In this document: positions 1 to 64,000 of the stretch, piece by piece
Layout of the letters: each line of letters begins with the position of its first letter
Numbering within the stretch: the stretch's first letter is position 1
From: Shinella zoogloeoides
GTDB taxonomy: Bacteria; Pseudomonadota; Alphaproteobacteria; Rhizobiales; Rhizobiaceae
Assembly (NCBI RefSeq): GCF_020883495.1
Contig: NZ_CP086610.1
Span: 3,427,001-3,491,000, forward strand
Direction of reading: 5' to 3'
DNA: 64,000 nt
The notes under the pieces: generated by a model
The model's database searches: none
What the model was told of the DNA's origin: nothing
Seen by the model: the letters and a program-made list of their open reading frames with translations, nothing else
Made by a program: the position numbers and the translations under genes

Positions 1-343
1 GGAGGAAGGAGTCGGGGCTCGTCAGTATCCCGACATGCTTGGCGATGGCCCGGGGCTTCATGCGGAAGAGGACCAGCGTGCCCGGGCCGGACTCTACGGG
101 AGGCGCCTCGATCATCATGCGCCGCGCGCCCTCGGCCAGAACCTCGCGCGGCCCGGTCTCGCCCCAGTCCCGGCTGTAGGGCGGGATCGGGAACGGCTCG
201 GGGCCGACGACCTCGCGCCAGACGCCCCGCGCCAGCCCGAGGCAATCGCAGCCGACACCGCGCAGGCTGGCCTGATCATGATACGGCGTTCCGAGCCAGG
301 ACCGCGCAATGGTGATGACGTGCTGGGGATCAGCGGCGTTCAC
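1..343 (-). CDS. NlpC/P60 family tail peptidase (partial, 3' end beyond window)
   Basis: Reading the minus strand from a GTG at 343 gives an open frame that runs off the window edge. It begins VNAADPQHVITIARSWLGTPY and contains GCDCLGL, with the expected nucleophilic Cys of NlpC/P60 peptidases, and KHVGI, with the expected His. The GTG overlaps the TGA of the DUF2163 gene by four bases (GTGA), which suggests translational coupling. In alphaproteobacterial phages and gene transfer agents this gene (gp14-like) follows the DUF2460 and DUF2163 genes and is thought to open the peptidoglycan at the tail tip. The C-terminus is not visible. Confidence 0.85.
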   Translation of the reverse strand, partial: MNAADPQHVITIARSWLGTPYHDQASLRGVGCDCLGLARGVWREVVGPEPFPIPPYSRDWGETGPREVLAEGARRMMIEAPPVESGPGTLVLFRMKPRAIAKHVGILTSPDSFL

Positions 344-1224
344 AGCACCGACCCCTCGTGCCCGCCGTCCTTCGTGGCGTAGCGCAGCACGGCATCCTGG
401 CCCGGGATGTGCGGGAAACCCCGGAAGTTGACGGTGTTGGCGAACTTGGCGCCGCAGGTCTCCATGCGCTTGTCGCAGCCCGCGCGGATGGTGAAGGCGT
501 CGCCCTCGGCGATGGACCGCACCGGCGCCTCGAGCAGGGTCAGGATCGCGACGCCGTCCGTCACGTCATGGCCCAGCACTTCCGCGCGACGCCCCGCATT
601 CGCGTCGCTCGTCCATTCGATGGTGCCGAAGGTGAACCAGCCGGAAGCGAACCCGCCGAGCCCCGAGGCGGTGAAGGCCCGGTCCCGCAGGAGATCGATG
701 ACGGCGCCCGTGCCCTTGAAGGCCGGGTGCTCCAGATCGACCCCGCAGCGCGCGTCGCCGAGCGCGGCATCGCAGGTCGCCTGGAAGGTCCGCCCGACCG
801 TCTGGCCGAGTACGTGGGCGAGCGAGCGGACCTCGGCGACGAAGGCCAGCCTCCCGCGCCGGATCTGGCCGATGGCCCCGCGGCGCATCAGGACGCGCTG
901 GCCGGTGTCGGCCCAGTTCACGCGCCAGACCTCGACTTGCGCCGCGTCCCAGCGGCCGTCGAGAATGTCGGTCTCGGTGATCCGGTCGGAGGTCAGCACG
1001 CCCTCGGCATCCTGTGCATCGACCGACAGGTCTGACCCCGAGCGCACCTCGGACGCCGTGAGCCCGCTCTCGGGCTCGAAGGCAGTGCCATCGAAGCTCA
1101 GCGTCCGGTCGTGGTCGGTGAAGCCGACGGTGACGCCATCAGCCCGGGTGATCCGCCAGCACCACGCGAGCGTCGTCGTGCCCTCGTCGAGATGGGCCTG
1201 CAGGTCAGGGTCGAGGGTCTTCAT
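340..1224 (-). CDS. DUF2163 family phage tail protein (GTA gp13-like)
   Basis: This 294-residue protein starts at ATG 1224 with MKTLDPDLQAHLDEG. The same frame stays open upstream to 2142, but only the part from this ATG looks like a real protein. It has the features of the DUF2163/phage_BR0599 family found in the baseplate hub of Rhodobacter-type gene transfer agents, including a Cys-rich C-terminal segment (CDAALGDARCGVD, GCDKRMETCGAKF) that may bind a metal or cluster. It overlaps the DUF2460 gene upstream and the NlpC/P60 gene downstream by four bases each, so the three are probably translated together. The role in the distal tail comes from family context. Confidence 0.85.
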   Translation of the reverse strand: MKTLDPDLQAHLDEGTTTLAWCWRITRADGVTVGFTDHDRTLSFDGTAFEPESGLTASEVRSGSDLSVDAQDAEGVLTSDRITETDILDGRWDAAQVEVWRVNWADTGQRVLMRRGAIGQIRRGRLAFVAEVRSLAHVLGQTVGRTFQATCDAALGDARCGVDLEHPAFKGTGAVIDLLRDRAFTASGLGGFASGWFTFGTIEWTSDANAGRRAEVLGHDVTDGVAILTLLEAPVRSIAEGDAFTIRAGCDKRMETCGAKFANTVNFRGFPHIPGQDAVLRYATKDGGHEGSVL

Positions 1225-1847
1225 CGGCGCAGTTCCAGCAGCGGAATGGAGGTGATCGAGCCGAGCCGCTCGAGGTCGAGCGTCACGTCGAGCGCGTCGG
1301 CGTCGAAGCGGACGGGTACGTCGAACTCGAACCCGGCGGTGATCGCGACGCCAGCGCCCGGCGCGGCGCTGAAGGTGACGACGCCGGTCGTGGTGTCGAC
1401 CGACCAGCCGGAGGGCTGCTCGACGCCCGACAGCGCGATGCGCACGCTGCCCGCCACCGGCTTCGCGATGGCGCGCGTCCAGGATTGCGCGCCCGAGGCG
1501 TAGCGCTTCACCAGCTGGAAGGCGGTCGTCGCGCCATCGCCGGTGCCGATCGCCTGGTCGGTGGGCGACGGCGTTCCCGAAGGCAGGCAGGACTTGTGGT
1601 CGCCCCAGTCCTTGAAGCGGAAGCCGTGCAGCCGACCGTTGCGCGCCTCGAAGAAAGCCACGACAGCCGCCAGATCGTCCGCGCGGCGGATACCGTAGGC
1701 CACATCGTAGCGGCGGCGCGAATTGGCCCAGCTCGCGTTGCGTTCCTCGTCGCCCGAGGCGAGTTCGACGATCTGCGTGCGCCGCTCGGGCCCGCCGCGC
1801 GCGCCGCGGCTGATGTTGTCGGGAAACCGGACCTCGTGAAACGCCAT
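1221..1847 (-). CDS. DUF2460 family phage tail protein (GTA gp12-like)
   Basis: This 208-residue protein begins MAFHEVRFPDNISRGARGG and contains the FRFKDWGDHKS segment typical of DUF2460/TIGR02217 proteins, which form the distal tail ring in gene transfer agents and related siphophages. The ATG at 1847 overlaps the tape-measure stop codon by one base; a GTG one codon upstream is an alternative start. Its 3' end overlaps the DUF2163 start. Gene order tape measure, DUF2460, DUF2163, NlpC/P60 is the standard alphaproteobacterial tail-tip cluster. Confidence 0.88.
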   Translation of the reverse strand: MAFHEVRFPDNISRGARGGPERRTQIVELASGDEERNASWANSRRRYDVAYGIRRADDLAAVVAFFEARNGRLHGFRFKDWGDHKSCLPSGTPSPTDQAIGTGDGATTAFQLVKRYASGAQSWTRAIAKPVAGSVRIALSGVEQPSGWSVDTTTGVVTFSAAPGAGVAITAGFEFDVPVRFDADALDVTLDLERLGSITSIPLLELRR

Positions 1848-4264
1848 CACATGCCCCTCCGCCCGAGCGACACGGCACGGGCGATGTCCGCGGCGACCTG
1901 CGTGCGGGACTGCCGGAAGCTCTCGGCGTCGCGGGCCATGATGGTGACGTTGACGCCGCCACCCGCGCCGTAGCTCTGCGCCTCACGCCGGGACAGCACG
2001 CGCTCGCCCCGCTGCAGGATCGCGGGCACCTCGTCATGACGAAGTCCGGCCATGCCGCCGCCATGCATCCGGGGCGCGGCGGCGAAGGCCATGGCCGGGA
2101 CCATCCGCGAGGGTCCAGCCGATCCGACCATGCCGCCCGCATGCAGGACGTTGGCGAAGATGCCGCCCGCGCCGGAGAACACGCCCGACAGCGCGTTCGC
2201 GATCGGCCCGAGGATGAACCGCCGCGCCGCGAGCTGGGCGAGATCAGCGAGCAGCGAGGTGACGAGATCTCGGAAGTTCAGCTTGCCGGTCCTCACGAAC
2301 TGGCCCACCGCGTTCTCGGCCGATTGGAAGGCGCCGACGAGGCTCTGGCCGATGTCGCCGCCAATGTCGCGGGCCTTGCTGGCGTAATCGGACAGCGCCG
2401 CCGTGACCGCCTGCCAGCCGGTGACGGCCGCGTCGGTCGCGGGCTCCGCTGCAGCGGCGGCGGCTTCGGCCGCCACACCGGCGCCCGTCGCGGCGCGTCC
2501 GGCATCGCCAAGCGCTGTCTCCAGGCGCTCCGCCGCAGCGGTCGTCTCGGCCAAAGCGTCGGCGCCGTCCTGGTCGGTGCCGCGGACCGCGTCGCGCAGC
2601 GCCTGCCAGCTTTCGAGGGGCGCACGGGCACCCTCAGCCAGATCGCGCGCCGCACCACGATAGGTGTTGGCTGTTGCGAGGGCGGTATTGGCCGCTGCGG
2701 TGAGCCCGAGATCGGGAGCGGTGAGCGGGTTGCCCTCGAAGGCCCGGTCGAAGGCCGTCTGCGCCGCTGTCGTGGCAGCACTGGCTGCCCCCTCGAATCG
2801 GTTCTCGATCTCGCCGAGGTCGAGGTCGGGCACCAGCGAGATGCGGCGCTCGGACCCGAGGGCTTCCAGCCCCTGGTTGATGCCGCCGATGAAGCCGTTG
2901 ATGCGCGAGACCACACCGTTCAGCATCGCCTCGACGCCGTCGACCAGGCTGTTGGCCGCCTGGAACGCCAGATCGCCGATGGCGGCGGGCAGCAGGCCCC
3001 AGATCGCCTTGATTGCCTCGTAGGCGCCCTCGAACGTGTTCACGGCGGTGTTGCCGAAGCCCACCACGCTCTCGATGGCGCTCTGCATGCCGGATGCGGC
3101 ATCAGCCTTCAGGTCGAAGAACATCGCCGTGGCGGCCGCGCCCGCCGCAGCGGCGCCCATCTTGATGCGTTCCCAGACCTCGACCGCGACGTCTTTCAGC
3201 AGCGACATCGCCTCGCCGAAGCCGCCCGCGCCGGACACGAGCCGGGTGAACTGGTAGACGAGCTCGCCCGCGCCGACGATCAGCGCGCCGATGCCGGTGC
3301 GGATCAGCGCGCCGCGCAGGACGACCAGCGCCGTGGCCAGACCCCGGACCGAGAGCGCCGCAGCGGCCATGCCGGCGGCCCCGCGTCCGGCGAGGAAGGC
3401 TGCGAAGGTGGCGGCATAGGTGGTCAGGCGGCCGATGTTGTCGAAGAGCCCGCGGATCGCGACGCCAAGCGGCCCGGTGCGGCTGGCGACCGCCGCCATG
3501 GCGTTGGCGACAGCTTCCAGCGCGGGGGCCGCGGCGACCGCCAGCTGGTTCGACAGCCCGCGCCAGATCAGCCCGAGCCGCGAGATGGCGTCGTTCGTGC
3601 GCTCGATCTGGTCCGCATCCTGCTCGGAGACGACGACCCCGAAGGCGAGGACGTCCTCGGTCGCCTGGCGCAGCGTCGCGGTGTCGATCCGCGACATGGC
3701 GATCGAGCCTTCCTCGCCGAAGAGCTGACCCGCGACGGCCGCGCGCTCGGCGGCCGGCACAAAGCTCTCGATCGCGGCGTTGATCGCGCCTACACGCTGG
3801 TCCAGCGGCAGAGCGATCAGGTCGGTGGCGGACAGCCCCAGCCGGTCCAGCGCGTCGGCGGCGGGACCGGTTCCGGCGGCCGCCTGGCTGAGGCGGCGCG
3901 TCAGATCCTTCGTCGCCTGCTCGATGCCGGACATCGACACGCCCGCAAGTTCGCCCGCCCGCTCCAGCGTCTGGATCGAGGCGACCGTGGTCCCCAGCGA
4001 CTGCGCGAGCTTCGCCTGCGCATCGACGGTCTGCAGGCCGGACCGGATCATTGCCACGCCAGCGGCTGCAGCGGCTGCCACGGCGGCGGCTGCAGCCACA
4101 GCTACACGACGAGAAAACGCCGCCAGCCGGGAGTTGGCCGCTTCCATCTCCCGGCTCAGCCGTCCGAAGCCACGCGATCCGGCTTCGCCCACGCCCTCCA
4201 GTTCGGCACGCACCTGCCGTCCGCCCACGGCCGCGAGGCGGACGCTAACCCGTTTTTCCGCCAT
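1847..4264 (-). CDS. Phage tail tape measure protein
   Basis: This is the longest tail gene, 805 residues. The N-terminal 70 residues are basic and end in an alanine-rich hydrophobic stretch. The middle is long, Ala/Gly-rich and helical with hydrophobic segments, and the C-terminus contains glycine-rich sequence with repeated GGG motifs, as in lambda-type tape measures. It sits between the tail-assembly chaperones and the distal tail genes, which is where a tape measure belongs. Its length would set tail length; at roughly 1.5 angstrom per residue the tail would be about 120 nm (inference). Its start overlaps the end of the frameshifted chaperone extension by 20 bases. Confidence 0.88.
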   Translation of the reverse strand: MAEKRVSVRLAAVGGRQVRAELEGVGEAGSRGFGRLSREMEAANSRLAAFSRRVAVAAAAAVAAAAAAGVAMIRSGLQTVDAQAKLAQSLGTTVASIQTLERAGELAGVSMSGIEQATKDLTRRLSQAAAGTGPAADALDRLGLSATDLIALPLDQRVGAINAAIESFVPAAERAAVAGQLFGEEGSIAMSRIDTATLRQATEDVLAFGVVVSEQDADQIERTNDAISRLGLIWRGLSNQLAVAAAPALEAVANAMAAVASRTGPLGVAIRGLFDNIGRLTTYAATFAAFLAGRGAAGMAAAALSVRGLATALVVLRGALIRTGIGALIVGAGELVYQFTRLVSGAGGFGEAMSLLKDVAVEVWERIKMGAAAAGAAATAMFFDLKADAASGMQSAIESVVGFGNTAVNTFEGAYEAIKAIWGLLPAAIGDLAFQAANSLVDGVEAMLNGVVSRINGFIGGINQGLEALGSERRISLVPDLDLGEIENRFEGAASAATTAAQTAFDRAFEGNPLTAPDLGLTAAANTALATANTYRGAARDLAEGARAPLESWQALRDAVRGTDQDGADALAETTAAAERLETALGDAGRAATGAGVAAEAAAAAAEPATDAAVTGWQAVTAALSDYASKARDIGGDIGQSLVGAFQSAENAVGQFVRTGKLNFRDLVTSLLADLAQLAARRFILGPIANALSGVFSGAGGIFANVLHAGGMVGSAGPSRMVPAMAFAAAPRMHGGGMAGLRHDEVPAILQRGERVLSRREAQSYGAGGGVNVTIMARDAESFRQSRTQVAADIARAVSLGRRGM

Positions 4265-4939
4265 GGGAATGATCCATCTGTTCGTTGAGTTTGGCGACCA
4301 TCACCGCTTCGATGACGGGCAGCAGTTCGGCCATGGCGAGCGGCGGCACGCCGAGCGCGTCACCGAGCGCCAGCGCCGCCGACATGTCCCACCCGATCAC
4401 CGCGCCGGGCAGGACACGCAGCTGGCCACCGAGACGGCCGACCAGGTCCCAGACCTGCCAACCCTCCGGAGTTTCCGGACGGTTCAGCCGCGCCGGGCAG
4501 TCCGGGCAGGCTTGCTCGCGGCCCTCGTAGGGTGCGCAGGCTTGGCAGTATCGCTCGCCCCCGCCGAAGGACCATTCGGCAAGAGCGCGGAGACGTTTTT
4601 TTCCTGCTCCAGCAGCAGGCCCTTCGAGACGTAGGTCAGCTGGAAGGCCTCGAAGATCGGCCAGACGTCGAGCAGCGCGTCGATGGCCTCCGGGCTCGGG
4701 TCGATGGCGTTGCCGTCGGCGTCGCCGATGCCCTCCCAGGCGAGCACCGCGCGGCGGGCCAGTGCCTTGGCGAAGGCGACCGCGCGTTCCTCGTCCGAGG
4801 CCTCCTCGGGGACCGCCTCCACTACGGGGTCGCTGCGCGTCGCCACCATCAGCGCCGTCGTCAGCGGGCGGAGCTGCACGCGGACGCCAGGGGCGAGGTC
4901 ATGCCAGCGTGGCGCGTTGGTCAGGTCGAGCGTCAGCAT
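4245..4939 (-). CDS. Tail assembly chaperone, -1 frameshift product (lambda GT-like)
   Basis: If ribosomes slip back one base at A AAA AAC (4601-4595), the first 115 residues of the short chaperone are joined to a 116-residue extension, giving 231 residues. The extension is not preceded by any start of its own near its beginning, yet reads as a real protein: it carries a CQAC...CPDC zinc-ribbon-like pair, then WQVWDLVGRLGGQLRV and a helical C-terminus ending HGGKTG at 4245. The arrangement matches the lambda G/GT system, in which the fusion protein helps load the tape measure for tail assembly. Position directly upstream of, and overlapping, the tape-measure gene supports this. Frameshifting itself is inferred. 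Confidence 0.78.
4484..4939 (-). CDS. Tail assembly chaperone, short form (lambda G-like)
   Basis: This frame-0 product has 151 residues and starts at ATG 4939 (MLTLDLTNAPRWHDLAPGV); the frame is open for 14 more codons upstream, but that part overlaps the tail-tube stop region and looks spurious. It contains the PFAM-like tail-chaperone pattern of a compact acidic helical protein, and ends in a low-complexity Ala/Lys/Arg tail that lies entirely after the slippery site, as expected if the frame-0 tail is not under strong selection. It lies between the tail-tube and tape-measure genes. Confidence 0.8.
   Translation of the reverse strand: MLTLDLTNAPRWHDLAPGVRVQLRPLTTALMVATRSDPVVEAVPEEASDEERAVAFAKALARRAVLAWEGIGDADGNAIDPSPEAIDALLDVWPIFEAFQLTYVSKGLLLEQEKNVSALLPNGPSAGASDTAKPAHPTRAASKPARTARRG
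4595..4601 (-). other. Programmed -1 ribosomal frameshift site A AAA AAC
   Basis: On the minus strand the codons are CAG GAA AAA AAC GTC, so the heptamer A AAA AAC lies exactly in the X XXY YYZ phase needed for tandem -1 slippage. It lies 115 codons into the short chaperone, and the -1 frame stays open for 116 codons up to 4245 with recognisable zinc-ribbon features. Phage tail chaperone pairs use such sites widely; the efficiency here and any downstream stimulatory structure are unknown. Confidence 0.8.
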
Positions 4940-4941
4940 CC

Positions 4942-5883
4942 TCAATACACCTCTATGTCGTTGATCAGGGTTGCGGTGCACATCCGGCCGACCACGCTGT
5001 CGCGCGCCGCCTGCCAGTCGAACGTTGCCTGCACGCCCTGCGGACCCGAGATCTCGATGCGCGGGCGTGGCAGGTAGACGGCGTGCACCGTGAAGGTGAA
5101 GCTCTCGCCCGAGGGCAGGACGTAGGCGAATTCCATCTCGCAGGCCTCGCCGTTGATGGCCTGCGTCACCAGCGTCTGGTCGGCGAACCGCACCTCGATC
5201 CGACCCGTGAGCGCCGCGATGCTTGGGTCCGCGCCGTCGATGCGCCCGTCCGAGCGGATGGTCTCGATGCGGTCGAGATTGTTGGCATAGGTGATCTCGG
5301 CCGAGACCACGTTGCCGAGCGCGGTGCCGTTGCGCGTGATCGCCCCGTTGAAATGGCCGAAGCGCTTCAGCTCCAGCGCGGCGGGCGTTCCGGCGCTGGT
5401 GGTCGTGCCCACCGTCTCGCCCTGCGCCACCAGCCGCGCGGTTGCCGTCAGCAACCCCGACCGCTGCATCTGCCAGGTGATCTGGTCGAGCACGCAGCCC
5501 GAGTACATCGCATAGCGCGGTACCTCGGGCATGCCGGTCTCGATCGACATACTGGGCAGCGTCCAGGACCCCGACTGGAATTCATGGCTGTACGGGGCCT
5601 CGGCGCCCGTGGTCGTCGGTGTCCCGAAGGCCGCCTTCAGCCAGAAGCCGAAGGCCTCGGCGTCGAGCGGCACCACGACATCGCCATCGGCCGTCACCGC
5701 GTCCTTGATCGGCGCCAGCGGATCGCGACCATAGCCGAGCAGCTCAGAGTTCAGCAGCGGTTGCTCCGCCCCCAGCGAGGTGCTGGCGAAAGGCATGCGG
5801 GTGAAGCCGCTCACGGGCGGCGTGCCATAGGTCGTCTCGAACGCAAGCGCCATCAGCGCCCGCGCCCCTTGGGCTCGTGCCAT
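4942..5883 (-). CDS. Phage tail tube (major tail) protein
   Basis: This 313-residue protein starts MARAQGARALMALAFETTYG and is rich in beta-prone sequence, with the length and layout of the phage tail-tube family found in alphaproteobacterial siphophages. It polymerises into the tail shaft. It lies just before the G/GT chaperones, the standard position for the major tail protein, and ends two bases before the chaperone ATG. The product is named from context and general resemblance; no catalytic motif is expected. Confidence 0.8.
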   Translation of the reverse strand: MARAQGARALMALAFETTYGTPPVSGFTRMPFASTSLGAEQPLLNSELLGYGRDPLAPIKDAVTADGDVVVPLDAEAFGFWLKAAFGTPTTTGAEAPYSHEFQSGSWTLPSMSIETGMPEVPRYAMYSGCVLDQITWQMQRSGLLTATARLVAQGETVGTTTSAGTPAALELKRFGHFNGAITRNGTALGNVVSAEITYANNLDRIETIRSDGRIDGADPSIAALTGRIEVRFADQTLVTQAINGEACEMEFAYVLPSGESFTFTVHAVYLPRPRIEISGPQGVQATFDWQAARDSVVGRMCTATLINDIEVY

Positions 5884-5907
5884 GGTGTTCTCCTCGGGTT
5901 GTCGGGA

Positions 5908-6324
5908 TCAGCCGAGCGGGTCGGCCGTGGAATAGTGCAGCACCACCGGGATCACGGCGGCCTTCAGGCTGGCCGCGCCATCGACGGGCAGATCGACCGG
6001 GCGCGGAGCTTCCGCCTCGGTCCAGTCGCAGAGGCCGCCCAGCGTGCGGTCGGCGGCGAGCGCTGCGCCGATGCTGGCGGTCAACGTGTCGAAGGCGGCG
6101 TCACGGTCCGCGCCCTGCACGACCGCCTCGATCTCGGCTCGGTGCTGGTAGTGATAGCGAAGCGGCGACAGCGTGACCTCCGGCTCCCCCGGCTCGCCGT
6201 CGCGCATGATCAGCAGGCCTTCCGCCGGCACGCGCTCGGGCAGCACGTCGCCCCGCAGCGCGGTGGCGGGCAGCGCCGAGAGCCGCGCGTGCAGCGCGGC
6301 GAGGATGGTTTCGCGGGGTGTCAT
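5908..6324 (-). CDS. Tail terminator / minor tail protein
   Basis: This 138-residue protein begins MTPRETILAALHARLSAL and has the length and position of tail-completion proteins, between the head-tail joining genes and the tail tube. Proteins of this kind are sometimes annotated, probably wrongly, as acyl-CoA transferase. Its ATG overlaps the merR stop codon (ATGA), although merR belongs to the inserted mercury cassette. The tail gene may therefore depend on translation of merR for its own initiation. The function rests on position rather than on a motif. Confidence 0.65.
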   Translation of the reverse strand: MTPRETILAALHARLSALPATALRGDVLPERVPAEGLLIMRDGEPGEPEVTLSPLRYHYQHRAEIEAVVQGADRDAAFDTLTASIGAALAADRTLGGLCDWTEAEAPRPVDLPVDGAASLKAAVIPVVLHYSTADPLG

Positions 6325-6746
6325 GGGTCGGTCGGGTTGGAAATCGCGTCGAGCACCGGACAGTCGGGGACTTCGGCGCCCGAACACCTGGATGCGGTTG
6401 CAGCAAGGACGGATTCGATACGCCGAAGATCCGCGATCCTCGCGCGGACATCGGCAAGGTGGCGCTCCGTCCGCTCCTTGACTTCCGCGCAGGTCGGCGC
6501 GGTGCCGTCGCCAAGTCCCAGAAGGCCGCGAATGTCCTCCATCGAGAACCCGAGTTCGCGGGCGCGCAGGATGAAGCGCAGGCGCGTGGCGTGCGCGGCG
6601 GAATAGATGCGGTAGCCGGCGTCGGTCCGGGGCGGGTCAGGCAACAGGCCGGTCTTCTCGTAATATCGGATCGTCTCGATGTTGCAGCCGGTCGTCCGGG
6701 CAAGATCTCCGCGTGTGAAGCCGCTCTCGCGCTCGTGATCGATCAT
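6321..6746 (-). CDS. merR: MerR mercury-responsive transcription regulator
   Basis: This 141-residue protein starts MIDHERESGFTRGDLARTTG and has the MerR-family winged helix (TIRYYEKTGLL, GYRIY) followed by a dimerisation helix. Three cysteines fit the Hg(II) site of true MerR: one in APTCAEVK and two in SRCSGAEVPDC. It is divergent from merTPFA, with the operator between them, and represses or activates that promoter depending on mercury. The start at 6746 removes an N-terminal extension that would run through the operator. It lies on the same strand as the phage late genes, and its stop overlaps the tail-terminator ATG. Confidence 0.93.
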   Translation of the reverse strand: MIDHERESGFTRGDLARTTGCNIETIRYYEKTGLLPDPPRTDAGYRIYSAAHATRLRFILRARELGFSMEDIRGLLGLGDGTAPTCAEVKERTERHLADVRARIADLRRIESVLAATASRCSGAEVPDCPVLDAISNPTDP

Positions 6747-6760
6747 GGGCAAGTTTCCTC

Positions 6761-6791
6761 TTGAGCCTGTAGTTGCTACAGACCCTACACC
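6761..6791 (+). promoter_or_regulatory. mer operator-promoter (MerR-type, 19-bp spacer)
   Basis: TTGAGC (6761-6766) and TACACC (6786-6791) are separated by 19 bases, the overlong spacer typical of MerR-controlled promoters. Inside the spacer is a perfect dyad CTGTAG-TTG-CTACAG (6767-6781), the expected MerR binding site. It faces merT, whose ATG is 32 bases downstream, and lies just upstream of merR on the other strand. Confidence 0.9.
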
Positions 6792-6822
6792 CATCGTCAA
6801 TCACAGACGAGAGGTGCGCGAC

Positions 6823-7212
6823 ATGGCGCTGACAGACGACAGAACGGACAGCACGGGCGCGGATCGCCCCGCCCGAAAGGGCTGGCTCGCGGCGGGCGGT
6901 GTGCTGGGCGCCTTTCTCGCCTCGGCCTGCTGCATCGGGCCGCTGGTGCTTCTGACTCTCGGCATCTCGGGCGCCTGGATCGGCAACCTGACGGCTCTGG
7001 AGCCTTACAAGCCGATCTTCGCCGTGATCGCGCTCGGCTTCATCGCGGCGGGTTTCTGGCATTTGTATTTCCGCAAGCAGACCGTCTGCGAGCCCGGTTC
7101 CTACTGCGCAAGGCCAGCATCGGCGCGCATCACCAAGTCGGCGCTCTGGGCCTCCCTGATCCTCGTTCTCGCAGCCCTCACCATCGACTGGTGGGCCCCG
7201 CTTCTCTACTGA
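6823..7212 (+). CDS. merT: MerT mercuric ion transport protein
   Basis: This 129-residue inner-membrane protein has three predicted membrane segments. The first contains the vicinal cysteine pair ASACCIGPLV that takes Hg(II) from MerP, and a second cysteine pair lies in a cytoplasmic loop (TVCEPGSYC). It moves Hg(II) into the cytoplasm for reduction by MerA. The ATG at 6823 follows a GAGGTG-like ribosome site; the longer frame upstream would overlap the operator. merP begins 18 bases downstream. Confidence 0.93.
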   Translation: MALTDDRTDSTGADRPARKGWLAAGGVLGAFLASACCIGPLVLLTLGISGAWIGNLTALEPYKPIFAVIALGFIAAGFWHLYFRKQTVCEPGSYCARPASARITKSALWASLILVLAALTIDWWAPLLY

Positions 7213-7230
7213 CCCCGAAAGGACATCCAC

Positions 7231-7536
7231 ATGAAGAAGATCCTTGCACTCGCCTTGTTCGGCCTGACCGCCGTTGTGCCGATCACCGCCATCCCTGTTG
7301 CCGCGCAGACCGTCGCCGCCGAGCAGACCGTCACCTTCGCGGTGGACAACATGACCTGCGCGCTGTGTCCGGTCACCGTGAAGCGTGCGATGGAGGGCGT
7401 CGCGGGCGTGCGCGCCGTCGAGATCGACTTCGAGGCCCGCACCGCCACGGTGATCTTCGACACCGCCGCGACGAGCGCCGACGCCATCGCGACCGCGTCG
7501 GCCAATGCAGGCTACCCGGCGCGTGTCGCGGGCTGA
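7231..7536 (+). CDS. merP: MerP periplasmic mercury-binding protein
   Basis: The 101-residue protein has an N-terminal signal peptide (hydrophobic from about residue 4 to 24, with a likely cleavage after AAQ) and a heavy-metal-associated domain with the MTCALC metal-binding motif. It binds Hg(II) in the periplasm and passes it to MerT or MerF. AAAGGA precedes the ATG. It belongs to the merTPFA operon. Confidence 0.94.
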   Translation: MKKILALALFGLTAVVPITAIPVAAQTVAAEQTVTFAVDNMTCALCPVTVKRAMEGVAGVRAVEIDFEARTATVIFDTAATSADAIATASANAGYPARVAG

Positions 7537-7540
7537 CGAG

Positions 7541-7774
7541 ATGACCGAGCAGACCGACCGCAAGCTGATCGCGACAGGTGTCGTCGGCACCGTCATCGCA
7601 GCGCTCTGCTGCTTCACGCCGATCCTGGTCGTTCTTCTCGGCGCCGTGGGCCTGTCGGCCTGGCTTGGCTGGCTCGACTATGTGCTGCTGCCCGCGCTCG
7701 CCTTTTTCGTCGCACTGACCGTGTACGCGGTCTGGAGACGGCAGCGGCGCCAGACCACTCGAACGGATGGATGA
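7541..7774 (+). CDS. merF: MerF mercury transport protein
   Basis: From ATG 7541 the protein has 77 residues, close to the usual length of MerF. It has two membrane helices; the first carries ALCCFTPILV with the vicinal cysteines that accept Hg(II), and the C-terminus is basic. An upstream in-frame start at 7505 would overlap merP and looks spurious. The stop lies inside the start region of merA. MerF is a second, smaller importer working beside MerT. Confidence 0.9.
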   Translation: MTEQTDRKLIATGVVGTVIAALCCFTPILVVLLGAVGLSAWLGWLDYVLLPALAFFVALTVYAVWRRQRRQTTRTDG

Positions 7775-9203
7775 CTTGATGAAAGACGATTGCTGCGCGC
7801 CCAAGGGCGATTTCGACCTTGCCGTGATCGGCGCCGGATCGGCCGGGTTCTCGGCCGCGATCACCGCCGCCGAGGGAGGCAAGCGCGTCGCGCTGATCGG
7901 CCATGGCACCATCGGCGGGACCTGCGTGAACGTGGGCTGCGTGCCCTCCAAGACGATGATCCGGGCCGCGGAAGCCCTGCACGGTGCGCAGACAGCACAT
8001 CGGTTCCCGGGCCTGAACGGCGAGGCGCAGGTCGCCGACTGGTCGGCGCTGGTTGCGGCCAAGGACGATCTTGTCGCGACACTGCGCCAGAAGAAGTACG
8101 CCGACCTGCTGCCGGGCTACGATGGCGTGACTTATCTCGACGAGGGTCCGGCACGTCTGGTCGAAGGCGGCGTCGAAATCGGCGGGCGCAAGATCACAGC
8201 CCCCAAGGTCATCGTCGCCACCGGCGGGCGGCCCGCCGTGCCCGACATCCCCGGTATCCTGGACGCACCAACGCTCGACAGCACGTCGCTGCTGGAGCTG
8301 GACCGGTTGCCCGAAAGCCTGATCTTCCTCGGCGGCGGCTATATCGGCGTGGAACTCGCGCAAATGATGGCGCGGATGAGCACACGCGTCACCATCGTCT
8401 GCCGCTCGCGCCTGCTGCCGCGGGCAGAGCCGGAGGTCTCTAGGGCACTCGCCGAGGTCTTGCGTGCCGAAGGTCTCACGATCCTCGACGGCGTGACCTA
8501 TGACGCCGCGCGGCGCGACGGCGACCGCGCCGTTCTGACGGTAACGGTTGACGGCAACGTACACGATCTGACCGCGGATCACCTTGTCCTGACCACCGGG
8601 CGCGCGCCCAACACCGAAGGGCTGGGTCTGGCCGAAATGGGCATCGAGACCGATCGACGCGGCGCGATCAAGGTTGGCGACGACATGGCCACGACACGCC
8701 CCGGCATCTATGCGGCGGGCGATGTGACGGACCGGGACCAGTTCGTCTACATGGCCGCCTATGGCGCCAAGCTCGCGTCCCGCAACGCCGTGCTGGGCGG
8801 GGCCGAGCGCTACGACAACGCCGCGATGCCCTGGGTGGTGTTCACCGATCCGCAGGTCGCCGGCGTCGGCCTGACCGAGGCGCAGGCGCGCGCGGCGGGT
8901 CATGACGTCAAGACCAGCGTGCTGACCCTCGACAACGTACCCCGCGCGCTCGCCGCCCGCGACACGCGCGGCCTGATCAAGCTGGTCGCGGACCGGGCGA
9001 CCGACCGCCTGCTGGGCGGCGTGATCATGGCGCCGGAGGGCGCCGACAGTGTCCAGACGCTTGTCCTGGCGTTGAAGTTCGGCATGACGACAAAGGCGCT
9101 CGGCGAGACGATCTTCCCCTATCTCACCACGGTCGAGGGCCTGAAGCTCGCCGCGCAGACCTTCGACAAGGATGTCGCGAAGCTGTCGTGCTGCGCGGGG
9201 TGA
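7767..9203 (+). CDS. merA: MerA mercuric reductase
   Basis: This flavoprotein disulfide reductase of 478 residues reduces Hg(II) to volatile Hg(0) with NADPH. It shows the FAD-binding AVIGAGSAGFSAA near residue 20, the redox site GTCVNVGCVPSK, the NADPH-binding FLGGGYIGVELAQ, a second FAD motif GIYAAGDVT, and the C-terminal mercury-delivery pair LSCCAG. There is no N-terminal heavy-metal-associated (NmerA) domain, only a short DDCCAP segment. It overlaps merF; ATG 7767 or ATG 7779 could be used. It is the last gene of merTPFA, and its transcript is antisense to phage late transcription. Confidence 0.95.
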   Translation: MDDLMKDDCCAPKGDFDLAVIGAGSAGFSAAITAAEGGKRVALIGHGTIGGTCVNVGCVPSKTMIRAAEALHGAQTAHRFPGLNGEAQVADWSALVAAKDDLVATLRQKKYADLLPGYDGVTYLDEGPARLVEGGVEIGGRKITAPKVIVATGGRPAVPDIPGILDAPTLDSTSLLELDRLPESLIFLGGGYIGVELAQMMARMSTRVTIVCRSRLLPRAEPEVSRALAEVLRAEGLTILDGVTYDAARRDGDRAVLTVTVDGNVHDLTADHLVLTTGRAPNTEGLGLAEMGIETDRRGAIKVGDDMATTRPGIYAAGDVTDRDQFVYMAAYGAKLASRNAVLGGAERYDNAAMPWVVFTDPQVAGVGLTEAQARAAGHDVKTSVLTLDNVPRALAARDTRGLIKLVADRATDRLLGGVIMAPEGADSVQTLVLALKFGMTTKALGETIFPYLTTVEGLKLAAQTFDKDVAKLSCCAG

Positions 9204-9253
9204 CCCGAGCCGTCGGTTTCGTGGCTGCCGAGCAAGATTGCGCATCGATGCGA

Positions 9254-9892
9254 TCACAACCTACCCTCCACCCAGTTCGCCACGATCAGCCCCGGCACGC
9301 CGTCCAATGCCCGGTCCGCATCCCGCGCCAGGTCCAGCCGCTTCGGCAGCTTCACCTGCGGCACCAGCAGGAAGATCGGCGCGGTGACCTTGCCGCGTCC
9401 GGTCTTCGAGCGCGACACTACCGCTTGGCCCTTCGTGTTCAGCCGGCTCTCAGCCACCAGCAGACTCGGGCCCGTCCGGCGATAGACGAACCGTAGCCGC
9501 AATCCCCGGCGTCGTTCCCATTCGCCGGGGGTGATCCGGCCGCCGCGCAGGGATTTGCCCGCGGCGGGCAGCGGGATCGCCAGCCAGAACCCGTTCTTCG
9601 AGCGGATCAGCGGGCCGGTGTCATGCGCACCGACGATGACCGGCGCCTTCGACCAGACCAGCGCCGCGGCGTCGAGGCTTTCGCCCGACCTCGGGAAGTT
9701 CTGGCTGCGGATCGCGTTGGCGAGCCGTGTGCCGAGCCCCGCGCCGGTGATCTGCAGCCGCCACGCCGACTTCAGCCCGGTCCCGGCCTCGCGCATGGCA
9801 GCCGTCACCGCGCGTTCGCCCGCCGCGACCTCGGCCGCCATCATCGCGACGATGTCGGGATCGATGGCGAGCTTCAGCTTCATGGCCGTCAT
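9254..9892 (-). CDS. DUF6441 family phage protein
   Basis: This 212-residue basic protein begins MTAMKLKLAIDPDIVAMMA. It resembles the DUF6441 proteins that occupy the HK97-gp10-like position in alphaproteobacterial siphophages, between the head-tail joining protein and the tail terminator. The start overlaps the stop of the joining-protein gene. Normally the next late gene would follow directly; here the mercury cassette of about 2.9 kb separates it from the tail terminator. A role in head-tail connection is inferred from position. Confidence 0.7.
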   Translation of the reverse strand: MTAMKLKLAIDPDIVAMMAAEVAAGERAVTAAMREAGTGLKSAWRLQITGAGLGTRLANAIRSQNFPRSGESLDAAALVWSKAPVIVGAHDTGPLIRSKNGFWLAIPLPAAGKSLRGGRITPGEWERRRGLRLRFVYRRTGPSLLVAESRLNTKGQAVVSRSKTGRGKVTAPIFLLVPQVKLPKRLDLARDADRALDGVPGLIVANWVEGRL

Positions 9893-10200
9893 GCGGGCCT
9901 CAGATCGACGGTCCAGACCAGCCGCTCGCGGTCGCGGACAGGCTCGCCCTGAATGAGGAAGGCGTCGCCATCGATCTCGATGCGGTCGCCGGAGCGCGGG
10001 GCTGGAACCTCGGCCACGCGCAGATCGATCCGGGTGGTCTCTGACCAGAGCCGGGCGTCGCCGAAGTCGGTGACGGCGTCCGCGCGCCGGGCGACGACGC
10101 GCACCAGGACGGGCGCGACGCCGTCGGCGATGTAGACCGCATCCCGGCCGATGTTCGGATCGGCGAAGAGCGCGCCGACGGCGGCGGCGAAGGCGCTCAT
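9889..10200 (-). CDS. Head-tail joining protein
   Basis: The 103-residue protein from ATG 10200 (MSAFAAAVGALFADPNIGRD) has the size, beta-rich sequence and position of phage head-closure or head-tail joining proteins. The same frame is open to 10692, but the upstream part overlaps the DUF2190 gene and is a shadow. It overlaps the DUF2190 stop and the DUF6441 start, which is typical of a tightly packed late operon. Confidence 0.7.
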   Translation of the reverse strand: MSAFAAAVGALFADPNIGRDAVYIADGVAPVLVRVVARRADAVTDFGDARLWSETTRIDLRVAEVPAPRSGDRIEIDGDAFLIQGEPVRDRERLVWTVDLRPA

Positions 10201-10535
10201 CAGAAGGCCGCGTTCAGGCGAACCCGGCCGATGGTGTCGCCGGCGCCGCTCGCCACCGCCTCGACGGCCACGCCGATCAGGGTGTTGTCGGTCGCGACCG
10301 TGGTGCAGCGCTTGTTGGTGTCGTCCCAATAGACCTTGGCGCCGACGGTCCAGGCCTGCGAGCCGACCTTGGTGATGTCGAAGACGCCGACGAGCGCGGT
10401 CTCGACGGGCTCGCCGAGGGCGGCGGCGCCAGCAGCGATGCCGAAGATCGAGCCGACGAGCAGCCCATCGCCGGAGGCGACGGCATAGGGCGCGGTCAGG
10501 GTGATGGAGTTGCCGGGCTGGACGTAGTTTTTCAT
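10200..10535 (-). CDS. DUF2190 family capsid decoration protein
   Basis: This 111-residue protein starts MKNYVQPGNSITLTAPYAVA and matches the pattern of DUF2190 proteins (N-terminal QPG, a central AxVYWDD segment), which are small beta-rich proteins found right after major capsid genes and thought to decorate the capsid. A gap of 74 bases containing an inverted repeat separates it from the capsid gene. Confidence 0.82.
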   Translation of the reverse strand: MKNYVQPGNSITLTAPYAVASGDGLLVGSIFGIAAGAAALGEPVETALVGVFDITKVGSQAWTVGAKVYWDDTNKRCTTVATDNTLIGVAVEAVASGAGDTIGRVRLNAAF

Positions 10536-10561
10536 GACGGGGATCCTCGTGGAAAGACGAA

Positions 10562-10583
10562 GGGCGGCCCGTCAGGACCGCCC
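10562..10583 (-). terminator. Inverted repeat between capsid and decoration genes
   Basis: GGGCGG and CCGCCC flank a short interrupted stem. There is no long T tract, so it may be a weak attenuating terminator or an mRNA-stabilising hairpin that sets capsid levels apart from downstream genes. Confidence 0.35.
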
Positions 10584-10609
10584 GCGTGTCAGGGTTCAGG
10601 AAGCGGGCC

Positions 10610-12667
10610 TTATGCGCCCGGGTTCTTGTAGAGGCCGCGCCAGTCGATGGCCTTGGCGCCGAAGTCGAGGCGGCACTTGATCTCAACCCCATCGACGTCG
10701 AAGCCGTTGCGGGTCTCGATGTAGGCGCCCTGCTGACCCTCGAGATAGGCGTATTCGATGGTGTCGATCTGGTTCGGGCTGGCCGCGAGGTACCAGGCGG
10801 TCTCGCTGGCCGCGTCGAGCCGGGGCTCGCTGATCGGCGCGAGCGTGCGGATCGACTGCGGCACCACGCTGGACGTCGCGGCGGGCACGAGGTTCTGTGC
10901 GACCAGCTGCTCGGCCTTCAGTTCCAGCGAGGCGGGCACGATCAGGAAGGCCGGGCGGACGTTCAGCACCGTCTTCTTGTCGAGGCCGGTCTGCTTGGCC
11001 ATGGCGGCGCGCGCCGCGCCCACAGCATCGACCGCCAGCGCCGTGCCAGTCCCCGCGAGGTTCTTGTGGGTGGTGTGGAACAGCGCGTTGCCGTCGGCCA
11101 TCGCCGGGTTGGCGGTGATGATGCCCCAGACCACGTCCGACTCGAGCTGGGCGATGGAGTTGCCGTACATCGCCGGGATCCGGGTGAAGGCGTCGAGATC
11201 GTCGTTGATCAGCGTCTGGCGGGTGATCGCGACCACCCGGCCATAGGTCTTGACCTTGTAGCTCTCCTTGCTCTCGCCGAGCGTGCCGCGCTTGAACTCG
11301 CCGCTCTCGCCGACTTCCAGCAGTTGCGGCGCTTCGCCGAGCTGCACCCGGTGCATCGCCTTGAAGTCCGTCGCCAGCACCTGGCGGCAGAACAGCATGA
11401 AGGTGCGGGGATAGGCTTCGTAGGCTTGCCGCAGGGTCTTGTTGGTGACCGCCGACAGGATCTCGGGGAAGTCCGAGGTCGAATGCAGGGCCCGTGTCGC
11501 CACCTCGTCGCGCGACAGGCCGCGGGTGTTGACCCCGGCGTTGCCGAGGCTTTCGCGGGCCAGTTCCAGCAGCGTCATGCCGCGGTACTGGCGGGCGGCG
11601 TCCTCCAGCTGGAACAGCGTCGGGCTGTAACGGTGCAGGAGCGCGTTGGCCACCGCGTCGCGGCGGGTGATGCGCTCGTCCCGGCCGCCGAGGGGCACGG
11701 AGACATGCGGGAAGGTCCGGGTCTCGTCCGACTTGGCCGCGACCTGGTCGAGGATCAGGCGGCGGGACTCGTCGATGCTGACGCCGCGCTTGACCAGGTC
11801 CTCGGCGAAGCCGCGCTCGAGGTTCAGCCGCGCGGCCAGATCGTAGATGGTGGAGACGCGGTCGCGCTCGGCCTCGCGGGCGCGCGTTGCGACCGCCTCG
11901 GTGTCGGGCGCGGGAGTTGCCTGCGTCTTCGGCTGGCTGCGCGTCTCGCTGGCGGCGACCTTCGGGTCGGGCGCAGCCGGTTTCGGCTCGGTCATGGTGG
12001 TGTCCTCGGTTTCGACCGGCTCGGTCGGCTGGGTGGTGGCGGGTGCGGCGGCGTCGCTCGCCGGGGTCTGGCTCTGCTCCGTCATCGGGATCGGTCCTTT
12101 CGTGGTGGAAGGGGCGTCCCGGCGGTGGAGGACGCAGTCGTGAAGGGGATGCTGGGCGCGGAAGCCCGCGGCGGGGTCGGCGCCGACCGCGACGGCGGAC
12201 ACCTCGAAGGGCGTCCAGTCCACCGCCCGCCAGAGTTCGCGGGCGGCCTCGGGTTTCGAGACCTCGAAGCGGTGGACCTGGTAACCGATGGAGACCGCGC
12301 GGATGTGGCCTGCCTGGATGTCGCGCCAGATCGGCTCGACGTCGGCGCGCTCGGAGATGCGCACCAAGGCGATGCCGCGTCCGTTCTCGATCCGCGCCGA
12401 GCCCGGCACGACCGAACCGATCACTGCGTCGAGCGTGTCGAGTTCGTGCACCTTCAGGAACGGCGCGCCCGCGTTCAGCCGGTCGAGCCGGACATGGGCG
12501 GGGTCGAGGCTCAGTACCTCGTCATAGGGCTCGCCGAAGAAGGTGGCGCGGCGGACGCGGGCCCCGGCCGACCAGACCACCTCTACGGTGCGGCTGTCGG
12601 CATCGGCCGTGTTCGGCGCAAGCTCCGCCGACCGGCGCATGGCCGGCAGTTCGATCATCGTGTCCAT
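10610..12667 (-). CDS. Prohead protease / major capsid protein fusion
   Basis: The 685-residue protein starts at ATG 12667 (MDTMIELPAMRRSAEL). Residues about 1-180 look like a prohead protease (FGEPYDEVLSLDPAHVRLDR, FLKVHELDTLDAVIGSV, IRAVSIGYQV). A Pro/Thr/Glu/Ala-rich linker of roughly 80 residues follows, then a coiled scaffold-like segment, and from about residue 320 a HK97-like capsid domain. Such protease-capsid fusions occur in some alphaproteobacterial phages; the protein would assemble and then process itself. The gene lies directly after the portal gene. An upstream open stretch to 12799 is Pro/Arg-rich shadow. Confidence 0.85.
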   Translation of the reverse strand: MDTMIELPAMRRSAELAPNTADADSRTVEVVWSAGARVRRATFFGEPYDEVLSLDPAHVRLDRLNAGAPFLKVHELDTLDAVIGSVVPGSARIENGRGIALVRISERADVEPIWRDIQAGHIRAVSIGYQVHRFEVSKPEAARELWRAVDWTPFEVSAVAVGADPAAGFRAQHPLHDCVLHRRDAPSTTKGPIPMTEQSQTPASDAAAPATTQPTEPVETEDTTMTEPKPAAPDPKVAASETRSQPKTQATPAPDTEAVATRAREAERDRVSTIYDLAARLNLERGFAEDLVKRGVSIDESRRLILDQVAAKSDETRTFPHVSVPLGGRDERITRRDAVANALLHRYSPTLFQLEDAARQYRGMTLLELARESLGNAGVNTRGLSRDEVATRALHSTSDFPEILSAVTNKTLRQAYEAYPRTFMLFCRQVLATDFKAMHRVQLGEAPQLLEVGESGEFKRGTLGESKESYKVKTYGRVVAITRQTLINDDLDAFTRIPAMYGNSIAQLESDVVWGIITANPAMADGNALFHTTHKNLAGTGTALAVDAVGAARAAMAKQTGLDKKTVLNVRPAFLIVPASLELKAEQLVAQNLVPAATSSVVPQSIRTLAPISEPRLDAASETAWYLAASPNQIDTIEYAYLEGQQGAYIETRNGFDVDGVEIKCRLDFGAKAIDWRGLYKNPGA

Positions 12668-12671
12668 GGGG

Positions 12672-14228
12672 TCAGTCCTGTTGGTCGGCCTGCGCCGGGT
12701 CGGTTTCCGCGTCGGCGGAGGAGTCGTCGGTATCCGGTGCGTCGGCGGCGGGATCGGTCGCCGGATCGCCGGTCTGCGCGCTGCCGGTTTTCGTGACACG
12801 GCGCGGGTCGCTGTCGAGCACCAGCCCCAGCGTGTCGAGTTTTGCGTTGGTCGCGGCGATCTCGGCCAGCACCGCGTCCGGGTTGCGGCCCTGCTTCGCG
12901 ATCACCTCGGCCAGCGTCATGGTGCCCGAGCGGATCGACAGCAGGTTCGCCATCGCGTCCTTCTGCGGATCGACCGCCTCGAACTTCGGCGGCGACCATT
13001 CGACCGGCACGATGGGCGACGGGATTTGTCCTGCAGCCCATGCGGCTTCCGTGAACCAGCGCCAGACCGGAGCGCAGAACATCGGAATGAACAGCTGCCA
13101 CTGCACGGCGTCGATCTGGCGGCGGAATTCCACGAGACCCGCCCGGATCGAGGAATAGTTGACTTGGCTGAGGTCGCCGGTCAGCAGCTCGTAGGGCACG
13201 CGGAACCCGGCCGAGATCGTGTGCAGGCTGGCCCGCTTGTACTCGCCGTAGCCGCCGGTGGCGGCGGGCTGGTTGAAGCGGATGTCCTTGCCGCCGCGGG
13301 CATAGGCGATCAGCCCCGGCTCGAACTGCTCCACGCGGTTGCCATCGGCATCGACCACCGAGGGCGCGATGCCCTGCTGCGCCTCGTCGTCGCCGAAGAC
13401 GATGGCGGTCACGCAGGCCTCGGTCTTCTTGCGGACCAGCTCTGCCACCTCATAGTCGTCGAGGTCGCGCAAACTGCGGATCACCGGCGCGCCCCAGGGA
13501 ACGCCGCGCGCCTGCGTGCGCTGCTTCTCGTAGACATGGGCGAGCTCGCTCGCCGGGACGGGGCGGCTCTGCAACCCGTTCTGCAAGGCCCCGTATGCGT
13601 CGCCCGGGTGCTCGGAATGCAGCCAGTAGGCCCGGCGCTTGCCCACCGCGTCGAACTCGATCCCCTGCACCAACCGCCCCGCGCTGAGGGCGCCGGATTT
13701 CGTGGCGTCGAGGAAGTCGGCCTCCAGCACCTGCAATTGCAGCGGCACGGGCAGGCCGTCGCTCGCGCGCCGGAGACGGCGGCGCACCAGTACCTCGCCC
13801 GCCTCGACCATCTCGCGGCAGATCAGCGTCTGCAGGCCGTAGAAATCCAGCTGGCCATCGGCATCGCACTCCGCCGTCCAGCGCTCGAAGAGCGCGTCGA
13901 CCTTGCGGTCCAGCTTGTCGTCGCCGCTGGCGGCGCGGGGCATGATGCCCGAGCCAATGATGTTGTTCACCAGCACCGCCACCGCCTTGGCGGCATGCGG
14001 GTTGTTGCGCACCAGATCGCGCATCCGATCCCGGAGCAGTGCCCCGGCCACGCCGATCTCGGTGTCGGCGGAGGATCCCGGCGCACGCCAGCCCTCGGTC
14101 CGCCGTCCGCGCGCCGCTCCGTCATAGCCCCGCGTCAGGGTCTCGAAGGCCTGACGCGCCATCACACGGCGCGCCGCCATGCGCGGCGCCACCGATGCGA
14201 TGGCATGGTCGAACCAGTTCGCTGACAT
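12672..14228 (-). CDS. Phage portal protein (lambda family)
   Basis: This 518-residue protein has the length and sequence pattern of lambda-type portals (Phage_portal_2): an N-terminal helical region, RDRMRDLVRNNPHAAKAVAVL, and HTISAGFRVPYELLTGDLSQ before the conserved YSSIRAGLVEFRR. It forms the dodecameric ring through which DNA is packaged. It overlaps the gpW-like gene by one base and ends four bases before the protease-capsid ATG. The C-terminal tail is acidic and rich in Asp/Ala. Confidence 0.93.
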   Translation of the reverse strand: MSANWFDHAIASVAPRMAARRVMARQAFETLTRGYDGAARGRRTEGWRAPGSSADTEIGVAGALLRDRMRDLVRNNPHAAKAVAVLVNNIIGSGIMPRAASGDDKLDRKVDALFERWTAECDADGQLDFYGLQTLICREMVEAGEVLVRRRLRRASDGLPVPLQLQVLEADFLDATKSGALSAGRLVQGIEFDAVGKRRAYWLHSEHPGDAYGALQNGLQSRPVPASELAHVYEKQRTQARGVPWGAPVIRSLRDLDDYEVAELVRKKTEACVTAIVFGDDEAQQGIAPSVVDADGNRVEQFEPGLIAYARGGKDIRFNQPAATGGYGEYKRASLHTISAGFRVPYELLTGDLSQVNYSSIRAGLVEFRRQIDAVQWQLFIPMFCAPVWRWFTEAAWAAGQIPSPIVPVEWSPPKFEAVDPQKDAMANLLSIRSGTMTLAEVIAKQGRNPDAVLAEIAATNAKLDTLGLVLDSDPRRVTKTGSAQTGDPATDPAADAPDTDDSSADAETDPAQADQQD

Positions 14229-14437
14229 CAGCGATCCCCGCGCGAGAAGCCCGCCAGCCCTGCCACCGGCAGCGGACGCGTGATCCCCGCGATGGCGCGC
14301 TCGATGGTCCGGATGCGGGCGAGCAGATCCTCGGCCGAGCCGTAGTCCACCGATTTGCCGTCATAGCTGACCCGCGTCGTCCCGCTGGCATAGGCCCGGC
14401 GCAGCGCCGAAAGTTCGGTTTCCGTCCAGTCCGTCAT
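14228..14437 (-). CDS. gpW-like head-tail connector protein
   Basis: The 69-residue protein from ATG 14437 (MTDWTETELSALRRAYASG) has the pattern of lambda gpW-family proteins: a short helical N-terminus, a beta hairpin (TRVSYDGKSVDYGS) and a second helix. It lies between terminase and portal, as in lambda. The open frame further upstream overlaps the terminase gene and is a shadow. Confidence 0.85.
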   Translation of the reverse strand: MTDWTETELSALRRAYASGTTRVSYDGKSVDYGSAEDLLARIRTIERAIAGITRPLPVAGLAGFSRGDR

Positions 14438-14439
14438 GT

Positions 14440-16443
14440 TCAGAACCATCCTCCGCGCCGCCCGAGCCAGTCGGAGCGGCGCTTGCCCTGCGGGGCCTGT
14501 CCCGGCCGGTTGATCTGTCCGGCGGGATCGGTGTTGGTGGGGGCGGGCCCGAGCTGATCCTCGAGGTCGCGCCATTTCTCCTCGGGCCAGCGATCCGCGC
14601 CCGCGATCCAGGCGGCAGCGCGGGCATAGACTCGGCAATCCAGCGCTTCGTTCCGCTCGCGCAGCTTCTGCCATTCCAGCCGGGCGAAGCCGCGCTTGGT
14701 ACGCACCGTCACCAGCTGTTCGGCGACGAACTGCTTCAGCCATTCGTTCTCGACCCAATGCGGCAGATGCACCGAGCCGGGCGGGAACGCCGCCCCGTCG
14801 GCCATCTCCTCCTCGGTCGGCCGCGCCAGCCGCAGGAAGCGGTAGGTCTCGGCCTTGAAGGTCGAGACCGCCACGGTCCAGAGCCGGGCCCCGCGCCGCA
14901 GGCGTTTCCCGCCCTCGGTCGCGTCGACGAAGGTCGGCCCCGACACCGGGCTGGAACGGTTGAACCCCTCGACGCCCTTCACCGGCGACACCTGCCCAAA
15001 CCCCTGCGCCCGCGTCCAGGAATAGACCGCCGGGGCCTCGTAGCCCGTGTCGATCGCGAGCCGCGCGATCCGCAGATGGGCGCCGCGCTCGTGCAGCCAG
15101 GACCGGTCCAGCAGCGCGGTCAGTTCCGACCACGCGTCGTGCCGGTCCGGTCCGCCCTCGATCACGACGTGATCGACGAGCCAGCTTTCCAGTCCGCGAC
15201 CCCAAGCCCAGACATCGACCTCGATCCGGTCCTTCTGGACATCGGCTCCGGCGGTCAGGAACAGCCCGCCCGCAGGCACGGTGCCGGATGTCCAGCGCTC
15301 GCGACGGTCGTAGAGCCGCTGCCAGTCCGGGGCTTCCCCGGTTTCGACCCATGTCTCGCCGAGGATGGTGTTGCGGAATGCCTTGATCGCCTCGTCCGAC
15401 CCCTGAGCCGCGTCCCATGCCCGCACGATCCGCTCCCAGCTCAGCCAGCCGATCGGCGAGTAGAGCGCCGAGAGGTGATACCCGACCGTGGTTGGATCGG
15501 CGGCCGTGGCGGTCGCCCGCCATTCGCCACCCTCCAGCATCGCCGTCTTGTGGTGCTCCGCGATGGGCGTGTCGCAGCCCTCGCAGTGATATTCCGCCGT
15601 CTCCGGGCGGCCCTTCTGCCAGCGCAGCCGGTCGAACTTCAGCCACTGCATCGCGCCGCAATGCGGGCACGGCACGAAGAACCGGCGCTGGTCGGACGCC
15701 TCATATTCCCGTTCGATGCGCGACAGCCCCCGGATGGTGGGCGTCGAGACCAGCAGCACCTTGCGCCGATGGGCGAAGGTCAGCGACCGCGCCTCCGCCA
15801 GCGTGACCGGATCGCCTTCCTCGTCGGCCGAGGCCGGATAGGCGTCAACCTCGTCGAGAAAGATGTATCGCGCCGGGGTGGACCGCAGCCCGACCGCCGA
15901 GTTTGCCCCCGTCATGATCAGGATGCCGCCCGCGAACTCCTTGGACAGCATGGTGTTGCCGGCGTCCCGCGACCGGGCCGGTTTGACCCGCTCCCGCAGC
16001 TCGGGGCTCTCGTCGATCAGCGGGTCGATCCGCTGGCGCGAGTTGCGCTTTGCGAGTTCCACCGTCGGCTGGACCGCCAGCATCGGGCCGGGCGCCTGGT
16101 GGATGGCGAACCCGATCCAGTTGTTGCCCGCCTCGGTCGCGCCGACCTGCGCCGCCTTCATGAACACGATCCGCTGGGTGGGATCGCCGGGCGACAGCCG
16201 GTCCATGATCTCGCGCATATAGGGCGTGCGCACCGTGCGATACCGCCCCGGCTCGGCCGAGGCGCGGCCCGACAGCATCCGGTGCCGGTCCGCCCATTCC
16301 GAGACGGTCAGGTCCGGATCAGGCCGCAGCCCGTTGCCCCAGGCGCGCAGGATCTCGCCCGCGCCGTCGAAGTCCGTCAGGCCATCATCATCATCGGAAG
16401 TCGGGCCGGACCTCGGCGAGTTCGTCGAGGTGGGCGCGTACAT
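14440..16443 (-). CDS. Phage terminase large subunit (GpA family)
   Basis: This 667-residue packaging motor has the GpA layout. The ATPase is N-terminal: MKAAQVGATE serves as the degenerate Walker A and YIFLDEVDAYP as Walker B. Four cysteines (CPHC, CEGC) form a zinc finger at about residues 240-275. The nuclease domain follows, with LTAGADVQKDRIEVDVWAWG and LAIDTGYEA. It overlaps the small-subunit gene by 53 bases. GpA-type terminases usually cut cos ends, so this phage is probably a cos type (inference). Confidence 0.95.
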   Translation of the reverse strand: MYAPTSTNSPRSGPTSDDDDGLTDFDGAGEILRAWGNGLRPDPDLTVSEWADRHRMLSGRASAEPGRYRTVRTPYMREIMDRLSPGDPTQRIVFMKAAQVGATEAGNNWIGFAIHQAPGPMLAVQPTVELAKRNSRQRIDPLIDESPELRERVKPARSRDAGNTMLSKEFAGGILIMTGANSAVGLRSTPARYIFLDEVDAYPASADEEGDPVTLAEARSLTFAHRRKVLLVSTPTIRGLSRIEREYEASDQRRFFVPCPHCGAMQWLKFDRLRWQKGRPETAEYHCEGCDTPIAEHHKTAMLEGGEWRATATAADPTTVGYHLSALYSPIGWLSWERIVRAWDAAQGSDEAIKAFRNTILGETWVETGEAPDWQRLYDRRERWTSGTVPAGGLFLTAGADVQKDRIEVDVWAWGRGLESWLVDHVVIEGGPDRHDAWSELTALLDRSWLHERGAHLRIARLAIDTGYEAPAVYSWTRAQGFGQVSPVKGVEGFNRSSPVSGPTFVDATEGGKRLRRGARLWTVAVSTFKAETYRFLRLARPTEEEMADGAAFPPGSVHLPHWVENEWLKQFVAEQLVTVRTKRGFARLEWQKLRERNEALDCRVYARAAAWIAGADRWPEEKWRDLEDQLGPAPTNTDPAGQINRPGQAPQGKRRSDWLGRRGGWF

Positions 16444-16987
16444 GTTTCTCCAGGACCTTCTGCATCGCGGCTGGCTCCACGGTGATCTGCTGGCCTGTCG
16501 CGTCGCTGCACGAGGCCGAGAGCTCGGCCGCCATCAGCGCCGCCGCACGCGCGGGCCAGTTCACCCATGCGTCCCGTTCCTCCCGCGCCAGCCGGAACAC
16601 CAGCGCCAGCGCGCGGGCCCGCTCGATCAACTCCCCCTTCAGCTTCTGGAGCCTGATGCGCCGTTCCTGCGCCTTCAGCACCTCGTTCGCGGTCTTCGCC
16701 TGCAGGAAGGTCGTGCCGCCGCCGACCGCCGGCACCGCCAGACCCTGTTCGCGGAGCGTGTCGCCGACAGCTGCCACCGCCGCCTCGGGCACCGGCTTGA
16801 GCTTCGGCGCGGGCGGCTTGCGGGTCTTGGACGGGTCGGTCGTCTCGGCACGTCTGGCGTCGCTGGCGGCCGCGTTGATGCTGCCGTCGGGATAGAGGAC
16901 CAGCCGCTCGGCGGCCTTGGCCTTCTGGATCGCGCCCCGCGACAGCCCGACATGCGCGGCGTACTGGCGCTCGCTCATGCCCTGCAT
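16391..16987 (-). CDS. Terminase small subunit (Nu1-like)
   Basis: The 198-residue protein has an N-terminal helix-turn-helix (SERQYAAHVGLSRGAIQKA), a Pro/Ala linker, and a helical C-terminal half. This matches DNA-recognition subunits of lambda-type terminases. It is the first gene of the late operon, immediately upstream of and overlapping the large subunit. ATG 16987 or ATG 16978 could be the start. Confidence 0.82.
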   Translation of the reverse strand: MQGMSERQYAAHVGLSRGAIQKAKAAERLVLYPDGSINAAASDARRAETTDPSKTRKPPAPKLKPVPEAAVAAVGDTLREQGLAVPAVGGGTTFLQAKTANEVLKAQERRIRLQKLKGELIERARALALVFRLAREERDAWVNWPARAAALMAAELSASCSDATGQQITVEPAAMQKVLEKHVRAHLDELAEVRPDFR

Positions 16988-17018
16988 CGACGGCTCCGAT
17001 TATCATTCAGATTCATGT

Positions 17019-17037
17019 GCTTATCGAGTTGATAAGC
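17019..17037. promoter_or_regulatory. Inverted repeat GCTTATC-N5-GATAAGC in divergent promoter region
   Basis: A perfect 7-base dyad lies in the 112-base space between the divergent terminase gene (start 16987, minus) and the 90-residue gene at 17100 (plus). Its placement suggests an operator for a phage regulator controlling late transcription; a partial half-site (GATTATC) lies 20 bases to the left. The protein that would bind it is not identified. Confidence 0.5.
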
Positions 17038-17099
17038 GGCGCCACCGGAGCGAACGTCCATCCCACAAGGACGATGCAACTCACCACGGAGCCACCACG

Positions 17100-17372
17100 A
17101 TGACCACCCGCCTGAACCCGATCACCACCCCGCGCCACGAACTCCGCGCCGAGAAGGTGCGCCGGAACAAGGAAGCCGCGCTCGCGGCCTTCATCGGCAA
17201 GAAGGCCGAGATCGACGAGATGCTCGCCCGCCTGCAGGCGCTCAGCGACGACCATTTCAACTGCGCCCCCGACGAGGCGGGCTGGGCCATGGTCGGCACC
17301 CTCGAACACTACGCCAGCCTCCTGAAGCGCATCACCGACAGCGCCTTCGGCGAGGGCGAGCACGCTCGCTGA
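17100..17372 (+). CDS. Small phage protein of unknown function
   Basis: The 90-residue protein starts MTTRLNPITTPRHELRAEKV and is highly charged and helical, with a RRNKEAALAAFIGKKAEIDEM segment that could form a coiled coil. I do not recognise a named domain. It is transcribed away from the terminase gene and towards the DUF3489 gene. The ATG was chosen because the frame upstream of it overlaps the divergent promoter region. Confidence 0.6.
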   Translation: MTTRLNPITTPRHELRAEKVRRNKEAALAAFIGKKAEIDEMLARLQALSDDHFNCAPDEAGWAMVGTLEHYASLLKRITDSAFGEGEHAR

Positions 17373-17467
17373 TCTCCGGCACTGCCGGAACTCCCGCCGC
17401 GCGCCCTGCGTGGCTCGGGGTCGTAGAAGGCGCCGCATGACGCGAGCCCGAATACGGAGCCGACCCC

Positions 17468-18040
17468 ATGACCAAGCTTTCCGACACCCAAGCCATGATC
17501 CTGAGCGCCGCCGCCCAGCGGCCCGAGCGCATTGCCCTGCCGCTGCCCGAGAGCCTGCGCGGCGGCGCCGCCGCCAAGGTGGTCGGCGCGCTGCTCGCCA
17601 AGGGCTTCCTGCAGGAGGTCGACGCCGACATGCGCAAGGGCGAACCCGTCTGGCGCGAGAGCGGCGACGGCCATGGAGTCACACTGGTCGCCACCGCCGC
17701 AGGGTTCGCCGCCATCGGCATCGAGACCGAGGACGCGAACCCCGCGCCTGTGGGCGCGACTGACGCGCCGACAGAGGAGCCAGCGCCGGAGGCCGCCACC
17801 GGCACCGAGACCACGCCCAAGGCGCGCACGCCGCGCGAGGGCACCAAGCAGGCGACCCTGATCGCCATGCTGCGCGCGCCGGACGGCGCGACCATCGAGG
17901 AGATCATGGCCGCGACTGGCTGGCAGTCGCACACGGTGCGCGGCGCGATGGCCGGGGCCCTGAAGAAGAAGCTCGGGCTCGAAGTGACCTCGGAGAAGGT
18001 CGAGAACCGGGGGCGGGTCTATCGGCTTCCGGCAGCCTGA
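17468..18040 (+). CDS. DUF3489 domain protein
   Basis: This 190-residue protein has an N-terminal winged-helix-like half (LSDTQAMILSAAAQRP, LLAKGFLQEV), a Pro/Ala/Glu linker around residues 90-120, and a C-terminal DUF3489 domain (GTKQATLIAMLRAPDGATIEEI, ATGWQSHTVRGAMAGALKKKLGL) that looks like a second winged helix. It is probably DNA-binding and regulatory, but its target is unknown. A strong terminator follows at 18062. Confidence 0.8.
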   Translation: MTKLSDTQAMILSAAAQRPERIALPLPESLRGGAAAKVVGALLAKGFLQEVDADMRKGEPVWRESGDGHGVTLVATAAGFAAIGIETEDANPAPVGATDAPTEEPAPEAATGTETTPKARTPREGTKQATLIAMLRAPDGATIEEIMAATGWQSHTVRGAMAGALKKKLGLEVTSEKVENRGRVYRLPAA

Positions 18041-18061
18041 TCGCACGCACAAGAACTCAGG

Positions 18062-18090
18062 CCGCCGCCCCGACTGGGCGGCGGTTTCTC
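18062..18090. terminator. Rho-independent terminator after DUF3489 gene
   Basis: CCGCCGCCC (18062-18070), a 5-base loop and GGGCGGCGG (18076-18084) are followed by TTTCTC on the plus strand. It separates the rightward DUF3489 gene from the leftward gene ending at 18089. Confidence 0.8.
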
Positions 18091-18286
18091 ATTGCCACGA
18101 GAGCAGATCGCGGGCGGCTGCTTGAAGGATATCTTGCGCCATGCGTGGCTCGCAGGTGTAGATGCCACCAGCTTCCGGTTCGCCGACATGCTCCGCGAAC
18201 CAGTTCCGACCCTCGTCCGAAATCGGACGCAGGACGACGATGGTCCCGTGATCGTTGATCTCGATATGTTGCCAGCCTTCGGACAT
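18089..18286 (-). CDS. Small phage hypothetical protein
   Basis: This 65-residue acidic protein starts MSEGWQHIEINDHGTIVV and contains RNWFAEHVGEP. No family is recognised with confidence, although similar small proteins sit near methyltransferases in alphaproteobacterial prophages. It is the last gene of the leftward early block. Confidence 0.55.
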   Translation of the reverse strand: MSEGWQHIEINDHGTIVVLRPISDEGRNWFAEHVGEPEAGGIYTCEPRMAQDILQAAARDLLSWQ

Positions 18287-18330
18287 GCACCAATGCTACC
18301 AGCGGGATAGCCGATCCGCCAGCAGCCGCA

Positions 18331-18546
18331 TCAGGCCCGCCGCAGCCGTTCGAACAGTCGCCGCAGGACGTAGGACCGCGCGATGCTCACCACCGTGAAC
18401 ACCGCGCCCATCTTCAGGTTCTGCGCCAGAGTCGTGTGCAGCCCGAAGACCGGGAAGATCAGGATCTGCGTCACGACCGCGACGCCGTAGCCGACGATCA
18501 CGTTGGCGACGGACTCGACCAGCGACATGAGGCGGGTCTGCTTCAT
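18331..18546 (-). CDS. DUF7220-like small membrane protein
   Basis: The 71-residue protein begins MKQTRLMSLVESVANVIVGY and contains two hydrophobic stretches (GYGVAVVTQILIFPVF and MGAVFTVVSIARSY) ending in a basic tail, a pattern known from short phage membrane proteins of the DUF7220 type. Its function is unknown. It directly follows the cytosine methyltransferase gene. Confidence 0.7.
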   Translation of the reverse strand: MKQTRLMSLVESVANVIVGYGVAVVTQILIFPVFGLHTTLAQNLKMGAVFTVVSIARSYVLRRLFERLRRA

Positions 18547-19160
18547 GTCGCCGCCTCATCCATCGGCCAGCAATTCAGCCGCGAGAGTTCGCAGCGCATG
18601 CGCTGCAACCAGCGGGACCACGCCGTTGCCACAGAGGCGAAGCCGGTCCACCCGGTGGGCCAGCCCATCAGCGCCTCGACGAACAGCGGGTTCAAGGTCC
18701 GGCGCGGCTCGCAGGTATCGCTCCCAGCCAGCGGCGTCACCAGGACCTGGCGGCCAAGCAGGCCGTTCACCGGGGTGTTCGCGAGGCTCGTCGCCCCGTC
18801 CTTGTGATCGCGCGCCGTCGGCGTCATCCACATCCCGGCTGCATGGGTCAGGTCTGCTGTCCGCCGGTTGCCCGCGCTCGGCTTGCATCCGTCGTTCGCC
18901 ATCGGCGTCGGCCAGTCCCGCGCCATCCGGTCCAGACCCTTCTCGTCGCGCCTGTCGCCACCCCGGTTGCGGAAGCTGTCGATCTGCGGCGTCGGCCACA
19001 TCGCGGCTATCGTCGCGAGGTTCATGCCGTGCTGGACCGCAGCCTGCGATGGCGTCGGTTTCGTTTGCCGGTTCTCGTTGGCGCTGGCCCTCGGCGTCGG
19101 CCAGAGCCGCAGCAGTTCCGTCCGGTTCCCTCCACTCGACCGGGTACCAGAGCAGGCGCG
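18543..19160 (-). other. Second open frame inside the cytosine methyltransferase (WPTP-repeat frame)
   Basis: In the +1 frame relative to the methyltransferase, the same DNA reads as a long open frame containing repeated WPTP units (for example LWPTPRASANE, MWPTPQIDS, DWPTPMANDG) and ending in LNPLFVEALMGWPTGWTGF. From memory, tails of this kind occur as the real C-terminus of other phage methyltransferases. It is listed as a possible alternative tail, not as a separate gene. Confidence 0.4.
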
Positions 19161-19737
19161 CGGGGTCGGCCAGCTCGTCCCCCTCGCGGATGGCGAGGAT
19201 GAACAGCCGCTCCCGCTTGTGGGGCGCGCCGACTTCCGCCGCCGTAAAGAGGCCTGCCGCAAGGCGGTAGCCCATGCCGACCAGTCCTGCGGCGACTTCG
19301 GGGAAGCCGAGGCGGAGATGATGGGCGACGTTCTCGAGGAAGACGAAGGGCGGCCGGACCTCGCCGATGACGCGGGCGACATGCGGCCAGAGGTGCCGCG
19401 GATCGTCCGCGCCCCGGCGCTTGCCCGCGACCGAGAACGGCTGGCACGGATAGCCCGCAGTGACGATGTCCACCGCGCCGCGCCACGGGCGGCCGTCGAA
19501 GGTTCCAACGTCGTCCCAGACAGGCGCTCGATCCAGGGACGCGTCCTCCATCCGCGCCACGAGAGTGGCTGCGGCGTAGGTTTCCCGTTCGACATGGCCC
19601 ACAGCACGATATCCGGGGATGGCGATGGCGAGCCCGAGGTCGAGACCGCCCGCGCCGGAGCAGATGGAGAGGCCGAAGAGGCATGCGTCTCCGGCTCCGA
19701 AAGCGCGTCCGGAGGAAGGTAAAGCCAGGTCATGCAT
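18556..19737 (-). CDS. Phage DNA cytosine-C5 methyltransferase
   Basis: This 393-residue enzyme from ATG 19737 transfers methyl groups to cytosine in DNA. Visible motifs are SICSGAGGLDLGL (motif I), GYPCQPFSVAG with the catalytic Cys (motif IV), FVFLENVAHH (motif VI), GAPHKRERLF (motif VIII) and RLCGNGVVPL (motif X). The segment between VIII and X is low-complexity, with repeated LADA-like units, and overlaps a second open frame that also looks meaningful. It follows the adenine methyltransferase gene and may protect phage DNA from host restriction. No matching restriction enzyme is visible. Confidence 0.88.
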   Translation of the reverse strand: MHDLALPSSGRAFGAGDACLFGLSICSGAGGLDLGLAIAIPGYRAVGHVERETYAAATLVARMEDASLDRAPVWDDVGTFDGRPWRGAVDIVTAGYPCQPFSVAGKRRGADDPRHLWPHVARVIGEVRPPFVFLENVAHHLRLGFPEVAAGLVGMGYRLAAGLFTAAEVGAPHKRERLFILAIREGDELADPARLLWYPVEWREPDGTAAALADAEGQRQREPANETDAIAGCGPARHEPRDDSRDVADAADRQLPQPGWRQARREGSGPDGAGLADADGERRMQAERGQPADSRPDPCSRDVDDADGARSQGRGDEPREHPGERPAWPPGPGDAAGWERYLRAAPDLEPAVRRGADGLAHRVDRLRLCGNGVVPLVAAHALRTLAAELLADG

Positions 19738-19738
19738 G

Positions 19739-21115
19739 TCACGCGGCGGTCTTGCGCTTTCGCGCGGGTTCGGGGGCGGCGTCCGTAGCCGGGGGATCGG
19801 CGGGGGCTTCGGCATCGTCGCCCAGCCGCTCGGTCCTCACCTGCGCGAAGGTCCGACCGTCACCGTCGAGGATCGCGTCGCGGCCGGTCTCGGCCTGCCA
19901 GCGTTCGACGGCAACGTCGACATAGGCCGGGCTGATCTCCATCGCGAAGACCCGGCGGCCATTCGCTTGGCCCGCCATGATCTGCGAACCCGAGCCCGAA
20001 AAGGGCTCGTAGCAGAGGCCGCCCCGCGCCACATGCTGGCGCATCGGGATCCCGAACGCGTCCAGTGGTTTCGGGGTCGGGTGATCGGGGCGCTCGTCCT
20101 TGGCGAAAGACGGCATCTCCCAGGTCGATGGCAGCGTCTGCTCTGCCACCTTCGGCGGGCGGTTCGGGCGGCGCCAGCCCATGAAGCAGGGCTCGTGTTT
20201 CCAGAGGTAATGGGAGCGGGTCAGAACCCCGCGGTCCTTCACCCAGATGATCTGCTGATGGACGAAGGCACCCGCCTTCTCCCAGCAGGCCTCGAGCATC
20301 GCCTGGCGGCGGGAGGCGTGCCAGCAGTACCAGGCCGCGTCCTCGGTGATCGCCTCGGCGACGGCGGCGGCGATAAACCCGTCGTAGAGTTCCGCGCCCT
20401 GAGAGCTGTCGTCCCAGGTCGTGCCATAGGAGGCGGACCAATCCTTGTTGCGGGTCGGATGGTTCGAGCCGTCATAGTCGACGAGATACGGCGGATCGGT
20501 CGCGAACAGCACGGCGCGCTCGCCGTTCATCAGGCGGCGCACGTCGTCATGGTTCGTGCTGTCCCCGCAAAGCAACCGGTGGTCACCAAGGATCCAGAGG
20601 TCGCCCGTGCGCGAGGCCGGATTGCGCGGCGGTTCGGGGATGGTCACCGGCGGCACGGAGCCCCCGGCGCCACCTTCTTCACCGTCCCCCTCCGGCACGA
20701 AGGCCAGCAGCTTGTCCAACTCGCCATCCGAGAAGCCGACCAGCGACAGGTCGAAATCCTCGGCCAAGAGGTCGTTCAGTTCCGCCGAAAGCAGCGCCTC
20801 GTCCCAGGTGCCTAGTTCGGTCAGCTTGTTGTCCGCGATGCGGTACGCCCGCCGCTGCGCCTCGGTCAGATGCCCGAGTACGATCACCGGCGCTTCGGTC
20901 AGCCCCAACTGCGTAGCGGCCAGCACGCGCCCGTGCCCCGCGATCAGTTCCCCGTCCTCGCCCACGAGGCACGGCACGGTCCAGCCGAACTCGGCCATGC
21001 TGGCGGCGATCTTCGCGACCTGGTCCGCGCCATGCGCTTTCGCGTTCTTCGCGTAGGGCTGGAGGCGCGACAGCGGCCACGTCTCGATCGCATCCGGGGC
21101 GAAGCTCAGCGTCAT
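19739..21115 (-). CDS. ParB-like domain / adenine-N6 DNA methyltransferase
   Basis: The 458-residue protein starts at ATG 21115. Residues about 8-105 form a ParB/sulfiredoxin-like domain (PLSRLQPYAKNAKAHG, AGHGRVLAA). The C-terminal half is an amino-methyltransferase with the catalytic DPPY (FATDPPYLVDYDG) before the AdoMet motif YEPFSGSGSQIMAG, the beta-class order. This two-domain protein is common in alphaproteobacterial prophages and is usually annotated as a site-specific DNA methyltransferase. It ends one base after the cytosine enzyme's start region. A TTG three codons upstream is an alternative start. Confidence 0.9.
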   Translation of the reverse strand: MTLSFAPDAIETWPLSRLQPYAKNAKAHGADQVAKIAASMAEFGWTVPCLVGEDGELIAGHGRVLAATQLGLTEAPVIVLGHLTEAQRRAYRIADNKLTELGTWDEALLSAELNDLLAEDFDLSLVGFSDGELDKLLAFVPEGDGEEGGAGGSVPPVTIPEPPRNPASRTGDLWILGDHRLLCGDSTNHDDVRRLMNGERAVLFATDPPYLVDYDGSNHPTRNKDWSASYGTTWDDSSQGAELYDGFIAAAVAEAITEDAAWYCWHASRRQAMLEACWEKAGAFVHQQIIWVKDRGVLTRSHYLWKHEPCFMGWRRPNRPPKVAEQTLPSTWEMPSFAKDERPDHPTPKPLDAFGIPMRQHVARGGLCYEPFSGSGSQIMAGQANGRRVFAMEISPAYVDVAVERWQAETGRDAILDGDGRTFAQVRTERLGDDAEAPADPPATDAAPEPARKRKTAA

Positions 21116-21531
21116 GGTGGGCAAGGTTCCTCGGTCGGGTGGATGCCGGTGACTTCCGGACTCCGGATGCCGGGCTGGACTCCAAGCGGGGTCCAGCGGC
21201 CACCAGCGGTGTCAGGTCGGAAGACCAGCGTTCATTGGTGTTTGCGCGGGGCGCGCGGGGCGCCGGCTTCCGGGTGGCTTCCCAAAAATCCGGCCCTGTC
21301 GCTGGCGATCTTCCGCGCTTCGCCCGCCAGCATACGAAAACGCCCAGGAAGGAACCGGAAACTGCCGTGGGCTGGACCCCGGCCGGACCCTTGCTGGATG
21401 CCGGGGTCCAGAAGGCCCCTGTCAACGCAAAAGGGAGAGCGAGCCTTCCAGCGCACTCTCCCCATCTTGCCTTCGGAATAGCACGATCATGTTGCAGATG
21501 TCGAAGGAAAAAGTGTTGCAACACATTGGAG
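21116..21531. other. 416-base stretch without a supported gene
   Basis: Several frames are open here, but none has a good ribosome site or recognisable sequence. The only structure seen is a perfect 12-base palindrome, GTGTTGCAACAC, at 21513-21524, just downstream of the DUF6362 gene stop. It could be a protein-binding site. Confidence 0.4.
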
Positions 21532-21912
21532 TCACTGCGCATTCAGGCGCGCAGCGATCTTGGTCAGCGCCAACTGCCAACGCCGCCATGCGGTCGTGCG
21601 GTCGCACCCCAGTTCGCCGCTGATCTGCTTCCACGGCACGCGGGCGGCACGAGACCAGACCAGCTTGCGCTCCGCCTCCTCGATCCAGAGCACCCAGTCG
21701 AAGGTCTGCTCGAGCCGGGTGATCGCGGCGGCCGAGGGCCAGACCCGCATCGGCTGCGGCTCCATCGCCGCGATCTCGCGGCTGGTGCGCACAATGTCGG
21801 GCCAGGTGTTGAAGTAGCCCAGCGCCTTCACCGGCGGCAGCTTGCGCAGGGTACGGAACGCCTCCTCGAAATGATCGGCGACGCAGTCGGCGGTCCATTC
21901 CCGATCAGCCAT
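21532..21912 (-). CDS. DUF6362 family phage protein
   Basis: The 126-residue protein from ATG 21912 (MADREWTADCVADHFEEAF) contains RTLRKLPPVKALGYFNTWPD and a C-terminal helix-turn-helix-like part (WKQISGELGCDRTTAWRRW). This matches the DUF6362 pattern of alphaproteobacterial phages. A DNA-binding role is likely but untested. The start overlaps the small gene upstream; the frame before the ATG is shadow. Confidence 0.75.
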   Translation of the reverse strand: MADREWTADCVADHFEEAFRTLRKLPPVKALGYFNTWPDIVRTSREIAAMEPQPMRVWPSAAAITRLEQTFDWVLWIEEAERKLVWSRAARVPWKQISGELGCDRTTAWRRWQLALTKIAARLNAQ

Positions 21913-22105
21913 GACGCGCCTCCCTGTCGGAAGGGCGCGGGCCATAGAGCTTCTCGCCGAGCTGGCGGACCAGTTCACGCTCGGGCCAGGTGAGGCGGTC
22001 GTCATCGGCGGAGACCGCGAGGACGCCCTGTTCCTGCCAGCCCTCGCGCTTGACCTGTTCGGGATCCCGGCGTCGGCCGCCGTAGCCATGGGGATGCCAT
22101 CTCAT
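21905..22105 (-). CDS. Small phage hypothetical protein
   Basis: This 66-residue protein from ATG 22105 begins MRWHPHGYGGRRRDPEQVKR and is followed by GWQEQGVLAVSADDDRLTWPE. Similar short proteins are found between RuvC-like and DUF6362 genes in related prophages. It overlaps both neighbours by a few bases, which supports it being translated. Function unknown. Confidence 0.65.
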   Translation of the reverse strand: MRWHPHGYGGRRRDPEQVKREGWQEQGVLAVSADDDRLTWPERELVRQLGEKLYGPRPSDREARHG

Positions 22106-22641
22106 GCGACACCTCCCTTCGTCTCGATCGCCCAGAGCAGGATGGCGATGGCGTCGGCCTCGTTGTCGTCGGCCGGGCTGAAGCCGCGGGCGCGGACGGC
22201 GGCGACCATGGCGGCCTTGTCGGCATTGCCCTTGCCAGCGGCATGGCGCTTTATCGTGCCGACCGGGACGCCCTCGTAGGGCACGCCGCGCAGCTCGGCC
22301 CATGCGGTCAGCGTGGCCATGAGCCCGCCGTAGATGTGGCTGGCGTCGGTGCCTGCGTGGCGGCGGACTTCCTCGAACCAGATCGCGGCGACTGGACCGG
22401 ACAGCCGGTCGATCTCGGTCAGCCAGTTGGTGAAGCGCAGGTAGCGCATGCCGCCGCCGTCGAAGCGGCCCGGCCGCAGCGAGACGGTCCCGCTGGTGAT
22501 CAGACCGTCGTGGCCGCGGATCGCCCAGCCGGTCGAGGTGCCGAGGTCGAGCGCGAGGATGCAGCGGTTGCGGGGTGTGTCGAGCGGCAGCGATTCAAAC
22601 CTTGCGCCGTCGCAATTCGGGATCAGAGTCGGCTGAGCCAT
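22102..22641 (-). CDS. RuvC-like Holliday junction resolvase
   Basis: The 179-residue protein starts MAQPTLIPNCDGARFESLPL and has a RNase H-like fold signature: ILALDLGTSTGWAI with the first catalytic Asp, AAIWFEEV with the Glu, and DDNEADAIAILLWA with the C-terminal acidic residues. It would cut branched DNA during phage recombination or before packaging. It belongs to the leftward early operon after the primase-helicase gene. Confidence 0.82.
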   Translation of the reverse strand: MAQPTLIPNCDGARFESLPLDTPRNRCILALDLGTSTGWAIRGHDGLITSGTVSLRPGRFDGGGMRYLRFTNWLTEIDRLSGPVAAIWFEEVRRHAGTDASHIYGGLMATLTAWAELRGVPYEGVPVGTIKRHAAGKGNADKAAMVAAVRARGFSPADDNEADAIAILLWAIETKGGVA

Positions 22642-22981
22642 GATGGGTCTCCTTTGCCGGTGGCCTGTGGTGGTGGAAGACGACGGCGGTCTGGTGCTTG
22701 GCGGTACGGGGCCGCCGTCGTCGGATCGGGAAGCACAACAGACCGTCACGGCGGCGCGCGCGGCTGGCCCGGACGTATGGGAGGAGTGGCCAACCCTGTT
22801 GGGTGGCCCTCCCATACGTAGTATGGGGGTTTGACACCTAACTGTTCCGGGGAGGACAAGTGGCTGAAATCATTGCGGAATAAGACTTCACGAAGTCTTC
22901 GGGCATGAGTCAGGGACCTAACTCTTATTTGCCCGTAACCCGTTGATTTCATTGAGTGCACAGTTGGCGCTGTCATATGAG
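22642..22981. repeat. 340-base non-coding stretch with several inverted repeats
   Basis: No gene is supported here. The stretch holds a large hairpin with perfect 12-base arms (ACGTATGGGAGG at 22773-22784 with its complement at 22808-22819), a dyad AAGACTTC-AC-GAAGTCTT (22882-22899), a repeat of ATGAGTCAGG at 22905 and 22977, and a dyad CATATGAGT-N8-ACTCATATG (22974-22999) that extends into the primase-helicase stop. The cluster beside a replication gene could be an origin or operator region. Confidence 0.45.
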
Positions 22982-25300
22982 TCAGGCCTCACTCATATGA
23001 GTGAGGTCGTCTTCGAGCCCCTCCGGGTAGACCCAGACGGCGGGGTTTTCGACCTGCAAGCAGAGCCCGGATTGGGGGCATTTGAAGTGGCTGGGCAGGA
23101 CCGGACGGGCGGTTGTGGTGACCTCGCCGGTGTCCGGATCGACCTCCTCGACGGGCGCGCCGAACTGCATACCCTCGACGCAGAGGTAGCCGAACCGCGA
23201 CCGGGTGACGGGGAAGCCGAACCCCGAGGGGTCGCGCAGGAACTTCACGAAGCCCTTGGTCGACAGCACGCTGAGGCGCTCGCGGATGGTATGCTTGCTG
23301 CCCAGACCGCCCCGGTTCTCGAAGGTCTCGGCGAACTGCATGGCGGTGTAGAGGCGCTCGCTTGCCGCCTCATCAAGCAACATGCCGAGGATGACATCAT
23401 GCTTGCGCAGCCGCTCGGCATCGAGTTTGGCGCCGACCTCCTTGCGCACCAGGCGCTCGTTCAACGGGTTCAGTTCGACCCACTCGCCCTTCACCTTGTC
23501 GATGAGCTTGCCTGGCAGCGCGGGGCCGTTGCGCAGCTCGATCTCCAGCTTGCGGACGCTGCTGTCCTCGTCTGGCCGGTGCATGAGCAGCCCCGAGGTA
23601 TAGAAGCCGCGCAGCGCGCTGGCGCCGGAGAGCGCGAGGAAGGGATCGTCCTTGACCTGGTGCTTGGTGGCCTTGCGCGTGTGGTGAGCGAGGATGACGC
23701 CCGCATCCGGATTGACCGCCTCGCGCAGGAGCTCCACCCGGTCCTTCAGGAAGAACATCATGGCGGTGTTGTCGTTCTCGCCGCCCCCCTCGGGGCCGCC
23801 GTCGAAGAGATTGCGGATCGGGTCGATGACGATGATGTCGGGCGGCGCGTCGGGGAATGCGGCCCTGATCGCCGCGGCCACGCGGGCGATGCCCTCCGCG
23901 TCGAGCAGCAGCTTCAGTTTCGGGGTGGCGATGAAGGTGTCGCGCGCGGCGGCGATCACGGCGGCGGGCAGCGCGATCTGCTGCATGCGTTCGCGCAGGT
24001 AGTGATACTGGATCTCGGCCTGCAGGTAGAAAACGCGCAGCGGCCGGGGTGGCGTGAAGCCGAGGAACGGCACGCCAGCCGCCATGTGCACGAGCCATGA
24101 GATCAGGAAGTCGCTCTTGCCGACCTTCGGCGCGCCCCCCATCACCAGGAGCCCGCCCGGGGTCAGCACCCGGGGGCCGATGATGTCCTCGGGCATCGGG
24201 CTCGTGTCGTCGAGGAGCGCGCCAAGGCTGAAGGTCGGCAGCGGGCTGGCCGGGGCACCGACATGGGCCGCGCGCAGGAGCGGCGGGCCGTTGCGCTTCA
24301 CATGCAGCTCCCAGAGGCGTTCGGACTCGACCATCAGCCGATCGAGCGGCCAGGACGGGCGCAGCATGGCGGCGTTGTAGCCGCAGATCGCCTCCCAGCC
24401 CGCGAACGGGTCGAGGCGGCCCTCGTGCACCAGGCGCACGTAGTGGCCGATGGCGGCGCTGGCTCCCTGGAACCGGGACCAGTCGTCGACCGCGCCTTCG
24501 CGCACCGGCGTGGTGAGCACCGCGTCGATGCCGGGCTTGGCCGGCGCGGCAACGTCGCTGGCGAAGCCTACGCCCGGCAGCGGCGGCATCTCGGCGACCT
24601 TTTCGGCGAAATCGGCAAGATCCACCTCGACGTCACGACTTTCGCGGATCTGCACGAGGCGTTGATGGCCGTGCTTGTGATAGACGGTGCCTGGCACCCG
24701 GATCGGCTGGTGCGCCGAGCGGAAATGCGTGTCGCCGCCGACCTTCACCGCGATTTCGCCGCGCAGGCGGCAGAGGGTGGCCAGGTCGTCGCCCTCGGCG
24801 GGCTCGGTCAGTTTCCACCAGACATGGAGCTTCGCCGCACCCTCGGGCGTCCGCCCACCGCTCTCGATGATCAGCGTGGGCGTGCCGAGGTGGCGGGTGA
24901 CATGGTCCAGCTTGGCCGGGATGTCGCCTGCGTCGAGATCGACGACGATGGCCTGCATCTGCAGCACATCGGCGGCGCGGGCCTGACCCTGTTCGGCCAC
25001 CGTGCCGGGGATGACATAGACGGCGGCGCCCTCGCGGTTCGCCCATGCAGCGAAGGTCGCGAGCTTCTCGGTCGCGGTCTCGTCAGCCGGGATCCAGATG
25101 TTGTGGGGCTTGCCGTCCCGGCCCTGACCCTTGTCGACGAAGCCGCGGAGCGGGATCAGCCCCTCGCACCAGCTGAACACGGTATCGAGGAAGACGGCGA
25201 TCTGCTCGGGGTCGGGGTCGCAGCCGAAGGGGTTCTCGGACGGTGGCCCGTCGTTGAAGTCCATCCACGGGTTGAAGTGCAGGATGCCGTCGTCGCTCAT
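22982..25300 (-). CDS. Phage primase-helicase (RepA-type ATPase)
   Basis: This 772-residue protein has an N-terminal primase-like half (AIVVDLDAGDIPAKL; HVWWKLTEP; FRSAHQPIRVPGT, the typical RepB/AEP primase pattern) and a central RecA-like ATPase with Walker A GGAPKVGKSD and Walker B IIVIDPIRNLFDG, followed by a winged-helix C-terminus. It would prime and unwind phage DNA. ATG 25300 is preferred over the 45-base longer frame, which overlaps the nuclease gene. It is followed by a repeat-rich gap that may include the replication origin. Confidence 0.85.
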   Translation of the reverse strand: MSDDGILHFNPWMDFNDGPPSENPFGCDPDPEQIAVFLDTVFSWCEGLIPLRGFVDKGQGRDGKPHNIWIPADETATEKLATFAAWANREGAAVYVIPGTVAEQGQARAADVLQMQAIVVDLDAGDIPAKLDHVTRHLGTPTLIIESGGRTPEGAAKLHVWWKLTEPAEGDDLATLCRLRGEIAVKVGGDTHFRSAHQPIRVPGTVYHKHGHQRLVQIRESRDVEVDLADFAEKVAEMPPLPGVGFASDVAAPAKPGIDAVLTTPVREGAVDDWSRFQGASAAIGHYVRLVHEGRLDPFAGWEAICGYNAAMLRPSWPLDRLMVESERLWELHVKRNGPPLLRAAHVGAPASPLPTFSLGALLDDTSPMPEDIIGPRVLTPGGLLVMGGAPKVGKSDFLISWLVHMAAGVPFLGFTPPRPLRVFYLQAEIQYHYLRERMQQIALPAAVIAAARDTFIATPKLKLLLDAEGIARVAAAIRAAFPDAPPDIIVIDPIRNLFDGGPEGGGENDNTAMMFFLKDRVELLREAVNPDAGVILAHHTRKATKHQVKDDPFLALSGASALRGFYTSGLLMHRPDEDSSVRKLEIELRNGPALPGKLIDKVKGEWVELNPLNERLVRKEVGAKLDAERLRKHDVILGMLLDEAASERLYTAMQFAETFENRGGLGSKHTIRERLSVLSTKGFVKFLRDPSGFGFPVTRSRFGYLCVEGMQFGAPVEEVDPDTGEVTTTARPVLPSHFKCPQSGLCLQVENPAVWVYPEGLEDDLTHMSEA

Positions 25301-26064
25301 GCGGGAAGCCTCCAGCAGCGCTCGGACCACGGGCAGAAGCGGCATTCGAAGTAGTCGGGCGTGGTGGCGACGCGCGGAAGCAACTCGCCCGCATCGGTCG
25401 CCTGCAGGATCCGCACGCCCCGGTCGGACATGCGCTGCGCGAGATCGGCGTCGAAAGGCACCAGCTCATGGTGCATCTCGGCCGTGTCCTTGTTGATCGC
25501 GGTAAACACGGCAGGCGCGGCGCTGATGCCGGGCACGCTGGTTTCCATGTAGGCCTGATAGACCGCGATCTGGGCGGCGTAGACCGGCTTCGACTTCGTG
25601 ACGCCGTCCTTCACGCAGGCGCGCCAGTTCTTGGCGTTCATCGTCTTGCATTCCCAGAGCGCGGGAACGGCGAGCCCGAAGCCCTCAGGGCCCGCGGCGA
25701 CGATGCCATCGACATGGCCCCGGATGCGCCCGCCCGCGACCGAAAAGCCGAACTGGCCGCCATCGGGCCGGTTGCCCTTCCGGGTGTAGAGATCAAACCC
25801 CGCGCCGCGCAGCCAGGCGACGGCCAGATCCTCGAGCGCATGGCCGATGGCGAAGATGCGCAGCGACTGGCCGCTGAAGTCCTGGCCCTCGTCCTTCGGC
25901 GTCGCCGTGAACTCGAACTGCAAGGCGCGCTCGCAGGCATGGCCGAGGCGCGAGCCGCCGAGGTAGTCGCGGGGCGGCCGCATGGCCTGATCGGCGGTGA
26001 GCGCCTGATCGATGGCGGCGTTGACCCGGTCAGCGAAGCTGGGGCGGCGGTTATAGTCCAGCAT
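25297..26064 (-). CDS. Cas4-like PD-(D/E)XK nuclease
   Basis: The 255-residue protein starts MLDYNRRPSFADRVNAAIDQ. It has a nuclease core (RGHVDGIV with the Asp, ALWECKTMN with Glu-x-Lys) and Cas4/AddB-type cysteines, one in HACERALQ and three in FECRFCPWSERCW, which would hold a 4Fe-4S cluster. It is probably a 5' exonuclease that prepares ends for the recombinase encoded at 29291. It overlaps the primase-helicase gene by four bases. No cas1 or cas2 and no repeats lie nearby, so a CRISPR role is unlikely. Confidence 0.83.
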   Translation of the reverse strand: MLDYNRRPSFADRVNAAIDQALTADQAMRPPRDYLGGSRLGHACERALQFEFTATPKDEGQDFSGQSLRIFAIGHALEDLAVAWLRGAGFDLYTRKGNRPDGGQFGFSVAGGRIRGHVDGIVAAGPEGFGLAVPALWECKTMNAKNWRACVKDGVTKSKPVYAAQIAVYQAYMETSVPGISAAPAVFTAINKDTAEMHHELVPFDADLAQRMSDRGVRILQATDAGELLPRVATTPDYFECRFCPWSERCWRLPA

Positions 26065-26452
26065 GCTGTCCTCCCTCGTAGCTGCGGTGGGCGAGCCCGT
26101 GGCAGGTCGAGCAGAGCCATTCGACCGAGAGCGGCGCGTCATAGTCGTGGTGATGCGCTTCGAGGTCGGTCACGCAGCCACATCGCTGACACCAGACCGG
26201 CACGACGATCCGACAAGCCTTGACGGCACGCCTGACGATGCTGTGGGCCCGATATTTCTCGGCGTGGCGCAGGCGATAGCGACGCTGCGCCTCCCGATGC
26301 TTCTCGGGATTGCGGAAGTTCTGCGCATAGGCACGCTGGTATTCCCGGCGGCAATCCCGGCACCAGGTCTGCCGACCATCGGGACTGAGCCGGCGGCGTC
26401 CGAACTCGCAGACGTCCTTCTTGACGCCGCATTTCGTGCAGAGCTTGGTCAA
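26051..26452 (-). CDS. HNH / endonuclease VII-like zinc-finger nuclease
   Basis: This 133-residue protein begins with a zinc-finger pair (LCTKCG, CRDCR), passes through a basic helix, and ends with CQRCG and AHHHDYDAPLSVEWLCSTCH, the His-rich HNH/endonuclease VII pattern. The start is a TTG at 26452 that overlaps the TGA of the DUF6511 gene (TTGA). It may cut phage or host DNA, or resolve branches. Confidence 0.75.
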   Translation of the reverse strand: MTKLCTKCGVKKDVCEFGRRRLSPDGRQTWCRDCRREYQRAYAQNFRNPEKHREAQRRYRLRHAEKYRAHSIVRRAVKACRIVVPVWCQRCGCVTDLEAHHHDYDAPLSVEWLCSTCHGLAHRSYEGGQHAGL

Positions 26453-26859
26453 AACGGCACCTCCGGTGTCTGCGCCCGGGCGATGTCGGACATGGCCTCG
26501 CGGAAGCCCTCGACGGCCTCCTCGATCAGTGCGCGCACCTGCGCCTCGGTCAGATCCGCAAGCGGAGTGGCCCAGCCGATCTCGTCCATCAGCAGCGCCA
26601 CGCGCTTCATGGTGGCGGTGATCGCGGCGCGCTCTTCCTCGGTCAGGTCAACCATGGCGAAACGCTCCCTGGCCAAGTGCGTCCAGAAGGACTGGCAGGG
26701 CATCGAGCAGAACCAGACCGATGGCCGGGGCCGCCTCATTCGGTGCGGATCGAACCAGCCAAAGCCACGGGTGGGTTGCCGGCAGACAGCACAGAGCGTT
26801 CCACGCGGATGCCACAGCCGCCGCCGGTCCTCGGCCGTGATGGGGGTGATGGAGGACAT
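26449..26859 (-). CDS. DUF6511-like phage protein with zinc finger
   Basis: The 136-residue protein starts MSSITPITAEDRRRLWHPRG. It has an N-terminal Cys pair (LCAVCRQP), a second near WFCSMPC, and an acidic helical C-terminus. This resembles DUF6511 phage proteins; function unknown. It starts three bases after the helicase stop and overlaps the HNH gene. Confidence 0.65.
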   Translation of the reverse strand: MSSITPITAEDRRRLWHPRGTLCAVCRQPTRGFGWFDPHRMRRPRPSVWFCSMPCQSFWTHLARERFAMVDLTEEERAAITATMKRVALLMDEIGWATPLADLTEAQVRALIEEAVEGFREAMSDIARAQTPEVPF

Positions 26860-26862
26860 GGG

Positions 26863-28551
26863 TCATGCCGCCCTCCGTTCGGGCGAGGCCGCCGTGTCGA
26901 TCAGCTGGCGGATGGCGCGCTTGTTGAAGCCGAAGGTCATCAGCGCGGAGGCGCGGTAGCGCGTCAGGCCGAAGTCATGGCGGCACTCGGGCGGCAGGTA
27001 TTGCAGCTGCTTCTCGGTCGGCGGCTGGCGCAGCCAGGACCGGGTCTTGAAGGCGCTCTCGTCGGTCTCATGAGTGTTCAGCCAGTCGTCGGCCTGCGCG
27101 AGGCAGACGGTGCGCTCACCGACACCCAACAGGTGGGGGCGCTCGCCCTTCGCCCCGCCGATGGCGTACCAGACCCCGCCCAGCCAGAAGATGCCGCCCC
27201 AGGCTGCGAAGCCCGTGGCCATCAGCGCGTCGTCCGTGCCGTAAAGGTCGACCCACGCGAAGCTGGACCGCTTCAGCAGGTCGATCTCCGTCATCATGAA
27301 GCCCGAGAGCGGCGCGGCGTCCCCGCCTTCGCCCGCATCCAGATCCTCGCGGGGGAACGCCTCACCGCAGAGCGGGCATTCTGTGGCAGCCAGCGGGATC
27401 TCCGCCTCGCAGGCAGGACAGGTCTTTGTCGGCGCCTCGCCGGTTTCGGTCTTGCCGTCGAGATCGACATCCTGTTCCAGCGTGCCGTGGATCAGGCTCG
27501 AGGTGCCGAAATCCAGCACGACGCAGTCGGTCTTGACGACGCCGGGGTGTTCCTCGGGATCGACGGTGCGCAGCCCGCGCCCGACCATCTGGATCATGGT
27601 GGACTTGTAGGAACTGGGCCGCAGCAGCACGACGCAGGAGGTGGGCGGATGGTCCCAGCCCTCGGTCAGCACCGCCACGTTGACCACGACGCGGATGTCC
27701 CCCGTGGCGTAGTCGGCGAGGATCGCCTTGCGGGTCTCGGCCGCCAGGTCGCCATGGATCAGCGCGGCGGAAACGCCAGCTGCCCTGAACGCCTCAGTGA
27801 CGTGTTCGGCGTGCGCGACGGTGGAGCAGAACACCACGGTCTGCCGGTCGCCTGCCTTCTCCTTCCAGTGGCGGATCACCTCGTCGGTGACGGGGGCGCG
27901 GTCCATGATGCCCGCCACCTCCGCCATGTCGAAATCCGACATCGTCTTGCGGACCGAGCGGAGCTCGTCCTGCACACCCACGTCGATGACGAAGGTGCGC
28001 GGCGGCACCAGGTGGCCCGAGGCGATCAGTTCGCCCAGCCGGACCTGGTCGGCGACATTGTCGAAGACCTCGCGCAGGCCCTTCCTGTCGCCACGGTTCG
28101 GCGTCGCCGTGACCCCGAAGATCCGGGCGTCGGGATTGGCCTCGCGCACCCGGTCGATGATGCGGCGATAGCTGTCGGCGACCGCATGGTGCGCCTCATC
28201 CACGACCAGCAGGTCGAGGCGCGGCATGTCCGCGAGGTTCGAGGCCCGCGCCAGCGTCGGCACCATGGCGAAGGCGACCTGGCCACCCCAGGACTTCTCC
28301 GTGGCGTCGATGACCGATGTGGCGACGCCTGGCACCACGCGCTGGAACTTGGCGCGGTTCTGCGCGGTCAGTTCGTCGCGATGGGCCAGCACGCAGGCCT
28401 TGGCGCCGTCGCCGATCATCTCGCCGGTGACCGCCGAGAGCATGATGGTCTTGCCAGCACCCGTGGGCGCCACGCCCAGCGTGTTGCCGCGGGAGGCGAG
28501 CGCAGCCACGCTGCGCTCGACGAAGGTCTTCTGGCGGGGGCGCAGGCGCAT
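26863..28551 (-). CDS. DEAD/DEAH-box helicase (superfamily 2)
   Basis: This 562-residue helicase shows motif I APTGAGKT, motif II VVDEAHHA, motif III FGVTATPNR, motif V LTEGWDHP and motif VI QMVGRGLR. A small zinc ribbon (CPACEAEIPLAATECPLC) sits at about residues 365-385. It is likely used in phage DNA replication or recombination and belongs to the leftward early operon. The length and domain order are normal for phage SSL2-type helicases. Confidence 0.93.
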   Translation of the reverse strand: MRLRPRQKTFVERSVAALASRGNTLGVAPTGAGKTIMLSAVTGEMIGDGAKACVLAHRDELTAQNRAKFQRVVPGVATSVIDATEKSWGGQVAFAMVPTLARASNLADMPRLDLLVVDEAHHAVADSYRRIIDRVREANPDARIFGVTATPNRGDRKGLREVFDNVADQVRLGELIASGHLVPPRTFVIDVGVQDELRSVRKTMSDFDMAEVAGIMDRAPVTDEVIRHWKEKAGDRQTVVFCSTVAHAEHVTEAFRAAGVSAALIHGDLAAETRKAILADYATGDIRVVVNVAVLTEGWDHPPTSCVVLLRPSSYKSTMIQMVGRGLRTVDPEEHPGVVKTDCVVLDFGTSSLIHGTLEQDVDLDGKTETGEAPTKTCPACEAEIPLAATECPLCGEAFPREDLDAGEGGDAAPLSGFMMTEIDLLKRSSFAWVDLYGTDDALMATGFAAWGGIFWLGGVWYAIGGAKGERPHLLGVGERTVCLAQADDWLNTHETDESAFKTRSWLRQPPTEKQLQYLPPECRHDFGLTRYRASALMTFGFNKRAIRQLIDTAASPERRAA

Positions 28552-28565
28552 GGCCGGTCTCCCCC

Positions 28566-29189
28566 TTACTGCGCCCAGCTCGGCCGACCGGCGGCGCTGG
28601 GGGCGGACGCGGGCTGGCTGGGCTGGGTGACCGTGGTGGGCTGCTGCGGGGCGTGGCCCTGCGCCGGGGCGGCGGCGAACTGCGGCGCGACCGTGCCCAT
28701 CAGCGCGGCGTAGTCGCGATGGTCGGGCGTGACGGCAGCGCGGATCTCGTTCTTGTCCTCGCCGTTGGTGTCAGTGCCGATGTCGATGCGGGCGACGAAC
28801 TCGACGCCGTCGAGATCGCCGAACCCGTTGATGCGACGGCGCGACTGCGCCTCCGGCGAGTTGTCCTTGTCGGACACGCCGCGCGCCGAGTTGAGGATGC
28901 CGCGGATCAGGCCGCGCCCCATGTTCGCCCAGTCAGGGCCCTTCGGGCTGTAGAGGCCGATCAGCGACCAGACCTTGCGCCGGGCATAGGGCCCCTCGAG
29001 CACCGTGTATTCGGCGTCGAGATAGACGGCCCCGGTGGCGGCGCGGCGCGCCCAGCCGCCGGTCCAGCCCTGCGAGGGGTCGTCGAAGCCGCCCGGGCGG
29101 AGCGTCAGGCGCACCTTGGCGAGCGTGCCCTTCGGGATGACGTTGGTGTTGGATTGGGCGGAGTTGAAGTCGTTCCAGGGTCCGGACAT
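28566..29189 (-). CDS. Conserved phage protein, possible ssDNA-binding protein
   Basis: The 207-residue protein begins MSGPWNDFNSAQSNTNVIPK. Its first 150 residues are predicted to be beta-rich; the C-terminus is a disordered Gln/Pro/Ala tail ending in a short segment, as in many ssDNA-binding proteins, but without the classic acidic tip. It lies between helicase and recombinase genes. Single-strand binding is inferred from context; I could not assign a family with confidence. Confidence 0.6.
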   Translation of the reverse strand: MSGPWNDFNSAQSNTNVIPKGTLAKVRLTLRPGGFDDPSQGWTGGWARRAATGAVYLDAEYTVLEGPYARRKVWSLIGLYSPKGPDWANMGRGLIRGILNSARGVSDKDNSPEAQSRRRINGFGDLDGVEFVARIDIGTDTNGEDKNEIRAAVTPDHRDYAALMGTVAPQFAAAPAQGHAPQQPTTVTQPSQPASAPSAAGRPSWAQ

Positions 29190-29290
29190 TGCGCGGCTCC
29201 TTTCAGTTGGAGGATGGGACGCGCAGCGGCGTCAGAGGAGAAAAGCCACCCCGGCGACCGGATCGGGACACGGGGCATGGCGAGATGCGC

Positions 29291-30166
29291 TCAGCCATGG
29301 TCAGGTGCCTGCGCGGGCGCGGGATCGGTGGGCGTCACCGGCGGCCAGGTCAGGCGTTCGGAGGCTGGCGCCGCGGGACGCTGGATCTTCTCCATCAGCC
29401 GGCCGAGATGCGGCGGCTCGACCCTGTCGAGGCGACCGGAGCGGTCCTTGGCCGGATAGCCCCAGGGGTTCAGCGTCTGGCAGACGAAGGCGCGCTGCGG
29501 CTGGCCGCCCGGGTCCGGGATGTCGGCCATGGTGATGACCTGGTCGACGATCCCGGGCAGTTCGAGCCCGGTCTTCGAGCCGTCGATCTGCGGCTGGAAG
29601 ACCTTGCGATTGAAGTCGTCGAGCCGCTCGTCGAGGATGCCCACGAACCAGACATGCTTGCCGCGCGTGTGCTGCAGGTGGGTCAGCCAGCCGATCATCT
29701 CGCGGCCATGCAGACCGTAGGCGCCACGGATGTCGGGCTTGCCGGTCTTCTCGGAGAACGCCTCGGGCTGGCCGCGGCACCATTGGAAGCAGAGCCGCCC
29801 GGCCACGGTGATCGAGTCGATGAAGACGGTCTCGTACTTCCCGATCACCGCCGGATCGCCGTATCGGCCGCAGACCTCGTCGAAATGCGCCTGGCTGTAG
29901 GGCTGGTCCTCGCGCAGCGCCGGGTTCGGCCCGCCGATGAACACCGCGAAGTCGCGGCATTCCTTCCAGGTGCGGGGGCGGAGCGTGTCGATTTCCAGCC
30001 CCTCGACCGCCAGATCCCCGGCCTCGAGGTCGAGGAAGAGCGCGGTCGAGGCGTTCAGCGTCCAGAGCAGGCTGGTCTTGCCGATGCCGGACCGGCCGAA
30101 GATGACGCCCTTGATGCCCTTGCGTTGCGCGAGCCGTTCGTCGGCGCCGATGATGGGAAGGGCCAT
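29291..30166 (-). CDS. Sak4-like ATP-binding recombinase
   Basis: The 291-residue protein starts MALPIIGADERLAQRKGIKG and is a small RecA-fold ATPase: Walker A IFGRSGIGKTSLL and Walker B TVFIDSITVAG. Such Sak4/AAA_24 proteins pair ssDNA for phage recombination. The downstream Cas4-like nuclease and possible ssDNA-binding protein would make a recombination set. ATG 30166 was chosen because the frame before it is a Arg-rich shadow. Confidence 0.82.
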   Translation of the reverse strand: MALPIIGADERLAQRKGIKGVIFGRSGIGKTSLLWTLNASTALFLDLEAGDLAVEGLEIDTLRPRTWKECRDFAVFIGGPNPALREDQPYSQAHFDEVCGRYGDPAVIGKYETVFIDSITVAGRLCFQWCRGQPEAFSEKTGKPDIRGAYGLHGREMIGWLTHLQHTRGKHVWFVGILDERLDDFNRKVFQPQIDGSKTGLELPGIVDQVITMADIPDPGGQPQRAFVCQTLNPWGYPAKDRSGRLDRVEPPHLGRLMEKIQRPAAPASERLTWPPVTPTDPAPAQAPDHG

Positions 30167-30462
30167 CACTGGCCCTCCTTCTTCATCACCGCCGTGGCGG
30201 CGCGGTCGGCGCCGATGCACCCCGCCTCGCGGGCGAGCTTGTAGAGGCGCTTCAGCGCGTCGGCGCGGCGGTAGGCGGCCGTGCTCTCACGCTCCGCTTC
30301 CACGATCGCGAAGGCGATCTCGTCCACGGTCGCCTCGACGACCGGCAGCGGCTCGCGCGGCTCGTCGCCGGCGCGCTGCGGGAGAGCGATGGTTTCGGGG
30401 AGGTCTTCGAGCGCGTAGCTCGCCGCGCGAAGACGGGTGATGTCGTCCGGCTGGTCCGGCAT
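30166..30462 (-). CDS. Small phage hypothetical protein
   Basis: This 98-residue acidic protein begins MPDQPDDITRLRAASYALED and has a long helical second half (EIAFAIVEAERESTAAYRRA). No family is recognised. It overlaps the recombinase ATG by one base and is probably cotranscribed. Confidence 0.6.
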   Translation of the reverse strand: MPDQPDDITRLRAASYALEDLPETIALPQRAGDEPREPLPVVEATVDEIAFAIVEAERESTAAYRRADALKRLYKLAREAGCIGADRAATAVMKKEGQ

Positions 30463-30500
30463 GGCGGTTCTCCGTGAGATGAGGTGATCGAGGAGGCGCA

Positions 30501-30695
30501 TCACGCGGCCTCGCGGACGTCGGGCGCGGGCTCGGCGACGTAGATCGCCAGCAGCGGCGTCCCGTCGGCATGGGCGCCGGCGTCCTCGATCTGATAGTTG
30601 CGGTTGGGCTCGCAGACCTCGGTCAGTTCCCAGCGGCGATAGAGCCCCGGAAGACGCCTGAAATCCTCGAGCGACAGATCGGCAGTGCGGTTCAT
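30501..30695 (-). CDS. Small phage hypothetical protein
   Basis: The 64-residue protein begins MNRTADLSLEDFRRLPGLYR, with RRWELTEVCEPNRNYQIEDA following. No domain is recognised. It lies between the sigma-like gene and the 98-residue gene on the same strand. Confidence 0.55.
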   Translation of the reverse strand: MNRTADLSLEDFRRLPGLYRRWELTEVCEPNRNYQIEDAGAHADGTPLLAIYVAEPAPDVREAA

Positions 30696-30779
30696 GCGTG
30701 TCTGCTTTCGGTTGGAGGGAAGGCGCTCGGGGCGCTCGAATGGGAAAAGCCACCGGCGGGACCGGATCGGGACATCGGT

Positions 30780-31502
30780 TCAGGGGATTTCCTGGAGGGC
30801 GCCGTGCAGCCGGCGCATGGCGCGCTGGTACCGCTTGCGGGCGGCCGCCTCGGTCAGCCCCAGTTCGACGGCGACCTCGGCCTGCGAGAAGCCCTCGATC
30901 GACACGCGGATCACCAGGAGGGCGTCGTCGCCGAGCAGCTTCCGCATGGCGCCGTTCAGCTTTGCGTACCCGGCCGCGCCGATCCCGCTTTCGCCGCTGT
31001 CCGCCACCTCGTCGGGGTCGGCGCCGCTGGCGAGATATTCGCGCGTCTGGTCGCGCTGGCGCATGCGGATCATGTCGCGCTCGACGTTGCGCAGCACCGT
31101 GGCCGCGATCCAGTTGACGCGACCGAGATCGAGGCCGCGGACAGCCTCGGTGGTGCGCGCCAGAACATCGGACGCGATCTCGTCGGCGGTGCCGAGCCTG
31201 CGCCAGAGCGACCGGCGGCGGATGGCGTCGAGGCCGGGCCAGAGCGCCAGCAACAGCAGCGTCAGGGCGCAGTTGAACGCGGGACCGTCGCCCTGCGCCG
31301 CCCTGACGAGCGCGGAGAGGATCCGGTTCTTCCGGTCCGGATCGCCGGGGGTGCGATGCAGACCGTCCAGCAGGGCCGCCGGATCACGGAACGCCGAAAG
31401 GGCGGCCTGTTCACGCCGGACGGCGTCGAAACTGCGCTGGAAGTGAAGGTTGGAGGATGAATGCATGAGGTGATCACGGATCTCGTGCCACGCGAAGGAC
31501 AT
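30780..31502 (-). CDS. Sigma-70-family-like regulator
   Basis: This 240-residue protein has the layout of a small sigma factor. A helical region that could correspond to region 2 precedes residue 160 (IAATVLRNVERDMIRMRQRD), and a region-4 helix-turn-helix lies at the C-terminus (FSQAEVAVELGLTEAAARKR). The N-terminal 70 residues are unusual. It could direct RNA polymerase to phage promoters, or act as an anti-sigma-like regulator. It may substitute for the missing classical late activator; this is inference. The ATG follows no strong ribosome site. Confidence 0.65.
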   Translation of the reverse strand: MSFAWHEIRDHLMHSSSNLHFQRSFDAVRREQAALSAFRDPAALLDGLHRTPGDPDRKNRILSALVRAAQGDGPAFNCALTLLLLALWPGLDAIRRRSLWRRLGTADEIASDVLARTTEAVRGLDLGRVNWIAATVLRNVERDMIRMRQRDQTREYLASGADPDEVADSGESGIGAAGYAKLNGAMRKLLGDDALLVIRVSIEGFSQAEVAVELGLTEAAARKRYQRAMRRLHGALQEIP

Positions 31503-31601
31503 TGGACGCCTGCCTTGCGGCCAGGCGTCCGGCGCCTTCTCGTGGCCAGGTCAGGACGTCGCGCGTCTCTGCGATTTCAGGGGATTGGGTGAATGCGCGC
31601 G

Positions 31602-31847
31602 TCAGCGCGCGGGCGCGGTCGCGTTGTTCAGCGTGCCGCAGCCGCGGCAGGTGGCCTGAACCGGGAAGCCCACGAGATACTCGTGCCCCCGCGCGAAGCG
31701 CAGGTGCATGCGGCCGTCCCGGCAGACGCCGAGCAGCTTGTCACAGCGCGTGCAGCGCCATTCCGAGTTGTGGTTGGTGGGCTTGGTCTTCGCGGTGCCG
31801 GACCAGCTCGTCGGGGCTGCCTGGCGCGAGGGGAAGGGAGTCGGCAT
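31602..31847 (-). CDS. Com-like zinc-binding protein
   Basis: From ATG 31847 the protein has 81 residues with two CxxC pairs (WRCTRCDKLLG and ATCRGCGTLN), separated by a basic region (FARGHEYLVGF). Mu Com, a translational activator of the Mom modification gene, has a similar zinc-ribbon design. With two DNA methyltransferases in the same phage, a regulatory role is attractive but unproven. Confidence 0.6.
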   Translation of the reverse strand: MPTPFPSRQAAPTSWSGTAKTKPTNHNSEWRCTRCDKLLGVCRDGRMHLRFARGHEYLVGFPVQATCRGCGTLNNATAPAR

Positions 31848-31940
31848 GGAAGTGCTCCTCTGATCGATGGAGCACTCCCATTGGCCTGAGGAATCGGAGC
31901 CCGTCAGACCCCCCAATCGGAGCCGGATCGGAGCCAGCTG

Positions 31941-34148
31941 TCAGATTGCGATCTCCCACGGCCCCTTGGCGCCAAGACTTCTCAGAAAGTTCGCCTTCAG
32001 CTTGTCCCACAGCGGCTGCTTGAAGATGTTCGACAGGGACTGGTCTTCAGCGATTCCCTTGACAAGATCCTTGGTCGACATCGGCGTCGGGCCGTTGTTG
32101 TGGGCATCGACCAGCCGCTGGATGATCTGGATGCGGTTTTCGCCCTTGATGTCGATGGTGCCTTTCCCTGGCACGAAGAGGGTCGCGATATCATCGCCGC
32201 TACGGGTGAGTCCGACCGTCATGCCTCCACGGGCCAATATCCGATGTCGCCGGAACACGGACCGGAGCTTGTCTGCGACCAACGCGATTTCGGCTTGCTT
32301 GGTGTCGATCTGATCAACAAGTGGCGTCAGAACATTGGCCGCCAGGCACGGTCCAGGAGCGGTGCCGGCCTGCAGAACCAGTCCAATACCGAGGTTGTGG
32401 CGCGCCCGAAGTTCCGTATCGACGGCAGACCGGACCCTCTCCCGGTCGAGACCACGCGCAAGGTAGATCGGAACATCGCCGCCATCGATACTGAGCGTTC
32501 CAAGGTAGAGGAGATGATCGGTCAGCTTCTCGATGGCGGGCGCATCGAGCGCCTTTTCGAGACTTTCCTTCAGGTGTTGCGCGACCCAGCCGTCACGCAC
32601 CCGATAGATCCTGTAGCGATCCGGGTTGCCCGCAGACGTCGCCTGTCCCTCAGTGACCTTGAGGTCGGCCACCTTACGGTCTTCTTCCTCCGCATCTCCC
32701 TTCTCGATACGAACGACCACTTCGGCTGCCACCGGGCCGACCTCGTCTTCATCGTCGATCAGGTCGTCGCCTTCCCAGCCGGCCGGCACGAGGAAGCCCA
32801 GATCGTTCAGCAGGCCAGGATCGACACCGCGAGATTGGAGCCATGCGCCGGTGACCCTGTCAGCTCCGATATCCCATATGGCCAGCAAGGCGGGCATGAC
32901 AGCCATGCTCTCCTCATCGCCCGGTGCACGGCCATCACGGAGGATGTTCCAGTGTCTGAGCAAGCGATGCCCCAGAACGCGCTCGAAAGGGTCGTCGATG
33001 CTGAGAAGGCTGCTCGTGTTGCGGTCGGTGAGCGTGAAGTTGAGGGTTTGCGCCTCATCTCGTCCCGCGCGGAAATACCGGACCGCAATCTCGACGAAGC
33101 GGATTGCGAGCGCCCGCTCGAAGATCCTCGGAAGGCCCGGATGGCTGTCGATGATCTCTGAGATGTCCTGGTCGATCGTGGTGGAAAGCGAGAGGCGGTT
33201 GGCGAGATTGCCGATGCTGATGTCAGCGCGGATCACCTGCGCGCGGTCGATCACCACGTCGTCAAGTTCCGGCGGTTCAAGATCGAGCCCCTGCAGGAAC
33301 TGCGAAATGTCGTAGGCCTGAAAGTCGACGGGCTGGTTGGAGTAAGTCTGCTCGAGGGCAGTCTCGATGAAGCGTTCGGCAACTGTGTGCCTGAGCTTTC
33401 GGTTGCCTGCGCGGACATGGACCCGCCCAGTCGATGGCGTATAGACGATCATCGCCTCTCCAGGCGGGCGGAAATAGATGCTCGACCGATTGCCATCGTC
33501 ATCGATCTCCCGAACGCTCGTGGGGGGATCGGGATGGAACAGCAGGTACATCTCCGCCGCCGGTTCATCGCCGTCCTCGGGGATGTCGAACTTGTCGATG
33601 CTGTAGCCGTCGCCGCGATCGAGACGCTTGTTGAGGTCGACCAGAAGCTCGTCGAGCAATGCACTGCCGGCGTCGGGGCCCCCATCGACCGAAGGCTCGG
33701 CCATGAAGGTCTGGTAGTGCTTGTCGTAGCGCCGGTAGAGACGCAGGTGCAGGCTGTTCTCCGCCGCTTCAAACAAGCCGTGTTCGTTGGCGTAAGCCCA
33801 CAGGCTTCGCGCGAGCTTGTCCCGCCGGTTCAGAAGTTCCTTGGCGCGCTCGGGTTCGAGCGTGGTCTTGGCGAGACCTTCGAGGACATACTCGCCACGG
33901 TCGCTTGCGATTGTGACGATCCGGGCAGCTTCAGCTTCGAGAGGCCCCAGCCGGTCCTTCTTTTCCTGGGGCAGCATATTTCTGGCAACCGACGGACCGT
34001 CCGGATTCTCGGGGTCGAACCTGTAGGGCCCAAGCCAGCTCAGCCTCTCGAAAGCCTTGCTCTTGAGGAATCCGGACAGCAGTTCCGGCTCTGCATCGTC
34101 GAATAGCCGAGAAAGATTGGGGCAAGTTCTGGCCGGGGCGCGTACCAT
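31941..34148 (-). CDS. Large unrecognised protein (735 residues)
   Basis: I do not recognise this family. The protein begins MVRAPARTCPNLSRLFDDAE, is acidic and mostly soluble, with no membrane segment, Walker box, nuclease motif or other catalytic signature that I can see. A middle segment (LNFTLTDRNTSSLLSIDDPF, LGHRLLRHWNIL) looks globular, and the last 70 residues (QIIQRLVDAHNNG, DLVKGIAEDQS, LRSLGAKGPWEIAI) look like a winged helix. It is visibly lower in GC than its neighbours and is a lone gene between the phage regulatory genes and the integration module, the usual place for cargo such as defence genes. The 58-residue gene 27 bases upstream is probably cotranscribed. Confidence 0.85.
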   Translation of the reverse strand: MVRAPARTCPNLSRLFDDAEPELLSGFLKSKAFERLSWLGPYRFDPENPDGPSVARNMLPQEKKDRLGPLEAEAARIVTIASDRGEYVLEGLAKTTLEPERAKELLNRRDKLARSLWAYANEHGLFEAAENSLHLRLYRRYDKHYQTFMAEPSVDGGPDAGSALLDELLVDLNKRLDRGDGYSIDKFDIPEDGDEPAAEMYLLFHPDPPTSVREIDDDGNRSSIYFRPPGEAMIVYTPSTGRVHVRAGNRKLRHTVAERFIETALEQTYSNQPVDFQAYDISQFLQGLDLEPPELDDVVIDRAQVIRADISIGNLANRLSLSTTIDQDISEIIDSHPGLPRIFERALAIRFVEIAVRYFRAGRDEAQTLNFTLTDRNTSSLLSIDDPFERVLGHRLLRHWNILRDGRAPGDEESMAVMPALLAIWDIGADRVTGAWLQSRGVDPGLLNDLGFLVPAGWEGDDLIDDEDEVGPVAAEVVVRIEKGDAEEEDRKVADLKVTEGQATSAGNPDRYRIYRVRDGWVAQHLKESLEKALDAPAIEKLTDHLLYLGTLSIDGGDVPIYLARGLDRERVRSAVDTELRARHNLGIGLVLQAGTAPGPCLAANVLTPLVDQIDTKQAEIALVADKLRSVFRRHRILARGGMTVGLTRSGDDIATLFVPGKGTIDIKGENRIQIIQRLVDAHNNGPTPMSTKDLVKGIAEDQSLSNIFKQPLWDKLKANFLRSLGAKGPWEIAI

Positions 34149-34175
34149 ATAAATCTCCGAAAATACTGAGCTGAA

Positions 34176-34352
34176 CTATAGATCGCGACCGTAGTGCCTA
34201 GCTCGGGGCTCGACACCGCGACGTCGCCTCAGGGGGCCGAGTTGACTAACACCACCCTCCCGGGCCGAGAGAATCGTTAGGGCAAGATTCACGCGCGCGT
34301 CCTCGATCAGCGCCGAAATACGGGGACCGATCGGGCTTGCTTTGCACGGCAT
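34176..34352 (-). CDS. Small protein upstream of the 735-residue gene
   Basis: A 58-codon frame starts ATG 34352 with MPCKASPIGPRISALIEDAR and ends RARHYGRDL at 34176. A clear ribosome site, GAGGTGA, lies four bases before the ATG. The middle is helical and slightly hydrophobic (VNLALTILSA); the C-terminal 20 residues are Arg-rich. No family is recognised. It lies 27 bases before the large unknown gene on the same strand, so the two look like a small operon. Confidence 0.6.
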   Translation of the reverse strand: MPCKASPIGPRISALIEDARVNLALTILSAREGGVSQLGPLRRRRGVEPRARHYGRDL

Positions 34353-34543
34353 GAACTCACCTCATCGAACAACTGCTCTCGCTTGATTCAACTCCCGATG
34401 ATCATGGACAAATCCGTGATCGGCAAGCCCTGATGTTCCCTTCCTGTTCGCATTCACTCATCTCGTTCAGCTGAGATGTCCCGTCGGGGGCGGCTGGGTG
34501 GCTTTTGATCGGTAACGACACCACCGAACACGGCTGCCGAGAC
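34353..34543. promoter_or_regulatory. Divergent intergenic region
   Basis: This stretch separates the leftward 58-codon gene from the rightward integration module. It should contain both promoters, but I see no convincing -35/-10 pair. GAACGAGATGAG and CTCATCTCGTTC form part of an inverted repeat around 34455-34475. No gene is visible. Confidence 0.4.
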
Positions 34544-34747
34544 ATGAAACGCCCGAACCCGCTCCCTCCCGACCAGATGACCGCCTCCGAGCGCCGCGCC
34601 GAACTCTGCGGCCTGCTGGCGCTCGGGCTGGTTCGGCTGCTCGGGCAGGATGGACGCGAAGTATCTGACAATACTGGAGAACGTTGCCTACACTATCCCG
34701 ACGACCAATGCCGTCATGCAACTCCAACTCACCGGAGAAACGCATGA
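34544..34747 (+). CDS. Small protein of the integration module
   Basis: From ATG 34544 the protein has 67 residues and begins MKRPNPLPPDQMTASERRAE, with CGLLALGLVRLLGQDG following. Proteins of this kind (MTASER...LLALGLVRL) regularly come just before a DUF2924 gene and a serine recombinase in alphaproteobacterial prophages. It overlaps the DUF2924 start by four bases (ATGA). Function unknown. Confidence 0.75.
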   Translation: MKRPNPLPPDQMTASERRAELCGLLALGLVRLLGQDGREVSDNTGERCLHYPDDQCRHATPTHRRNA

Positions 34748-35199
34748 CGAAGCCCGATCCCATCCCCGCGCGCCTGGCCGCGCTGAAGTCCATGTCCGTC
34801 ACCCAGTTGAAGGCGGAGTGGCAGACGATCTTTGCCACGGCGGCGCCAAACAATAGTCGGGCGTTCCTCGAGAGCCGGTTGGCCTACCGCATCCAGGAAC
34901 TGACTTATGGCGGTCCTGATCGCGAAACCCGGCGCATGCTGGACCTGCTAGCCGACGAGGTCGGCGGCACCCTGACACGCAAGAGCCAGATCGCCGATCC
35001 TCGCAATCCCGTGGTCGGCACGAGGCTGATCCGAGAATGGAACGGGGTAGAGCACACGATCACGGTCTTGCGGGACGGATTCGAGTGGCAAGGGCGACCG
35101 TACAAATCCTTGTCCGCGATTGCGCGGGCGATCACCGGGACGCGCTGGAATGGCTACCGCTTCTTCGGGTTGCGCGAACGAAAGCGGGGGAATGATTGA
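34744..35199 (+). CDS. DUF2924 domain protein
   Basis: The 151-residue protein from ATG 34744 (MTKPDPIPARLAALKSMSV) has the DUF2924 pattern: a helical N-terminal half, then LIREWNGVEHTITVLRDGFE and YKSLSAIARAITGTRWNGYR near the C-terminus. It always sits just ahead of a serine recombinase and may assist it or bind DNA. It overlaps both neighbours, which implies translational coupling. Confidence 0.88.
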   Translation: MTKPDPIPARLAALKSMSVTQLKAEWQTIFATAAPNNSRAFLESRLAYRIQELTYGGPDRETRRMLDLLADEVGGTLTRKSQIADPRNPVVGTRLIREWNGVEHTITVLRDGFEWQGRPYKSLSAIARAITGTRWNGYRFFGLRERKRGND

Positions 35200-36524
35200 T
35201 GGATCAGCGTCCAAATCCCGTCCGCCGCCAGCGCTGCGCTATCTACACGCGCAAGTCGTCCGAGGAAGGGCTGGAGCAGGAGTTCAACAGCCTGCACGCC
35301 CAACGAGAGGCCTGCGAGGCCTACATCGCCAGCCAACGCTCCGAGGGCTGGGTGCTGGTCCGCGATCAGTATGACGACGGCGGCATCTCGGGCGGGACGC
35401 TGGAACGGCCCGGCCTCAAGCAGCTTCTGGCCGACATTGAGGACGGCCTGATCGATGTGGTGGTCGTCTACAAGATCGACCGCCTGTCGAGGTCGCTGAT
35501 GGACTTCTCGAAGCTGGTCGAGGTCTTCGACCGCAACGGCGTGACTTTCGTGTCGGTCACGCAGTCCTTCAACACCACCACGTCCATGGGGCGCCTGACG
35601 CTGAATATCCTGCTCAGCTTCGCGCAGTTCGAGCGCGAGGTCACGGCCGAGCGCATCCGGGACAAGGTCCGCGCCTCCCGCATGAAGGGCATGTGGATGG
35701 GCGGCTATGTCCCGCTCGGGTACGATGTGAAGGACCGCAAGCTCGTGGTGAATGAAGACGAGGCTGCCACCGTGCGGGGCATCTTCGAGAGGTTCGTCGA
35801 GGTCGGATCAGCGACCGTGCTGGCCCGCGAACTGCGCCGCAAAGGGCTCCGCAACAAGCAGGGCACCTTGGTCGACAAGGGATACCTCTACAGGGTGCTG
35901 ATGAACCGCGTCTATCGCGGCGAGGCGGTCCACAAGGGCAAGGCCTATCCCGGCGAGCATCAGGCCATCATCGACGAGCAGCTGTGGGATCAGGTCCATG
36001 CAATCTTGCGGCAGAATCCGCGAAAGCGCGCCAACAACACCCGCGCGCAGGCGCCAGCGCTGCTCAAGGGGCTGATCTTCACGGCCACGGGCTCCGCCAT
36101 GACCCCGAGCAGCACGAAGAAGGGCGCGCGGCGATACCGGTACTACGTCTCGATGGACGTCATCAAAAACCGCGAACCCAGCGATGAAGGCATCCCGCGC
36201 CGTCTTCCTGCCGACCTCGTGGAAGCGGCCGTGGTGACCGAGTTGCGGCGGGTGATGCGCGCGCCCTCGATCACGGCGCAGGTCATCGCCCACTTGGCGC
36301 GCGAGGGTCACGTCTTCGCCGAGGCCGACGTGATCTCCGCGCTGCAGACGTTCGATGACGTCTGGGCCCAGCTGTTCCCTGCGGAGCAGACCCGGATCGT
36401 ACAGTTGCTGGTGCGCCGGGTCACCGTCACGTCCGAGGGGCTGGTGATCGATGTCCGGACCGACGGCGTCTCGGGCGTCATGCGCGACATGATGGCGCCA
36501 CGAAAGAAGGTGGCGGCGGAATGA
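35199..36524 (+). CDS. Large serine recombinase (site-specific integrase)
   Basis: This 441-residue recombinase from ATG 35199 has the resolvase N-terminal domain with the catalytic Ser (IYTRKSSEEGL), the active-site arginines and YKIDRLSRSLMDFSKL. A Recombinase domain and a C-terminal helical region follow. It would integrate and excise the prophage. The start codon overlaps the DUF2924 stop (TGATG). With its two partner genes it forms the integration module near the prophage right end. Confidence 0.93.
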   Translation: MDQRPNPVRRQRCAIYTRKSSEEGLEQEFNSLHAQREACEAYIASQRSEGWVLVRDQYDDGGISGGTLERPGLKQLLADIEDGLIDVVVVYKIDRLSRSLMDFSKLVEVFDRNGVTFVSVTQSFNTTTSMGRLTLNILLSFAQFEREVTAERIRDKVRASRMKGMWMGGYVPLGYDVKDRKLVVNEDEAATVRGIFERFVEVGSATVLARELRRKGLRNKQGTLVDKGYLYRVLMNRVYRGEAVHKGKAYPGEHQAIIDEQLWDQVHAILRQNPRKRANNTRAQAPALLKGLIFTATGSAMTPSSTKKGARRYRYYVSMDVIKNREPSDEGIPRRLPADLVEAAVVTELRRVMRAPSITAQVIAHLAREGHVFAEADVISALQTFDDVWAQLFPAEQTRIVQLLVRRVTVTSEGLVIDVRTDGVSGVMRDMMAPRKKVAAE

Positions 36525-36904
36525 TGAAACCCGACGAGTCCATCCAGATCTTCGTGCCGCTCAAGGTTCGCAAGCAGAACGGGCGGCCGAAGATCATGCC
36601 GCCCGCCACCTATCTGCCCAGCGAAGACCGAACGCAGGATCCGCATATCCTGCGCGCCATTGGTCGGGCGTGGGGCTGGCGGCGGCGGATGGAGGCTGGC
36701 GAATTCAACACGGTCACCGATCTGGCGAAAGCCGTGGGGCTTGCCGAACGCCATGTCAGCCGACAGCTGCGGCTCGCCTATCTCGCGCCAGGTGTCCTCA
36801 AGCGACTGGTCTACAAGCGCGAGGTGCCCGCCGTGACCCTGTTGAAACTGACCGACGTCGCGGCCCTGCCATGGCACGAACAGCCGGGGCAGGTGTTCGA
36901 CTGA
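36521..36904 (+). CDS. HTH protein downstream of the recombinase
   Basis: The 127-residue protein starts MMKPDESIQIFVPLKVRKQN. Its C-terminal half is a ParB/KorB-like helix-turn-helix (TVTDLAKAVGLAERHVSRQLRL), followed by ALPWHEQPGQVFD. It overlaps the recombinase stop (ATGA). It may act as a recombination directionality or regulatory factor; this is suggested by position only. Confidence 0.75.
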   Translation: MMKPDESIQIFVPLKVRKQNGRPKIMPPATYLPSEDRTQDPHILRAIGRAWGWRRRMEAGEFNTVTDLAKAVGLAERHVSRQLRLAYLAPGVLKRLVYKREVPAVTLLKLTDVAALPWHEQPGQVFD

Positions 36905-36907
36905 GCC

Positions 36908-37744
36908 TCAGTGAAAGCTCGCCTGAAACGTCGTCGCGGACAGCGAGACATGCGCGTCCAGCGGCGGGTGCAGTTCGAATGCCTTCGGCTCGCGTGAGAA
37001 ATTCCACAGCCGGAACAGGCGCCATTCCGACCGGCGCTCCTCGGCCACGGCCAGCTCGTTGCGGGTGATGTGGAAGGGCGTGCGCTCCCATCCGTTCGTC
37101 GTCTTGACCTCGATCAGCCGCGGGAACCCGTCCGGAGCGAAACTCGCAATGTCGTAGCCCGCGCCGTCGCCATCCTCCTCCGACACCCAGCGCACCTTGC
37201 GCGCCAGATCGTCACGTCCTGCCGTCCGCAATGCCGCGCGCTCATGCGCCAACAAATGCTCCTCGCCCGCGCGCCCGAGGGCCCGGTTGCGCTCGTCCCG
37301 GCCCGCCACGTCGAACTTGCGGGCGATGTGCAGCATCTGCTCAAGTTCTTGCGGCGGCGGCTGGTTCGACAGCGTCGGCGGCGGACCCACCCAGATCTGC
37401 GCCGCCTCGCGCAAACCGCCTGCGGGTTGCAGGCCAGGTTGGCGCCCGAGCCAGGCCGGGTTCAGCGCCAGCCACCGCGCCACGGCATCCACCAAGGTCA
37501 TCTGGAAGTTGAACGCGGGCTTGTAACCGGGGATCCAGTCCTCGCCGAGCCCCTTCAGCACCGCGCTGATATTCTGGTGCTTGAACTCGACGGACCCCTC
37601 GGACCGGTCGTTCAGGAGCGGGAGGAGTGCGCGGCGGTGTTCAGCCTTGCTGTAGCGGCGCCCGGAGATGTCATCGGCCAGCATCGCGAAGTAATCCGCG
37701 ACGATGAGGTCATTCTCTTCATCCGTCCAGGGCCCGTTCGACAT
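36908..37744 (-). CDS. DUF3883 domain protein (restriction-endonuclease-like)
   Basis: The 278-residue protein has a C-terminal DUF3883 domain with GRAGEEHLLAHERAALR, YDIASFAPDGFPRLIEVKTT and FHITRNELAVAEER, including the Asp...Glu-x-Lys of a PD-(D/E)XK nuclease fold. The N-terminal 110 residues (WTDEENDLIVADYFAMLADD) resemble a helical DNA-recognition domain. It is convergent with the HTH gene, four bases apart. DUF3883 proteins are often found in restriction or defence contexts; the activity here is not known. Confidence 0.8.
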   Translation of the reverse strand: MSNGPWTDEENDLIVADYFAMLADDISGRRYSKAEHRRALLPLLNDRSEGSVEFKHQNISAVLKGLGEDWIPGYKPAFNFQMTLVDAVARWLALNPAWLGRQPGLQPAGGLREAAQIWVGPPPTLSNQPPPQELEQMLHIARKFDVAGRDERNRALGRAGEEHLLAHERAALRTAGRDDLARKVRWVSEEDGDGAGYDIASFAPDGFPRLIEVKTTNGWERTPFHITRNELAVAEERRSEWRLFRLWNFSREPKAFELHPPLDAHVSLSATTFQASFH

Positions 37745-38092
37745 TGCGCCAGGCTATGGGCGCGAAGTCTGTTTGTCATCAGAGACTTCCGGCAGGGATC
37801 TTGCTGCTGTCGCCGGCCCATGCACCAGCGCACCGGCCCGGTTGATCGGCCGCCACGGGGCCGTCCTTCTGACCGCCCTGCGCCTTCGTGTCGGTCTCCG
37901 TCACCGGATTATCTCGCGAACGGGGCGACCCCATGAACCCGGCAACCCATTGGAAATGCGAGGATGTTTTGCGCCGTCCTGTGGCCGTCGAGGGGCGCTC
38001 GAAGAGAGACGCAGGCCATTCGGAGACCCATTCTACGTCAAGCGCCCGGTCTCCGAAGGGCGGACGGCCCTGCCAACGCCCTTTGAAACAAA
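37745..38092. other. Non-coding right boundary region of the prophage
   Basis: No credible gene lies here; the open frames cross the tRNA and look spurious. This interval lies between the last phage-type gene and the tRNA-Ser terminator, so the right attachment site (attR) is probably within it. Its core cannot be identified because the left end of the prophage is outside the window. Confidence 0.5.
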
Positions 38093-38122
38093 AAGAAAAA
38101 AGGCCCCAATCGGGGCCCTTGG
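38093..38122 (-). terminator. tRNA-Ser terminator
   Basis: Read on the minus strand, GGGCCCC-GATT-GGGGCC is followed by TTTTTTC. It lies 21 bases after the tRNA-Ser 3' end. Confidence 0.85.
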
Positions 38123-38142
38123 ACGGATTCAGCATTTGAGTG

Positions 38143-38232
38143 TGGCGGAGAGGGTGGGATTCGAACCCACGATACCCTTGCAGGTATGCCGCATTTCGAG
38201 TGCGGTGCATTCGACCACTCTGCCACCTCTCC
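38143..38232 (-). tRNA. tRNA-Ser (CGA)
   Basis: The minus strand from 38232 begins GGAGAGGTGGCAGAGTGG and ends CCTCTCCGCCA at 38143, including an encoded CCA. The anticodon stem CCGCA/TGCGG closes a loop CTCGAAA with anticodon CGA, which reads the UCG serine codon. A long variable arm gives the 90-base length of class II tRNAs. Confidence 0.97.
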
Positions 38233-38334
38233 GGATGTCGGTCGGCGCTTGAAGCGCGGGCGGTACATAGCGGGTGTCGGGTGGGGTTGCAAGGGGGTAG
38301 AATGCATCTAATTGCAACGGTGACGGAAATCTCC

Positions 38335-38363
38335 TTGACAGTTTTCATCGCCTCACCTATTGC
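38335..38363 (+). promoter_or_regulatory. Promoter for rplU-rpmA
   Basis: TTGACA (38335-38340), a 17-base spacer and TATTGC (38358-38363) form a good sigma-70-type promoter. It lies about 190 bases before rplU, leaving a long 5' leader that may include a ribosomal-protein autoregulatory structure. Confidence 0.8.
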
Positions 38364-38559
38364 GCAAGGTGCAGTGGCATAGGTCCTACCTGTGCCGCGA
38401 CGAAGGTTCTTTGTGTCGTGCCGCCTCGTATTTGCGGGATGTGCCGGCCGGAACCGAACAAACCGGCGGTGCGCCAATGCCTCGCCATTCGTAGCGACTG
38501 ACAAAAAGACGGCCTTGCCCCAAGGGTAAAGAGCCGGCACGAACATGAAAGGATATAAA

Positions 38560-38934
38560 ATGTTCGCAGTCATCAAGACCGGCGGTAAGCAGTACCGCGT
38601 GGCCGCCAACGACGTCCTGACGGTTGAAAAGCTGTCCGGCGAAGCTGGTGCGAAGATCGAATTCACCGAAGTGCTGATGGTCGGCGTCGGCGCCGATGCC
38701 ACGATCGGTGCGCCCTTCGTCGAAGGCGCCGTCGTGACCGCCGAAGTCGTCGAGCATGGCCGTGGCAAGAAGGTTATCGCCTTCAAGAAGCGCCGCCGCC
38801 AGAACTCGAAGCGCTCGCGCGGCCATCGCCAGCACAACACGACTGTCCGTATCGTCGAGATCGCGGCAGCCGGCGGCAAGGCAAAGAAGGCTTCCAAGAA
38901 GTCTGAAGCCGAAGCCGTTGCAGCAGCCGAATAA
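38560..38934 (+). CDS. rplU: 50S ribosomal protein L21
   Basis: The 124-residue protein starts [20 protein letters not shown], the conserved L21 beginning. ATG 38560 follows GGAT; an upstream ATG at 38545 would add five non-conserved residues. After the L21 core ([18 protein letters not shown]) there is a Lys/Ala/Glu-rich extension, usual in Rhizobiales. L21 binds 23S rRNA. It is followed 25 bases later by rpmA. Confidence 0.97.
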
Positions 38935-38959
38935 TCCGGACAGGTAAAGGAGAACTCCC

Positions 38960-39229
38960 ATGGCACACAAAAAAGCTGGCGGCTCCTCGCGCAACGGTCG
39001 CGATTCCCAGTCCAAGCGCCTCGGCGTGAAGAAGTTTGGCGGCGAAGCTGTCCTCGCAGGCAACATTATCGTTCGCCAGCGCGGCACGCAGTGGCATCCC
39101 GGCGCCAATGTCGGCCTCGGCAAGGATCACACGATCTTCGCCCTTACGGCTGGCAATGTGAATTTCCGTACGAAGGCCAACGGTCGCGTCTACGTGTCTG
39201 TAATGCCGAAAGCGGAAGCAGCGGAATAA
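38960..39229 (+). CDS. rpmA: 50S ribosomal protein L27
   Basis: The 89-residue protein starts [19 protein letters not shown], as L27 does, and contains [20 protein letters not shown]. The N-terminal arm reaches into the peptidyl-transferase centre. It is cotranscribed with rplU, and a terminator follows at 39299. Confidence 0.97.
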
Positions 39230-39298
39230 GCCGGTAGCGCTCTAAAACAGCCGGCGTCTCATCGACCCGGCTGACGCTACAGGTTTCGGACCTGCAGG

Positions 39299-39338
39299 AA
39301 AAAAGGGAGATGAGGCAAGTCCTTGTCTCCCTTTTTCC
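39299..39338 (+). terminator. rplU-rpmA terminator
   Basis: AAAAAGGGAGA and TCTCCCTTTTT pair around a 15-base loop and end in a T run. It lies about 70 bases after rpmA and just before the acetyltransferase gene. Confidence 0.85.
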
Positions 39339-39356
39339 GTTCTGGAGGAACGAACC

Positions 39357-39989
39357 ATGCAGACCGAATTGTTGCGGGAAGACCAATCGCGGTCTCCCAA
39401 GGAAAGGCTGAGGCCTGAACGGTCGAGGACCGATTGCCCGATCTTGCTGTCGCCGCGGCTCGTCATGAGAGCCCCGCACGAAGACGACATCGACGCCCTT
39501 GCCCATCTTGCCAACAACGCCAACATCGCCAACATGGTCGCCCGCATGCCGCACCCGTACACGGTCGCGGATGCCGCCGATTTCGTGCGACGCACACGCG
39601 CCGGCACGATTGGCAAGTGCGTCTATGCCATTACGAAAGCCGACAACGGTGCCTTCCTCGGCTGCTGCGGGATCGAACCGCACGAGGACGGACGCACGGT
39701 CGAGCTCGGCTACTGGCTGGGCGAACCCTACTGGAACGAGGGCTATGCCACCGAGGCGGCCCATGCGCTGATCGACATGGTCTTCCGCACCCGCGACGTC
39801 GAGCAGATCGACGCGCGCTGCCGGGTCATGAACATTCCCTCGCGCCGGGTCATCCAGAAGTGCGGCTTCCAGTTCCAGGCGACCGGCATGGTGCAGAGCC
39901 TTGCCGTCGGCGGCATGGTTCCCGTCGAATGGTACCGGCTCGACCGCAAGACCTGGGTTTCGCTGAAGAGCTGGGGAGGCATGCGATGA
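39357..39989 (+). CDS. GNAT family N-acetyltransferase
   Basis: The 210-residue protein has a GNAT core from about residue 30: LVMRAPHEDDIDALAHLAN, GYWLGEPYWNEGYATEA with the acetyl-CoA loop, and IDARCRVMNIPSRRVIQKCG. It resembles RimJ/RimL-type enzymes that acetylate protein N-termini, but the substrate is unknown. It is translationally coupled to a paralogous gene by an ATGA overlap. Confidence 0.88.
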   Translation: MQTELLREDQSRSPKERLRPERSRTDCPILLSPRLVMRAPHEDDIDALAHLANNANIANMVARMPHPYTVADAADFVRRTRAGTIGKCVYAITKADNGAFLGCCGIEPHEDGRTVELGYWLGEPYWNEGYATEAAHALIDMVFRTRDVEQIDARCRVMNIPSRRVIQKCGFQFQATGMVQSLAVGGMVPVEWYRLDRKTWVSLKSWGGMR

Positions 39990-40576
39990 ACGTCATGCAG
40001 ACCCAGAGGGAACGCGCGCGCGTCACCGGTCCCGGCCCCTGCCCGACCATCAGGACGGCGCGCCTCACCCTGCGCCCGCACCGCATGTCCGATGCGGACG
40101 CCATTGCCCAGTCGCTCGGCGATTTCGAGGTCTCGCGCATGCTGGCGCGGGCGCCCGCCCCCTATGACCGGCAGGATGCGGCCGAATGGCTCACGATTGC
40201 CACCACCGACCTCAACGAGGACTGGGCCTTCGCCATCACCACCGGCGACGACGTGCATATCGGCTGCGTCGCCTTCGAGTGGCTCGGCGGGGAATGGCGT
40301 CTCGGCTACTGGCTGAACCGCTTCTACTGGCGGCGCGGTTACATGACCGAGGCGGTGCATGCGGCAACGGCCCGGTTCCTGACGCGCATGCCCGGCACGG
40401 ACATCCATTCCGGCGTCTTCGCCGACAACCCGGCTTCGCTCAGGGTTCAGGAGAAGGCGGGTTTTCGCATCACCGGATGCAGCGATCTCTATTGTGTCGC
40501 CCGCGGCACGATGGTTCCGCATATCGAGACGCGGCTGGAGCCGGGCGATTTCCGTCCGGCCATGCCGCAGCAGTAA
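39986..40576 (+). CDS. GNAT family N-acetyltransferase (second copy)
   Basis: This 196-residue protein starts at ATG 39986 (MNVMQTQRERARVTGPGPCP) and has the same fold as the previous gene: IRTARLTLRPHRMSDADAIA, GYWLNRFYWRRGYMTEAV and NPASLRVQEKAGFRI. The two are tandem paralogues, both RimJ-like. The downstream end meets the convergent endonuclease/phosphatase gene. Confidence 0.88.
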   Translation: MNVMQTQRERARVTGPGPCPTIRTARLTLRPHRMSDADAIAQSLGDFEVSRMLARAPAPYDRQDAAEWLTIATTDLNEDWAFAITTGDDVHIGCVAFEWLGGEWRLGYWLNRFYWRRGYMTEAVHAATARFLTRMPGTDIHSGVFADNPASLRVQEKAGFRITGCSDLYCVARGTMVPHIETRLEPGDFRPAMPQQ

Positions 40577-40582
40577 CAGGGA

Positions 40583-40604
40583 CGGGGCGGAGCGATCCGC
40601 CCCG
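40583..40604. terminator. Hairpin between convergent genes
   Basis: CGGGGCGG and CCGCCCCG pair around a six-base loop. There is no T run, so it is a candidate bidirectional terminator only. Confidence 0.45.
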
Positions 40605-40611
40605 CTTCCCG

Positions 40612-42568
<1,957 letters not shown>

Positions 42569-42569
42569 G

Positions 42570-43736
42570 ATGACGAAGAACCGCAAACCGCTCGGAAAAT
42601 ACCGCCGGATTGTGATCAAGATCGGCTCGGCCCTGCTCGTCGACCGGGCGAGCGGCCTGAAGAAGGCATGGCTCGACGCCATGTGCCGGGACATCGCGGC
42701 GCTCCGGGCCGGTGGCACGGACGTTCTCGTCGTCTCCTCAGGCGCCATCGCGCTCGGCCGCTCGGTGCTGAAGGTGCCGGCGGGCGCGCTGAAGCTGGAG
42801 GAAAGCCAGGCCGCCGCCGCCGTCGGTCAGATCGCGCTTGCCCGCGCCTGGTCGGAAAGCCTTTCGGCGGACGGCATCGTCGCCGGCCAGATTCTGCTCA
42901 CGCTGGGCGACACGGAAGAGCGCCGCCGCTACCTCAATGCTCGTGCGACGATCAGCCAGCTCCTGAAACTCGGCGCGGTGCCGATCATCAACGAAAACGA
43001 CACGGTCGCGACAACGGAAATCCGCTACGGCGACAACGACCGCCTCGCCGCCCGCGTCGCCACGATGACGGGCGCGGACCTGCTGGTCCTGCTTTCCGAT
43101 ATCGACGGCCTCTATACGGCCCCGCCGCATCTCGACCCTGAGGCACGCTTCCTCGATACCATTGACGCTATCACACCCGAGATCGAGGCGATGGCGGGCG
43201 GTGCGGCTTCGGAACTGTCGCGCGGCGGCATGCGCACCAAGATCGACGCCGGCAAGATCGCGACGGGTGCGGGCTGCGCCATGATCATCGCCTCGGGCAA
43301 GGTCGACCATCCGCTGCGCGCCATCGAAGAGGGCGCGCGCTCCTCCTGGTTCGCCCCTTCCGGGTCGCCCGTCACCGCGCGGAAAACCTGGATTGCCGGG
43401 CAGTTGCAGCCGGCCGGAAGGCTGGAGATCGATGCCGGTGCGGAAACGGCGCTTTCTGCCGGCAAGAGCCTGCTGCCTGCCGGTGTGCGCGGCGTCTGGG
43501 GCTCGTTCTCGCGCGGCGATACGGTTTCGATCTACGGCACGAGCGGCCGCGAGATCGCCCGCGGCCTTGCCGGCTACGATGCCGACGAGGCGCGGCTGAT
43601 CGTCGGCAAGAAATCGGCGGATATCGCCGCCATTCTCGGTTATGCCGGGCGCGCCGCGATGGTGCACAGGGACGATCTCGTGGTGACCGGGCTGCCCGTC
43701 ACCACCGAGGCGGGGAGGGACATGAGTCATGCTTGA
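42570..43736 (+). CDS. proB: Glutamate 5-kinase
   Basis: The 388-residue enzyme phosphorylates glutamate for proline synthesis. It has [29 protein letters not shown] and LSDIDGLYT from the amino-acid kinase fold, and a C-terminal PUA domain from about residue 285. It begins one base after obgE ends and overlaps proA by eight bases. Confidence 0.96.
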
Positions 43737-45006
43737 CCAGGTGAAAACCGACATCGACAGCCTGATGGCCGAAATCGGCCGCAACGCCCGCGCCGCCGCC
43801 CGCCCACTCGCCATCGCCACGACTGATCAGAAGAACCGCGCGCTCGAAGCCATGGCGGCGGAAATCCTCGCCAACCGCGAGGCGATCCTTGCCGCCAATA
43901 CCATCGACCTTGCCAATGCGAAGGAAAGCGGCGTCGCCGCCTCCTTCATCGACCGGCTGACGCTGACGGCCGAGCGCATCGAGGGCATTGCCGGCGCGAT
44001 CCGCGATATCGCCGCGCTCAAGGACCCTGTCGGCGACGTCATCGCCGAATGGGACCGCCCGAACGGCCTGCATATCGAGCGCGTGCGCACGCCGCTCGGC
44101 GTCATCGGCGTCATCTACGAGAGCCGGCCGAACGTGACGGCGGATGCCGGCGCGCTGTGCCTGAAGGCCGGCAATGCCGTGATCCTGCGCGGCGGTTCGG
44201 ACAGCGTGAATTCATCGCAGGCGATCCATTCCTGCCTCGTCGCCGGCCTCAAGGCCGCCGGCCTTCCAGAGCATGCGATCCAATATGTGCCGGTGACGGA
44301 CCGCGCCGCCGTCGGCGCCATGCTGTCCGGCCTCGGCGGGGCCATCGACGTCATCGTGCCGCGCGGCGGCAAGAGCCTCGTCGCCCGCGTGCAGAGCGAG
44401 GCGCGCGTGCCGGTCTTCGCCCATCTCGAAGGCCTCTGCCACATCTATGTCGACAAGTCGGCCGACCTCGACATGGCGAAGCGGGTCGTCGTCAACGCCA
44501 AGATGCGCCGTACGGGCGTCTGCGGCTCGATGGAAACGCTGCTGATCGACCGCGCTGTTGCCGATACCCATCTCGCCCCGCTGGTCGAGGGCCTCGTGGC
44601 CGCCGGCTGCGAAGTGCGCGCGACGGAGGAAATCCGCGCCCGCATCCTGAACCTCGTTCCCGCAACGGACGCGGACTGGGCAACGGAATATCTCGACGCC
44701 ATCCTCTCCGTCTCGCTGGTCGACGGCATTTCCGGGGCCATCGAGCATATCAACCGCTGGTCCTCCGCCCATACGGAGGCGGTGATCGCGGAAGATCCCG
44801 CCGTCGTCGAGCGCTTCTTCACGGAAATCGATTCGGCGATCCTCCTGCACAACGCCTCCACCCAGTTCGCCGATGGCGGCGAATTCGGCATGGGCGGCGA
44901 GATCGGCATCGCCACCGGCAAGATGCATGCGCGCGGCCCTGTCGGCGTCGAGCAGCTCACCTCCTTCAAATACCGGGTGCGCGGCACCGGACAGGTGCGG
45001 CCCTGA
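43729..45006 (+). CDS. proA: Glutamate-5-semialdehyde dehydrogenase
   Basis: This 425-residue enzyme reduces glutamyl 5-phosphate to the semialdehyde, the second step of proline synthesis. It has the aldehyde-dehydrogenase-like fold with [28 protein letters not shown] and the catalytic Cys region [12 protein letters not shown]. It follows proB with an eight-base overlap, so the two enzymes are likely made together. Confidence 0.96.
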
Positions 45007-45007
45007 C

Positions 45008-45652
45008 GTGACGGCGGAGGCGGTGGCAGAGCGCTATCTGAGGATGCCGCATGTCGAAAAGGGCATGAAGGTCGGCCTGTTCGGCGGCTCCTTCAACCCG
45101 CCGCATCAGGGCCATGCGCTCGTCGCGGAAATCGCGCTGCGCCGCCTCGGTCTCGACCAGCTCTGGTGGATGGTCACCCCCGGCAATCCCCTGAAGGATC
45201 ACCGGCAGCTCGCCCCGCTCGCCGAGCGCATCCGTCTCAGCGAAGCAATGGCGCCCGGTCCACGTGTCAAGGTAACGGCCTTCGAGAAGCGGCTCGGCCA
45301 GAGCTATACGGCAAGGACGCTGGAGCGGGTGCAGGCGCTGAATAGCGGCGTCCACTTCATCTGGATCATGGGCGCGGACAATCTCGGCACCTTCCATCGC
45401 TGGCAGAACTGGCAGAAGATCGCCTGCACCTTCCCCATCGCTGTCATCGACCGGCCCGGCTCGACGCTTGCCTACCTCTCCTCGCGCATGGCGAAAACCT
45501 TCGACTATGCGCGCGTCGACGAGGAGGACGCGATGTCGCTGGCGGGCCGCCGCGCGCCCGCCTGGACCTTCATTCACGGGCCGCGCTCGCCGCTTTCCTC
45601 CACGGCGCTGCGCGACCAAATGGCCCTGGAAAAAACCATCCATCAGAAGTGA
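45008..45652 (+). CDS. nadD: Nicotinate-nucleotide adenylyltransferase
   Basis: This NAD-synthesis enzyme joins AMP to nicotinate mononucleotide. The core begins VGLFGGSFNPPHQGHALVAE with the nucleotidyltransferase HxGH motif, and the C-terminus has SSTALRDQM, matching the ISSTxxR pattern. Starts at GTG 45008, ATG 45044 and ATG 45065 are possible; GTG 45008 (214 residues) is chosen because the stretch YLRMPHVEKGM looks conserved in rhizobia (from memory). The gene begins one base after proA. Confidence 0.9.
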   Translation: MTAEAVAERYLRMPHVEKGMKVGLFGGSFNPPHQGHALVAEIALRRLGLDQLWWMVTPGNPLKDHRQLAPLAERIRLSEAMAPGPRVKVTAFEKRLGQSYTARTLERVQALNSGVHFIWIMGADNLGTFHRWQNWQKIACTFPIAVIDRPGSTLAYLSSRMAKTFDYARVDEEDAMSLAGRRAPAWTFIHGPRSPLSSTALRDQMALEKTIHQK

Positions 45653-45750
45653 CGTCTTGAAACTCATACCCATCGGTGCCTACATTTAGTAGGTGTCGGC
45701 GCGGTTTGCCGGTACGGACGTGCTGTTTTGTTATTCGGAAAGGAACGAAC

Positions 45751-46164
45751 CTGACAACAGTGCACGCAAAGGGAAACGTCGTCGGCGTTTTCTCCAGGAG
45801 CGCGGGACGGGGCGATGATGCCGCCGACCGGGCCCTTCAACTGGTCCTCGCCAGCCTCGAGGACTCCAAGGCGGAAGATATCGTCACCATCAACATTGCC
45901 GGCAAATCGGCGCTGGGCGACTACATGGTGGTCGTGTCCGGACGCTCGAACCGTCATGTCACGGCGATCGCCGATCACCTCATCACCGATCTCAAGGACG
46001 AAGGCCTGGGCAATGCCCGCGTCGAGGGCCTTGAGGCGGGCGACTGGGTGCTGATCGACACCGGCGATATCATCATCCATGTGTTCCGGCCGGAAATCCG
46101 GGAGTTCTACAACATCGAACGGATGTGGGCGGCTCCCGAGATCGAAGACGGTACGGTACACTAA
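45751..46164 (+). CDS. rsfS: Ribosomal silencing factor RsfS
   Basis: The protein (137 residues if CTG starts) has the RsfS pattern: ALQLVLASLEDSKAEDIVTI, DYMVVVSGRSNRHVTAIADH, GDWVLIDTGDIIIHVF and EIREFYNIERMW. RsfS blocks joining of ribosomal subunits under starvation. The start is unusual. AAAGGA is followed after six bases by CTG (45751), then ACA ACA GTG; the GTG at 45760 lies too far from the ribosome site, and an upstream GTG at 45676 would add unconserved sequence. It is followed by rlmH. Confidence 0.92.
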   Translation: MTTVHAKGNVVGVFSRSAGRGDDAADRALQLVLASLEDSKAEDIVTINIAGKSALGDYMVVVSGRSNRHVTAIADHLITDLKDEGLGNARVEGLEAGDWVLIDTGDIIIHVFRPEIREFYNIERMWAAPEIEDGTVH

Positions 46165-46244
46165 TTCAGAACGCCGGGCGCCTGTCCGGCGAGGAACAAC
46201 GGTGGCGCGGCTGAGCGCCGCCCGAACGGACAGGGCTTTGGGCG

Positions 46245-46727
46245 ATGCGGGTGGGACTTTTTTCGGTGGGACGGCTGAAGGCCGGCCCTGAGAAGGAACT
46301 TGCGGCCCGCTATATCGACCGTTTCGCGAAGGCCGGTCCCGCCATCGGCCTCGAACTCGGCAAGCTTGCCGAAGTCGGCGAAAGCCGGGCCGGCAATGCC
46401 GAGACGCGCAAGCGCGAGGAAGCGGCGATGCTGGAAAAGGCGCTGCCCGACGGCGCCGTGCTGATCCTGCTCGACGAGCGCGGCAAATCGCTCGATTCCC
46501 CCGCCTTTGCCGATCTTCTCGGCGGCTTCCGCGATTCGGGAAAGCGCGACCTGATGATCGCCATCGGCGGCGCCGACGGACTGGACCCCGCCCTCTACGA
46601 GCGGGCAAACGCCACGCTCTGCCTCGGCAAGATGACCTGGCCGCACCAGCTCGTGCGCATCCTGCTCGCCGAACAGCTCTATCGCGCCGTCACCATCCTC
46701 TCCGGCCATCCCTACCATCGTAGTTGA
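46245..46727 (+). CDS. rlmH: 23S rRNA pseudouridine(1915)-N3-methyltransferase
   Basis: The 160-residue SPOUT enzyme starts MRVGLFSVGRLKAGPEKELA and ends ILSGHPYHRS, the invariant RlmH terminus. The AdoMet knot region is IAIGGADGLDP. RlmH methylates pseudouridine 1915 in helix 69 of the 23S rRNA. It lies 80 bases after rsfS, an order common in bacteria. Confidence 0.96.
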   Translation: MRVGLFSVGRLKAGPEKELAARYIDRFAKAGPAIGLELGKLAEVGESRAGNAETRKREEAAMLEKALPDGAVLILLDERGKSLDSPAFADLLGGFRDSGKRDLMIAIGGADGLDPALYERANATLCLGKMTWPHQLVRILLAEQLYRAVTILSGHPYHRS

Positions 46728-46842
46728 CGCCACCGCCGCGCAAGCCCTGACGGGCATCATGGCAAAGCCGTATTTTCGGCGCTGTTTCTTGGCGAAATCG
46801 GCAAATCAGCATAGAGCGGGCATAACGGACATTCGGGAAGCG

Positions 46843-48273
46843 ATGAGGAAGACGGGCACAGCCAATTCCGGCAAGGGTGTCAGCCGCCTGCTGCGGCCGG
46901 CATTGCTGTCTGCCGTCCTGCTGCCGGCGCTCATCTGTCAGCCTCTCCGTGCCGAACCGCAGGGCGCCGCCGCCGCGCTGGAAAAGACCGGGGCATTGCC
47001 CAAGGCCGAGCCGGACCCGGCCGCCGCCCTTGCGCTGCGCCGCGACAGCACGCGGCGCGAACTGGAAACGCTCTCCCAGTCCATCACCGTTTCCGACGAG
47101 AAGACGAAGCAGCTCGAAGCCGAGATCGCCACGCTGGAAAAGTCGCGGCAGACTCTGCGCGAGGAGATCGTCAAGTCGGCCGCGCTGCGCAAGGAGATGG
47201 AAGGCAAAATCCTCGACGGCGAGAAGCGGCTGGAGGGCATGCGCGAGGAGGAGGCGGGCGTGCGCGCCTCGCTGCACGAGCGCCGCGGGCTGCTTGCCGA
47301 GGTGCTGGCCGCGCTCCAGCGCATGGGCCGCAACCCGCCGCCGGCCCTGCTGGTGACGCCGGACGATGCGCTCGCCTCCGTGCGCAGCGCCATCCTGCTC
47401 GGCGCGGTCGTGCCCGGCATCCGCAAGGAGACGGACGCGCTCATCGACGACCTCTCCGCCCTCATGGACATCAAGAGCGACATCGACCGGGAAAAGACCG
47501 AACTGACCGACGCCATGCAGGTGCGCATCGAGGCGGAAAAGCGCGTCGAGCTGCTGGTCGCCGAGAACGAGGCGCTGACACAGACGAACAGCCGCACGCT
47601 TGCCGCCGAGCGCCGCCGGGCCGAGGAACTCGCCGCCCGCGCGACAAGCCTCGAAGGCCTGATCGGCAGCCTGGAGCAGGAAATCGGCTCGGTGCGCGAC
47701 GCCGCCGCGCTGGCCCGCTCCAAGGAAGAGGAGCGGCGCAACCAGAGCGACGCGGAGCGGGAAAAGGCGAGGGCGCTTGCCCGCGAGACGATGCCCGACA
47801 AAAACCGCATTGCTCCGGCATATGAATTCCCGGAGCTGCAGGCAAAACTCGATTTTCCCGTGGCGGGCGACGTCCTGCGCCAGTTTGGCGAGGCGGACGG
47901 CACCGGCCATGATTCGCAGGGGCTGACGCTGGCCGCCAATCCGGGCGCGCTGGTGACGGCGCCCGCGGACGGTTGGATCGTCTTCGCCGGAACGTTCCGC
48001 AGCTATGGACGCATGATCATCCTGAACGCCGGCGAGGGCTACCATCTGGTGCTGGCCGGCATGGACAAGGTGAATGTGCGCGAAGGGCAGTTCGTCGTGG
48101 CGGGAGAACCGCTTGCCACGATGGGCGAGAAAAGGGTCGCGAGTGTCAACGCTTTGACGCTGGAAACAGACAAGCCGACACTCTACATTGAATTCCGAAA
48201 AAACGGAAAACCGGTTGATTCCCGACCGTGGTGGTCCGCAAAAAATCCTGGAAAGGCACGCAATGATTCGTAG
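46843..48273 (+). CDS. EnvC-like murein hydrolase activator
   Basis: From ATG 46843 the protein has 476 residues: a signal peptide (LLRPALLSAVLLPALICQ), a long coiled coil at about residues 60-300, and a C-terminal LytM/M23 domain (FPVAGDVLRQFGEADGTGHD; LYIEFRKNGKPVD). The metal-binding His-x3-Asp and His-x-His of active M23 peptidases are missing, so it should activate an amidase rather than cut peptidoglycan itself, as EnvC does. The frame is open 28 codons upstream to ATG 46759. It overlaps the ctpA start by eleven bases. Confidence 0.88.
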   Translation: MRKTGTANSGKGVSRLLRPALLSAVLLPALICQPLRAEPQGAAAALEKTGALPKAEPDPAAALALRRDSTRRELETLSQSITVSDEKTKQLEAEIATLEKSRQTLREEIVKSAALRKEMEGKILDGEKRLEGMREEEAGVRASLHERRGLLAEVLAALQRMGRNPPPALLVTPDDALASVRSAILLGAVVPGIRKETDALIDDLSALMDIKSDIDREKTELTDAMQVRIEAEKRVELLVAENEALTQTNSRTLAAERRRAEELAARATSLEGLIGSLEQEIGSVRDAAALARSKEEERRNQSDAEREKARALARETMPDKNRIAPAYEFPELQAKLDFPVAGDVLRQFGEADGTGHDSQGLTLAANPGALVTAPADGWIVFAGTFRSYGRMIILNAGEGYHLVLAGMDKVNVREGQFVVAGEPLATMGEKRVASVNALTLETDKPTLYIEFRKNGKPVDSRPWWSAKNPGKARNDS

Positions 48274-49585
48274 GGCTTCACTTGTTATTGTCGGTGCACT
48301 CATGGGTGCCACGGCCATGAGCGTCATCAACACGGTCACGCTGCCCGCCGAAGCCGCCGGCTCGTCGACCTATCGCGAGCTTTCCATCTTCGGCGACGTC
48401 TTCGAGCGCGTGCGCGCCCAGTACGTGACGCCGCCCAAGGAAGACCAGCTCATCGAGAACGCCATCAACGGCATGCTCACCTCGCTCGACCCGCATTCGT
48501 CCTACATGAATGCGAAGGACGCCGAGGACATGCGCACCCAGACGCGCGGCGAATTCGGCGGCCTCGGCATCGAGGTCACGATGGAAGACGAGCTCGTCAA
48601 GGTCATCACCCCGATCGACGACACGCCGGCGGCCCGCGCGGGCGTTCTGGCCGGCGACTTCATCGCGAAGATCGACGGCGTGGACGTGCGCGGCCTGAAG
48701 CTGGAAGAAGCGGTCGAAAAGATGCGCGGCGCCGTCAACACGCCGATCAAGCTGACGCTGATCCGCAAGGGCGCCGACAAGCCGATCGAACTGACCGTCG
48801 TGCGCGACATCATCGCCGTGAAGGCGGTCAAGTCGCGCGTCGAGGGCGATGTCGGTTATCTGCGCGTCATCTCCTTCACGGACAAGACCTATGACGACCT
48901 GGAAGCCGCGATCAACAAGATCAAGGAAGAGGTTCCGGCCGACAAGCTGAAGGGCTACGTGCTGGACCTGCGCCTCAATCCGGGCGGCCTGCTCGACCAG
49001 GCGATCAACGTCTCCGACGCCTTCCTGGAGCGCGGCGAGGTCGTCTCGACCCGCGGCCGCGACGAGGAGGACACCCGCCGCTTCAACGCGACGCCGGGCG
49101 ACATCGTCGACGGCAAGCCGGTTATCGTCATGATCAATGGCGGCTCGGCTTCGGCATCGGAAATCGTCGCCGGCGCGCTGCAGGACCTGCGCCGCGCCAC
49201 CGTGCTCGGCACGCGTTCCTTCGGCAAGGGTTCCGTGCAGACCATCATTCCGATGGGCGACGCCGGCGCGCTGCGCCTGACGACGGCGCTCTACTACACG
49301 CCGTCGGGCAAATCGATCCAGGGCACCGGCATCACGCCGGACATCACGGTCGAGCAGCCGCTGCCGCCCGAGCTTCAGGGCAAGGTCGAAAACGCCAGCG
49401 AATCCAGCCTGCGCGGCCATATCCAGGGCCAGAGCGAGACGGACGCCGGCTCGGGCTCCTCGGCCTATGTGCCGCCGGAAGCCAAGGACGACAAGCAGCT
49501 CCAGTATGCGCTGGAACTGCTGCGCGGCCAGAAGACCGATCCGGCCTTCCCGGCCAATCCGGAAAAGGCCGAGCTGAAGCAGTAA
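48263..49585 (+). CDS. ctpA: Carboxy-terminal processing protease (S41)
   Basis: This 440-residue periplasmic protease starts at ATG 48263 after GGAAAGG. It has a signal segment, a PDZ domain (GGLGIEVTMEDELVKVITPI) and the S41 catalytic Ser/Lys region: INGGSASASEIVAGALQD and TRSFGKGSVQT. It trims proteins at their C-termini, often cell-wall enzymes; the EnvC-like gene just upstream fits that. A terminator follows. Confidence 0.95.
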   Translation: MIRRASLVIVGALMGATAMSVINTVTLPAEAAGSSTYRELSIFGDVFERVRAQYVTPPKEDQLIENAINGMLTSLDPHSSYMNAKDAEDMRTQTRGEFGGLGIEVTMEDELVKVITPIDDTPAARAGVLAGDFIAKIDGVDVRGLKLEEAVEKMRGAVNTPIKLTLIRKGADKPIELTVVRDIIAVKAVKSRVEGDVGYLRVISFTDKTYDDLEAAINKIKEEVPADKLKGYVLDLRLNPGGLLDQAINVSDAFLERGEVVSTRGRDEEDTRRFNATPGDIVDGKPVIVMINGGSASASEIVAGALQDLRRATVLGTRSFGKGSVQTIIPMGDAGALRLTTALYYTPSGKSIQGTGITPDITVEQPLPPELQGKVENASESSLRGHIQGQSETDAGSGSSAYVPPEAKDDKQLQYALELLRGQKTDPAFPANPEKAELKQ

Positions 49586-49595
49586 CCCGCCTTCA

Positions 49596-49625
49596 CGAGG
49601 CCCGTGACCGCACGGGCCTCGTTTT
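49596..49625 (+). terminator. Terminator after ctpA
   Basis: CGAGGCCCGTG and CACGGGCCTCG pair around ACCG and run into TTTT. It lies eleven bases after the ctpA stop. Confidence 0.88.
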
Positions 49626-49655
49626 CCCGCACCTTCCGGCCAGCGCGGACTGACC

Positions 49656-50846
49656 TTGGGCACAGATATTCACGCACCTCTCGGCCAGAACCGCAAGGCA
49701 AGGCCAGGACCCGCGGGACCGTCCCGGTTCTCGCGCGGAACGATCGCGTTCACGCTCGCGGCCATCGGCCTCCTTGGCTTTTCCGGCTGGACGGCGCTGA
49801 CACCGAGCGGATTGCGCACCGCCTCCCTTCCCATCCCCGCCGAACAAACCGTCGCCGAGGCCAAAGCCGATCAGAAGACGGCCGAGGCCGGCGACGGCGT
49901 GCGCCGGGCCAACGGACTTTCCGGCGCCCGCGTCGAGGAAACGCTGACCGAGAACGGCAACGTGGTCCGCAAATATTCGCCCGGCGCCCGCGACGGCGCC
50001 GGCCCGCTCATCATCGAGGCGAACCGGATCGGCCAGGACGCCCGCAGCGCCGCCTTCCCGAACGAGGACCTGCTGGAAGAGACGTCGGACGGCAAGATCC
50101 CGGTCATCGGTCTCGATGGCACGCGGCCGATGGATCAATATGCCCGGCCCTGGTCCGGCACGCGCGGCACACGCGTCGCCATCGTCCTCGGCGGCCTCGG
50201 CCTCAGCCAGACAGGCACGCAGCGGGCGATCCGCGAGCTGCCCGGCGAAGTGACGCTCGCCTTCGCCGCCAGCGGCAACAGCCTGCCGCGCTGGATGCAG
50301 GAGGCGCGCCGCGGCGGCCACGAAATCCTGCTGCAGATGCCGCTCGAACCCTTCGACTTTCCGCAGAACGATCCCGGCGCCTTCACGCTGCGCACGGATA
50401 TGAGCGAGGCGCAGAACCTTGCCGAGCTGCACAGCGCCATGGCGCGGCTCACCAATTATACCGGCATCGTCAACTTCATGGGCGGCCGCTTCCTGTCGAA
50501 TGCCGATGCGCTGGAGCCGGTCATGCGCGACATTGCCAGCCGCGGCCTTCTCTTCCTCGACGACGGCAGCACGGCGCAGTCGCTCTCCGGCACCCTTGCA
50601 GGCGCAATCGAAGCGCCGCACGCCTTCGCCGACCTCCAGCTCGACGCCGATCTTTCCGAGGCGGCGGTGCTGAAGAAACTCGACGAACTGGAACGCATCG
50701 CGCGGCGCAACGGCACGGCCATCGGCATCGCCTCGGCCTTCGACGAAAGTGTGGACGCCATCCGCAAATGGTGCGAGGAAGCGGAAACACGCGGCATCGA
50801 GATCGTCGGCGTCGCCTCGCTCGCGGCCGTTCCCGCCAGAAAATAG
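49656..50846 (+). CDS. Divergent polysaccharide deacetylase family protein
   Basis: The 396-residue protein starts with TTG at 49656. It has an N-terminal membrane anchor (IAFTLAAIGLLGFSGW), a variable linker to about residue 165, and a divergent polysaccharide deacetylase domain (VAIVLGGLGLSQTGTQRAIR, HEILLQMPLEPFDFPQNDPG, FMGGRFLSNADALEPVM, LLFLDDGSTAQSLSG). Such proteins commonly follow ctpA and envC in alphaproteobacteria and probably act on envelope glycans. The activity is not demonstrated. Confidence 0.88.
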   Translation: MGTDIHAPLGQNRKARPGPAGPSRFSRGTIAFTLAAIGLLGFSGWTALTPSGLRTASLPIPAEQTVAEAKADQKTAEAGDGVRRANGLSGARVEETLTENGNVVRKYSPGARDGAGPLIIEANRIGQDARSAAFPNEDLLEETSDGKIPVIGLDGTRPMDQYARPWSGTRGTRVAIVLGGLGLSQTGTQRAIRELPGEVTLAFAASGNSLPRWMQEARRGGHEILLQMPLEPFDFPQNDPGAFTLRTDMSEAQNLAELHSAMARLTNYTGIVNFMGGRFLSNADALEPVMRDIASRGLLFLDDGSTAQSLSGTLAGAIEAPHAFADLQLDADLSEAAVLKKLDELERIARRNGTAIGIASAFDESVDAIRKWCEEAETRGIEIVGVASLAAVPARK

Positions 50847-50855
50847 GACACTTCG

Positions 50856-51383
50856 ATGGGCAAGGATAAGGACAAGGTGGTGCGGGCCGAGGATCTGCCC
50901 TACCGCCCCTGCGTCGGCATCATGGTGCTGAACGCCGACAACAAGGTCTGGGCCGGCCGGCGCATTCCCGTCGGCAATTCGGAATATGACGGCTCGCCGC
51001 AGCTCTGGCAGATGCCGCAGGGCGGCATCGACAAGGGCGAGGACCCGCTGGAAGCCGCCTATCGCGAGCTTTACGAAGAGACCGGCATGAAGAGCGTATC
51101 CCTCATCGCGGATGCCGGCCGCTGGATCGACTACGACCTGCCGGCCCATCTCCTCGGCATCGGCCTCAAGGGCAAGTATCGCGGCCAGACCCAGCGCTGG
51201 TTCGCCTTCCGCTTCGAAGGCGCGGAAAACGAGATCGCCATCAACCCGCCGCCGGGCGGCCACGAGGCGGAATTCGACGCCTGGGAATGGAAGGCGATGC
51301 GCGACCTGCCGGGCCTGATCGTGCCCTTCAAGCGCAAGGTCTACGAGGAGGTCGTCGCGGCCTTCGCGCATCTGGCGCCCTGA
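50856..51383 (+). CDS. rppH: RNA pyrophosphohydrolase
   Basis: The 175-residue Nudix enzyme has the box [22 protein letters not shown], written here in part as [15 protein letters not shown] and ELYEETG, plus WQMPQGG and [10 protein letters not shown], as in RppH/IalA. It removes pyrophosphate from mRNA 5' ends to start decay. The gene is ten bases after the deacetylase gene. It meets bfr convergently over a strong terminator. Confidence 0.93.
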
Positions 51384-51390
51384 AACAAAA

Positions 51391-51415
51391 AACCCCGGCA
51401 AAGCCGGGGTTTTTC
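51391..51415. terminator. Bidirectional terminator between rppH and bfr
   Basis: AACCCCGGC-AAA-GCCGGGGTT is followed by TTTT on the plus strand and, reading the other way, also ends in a T run. Confidence 0.92.
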
Positions 51416-51435
51416 GTATCTGCAAAGGCCGAAAC

Positions 51436-51921
51436 TTATTCCGCTTCGTTGGCCGGGGCCGCGTTGAGCTGGCCGTATTTCGCTTCGCCGATCGTGCCGA
51501 GCAGTTCGAGCTGGGTTTCGAGGAAGTCGATATGGCCTTCCTCGTCGATCAGCAGCTCCTCGAAGAGCTTCATGCTGACATAGTCACCGGCTTCATAACA
51601 GATGTCGCGCGACTTCTTGTAGGCCGCACGGGCGTCGTATTCGCCGGCAAGGTCGGCTTCCAGCACTTCCTTGACGTTCTGGCCGATGCGCATGGGCGCG
51701 ACGGTCTGAAGGTTCGGGTGGCCTTCGAGGAAGATGATGCGGGCGACCAGCTTGTCGGCGTGCTGCATCTCTTCGATGGACTCGGCGCGCTCCTTCTTGG
51801 CGAGAAGCGTGTAACCCCAGTCTTCGAGAAGGCGGTAGTGGAGCCAGTACTGGTTGACAGCACCCAGCTCGAGATAGAGCGCTTCGTTAAGCTGCTCGAT
51901 GACTTTTTTGTCGCCTTTCAA
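51436..51921 (-). CDS. bfr: Bacterioferritin
   Basis: The 161-residue ferritin from TTG 51921 has the metal-site pattern: [40 protein letters not shown] and [14 protein letters not shown]. The Met at residue 52-equivalent (EEMQHADKL) can bind haem. TTG is preferred over ATG 51945 because AGGAG lies eight bases before it and because 161 residues is the usual length. Bfr stores iron as ferric mineral. It overlaps the 3' end of bfd by 35 bases. Confidence 0.94.
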
Positions 51922-52198
51922 GGTCCGCTCTCCTGTTTTCTTCATGGAATTGTTTGAGGCGGGTCATGAAATCAAATATCTCGGCATCCGTCGAGTCACG
52001 ACGGGCGTGATACTGCTCGGTGGTGCGGATGATGATGTCGACGACGTTGGGGAAACAGCCGCAGCAACGGCCGCGCTTCTGCATCGCATGATAGACTTTC
52101 GCGGGCACGATGAGCTGCCAACAGTCCTCGTCGAGGAGGCTGTTGACCACGTCAACGATTTCCTTATCGGTGATGAAATTGCAGCTACACACCAGCAT
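51887..52198 (-). CDS. bfd: Bacterioferritin-associated ferredoxin (Bfd-like)
   Basis: From ATG 52198 the protein has 103 residues. It begins [20 protein letters not shown] and contains [17 protein letters not shown], so the four cysteines of the [2Fe-2S] site are present. It reduces the mineral core of Bfr to release iron. It is the first gene of the bfd-bfr operon; an upstream frame to 52300 is non-coding leader. Confidence 0.92.
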
Positions 52199-52299
52199 TT
52201 CGTCTTGCCCGTCATACGCAAAGCACTGAGTTTCCGGGATTAAGCAAAAGGCGACCTTTGTTGTCAAGAATGAACAGGTCAGCCTTCCTGACTCATTCA

Positions 52300-52315
52300 T
52301 TTAGACTCGTTCTAA
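52300..52315 (-). promoter_or_regulatory. Candidate Irr box (iron control element) for bfd-bfr
   Basis: TTTAGACTCGTTCTAA resembles the iron control element bound by Irr in alphaproteobacteria (TTTAGAAnnnTTCTAAA, from memory). The arms TTAGA/TCTAA are perfect. It lies about 100 bases upstream of bfd on the minus strand, a good position for control of iron-storage genes. Confidence 0.65.
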
Positions 52316-52575
52316 TCTTGAATGAATCTGTCGGCTTTTCATAGGGTTACAGTTCGATGACAGGTGCGCCCGGCGCATCGGGTGCGGCAAACTGACCGAT
52401 CACGATTTGTTGCAAAATACCGGCCCAGACCGGATTGCGCCGCCGCCCCGTTCTTCGCCTGGGCGGGCCGGACGGCTCGAATCGTGCGGCGTCCGCGTCC
52501 CGCGCAGGCGCGGCATGCAAATTCGACCCTCGAAAAACGCTGGAAATCGTCTATATGACGGGCAAAGGAGACTCT

Positions 52576-53010
52576 ATGGCCCGTATCGACCAGACCGAGG
52601 ATTGGCAGACACGCCACGCCCCGACCATCAGCACCTTCGAATCCCTGGCGCTGGAGGCCTATGGCCACCTGCCGGAGGAATTCCGCGCGCTGACGGGCAA
52701 CCTCATCATCGAGATCGCAGAATTCCCGACCGACGACGTCTTCGAGGACATGGCGCTGGAAACGCCCTTCGACCTGCTCGGTCTCTTCGAGGGCCGCGGT
52801 ATCAGCGAGCGCTTCACCGTCGAGACCGGCGAGATGCCGAACCGCATCACCCTCTATCGCCGCCCGATCCTCGACTACTGGGCCGAGAACGAGGAAACCC
52901 TCGGCGACATCATCACCCACGTCCTCATCCACGAGATCGGCCACCATTTCGGCCTGTCGGACGACGACATGGAGCGCATCGAGGCGAGCGCGGAGATCGC
53001 GGCGGGCTGA
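52576..53010 (+). CDS. Zincin-like metallopeptidase family protein (DUF1025)
   Basis: The 144-residue protein starts MARIDQTEDWQTRHAPTIS. It contains the zinc motif HEIGHHFGLSDDD (HExxH with a downstream Asp) that defines this small family of zincin-like proteins. It is probably cytoplasmic. GGAG precedes the ATG by six bases. Substrate unknown. Confidence 0.9.
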   Translation: MARIDQTEDWQTRHAPTISTFESLALEAYGHLPEEFRALTGNLIIEIAEFPTDDVFEDMALETPFDLLGLFEGRGISERFTVETGEMPNRITLYRRPILDYWAENEETLGDIITHVLIHEIGHHFGLSDDDMERIEASAEIAAG

Positions 53011-53030
53011 CCCGCCGCGTCCTGTCGGCC

Positions 53031-53237
53031 TTACTGCTCCGACAGCTTGATATCCGGCGTGTATTCCTTGCCCGGAACGTCCTTCACCACCGCCTGGCCG
53101 CACTGCATGATCTTCGCCTCGGCATTGTAGGCATAGGTCGGCGAGCCGTGCAGTTCCCAGCCCTTGTTCAGCGCCAGCGTCACCTTATGGCAGAAGGAGG
53201 CGTCGTCGGGGGCGGTGAGGAAGCGATAGACTTTCAT
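53031..53237 (-). CDS. DUF1737 domain protein
   Basis: This 68-residue protein starts MKVYRFLTAPDDASFCHKVT and contains NKGWELHGSPTYAYN, the pattern of DUF1737. It has no known activity. The ATG overlaps the stop of the CoA ester lyase gene by four bases, so the two form an operon. Confidence 0.88.
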   Translation of the reverse strand: MKVYRFLTAPDDASFCHKVTLALNKGWELHGSPTYAYNAEAKIMQCGQAVVKDVPGKEYTPDIKLSEQ

Positions 53238-54145
53238 GCGTTCTTCTTTCTCTCGTTGATCAGGTCGGCCCGGGCGATGGTGCGGCGGGCCTGGTCGGCA
53301 TGGAGCTTTTCGACCATGCGGCCGGCGATGCTGACGACCGCCTTGCCGGCATTTTCGGGCGCCTCGAAGGCGGCGACGACGGCGAGCGCTTCGGCAGCCT
53401 CGGCTTCCGCCACGCCGTAAGCCTCGTTGGCCGGGGCGATCTGCGCGGGGTGGATCAGCATCTTGCCGTCGAAACCCATCTGGCGGCCCTGCCGGCACTC
53501 GGCCGCAAGCCCGTCCGCATCGCCAAAATCGTTGAAGACGGCGTCGATGACGTCCAGCCCCGAGGCCCGCGCCGCGACGACCACCTGCAGCAGCAGCGGC
53601 ACGAGGAAGGGGCGGCCCGCAATATCGGCGATGCCGGTTTCCGCGCGCAGGTCGTTGAGGCCGACGACGAGGCAATCGAGCCGACCGCCCCGGGTGCGGC
53701 CCACCTCGGCGATGGCCGAAAGGTTGAGCAGGCCCGCCGCCGTCTCGATCATCGCCCAGAGGCGCGGCCCGTCGTCGGCGCCGGCCTCGGAGAACCAGTC
53801 GGCGACGGTGAGTACGTCCTGCGGCTCGGACACCTTCGGCAGCAGCACCGCATCCGGCATGCAGGCCAGCGCCGTTTCGAGGTCGAGCACGCCGTCCGGC
53901 CCGTCGAGCGGGTTGATGCGGATGATATGCTCGCGGCCCGCCGCGCGGTCCAGCGCCCCGAAATGCGCAAGCAGCGCCTCGCGCGCCTCGGCCTTCTTCT
54001 CCGGCAGAACGGAGTCCTCCAGGTCGAAGATGATGGCGTCGCAATCGAGCGTCGCCGACTTGGCAAGCGCCCGGGCGTTGACGGCGGGAACGGTCAGCAC
54101 CGAGCGGCGCAGACGGAGCGGATGGTGGCGGGGCGTTCTGTTCAT
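53234..54145 (-). CDS. HpcH/HpaI aldolase family CoA ester lyase (citrate lyase beta-like)
   Basis: The 303-residue protein has the conserved sites of this TIM-barrel family: RRSVLTVPAVNARALAKSA, DAIIFDLEDSV, REHIIRINPLDG, VLLPKV, WAMIETAAGLL and KMLIHPAQIAPANEA. It likely cleaves malyl- or citramalyl-CoA-type esters; the exact substrate cannot be read from sequence. It is followed by the DUF1737 gene. Confidence 0.9.
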   Translation of the reverse strand: MNRTPRHHPLRLRRSVLTVPAVNARALAKSATLDCDAIIFDLEDSVLPEKKAEAREALLAHFGALDRAAGREHIIRINPLDGPDGVLDLETALACMPDAVLLPKVSEPQDVLTVADWFSEAGADDGPRLWAMIETAAGLLNLSAIAEVGRTRGGRLDCLVVGLNDLRAETGIADIAGRPFLVPLLLQVVVAARASGLDVIDAVFNDFGDADGLAAECRQGRQMGFDGKMLIHPAQIAPANEAYGVAEAEAAEALAVVAAFEAPENAGKAVVSIAGRMVEKLHADQARRTIARADLINERKKNA

Positions 54146-54253
54146 TCAGCCTTTGTGCCGCGCTTTGCCGCAGGTCGCAAGCGCTACCAAATTCGGCCTT
54201 GCAATGAACAAGATCGCCCCCCACATTGCTTGTCAGAGAAAGGGCAAATCAAA

Positions 54254-54502
54254 ATGCAGCGCATCCGCTCCATCGTCTTCACCGTCCTCAGCCTGATGAT
54301 CGCCGGCGCGACCTTCGTGTTCGCCGCCTCCGTGGGCCTCGCCATCGCCGGCATCGTCGCCGTGCTGATGCTCGGGTCCATGCTTGCCGCCAAGCTCCAG
54401 CCGGCCCCGGTGCGTGCGCGCGCCCGCGCCGACCGCAGGGCTCCGGGCCAGCGCGAGCCGCGCATCTGGAACGACGGCCGCGGCACGATCATCGACCTTT
54501 GA
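54254..54502 (+). CDS. Small membrane protein
   Basis: The 82-residue protein begins MQRIRSIVFTVLSLMIAGAT, with two adjacent hydrophobic segments (about residues 5-27 and 29-47), and an Arg-rich C-terminal tail ending RGTIIDL. It is probably an inner-membrane protein with a basic cytoplasmic tail. The family is not recognised. AAAGGGCAAATC precedes the ATG. Confidence 0.75.
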   Translation: MQRIRSIVFTVLSLMIAGATFVFAASVGLAIAGIVAVLMLGSMLAAKLQPAPVRARARADRRAPGQREPRIWNDGRGTIIDL

Positions 54503-54658
54503 GGTCGATCCTTCCCGAAGAAGGGACATCCGGGCGCATCGGCGCGCCCGGCATTTGCGTTTGCGGCCCGGCTTTTTAAGAAGATTCTCCTTCAAATCCC
54601 GGGAAAACTGCTCTAAACGCTTGCCTTAACCGACATCACCGCATTCGAGGGTTTTCGC

Positions 54659-55264
54659 ATGGACAAGTTCGTCAAGCTGACCGGCGTCGCCGCGCCGCTT
54701 CCCGTCGTCAATATCGACACGGACATGATCATTCCGAAGGATTACCTCAAGACGATCAAGCGCACCGGCCTCGGCAAGGGCCTCTTCGCCGAAGCGCGCT
54801 ACAACGAGGACGGCAGCGTCAACGAGAGCTTCGTGCTGAACAAGCCGGCCTACCAGAACGCCACGATCCTCGTCGCCGGCGACAATTTCGGCTGCGGCTC
54901 CTCCCGCGAGCATGCCCCGTGGGCGCTGCTCGACTTCGGCATCCGCTGCGTCATCTCCACCAGCTTCGCCGACATCTTCTACAACAACTGTTTCAAGAAC
55001 GGCATCCTGCCGATCGTCGTCAGCCAGGAAGACCTGGACAAGCTGATGGACGACGCCAGCCGCGGTTCCAACGCGATCCTGACAGTGGACCTGGAAGCCC
55101 AGGAAATCACCGGCCCCGATGGCGGCCGCATCGGCTTCGAGATCGACGCCTTCCGCCGCCACTGCCTGCTGAACGGTCTCGACGATATCGGCCTGACGCT
55201 GGAAAAGGCGACCTCCATCGACACGTTCGAGAAGCAGGCCGCGTCCTCGCGTCCCTGGGCGTAA
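54659..55264 (+). CDS. leuD: 3-isopropylmalate dehydratase small subunit
   Basis: This 201-residue subunit forms the swivel domain of isopropylmalate isomerase. It contains [16 protein letters not shown] and [17 protein letters not shown], as expected for LeuD. leuC is not nearby, but leuB lies 480 bases downstream with a RidA-like gene between. It works in leucine synthesis. Confidence 0.96.
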
Positions 55265-55268
55265 GGCC

Positions 55269-55649
55269 ATGCGCCGGCTGATTTCATCCGGCTCCCCATT
55301 CGAAGCGACGGCGGGCTATTCGCGCGCCGTCGTGCAGGGCGACTGGTGCTTCGTTTCCGGCACGACCGGCTACGACTACGCCACCATGACCATGCCCGAA
55401 GGCGTCGAGGCGCAGACGCGCAACTGCCTTGCCACCATCGGCAAGGCGCTCGAGGACGCCGGCTTCTCCTTCGCCGACGTGGTGCGCTGCCACTATTATG
55501 TGACCGAAGCCGCCTTCGCCGACCGTGTCTTCCCGATCCTCGGCGAGACCTTCGGCGCGATCCGCCCCGCCGCCACCATGGTGGTCTGCGATCTGATCCG
55601 GCCGGAAATGCTGATCGAGATCGAAGTCACGGCCTTGCGCCGAAACTGA
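55269..55649 (+). CDS. RidA/YjgF family protein
   Basis: The 126-residue protein has GYSRAVVQGDWCFVSGTTGYD, ALEDAGFSFADVVRCHYYV and IRPAATMVVCDLIRPEMLIE, the YjgF/RidA fold. In true RidA an Arg in the PARxxV segment attacks imines; here the sequence is PAATMV, so that Arg is absent and the imine deaminase activity is doubtful. It lies between leuD and leuB, so it may act on by-products of branched-chain amino acid synthesis. Confidence 0.88.
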   Translation: MRRLISSGSPFEATAGYSRAVVQGDWCFVSGTTGYDYATMTMPEGVEAQTRNCLATIGKALEDAGFSFADVVRCHYYVTEAAFADRVFPILGETFGAIRPAATMVVCDLIRPEMLIEIEVTALRRN

Positions 55650-55745
55650 ATCCCGCGCGCAAAATTCTTTCCTTTCGGCGATTTTCCTTGAACGGAAGTT
55701 GCGCTAAGAAGCGCGCGACCATTCCGTGACATCAAGGAAAATCCC

Positions 55746-56855
55746 ATGACAGCGCGTAACCTCCTCCTCCTGCCCGGCGACGGCATCGGCCCGGAAGCCA
55801 TGGCGGAAGTCCGCAAGATCATCGCCTACATGAACGCCGAACTCGGCGCGGGCTTCACGACCGACGAAGGCCTCGTCGGCGGCTCGGCCTATGACGCCCA
55901 TGGCGTGGCGATCTCGGAAGGCGACATGGAGAAGGCGCTGGCGGCCGACGCCGTGCTCTTCGGCGCCGTCGGCGGCCCGAAGTGGGATGCCGTTCCCTAC
56001 GAAGTACGCCCGGAAGCCGGCCTGCTGCGCCTGCGCAAGGACTTGAAGCTCTTCGCCAACCTGCGTCCGGCCATCTGCTACCCCGCGCTCGCCAATGCCT
56101 CCTCGCTGAAGCCCGAGCTGGTCGAGGGCCTCGACATCCTCATCGTGCGCGAGCTGACGGGCGGCGTCTATTTCGGCGAGCCGAAGGAAATCATCGACCT
56201 TGGCAACGGCCAGAAGCGCGGCATCGACACGCAGGTCTACGATACCTACGAGATCGAGCGCATCGCCGGCGTCGCCTTCGAGCTGGCCCGCACGCGCGGT
56301 AACCGCGTCTGCTCCATGGAGAAGCGCAACGTCATGAAGTCCGGCGTCCTGTGGAACCAGGTCGTGACGGAAACCCACAAGCGCAGCTATTCCGACGTCC
56401 AGCTTGAACACATGCTGGCCGATGCCGGCGGCATGCAGCTCGTGCGCGCCCCCAAGCAGTTCGACGTCATCGTGACGGACAACCTCTTCGGCGACATGCT
56501 CTCCGACGTCGCCGCCATGCTGACCGGCTCGCTCGGCATGCTGCCGTCCGCCTCGCTCGGCGCGCCGGATGCCAAGGGCCAGCGCAAGGCGCTCTACGAG
56601 CCGGTCCACGGCTCGGCACCGGACATTGCCGGCAAGGGCATCGCCAACCCGATCGCCATGATCGCCTCCTTCGCCATGTGCCTGCGCTACTCGTTCAACA
56701 TGGTCAAGGAAGCCGACAACCTGGAAAAGGCGATCGCCGACGTGCTCGACAGCGGCATCCGCACCGGCGACATCATGTCGGAAGGCAGCCGCAAGGTCGG
56801 CACCACGGAAATGGGCGACGCCATCCTCGCCGCCTTCAAGACGCTCTCGGCCTGA
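55746..56855 (+). CDS. leuB: 3-isopropylmalate dehydrogenase
   Basis: The 369-residue enzyme oxidises and decarboxylates 3-isopropylmalate in leucine synthesis. It has [31 protein letters not shown] and [20 protein letters not shown], then [14 protein letters not shown], which binds NAD. Length is normal. A terminator follows. Confidence 0.97.
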
Positions 56856-56871
56856 GCCGATCCCACCCTCG

Positions 56872-56908
56872 AAAGGCTCCCGGCGCGACCGCTCCGGGAG
56901 CCTTTTTC
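56872..56908 (+). terminator. Terminator after leuB
   Basis: AAAGGCTCCCGG and CCGGGAGCC pair around a loop and end in TTTTT, 17 bases after the leuB stop. Confidence 0.92.
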
Positions 56909-56975
56909 GTTTCCCGCCCTTGAAAAGCCGCCCGCCGCCAGCACATGGAGGCAACGCCGCCGTCAAGGGAAGACC

Positions 56976-57671
56976 ATGAACCGATCGCTCGCGACCTCCT
57001 CGCTCTGGATCCTCGTCGCCACCGCCGTGCTCGTCGCGGCCCTCATCCCTTTCGATCCCATGCTCTCCGAGCGCGCCCAGGGCCTTCCCGGTGCCGTCGT
57101 GGCGTTCAGCGGGCGCATTACCGATTTCGGCACGTTTCGCTGGATGCTCTACGGCTCCGGTCTTGCCGCCATCCTCGCCTATGGGATCGCCCGGGTGAGC
57201 CGCCGCGAGACGGTGGCGGGAAAGGCGGGAGCCAGCGGACGGCTGATGCTCTATTTCTTCCTGACCATCGGTACGACGAGCGTCCTCGTCCATGTCCTCA
57301 AGCTGCTCGTCGGCCGCGCCCGCCCGGAGCTGTTTGCCGAACTCGGCGCCTACAGCCTGACGCCGTTCGCCTATGACGATCTCTATTCCAGCTTTCCCTC
57401 GGGCCATTCGGCGGCGGTCGGTGCGTTCTTCGGCGCGTTTGCCATGCTCGTGCCGCGCCTGCGACCTCTCTTCCTGCTGGGCGCGCTGACCATCGGCGTC
57501 TCGCGCGTCATTCTTGGCGCGCATTATCCGAGCGATGTCGCCGCCGGGCTGCTGCTCGGCCTGTGGACGGCCATCGCCGTCGCCTACGCCTTCGCGCGCA
57601 AGGACTGGCTTTTCCGTCTCGACGAACGTGGCTGGCCGCTGCCGAAATCGCTTCTGGCAAAACCCCAATGA
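56976..57671 (+). CDS. PAP2 superfamily phosphatase
   Basis: The 231-residue membrane protein has about six hydrophobic segments and the three phosphatase motifs: KLLVGRARPEL, SSFPSGHSAAVG and SRVILGAHYPSDV. The active-site His-Arg pairs face the periplasm. It dephosphorylates a lipid phosphate such as undecaprenyl pyrophosphate or phosphatidate; the substrate is not certain. It is convergent with the transporter gene. Confidence 0.9.
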   Translation: MNRSLATSSLWILVATAVLVAALIPFDPMLSERAQGLPGAVVAFSGRITDFGTFRWMLYGSGLAAILAYGIARVSRRETVAGKAGASGRLMLYFFLTIGTTSVLVHVLKLLVGRARPELFAELGAYSLTPFAYDDLYSSFPSGHSAAVGAFFGAFAMLVPRLRPLFLLGALTIGVSRVILGAHYPSDVAAGLLLGLWTAIAVAYAFARKDWLFRLDERGWPLPKSLLAKPQ

Positions 57672-57673
57672 AA

Positions 57674-57703
57674 AGCCGGCCCGTGTCGCCACGGGCCGGC
57701 TCG
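57674..57703 (-). terminator. Terminator for the transporter gene
   Basis: AGCCGGCCCGTG and CACGGGCCGGCT form a 12-base stem; on the minus strand it is followed by TTTTC. It lies between the convergent phosphatase and transporter genes. Confidence 0.82.
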
Positions 57704-57728
57704 CCATGAAAGATCGGAAGGGGGGTGA

Positions 57729-59618
57729 TCAATCCATGGTGTGGATGTCGCGGTCCTTCGTTTCCGGCAGGAAGAGAATGCCGATGACGAGGGTGAGGCC
57801 CGCGAAGGCGATCGGATACCAGAGGCCGAAGTAGATATCGCCCCAGGCCGTGTTCATCGCGAGAGCCGCTGCCGGCAGCAGGCCGCCGAACCAGCCGTTG
57901 CCGATATGGTAGGGCAGCGACATGCCGGTGTAGCGGATGCGGGTCGGGAACAGCTCCACCAGAAGGGCGGCGATCGGGCCGTAGACCATCGTGACATAGA
58001 TCACGAGTACGGTCAGGACGGCGATGATCTTGACCCAGTTCACGTTGGCGGGGTCGGCGACCATGGTGAAGGCACCGGCGGCCGGGATCGTGTAGACGGC
58101 CATGTCGGCGGCGCTGCCGACTTCCTCGGCCGTCAGCAGCTTGCCGGAGACGAGGTCGGCTGCCGTCACGGTCGTTTTCTCGCCGGCGCGGATGGCGGCG
58201 GCATCGAGCTTCAGTTCCGGGTTGGCGGCAACGAAGGCGTCGAGCTTGCTGTCCGGAACCTTGGCGGCACCGCGGACCAGCGGATAGCCGCTGTCGTGAA
58301 GCGCAATGTTGATGCCCTTCTTCAAAGCCGCATCGAGTGCCTTCGCCTGATCCGCCGAGGCAATGGCGTCGTAGCTCGTAATGGTCTCGTCGCCGATCTT
58401 GACCGTCGCCGCCGTGCCGGGAGCCGCCGTGGTGACGACATCGTAGGGCACGGAGCTGCGGGTCAGGAAGTCGGTCGCGATATCGCACGAGGTGGTGAAC
58501 TTCGCCGTGCCCGTCGGATTGAACTGGAACTTGCAGTCGCCCGGAGCGACCGTCACGGTCGCGCGGGATGTCTGCTGTGCCAGTGCCAGCGCCGGATTGC
58601 CGGCCCAGGTCAGCGCCTTGAACAGCGGGAAGTAGGTGAGTATGGCGAGCAGCAGGCCGGCCATGATGATCGGCTTGCGGCCGATCTTGTCCGACAGCCA
58701 GCCGAAGAAGACGAAGAAGCCGGTGCCCAGGATCAGCGAGGCGGCGACCATCAGGTTCGCAGACTGGCTGTCGACCTTCAGCACGCCCGTCAGGAAGAAC
58801 AGCGCGTAGAACTGGCCGGAATACCAGACGACGGCCTGGCCGACGACGGCGCCGAACAGCGCGAGCAGCGCGATCTTGGCGTTGCGCCACTGGCCGAAGG
58901 CTTCCGTCAGCGGGGCCTTGGAACCCTTGCCCTCTTCCTTCATTTTCGCGAAGGCGGGGGATTCATGCATCTTCATGCGGATCCAGACGGAGACGCCGAG
59001 AAGCACGACCGAGACGAGGAAGGGAATGCGCCAGCCCCATTCCGCGAAAGCTTCCTTGCCGACGATGAACTGCACCACGAGAATGACCACGAGCGACAGG
59101 AACAGGCCAAGCGTCGCCGTCGTCTGGATCCAGGAGGTGAAGTAGCCGCGCTTTCCATCCGGCGCGTGCTCGGCGACATAGGTTGCCGCACCGCCATATT
59201 CACCGCCCAGCGCAAGGCCCTGCAGCATGCGCAGCGCGATCAGGATGATGGGAGCTGCGATACCGATGGTGGCCGCACCCGGCAGCAGGCCGACGACGAA
59301 GGTCGAGAAGCCCATGATCAGGATGGTGACGAGGAAGGTGTATTTGCGGCCGACGAGGTCGCCGAGGCGGCCGAAGACCAGCGCACCGAACGGGCGCACC
59401 AGGAAGCCGGCGGCAAACGCGAGCAGCGCGAAGATATTGCGCGTCGTTTCCGGATACTGGCTGAAGAAGGTGGCGCCGATATAGATCGCCAGCGAACCGT
59501 AAAGATAGAAATCGTACCACTCGAAGACGGTGCCGAGCGATGAGGCGAAAATCACCTTCTTCTGCTCGCCCGTCATGGGCGCCGACTTGGCTTTGCCCAC
59601 GGTCGAAACATTTGCCAT
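57729..59618 (-). CDS. MFS transporter (metabolite:H+ symporter type) with large periplasmic insert
   Basis: The 629-residue transporter from ATG 59618 begins MANVSTVGKAKSAPM. It has MHS-type motifs: LGTVFEWYDFYLYGSLA in TM1, GRLGDLVGRKYTF in loop 2-3, RMLQGLALGGEYGGA, and GWLSDKIGRKPII. After TM8, at about residues 355-535, is a polar insert of some 180 residues that would be exposed in the periplasm, with Cys residues (GDCKFQF, TSCDIAT). Most relatives are about 430 residues. Substrate unknown. GGAGG precedes the ATG. Confidence 0.9.
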   Translation of the reverse strand: MANVSTVGKAKSAPMTGEQKKVIFASSLGTVFEWYDFYLYGSLAIYIGATFFSQYPETTRNIFALLAFAAGFLVRPFGALVFGRLGDLVGRKYTFLVTILIMGFSTFVVGLLPGAATIGIAAPIILIALRMLQGLALGGEYGGAATYVAEHAPDGKRGYFTSWIQTTATLGLFLSLVVILVVQFIVGKEAFAEWGWRIPFLVSVVLLGVSVWIRMKMHESPAFAKMKEEGKGSKAPLTEAFGQWRNAKIALLALFGAVVGQAVVWYSGQFYALFFLTGVLKVDSQSANLMVAASLILGTGFFVFFGWLSDKIGRKPIIMAGLLLAILTYFPLFKALTWAGNPALALAQQTSRATVTVAPGDCKFQFNPTGTAKFTTSCDIATDFLTRSSVPYDVVTTAAPGTAATVKIGDETITSYDAIASADQAKALDAALKKGINIALHDSGYPLVRGAAKVPDSKLDAFVAANPELKLDAAAIRAGEKTTVTAADLVSGKLLTAEEVGSAADMAVYTIPAAGAFTMVADPANVNWVKIIAVLTVLVIYVTMVYGPIAALLVELFPTRIRYTGMSLPYHIGNGWFGGLLPAAALAMNTAWGDIYFGLWYPIAFAGLTLVIGILFLPETKDRDIHTMD

Positions 59619-59870
59619 TCCATTGTCCTCCACGAAAACGGCGTCAGGGGGGCAACCCGTATGCGGCCCGGTGTTTCTCCCAAAAACGCCGAGCAGGGTG
59701 CGCCTTGATGGAAGGATGGCAGAAAACGCCGGGCCGCATCAGCGCTGCTTTGGGCTTATGACTTTGGATGTACGACTTAAGTCGCGGGCGGCCCCAGACG
59801 GCCGATCCGTCACGCAAGGCTTGACTCTTCGGCAGATGAGCGTATTCACGTCGCACGCAAAGGAACCGCC

Positions 59871-59990
59871 ATGTACCGCTTTGGACAGTCCATCGCCCGC
59901 ATGATCGCTCCGGCCTTCAACGCCGGACGGGTCCGCTATTGCGTATCGATTTCCAAAACAACGGCCAAAACGACGACGAAAACCGTCTGA
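59871..59990 (+). CDS. Candidate leader peptide upstream of asd
   Basis: A 39-codon frame begins ATG 59871 (MYRFGQSIARMIAPAFNA) after AAAGGA and ends with codons for SISKTTAKTTTKTV before TGA at 59988. Six of the last 14 codons are Thr and three are Lys, with one Ile: end products of the pathway that begins with asd. Two hairpins follow before asd. This is the classic arrangement of transcription attenuation: ribosome stalling at scarce Thr or Lys would change the RNA folding. The role is inference; the sequence features are direct. Confidence 0.7.
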   Translation: MYRFGQSIARMIAPAFNAGRVRYCVSISKTTAKTTTKTV

Positions 59991-60011
59991 CGTCTCTGGC
60001 CCACCGCTCTC

Positions 60012-60060
60012 TCCCCGGTATGGCCGGGGACCGAAACCCGCGTCATGGCCGGCGGGTTTC
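60012..60060 (+). promoter_or_regulatory. Two hairpins of the asd leader (candidate attenuator)
   Basis: TCCCCGG/CCGGGGA (60012-60018, 60024-60030) and GAAACCCGC/GCGGGTTTC (60033-60041, 60052-60060) lie between the Thr/Lys-rich frame and asd. The second stem ends in TTTC and could act as a weak terminator. The repeated ATGGCCGG makes an alternative pairing of the CCCCGG strand with CCGGCGGG possible, though I could not define an exclusive antiterminator. Confidence 0.55.
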
Positions 60061-60102
60061 CCCTCCTGACCCGCGGAGAGACAGAGAAAGAGAGCTTTAG
60101 TC

Positions 60103-61137
60103 ATGGGTTTCAAGATCGCAGTCGCCGGCGCGACCGGCAATGTCGGCCGCGAAATGCTGAACATCCTCGTTGAACGCGGCTTCCCGGCCGACGAAGTCGT
60201 CGCGCTGGCATCCAGCCGGTCGCAGGGCGTCGAAGTCTCCTTCGGCGACCGGACGCTGAAGGTGCAGAACCTCGAGAACTACGATTTCTCCGACACGGAC
60301 ATCTGCCTGATGTCGGCCGGCGGCACCGTCTCGCAGAAGTATTCGCCGAAGATCGGCGCGCAGGGCTGCGTCGTCATCGACAATTCCTCGGCCTGGCGCT
60401 ACGACGCCGACGTTCCGCTGATCGTTCCGGAAGTGAACCCGGATGCTATTGCCCAGTTCACCCGCAAGAACATCATCGCCAACCCGAATTGCTCGACCGC
60501 CCAGCTCGTCGTCGCGCTGAAGCCGCTGCATGACCGCGCCACCATCAAGCGCGTGGTCGTGTCGACCTACCAGTCCGTTTCCGGCGCCGGCAAGGACGGC
60601 ATGGACGAACTCTTCAACCAGACCCGCGCCGTCTTCGTCGCCGATCCGGTCGAATCGAAAAAGTTCACCAAGCGCATCGCCTTCAACGTCATCCCGCACA
60701 TCGACAGCTTCATGGAAGACGGCTACACGAAGGAAGAGTGGAAGGTTCTCGCCGAGACCAAGAAGATGCTCGACCCGAAGATCAAGGTGACCTGCACGGC
60801 CGTGCGCGTCCCGGTCTTCATCGGCCATTCCGAATCGGTCAACATCGAGTTCGAGAAGGAAATCACCGCCGACGAGGCGCGCGATATCCTGCGCGAGGCT
60901 CCGGGTTGCCAGGTCATCGACAAGCACGAGAACGGCGGCTACATCACCCCCTACGAATCGGCCGGTGAGGACGCCACCTACATCTCGCGCATCCGCGAGG
61001 ACGCAACGGTCGAGAACGGCCTCAACATGTGGGTCGTTTCCGACAACCTCCGCAAGGGCGCGGCCCTCAACGCCATCCAGATCGCGGAACTGCTCGTCGC
61101 CCGCGGCCTGATCAAGGCGAAGAAGCAGGCAGCCTGA
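60103..61137 (+). CDS. asd: Aspartate-semialdehyde dehydrogenase
   Basis: The 344-residue enzyme reduces aspartyl phosphate to aspartate semialdehyde, the branch point to lysine, diaminopimelate, threonine, methionine and isoleucine. It has IAVAGATGNVGREML for NADPH, catalytic Cys in NPNCSTAQLV, and RVPVFIGHSESVNIEFEKEI. An essential cell-wall precursor depends on it. A candidate attenuator leader precedes it, and a hairpin follows. Confidence 0.97.
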   Translation: MGFKIAVAGATGNVGREMLNILVERGFPADEVVALASSRSQGVEVSFGDRTLKVQNLENYDFSDTDICLMSAGGTVSQKYSPKIGAQGCVVIDNSSAWRYDADVPLIVPEVNPDAIAQFTRKNIIANPNCSTAQLVVALKPLHDRATIKRVVVSTYQSVSGAGKDGMDELFNQTRAVFVADPVESKKFTKRIAFNVIPHIDSFMEDGYTKEEWKVLAETKKMLDPKIKVTCTAVRVPVFIGHSESVNIEFEKEITADEARDILREAPGCQVIDKHENGGYITPYESAGEDATYISRIREDATVENGLNMWVVSDNLRKGAALNAIQIAELLVARGLIKAKKQAA

Positions 61138-61204
61138 GCGGAAATCACGGCCTTGCCGCATTTCGGTGAAAAGTGGCAACGGTCCGTTAACCGACTTTAA
61201 ATAA

Positions 61205-61246
61205 AAGTCCCGGTTGTTCCGTTCAAGAACAATCGGGACTTCGCTT
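61205..61246 (+). terminator. Hairpin after asd
   Basis: AAGTCCCGGTTGTTC pairs with GAACAATCGGGACTT apart from one mismatch, around a seven-base loop, with a short CGCTTTG tail. It lies about 70 bases after asd. Confidence 0.7.
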
Positions 61247-61298
61247 TGAGCCGGCACGGCTCACGGCTGTCGCGGTGACAGGAACAGGGGAGCATGCC

Positions 61299-62162
61299 AT
61301 GCTCCCGCAGCGGAATTTACGAGAGATCACGGGGTTTTTCATGGGCATGACAAAGAGCGTGGCCAAGGTGCTGGCCGCAATGATCGCCACGGCAGCGGTG
61401 CCGGCGGCGGCAGAAGCCGCCAAGTGCGGCAATGACGGAGCCGGTTTCCCGGCCTGGGTGCAAGCATTCAAGGAAGAAGCGGCCGGCCGCGGCATCAGCC
61501 GCGCGACGCTCGACAAGGCTTTCGCCAATGTCAGCTATGCCAAGGCCACGATCCGCGCCGACCGCGGCCAGAAGAGCTTCAAGCTCTCGCTCGACCAGTT
61601 CATGAAAAAGCGCGGCGGCCAGGCGATCATCAATCGCGGCAAGAGCCTGCGCAAGCAGAACGCGGCCCTCTTCGACCGCATCGAGGCCCGTTACGGCGTG
61701 CCGGCCGGCCCGCTGCTCGCCATCTGGGGCATGGAGACCGGCTTCGGCGGCTTCCTCGGCAAGGAGCACACGCTTTCGGCCGTCGCAACGCTCGCCTATG
61801 ACTGCCGCCGCTCGGACTATTTCACCAACCAGCTCTATGCCGCCCTGCAGCTCGTGCAGAACGGCACGCTCAGCACCACGGCGCGCGGCGCGGCGCATGG
61901 CGAGATCGGCCAGACGCAGTTCCTGCCGGTCAACGTGCTGAAATACGGCGTCGACGGTGACGGCAACGGCCGCATCGACCTCGTCGGCTCGAAGGCCGAC
62001 GCGCTCGCCTCGACGGCGAACTTCCTGCGCGGCCACGGCTGGAGCGCGGGTGCTGGCTATCAGCCGGGCGAGCCGAACTTCGGCGCGCTGCAGGGCTGGA
62101 ACGCCGCCAGCGTCTACCAGCGCGCCATCGCCATCATCGGCGCGGAAATCGACGGCCGCTGA
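61299..62162 (+). CDS. Lytic murein transglycosylase (MltB-like)
   Basis: From ATG 61299 (after CAGGGGAG) the protein has 287 residues; ATG 61341 is an alternative. A signal peptide (VAKVLAAMIATAAVPAAAEA) is followed by an MltB/SLT_2 domain: FPAWVQAFKEEAAGRGIS, LLAIWGMETGFGGFLG with the catalytic Glu, and GEIGQTQFLPVNVLKYGVDG. It cleaves glycan strands of peptidoglycan with anhydro-ring formation. The enzyme is periplasmic. Confidence 0.9.
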   Translation: MLPQRNLREITGFFMGMTKSVAKVLAAMIATAAVPAAAEAAKCGNDGAGFPAWVQAFKEEAAGRGISRATLDKAFANVSYAKATIRADRGQKSFKLSLDQFMKKRGGQAIINRGKSLRKQNAALFDRIEARYGVPAGPLLAIWGMETGFGGFLGKEHTLSAVATLAYDCRRSDYFTNQLYAALQLVQNGTLSTTARGAAHGEIGQTQFLPVNVLKYGVDGDGNGRIDLVGSKADALASTANFLRGHGWSAGAGYQPGEPNFGALQGWNAASVYQRAIAIIGAEIDGR

Positions 62163-62191
62163 TCCAGCCGCCGCGGATTCGACCTTGCTGA

Positions 62192-62264
62192 CGCCCGGCC
62201 CTGCGCCGGGCGTTTTGCATGATGGACGGCAACAAAAAACCCGGCTGCATGAGCCGGGTTTTGA
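62192..62264. terminator. Two terminators between the transglycosylase and trcR
   Basis: CGCCCGGC-CCTG-CGCCGGGCG (62192-62212) is followed by TTTT on the plus strand and would end the transglycosylase transcript. A second hairpin, AAACCCGGC-N6-GCCGGGTTT (62237-62261), has T runs on both strands and could also terminate trcR. Confidence 0.88.
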
Positions 62265-62286
62265 TGATCTGCGGTGAAGCGACGGC

Positions 62287-62988
62287 TCAGAAGCCGTCGT
62301 CTTCGTCCTCGTCCGGCGTTGCCGACTTCAGCGACTTGAGCTTGGCGAAGACGGCATCGGCGTCGATTTCCTTCTCTTCCTCGCGGTCGGTGCTGTAGGG
62401 CAGCTTTTCCGTTTCCTGCGCCGATTCCAGCGTCGCGCCGAGTTCGGCGGCGGTCGGCAGCGGGCGGCCCTTCGAGGCGCGTTCGACTTCGAGGTCGAGA
62501 TCGATCTGCGAGCACAGGCCGAGCGTCACCGGATCCATCGGCGTCAGGTTGGCCGAGTTCCAGTGGGTGCGTTCGCGGATCTGCTCGATCGTCGACTTGG
62601 TGGTGCCGACGAGACGCGAGATCTGCGCATCCTTGAGTTCGGGATGGTTGCGCACGAGCCAGAGGATGGCGTTCGGGCGATCCTGGCGCTTGGAGACCGG
62701 CGTGTAGCGCGGGCCCTTGCGCTTGGATTCCGGCACGCGGACCTTCGGCTCGGAAAGCTTCAGCTTGTGGCCCGGGTTGGATTCGGCGCGGGCGATTTCC
62801 TCGCGCGAAAGCTGGCCGGTCGAGATCGGGTCGAGGCCCTTGATGCCCTGCGCCGATTCGCCGTCGGCGATGGCCTTTACCTCGAGCGGGTGCAGTTTGC
62901 AGAACGTCGCGATCTGGTCGAACGACAGCGCCGTGTTGTCGACCAGCCAGACCGCGGTCGCCTTGGGCATGAGGAGCTGCTGAGCCAT
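62287..62988 (-). CDS. trcR: DUF1013 cell-cycle transcriptional regulator TrcR
   Basis: The 233-residue protein begins MAQQLLMPKATAVWLVDNTA and contains SFDQIATFCKLHPLEVKAIA and RPNAILWLVRNHPELKDAQI, then LVGTTKSTIEQIRERTHWN, the pattern of the alphaproteobacterial DUF1013 family now called TrcR. It has two helix-turn-helix-like parts and an acidic C-terminus. It is thought to act with RNA polymerase and CtrA-type cell-cycle circuits. It is divergent from acs. Confidence 0.92.
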   Translation of the reverse strand: MAQQLLMPKATAVWLVDNTALSFDQIATFCKLHPLEVKAIADGESAQGIKGLDPISTGQLSREEIARAESNPGHKLKLSEPKVRVPESKRKGPRYTPVSKRQDRPNAILWLVRNHPELKDAQISRLVGTTKSTIEQIRERTHWNSANLTPMDPVTLGLCSQIDLDLEVERASKGRPLPTAAELGATLESAQETEKLPYSTDREEEKEIDADAVFAKLKSLKSATPDEDEDDGF

Positions 62989-63217
62989 GGATATAATCCT
63001 TCTGTCCGTCCGCGCCGGTGTCGCGGGCCGTGGGGTGTAACCACTATTTTCCGGGAATTGCGCCCTCTATAACGCCACCGCCGCAGAAATGCAATTCTTC
63101 AAGAGCAAATGACCTTTTGTCTAATTGCCCGACTGCCTTGACCTGTTATGTATGGGCTAGGAGCCGCGGGGGCCGGAGGAGCTCGGCCGCCGTGAATTGC
63201 AGTTTAGGGAGGAATCC

Positions 63218-64000
63218 ATGTCCGCAAAGACCTATCCGGTCCTGAAGTCCGCGAAGAACCGCACGCTGATGGACAACGACACCTATCAGAAATGGTATCG
63301 CGAAAGCGTCGAGAACCCGGAGCGCTTCTGGGACAAGCACGGCATGCGGATCGACTGGTTCAAGCCCTATACCAAGGTGAAGAACACCTCGTTCACCGGC
63401 AAGGTACCGATCAAGTGGTACGAGGACGGCATCACCAACGTCTCCTACAACTGTATCGACCGCCACCTGAAGGCGCATGGTGACGATGTCGCCATCATCT
63501 GGGAAGGCGACAACCCCTATATCGACAAGAAGATCACCTATAACGAGCTTTACGAACACGTCTGCCGCATGGCGAACGTGATGAAGAAGCATGGCGTGAA
63601 GAAGGGCGACCGCGTCACCATCTACATGCCGATGATCCCGGAAGCGGCCTATGCGATGCTCGCCTGCTCGCGCATCGGCGCCGTGCATTCCGTCGTCTTC
63701 GGCGGCTTCTCGCCGGATGCGCTGGCCGGCCGCATCGTCGACTGCGAATCCACCTTCGTCATCACCTGCGACGAGGGCGTGCGCGGCGGCAAGCCGATCC
63801 CGCTGAAGGAAAACACCGACACGGCCATCGACATCGCCGCCAAGAACCACGTCATCGTCAACAAGGTGCTGGTCGTGCGCCGCACCGGCGGCAAGATCGG
63901 CTGGGCGCCGGGCCGCGACATCTGGCACCACCAGGAAGTGCTGACCGTGCCGCGCGATTGTCCGCCGGCGAAGATGAAGGCCGAAGACCCGCTCTTCATC
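63218..64000 (+). CDS. acs: Acetyl-CoA synthetase (5' part, runs off window)
   Basis: The open frame from ATG 63218 starts [20 protein letters not shown], after GGGAGG, and continues to the window end (261 codons of roughly 650). It has the Acs N-terminal domain ([40 protein letters not shown]), [20 protein letters not shown] and [20 protein letters not shown]. It activates acetate to acetyl-CoA with ATP. Confidence 0.95.

Follow-up and report, generated by a model that had tools for sequence, protein, structure and literature searches.

In gammaproteobacteria, the thrABC genes are preceded by thrL, a transcription attenuator in which a leader rich in codons for the end products is followed by mutually exclusive RNA helices. 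The product of aspartate-semialdehyde dehydrogenase, encoded by asd, is the point where the routes to lysine, threonine, methionine, isoleucine and the diaminopimelate of the cell wall part. Here we describe the region upstream of asd in a 64,000-nucleotide stretch of DNA from Shinella zoogloeoides, the whole of which is called the window below. This region resembles thrL in its leader, which is rich in end-product codons, and in RNA helices that are predicted to be mutually exclusive. Unlike thrL, it precedes asd and not thrABC, its codons are those of Thr and Lys rather than of Thr and Ile, no terminator-like site was found in the window or in most of the representative sequences, and its helices involve sequence around the start of the gene.

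In the same bacterial family, an amino acid gene is likewise described as controlled through a leader peptide, trpL of Sinorhizobium meliloti (PMC7298713). According to the passages on it in that source, trpL uses a transcription terminator and yields the small RNA rnTrpL (PMC7298713), whereas no terminator was seen at asd. The nearest architectural parallel is the LEU element before leuA in Actinobacteria, which, in the part of the source that presents it, combines a putative leader peptide, carrying codons for the end product, with a pseudoknot or other alternative fold that involves the Shine-Dalgarno box (PMC1262725). The LEU element differs in amino acid and gene (Leu and leuA) and in phylum, and there the partner of the Shine-Dalgarno box is the codon run itself (PMC1262725), whereas the switch proposed here is the region after the leader stop codon.

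Translation of the small protein SEP5 of S. meliloti has been reported from Ribo-seq and Western blotting (Hadjeras et al. 2023, PMC10117765). The passages on SEP5 place it in the 5' UTR of an 'aspartate dehydrogenase' gene, with six Thr and three Lys codons near its 3' end, suggest that it is a possible leader peptide and report it as conserved in Sinorhizobium only (PMC10117765). From this description, SEP5 is very likely the orthologous leader in S. meliloti. The same passages present no RNA structure, mechanism or wider survey, whereas the element described here was followed across the order and includes a two-state RNA with covarying helices. The translated leader frame itself is very likely known from SEP5, and what is new is the order-wide spread and the RNA switch, by which SEP5 is widened from a genus-level small protein to an order-wide element. 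A first-pass annotation of the window noted no described asd leader in rhizobia. This has to be amended for the peptide, very likely the one proposed as a possible leader in 2023, and stands for the RNA switch and its spread. No other asd leader mechanism was found in the literature searched, which covered few subscription journals, and an earlier mention is possible. In the sections consulted, a 2005 survey of alphaproteobacterial RNA motifs gives five elements, with the word asd absent (PMC1273637), and a Caulobacter map mentions leader attenuation for ilv, with the word threonine absent (PMC4117421).

Results

A Thr/Lys-rich leader frame precedes asd

The downstream gene encodes a typical aspartate-semialdehyde dehydrogenase, with bit scores of 470.2 against TIGR01296 (cut-off 324.2) and 529.5 against NF011456 (cut-off 223). 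Among the named asd proteins matched, the nearest, at 98% identity, is that of S. zoogloeoides. The enzyme had been called the first branch-point enzyme, and it does make the first branch-point compound; in the pathway, as is generally known, it is the second enzyme, after aspartokinase. The 39-codon frame with a ribosome site that had been noticed upstream is present at the positions in Table 1, and our recount confirmed six Thr and three Lys codons among its last 14. The leader stop codon lies 112 bases before the asd start. No promoter-like site above threshold was obtained in a sigma-70 scan for the TTGACT/TATTCA candidate (59821-59848). The leader peptide matches no known family among the NCBI protein families, and its tail pattern has a single occurrence in the genome of the window. 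The 400 nt upstream of the frame with a homoserine dehydrogenase domain in this genome showed no Thr-rich leader.

Table 1. Positions of the leader, RNA regions, helices and asd in the window
Feature	Position	Strand	Remarks
Possible promoter, TTGACT and TATTCA	59821-59826 and 59843-59848	+	16-nt spacer; by eye, low confidence
AAGGAA, Shine-Dalgarno-like, leader frame	59860-59865	+	5 nt before leader ATG
Leader ORF	59871-59990	+	39 codons plus TGA; product MYRFGQSIARMIAPAFNAGRVRYCVSISKTTAKTTTKTV (39 aa)
Codon run, putatively regulatory	59946-59987	+	last 14 codons: 6 Thr, 3 Lys
Region 2 (GTCTCTGGCC)	59992-60001	+	directly after leader stop; partner of region 4
Inner stem ACCG:CGGT of the 2:4 state	60003-60019	+	region 3 in 9-nt loop; from truncated/constrained folding
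Region 3 (GCTCTCT then CCCCGGT)	60006-60019	+	pairs with region 4; 5' part pairs with asd ribosome-site region
Region 4 (GGCCGGGGAC)	60022-60031	+	common partner of regions 2 and 3
Helix 2:4	59992-60001 with 60022-60031	+
Helix 3:4, alternative to 2:4	60012-60019 with 60023-60030	+
Middle hairpin GAAACCCGC...GCGGGTTTC	60033-60060	+	sequence varies between species; without U-run here
Region 5 (GGAGAGA)	60075-60081	+	5' of asd ribosome site; complements region 3; register differs between clades
AGAGAGC, probable asd Shine-Dalgarno region	60089-60095	+	partner of GCTCTCT (60006-60012) with region 2 masked
asd, aspartate-semialdehyde dehydrogenase	60103-61137	+	344 aa; NCBIfam TIGR01296, NF011456

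In the non-redundant set (228 sequences that passed the leader/length filter, reduced to 131 representatives by removal of near-duplicates), the last 16 leader codons were 37.7% Thr, 17.5% Lys, 3.7% Ile and 2.1% Met. These percentages are inflated by the choice of leader frames according to their Thr/Lys score, a choice that was applied equally to the reversed and shuffled controls. Thr made up 4.9% of the preceding in-frame leader codons and at most 2.4% of the codons in the two other frames of the representatives. Thr is dominant in the run, and Lys is second.

The leader is conserved beyond the family

For comparison, asd upstream regions were collected from the best 80 of a larger number of named loci and from searches of the order, the family and the class, in which asd was found in 156 of 160, 195 of 199 and 165 of 190 genomes, respectively. 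The order-level sample comprised 109 of 155 other genomes (39 of 52 families), chosen in order of decreasing similarity and therefore leaning to closer relatives. The family search contributed 88 loci and the class search 27 of its 162 matched genomes outside the order, and the collection came to 307 loci. The window's family (f1) was taken as Rhizobiaceae in the wide sense and the order as Hyphomicrobiales, both from the named loci. Leaders were scored as the number of Thr codons plus 0.5 for each Lys codon in the last 16 codons, with a cut-off of 6 and a looser one of 5, and two loci, one unplaceable (L122) and one too short to score (L088), were entered as misses.

At a score of at least 6, leaders were found in 213 of 305 asd upstream regions and in none of 305 reverse complements or 305 shuffled sequences. 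At the looser cut-off, the counts were 229, 1 and 2, respectively. In the window's family, 145 of 169 loci (named plus family-level, near-identical loci included) had a Thr/Lys-rich leader at the stricter cut-off and 158 at score 5. At the order level, 65 of 109 loci were positive at the stricter cut-off (four of them from the window's family), covering 25 of the 39 families examined. Outside the order, 2 of 27 loci (L286 and L287) were positive. No positive locus was found among those examined in families including f2, f7, f18, f34, f35 and f50. The comparison of asd upstream regions across relatives, of the kind that had been suggested as a check, found the Thr/Lys run conserved well beyond the window's family. 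The leader frame at 59871-59990 is real and widely conserved.

All of the best 80 named loci had an upstream ORF in which at least 8 of 12 codons in one stretch were for Thr, Lys, Ile or Met. The usual ending of the leader among these Rhizobiaceae loci was AKTTTKTV; the N-terminus was variable and the tail strongly conserved. Codons other than the commonest set were used in 20 of 112 KTTTKTV tails, a synonymous change. Between families, the Thr/Lys content was kept while the peptide sequence changed, which argues for codon sensing rather than for a conserved peptide product. The core motif was found in 26 of 151 family genomes, in one copy each (none with the reversed pattern as a control), and by coordinates it started 93-106 nt before asd in all 26.

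Mutually exclusive helices lie between the leader and asd

The 233-nt region from the leader to asd folded at -88.2 kcal/mol (z -2.1), and 7 of 200 shuffled sequences were as stable or more so, which is by itself a modest signal. Two stem-loops had been reported before asd. They are present, as part of a set of mutually exclusive helices. Downstream of the codon run, region 4 is common to helices 2:4 and 3:4, each of which covaries in the comparisons below, 3:4 in the column counts only. When truncated transcripts were folded, region 2 was paired with region 4 and region 3 was looped out in 28 of the 34 sequences shown, from many families (judged by eye). The other six (L231, L249, L093, L099, L118 and L142) lacked 2:4 in spite of a free region 2. 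When the first bases after the leader stop were removed, 3:4 formed instead in most of the sequences shown. The pairing of AGAGAGC with GCTCTCT appeared in the minimum-energy fold without region 2 and also in the full fold. Formation of the 3:4 hairpin does not preclude the 5' part of 3:5 in the window's family, so that 3:4 would be part of a closed state. Region 5 often lies 15-40 nt from the asd start codon.

Covariation was assessed by partner swaps in the 131 representatives. The native 2:4 pair was better than swapped ones in 90% (p about 1e-20) and the native 3:5 pair in 63-65% (p 4e-5 to 3e-6), and two control pairings gave p values of 0.05-0.21. The result was similar by clade, with p values for the window's family and for the other families of 3.5e-14 and 2.3e-6 for 2:4, and of 2.6e-4 and 0.003 for 3:5; one control pairing reached 0.036 in the other families. 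For direct pairing of region 2 with region 5, partner swap detected no covariation (p 0.53-0.84 in the 131 representatives, 0.91 in the window's family and 0.38 in the other families). A sequestering 2:5 helix as a general OFF state was rejected on this lack of covariation (p 0.38-0.91). In two loci of one family (L087 and L091), region 2 could pair with region 5 over 9-10 bp, with a G-C/A-U difference seen by eye, and this is a possible lineage-specific closing helix.

Column counts were made on an alignment of 69 of the 78 representatives from the window's family. The 14 column pairs of 2:4 were 85.8% paired (36-61% when slid), with 41 double-change cells against 19.2 in shuffles. The eight pairs of 3:4 were 94.5% paired (38-72% when slid), with 24 such cells against 10.3. 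For both helices, the percentage paired, the double-change cells and the covariation score were each reached by none of 500 column shuffles, which related sequences can beat without any structure. The covariation score was highest at zero slide for both, and the double-change cells of 2:4 were slightly higher at a slide of +2 (47 against 41). Pairs with double changes (36 of 500 shuffles for 2:4, 76 for 3:4) and further pair types (132 and 293 of 500) were not clearly above the shuffles. The seven column pairs of 3':5, in the pairing of region 3 with region 5, were 85.1% paired and fitted better, at 87.7%, with a slide of two columns, because the register differs between subgroups, and it is uncertain. 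Comparison between species shows helices 2:4 and 3:4 to covary, with weaker support for 3:5, and it establishes the conserved coding run and its position ahead of asd.

Folding energies and access to the asd start

The energies, access values and pair counts below are from nested folding, which ignores pseudoknots, and native sequences were compared with shuffles where folding gave both alternatives, which was the case for 130 of 131 native and 228 of 262 shuffled sequences. The mean energy was -24.3 kcal/mol for 2:4 in truncated transcripts and -18.3 kcal/mol for 3:4 with region 2 masked, compared with -17.3 and -11.7 kcal/mol in shuffles, so both helices were stronger than in the shuffles (p 8e-24 and 1e-20). 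At full length, the 3:4 state was favoured in 75% of the native sequences (median 3.0 kcal/mol) versus 50% of the shuffles.

Access to the Shine-Dalgarno region fell from 0.66 in the 2:4 state to 0.53 in the 3:4 state, by 0.133 compared with 0.021 in shuffles (p 6e-7). The access of region 5 dropped by 0.093 in native sequences, and shuffles showed a small but detectable drop of 0.022 (p 3e-5). The Shine-Dalgarno window was less open in the 3:4 state in the window's family; outside it, access was the same with 2:4 forced (0.63) and with region 2 masked (0.64), and only region 5 changed. In the window itself, the two states were nearly equal (-47.2 and -46.9), and region 5 was more open with region 2 masked (0.74 vs 0.60).

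The region-3 zone formed a mean of 8.8 pairs with the region-5/Shine-Dalgarno zone when region 2 was masked and 7.4 when nothing was masked; its pairing near zero in the 2:4 state follows from ignoring pseudoknots. The 7.4 pairs suggest that the closed fold is also the resting fold at equilibrium, so that 2:4 would have to be kinetically trapped during transcription. Equilibrium folding of 24 sequences with a ribosome at eight positions gave no consistent trend for the Shine-Dalgarno region, and therefore the trapped states were compared instead.

Discussion

A probable translational attenuator at asd

The reading that we favour, as somewhat probable, is attenuation through a leader peptide: charged tRNA-Thr, and probably tRNA-Lys, would be sensed, and the step mainly controlled would be the initiation of asd translation. 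A ribosome covers roughly 12 nt ahead of its A site. Because most Thr codons lie more than about 12 nt upstream of region 2, a leader ribosome stalled in the codon run, when Thr or Lys is short, would leave region 2 free to pair with region 4 once this has been made. The 2:4 helix would trap region 3 in the hairpin loop, leaving the asd start open and asd expressed. When both amino acids are plentiful, the ribosome would reach the leader stop, where it covers most of region 2, and the terminating ribosome would hide this region. Region 3 would then be engaged both with region 4 and with either region 5 or the Shine-Dalgarno region, which would lower asd translation. The stalling, the direction of the ON and OFF states, and the placing of control at translation and not at termination are what we infer from the arrangement of these elements. 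The distribution, codon use, covariation and folding energies speak for this reading. Against it weigh the ribosome-position folding that showed no trend, the six sequences lacking 2:4, the closed fold at rest, the near-equal states in the window with its more open region 5 on masking, the unchanged Shine-Dalgarno access outside the window's family, the uncertain register at region 5 and the distance of this region from the start codon.

Attenuation had been put forward for this leader on the model of thrABC. The Thr/Lys leader, the alternative covarying hairpins and their conservation beyond the family agree with attenuation in general, and termination of the thrABC type is not supported. The terminator scan of the window gave no terminator-like site on the plus strand, and the middle hairpin was not scored as a terminator, so an intrinsic terminator in the window was rejected. 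Among the 131 representatives, 16 had a hairpin followed by a T-rich stretch, by a lax test only, and 13 of the 16 were family-level loci (L226-L277). In 106 of 131, no T run between the leader stop and asd was longer than three.

Transcription attenuation or Rho-dependent termination could nevertheless work through the same leader, the middle hairpin or Rho ending the transcript when threonine is plentiful and 2:4 preventing this. The trpE(G) precedent in S. meliloti (PMC7298713) and the 16 representatives just mentioned speak for termination, and the pyrimidine-rich stretch after the leader stop, with regions 2 and 3 rich in C and U, could serve for Rho loading. Against it stand the terminator scan, the short T runs, and the covarying partners of region 3, which lie outside the middle hairpin, in region 4 and close to the asd ribosome site. 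Because the alternative pairings reach toward the ribosome-binding region of asd, control of the translation start fits better, and we hold termination to be unlikely as the general mechanism. In several loci of the window's family (L226, L234, L240, L241, L248-L252, L270 and L277), the middle hairpin mostly reads CCCGC...GCGGG and has a T-rich stretch after it, with six T in L270. In this L226-L277 subgroup, the hairpin may be a real terminator, and termination may contribute there. A recurrent GGCC in the loop of the subgroup's middle hairpin is a possible partner for the GGCC of region 2.

The switch might also be wired in the opposite direction. The 2:4 loop would then present region 3 for a pseudoknot with region 5 that blocks asd, 3:4 would be the open state, and a ribosome stalled at the last codons would cover region 2 and open asd, in the manner of the antibiotic-inducible erm and cat leaders. 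Such wiring would make use of the looped region 3 found in the 2:4 state across many families and of the covariation of 3:5; 2:4 is the more stable early fold, and the last Thr is the second-last leader codon in 94 of 131 representatives. On the other hand, 3:4 would not free region 5, since it can coexist with the 5' part of 3:5 in the window's family, nested folding (pseudoknots ignored) gives a less open start in the 3:4 state, and most Thr codons are too far upstream for a stalled ribosome, with the footprint given above, to cover region 2. This arrangement therefore appears improbable to us.

That the peptide acts in trans as a small protein, with the RNA structures secondary, is favoured by the precedent of peTrpL in the same family (PMC7298713) and by the strongly conserved tail of the named Rhizobiaceae loci, but it is very improbable, since between families the Thr/Lys content and not the sequence is kept, the N-terminus varies, and the core motif and the tail pattern were found only before asd.

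A riboswitch or T-box was rejected, as the leader region had no Rfam 15 match at the gathering score; the best sub-threshold hit reached 11.8 bits versus the 95.9 required and was on the minus strand. The sole Rfam match in the window at the gathering score was a tRNA gene (38146-38232, minus strand).

Returning to the translational attenuator, we propose more tentatively, as a conjecture that we hold plausible and short of probable, that the asd leaders form an order-wide class, perhaps extending beyond the order, of Thr and Lys attenuators without a terminator, gated by folding or by a pseudoknot, with a hairpin loop antisense to the gene start. If true, a conserved sensor at asd would be how a large order that includes nitrogen-fixing symbionts sets the flow through the aspartate pathway, and it would provide an example, found widely, of amino-acid attenuation at the level of translation and not of transcription.

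Several minor observations were made along with these analyses. The divergent neighbour of the leader (57729-59633, minus strand) looks, from its translation by eye, like an MFS transporter with a long insert between membrane segments. In two loci from genomes of the class outside the order (L286 and L287), Thr-rich leaders precede asd as well. A compact form, in which only about 80 nt separate the leader stop from asd, was seen in L088, L219, L225, L246, L255 and L276; these leaders often end in Ile as well as Thr, and compensatory changes were noted by eye in their 2:4 helix, CCGCCCC:GGGGCGG versus CCACCCC:GGGGUGG.
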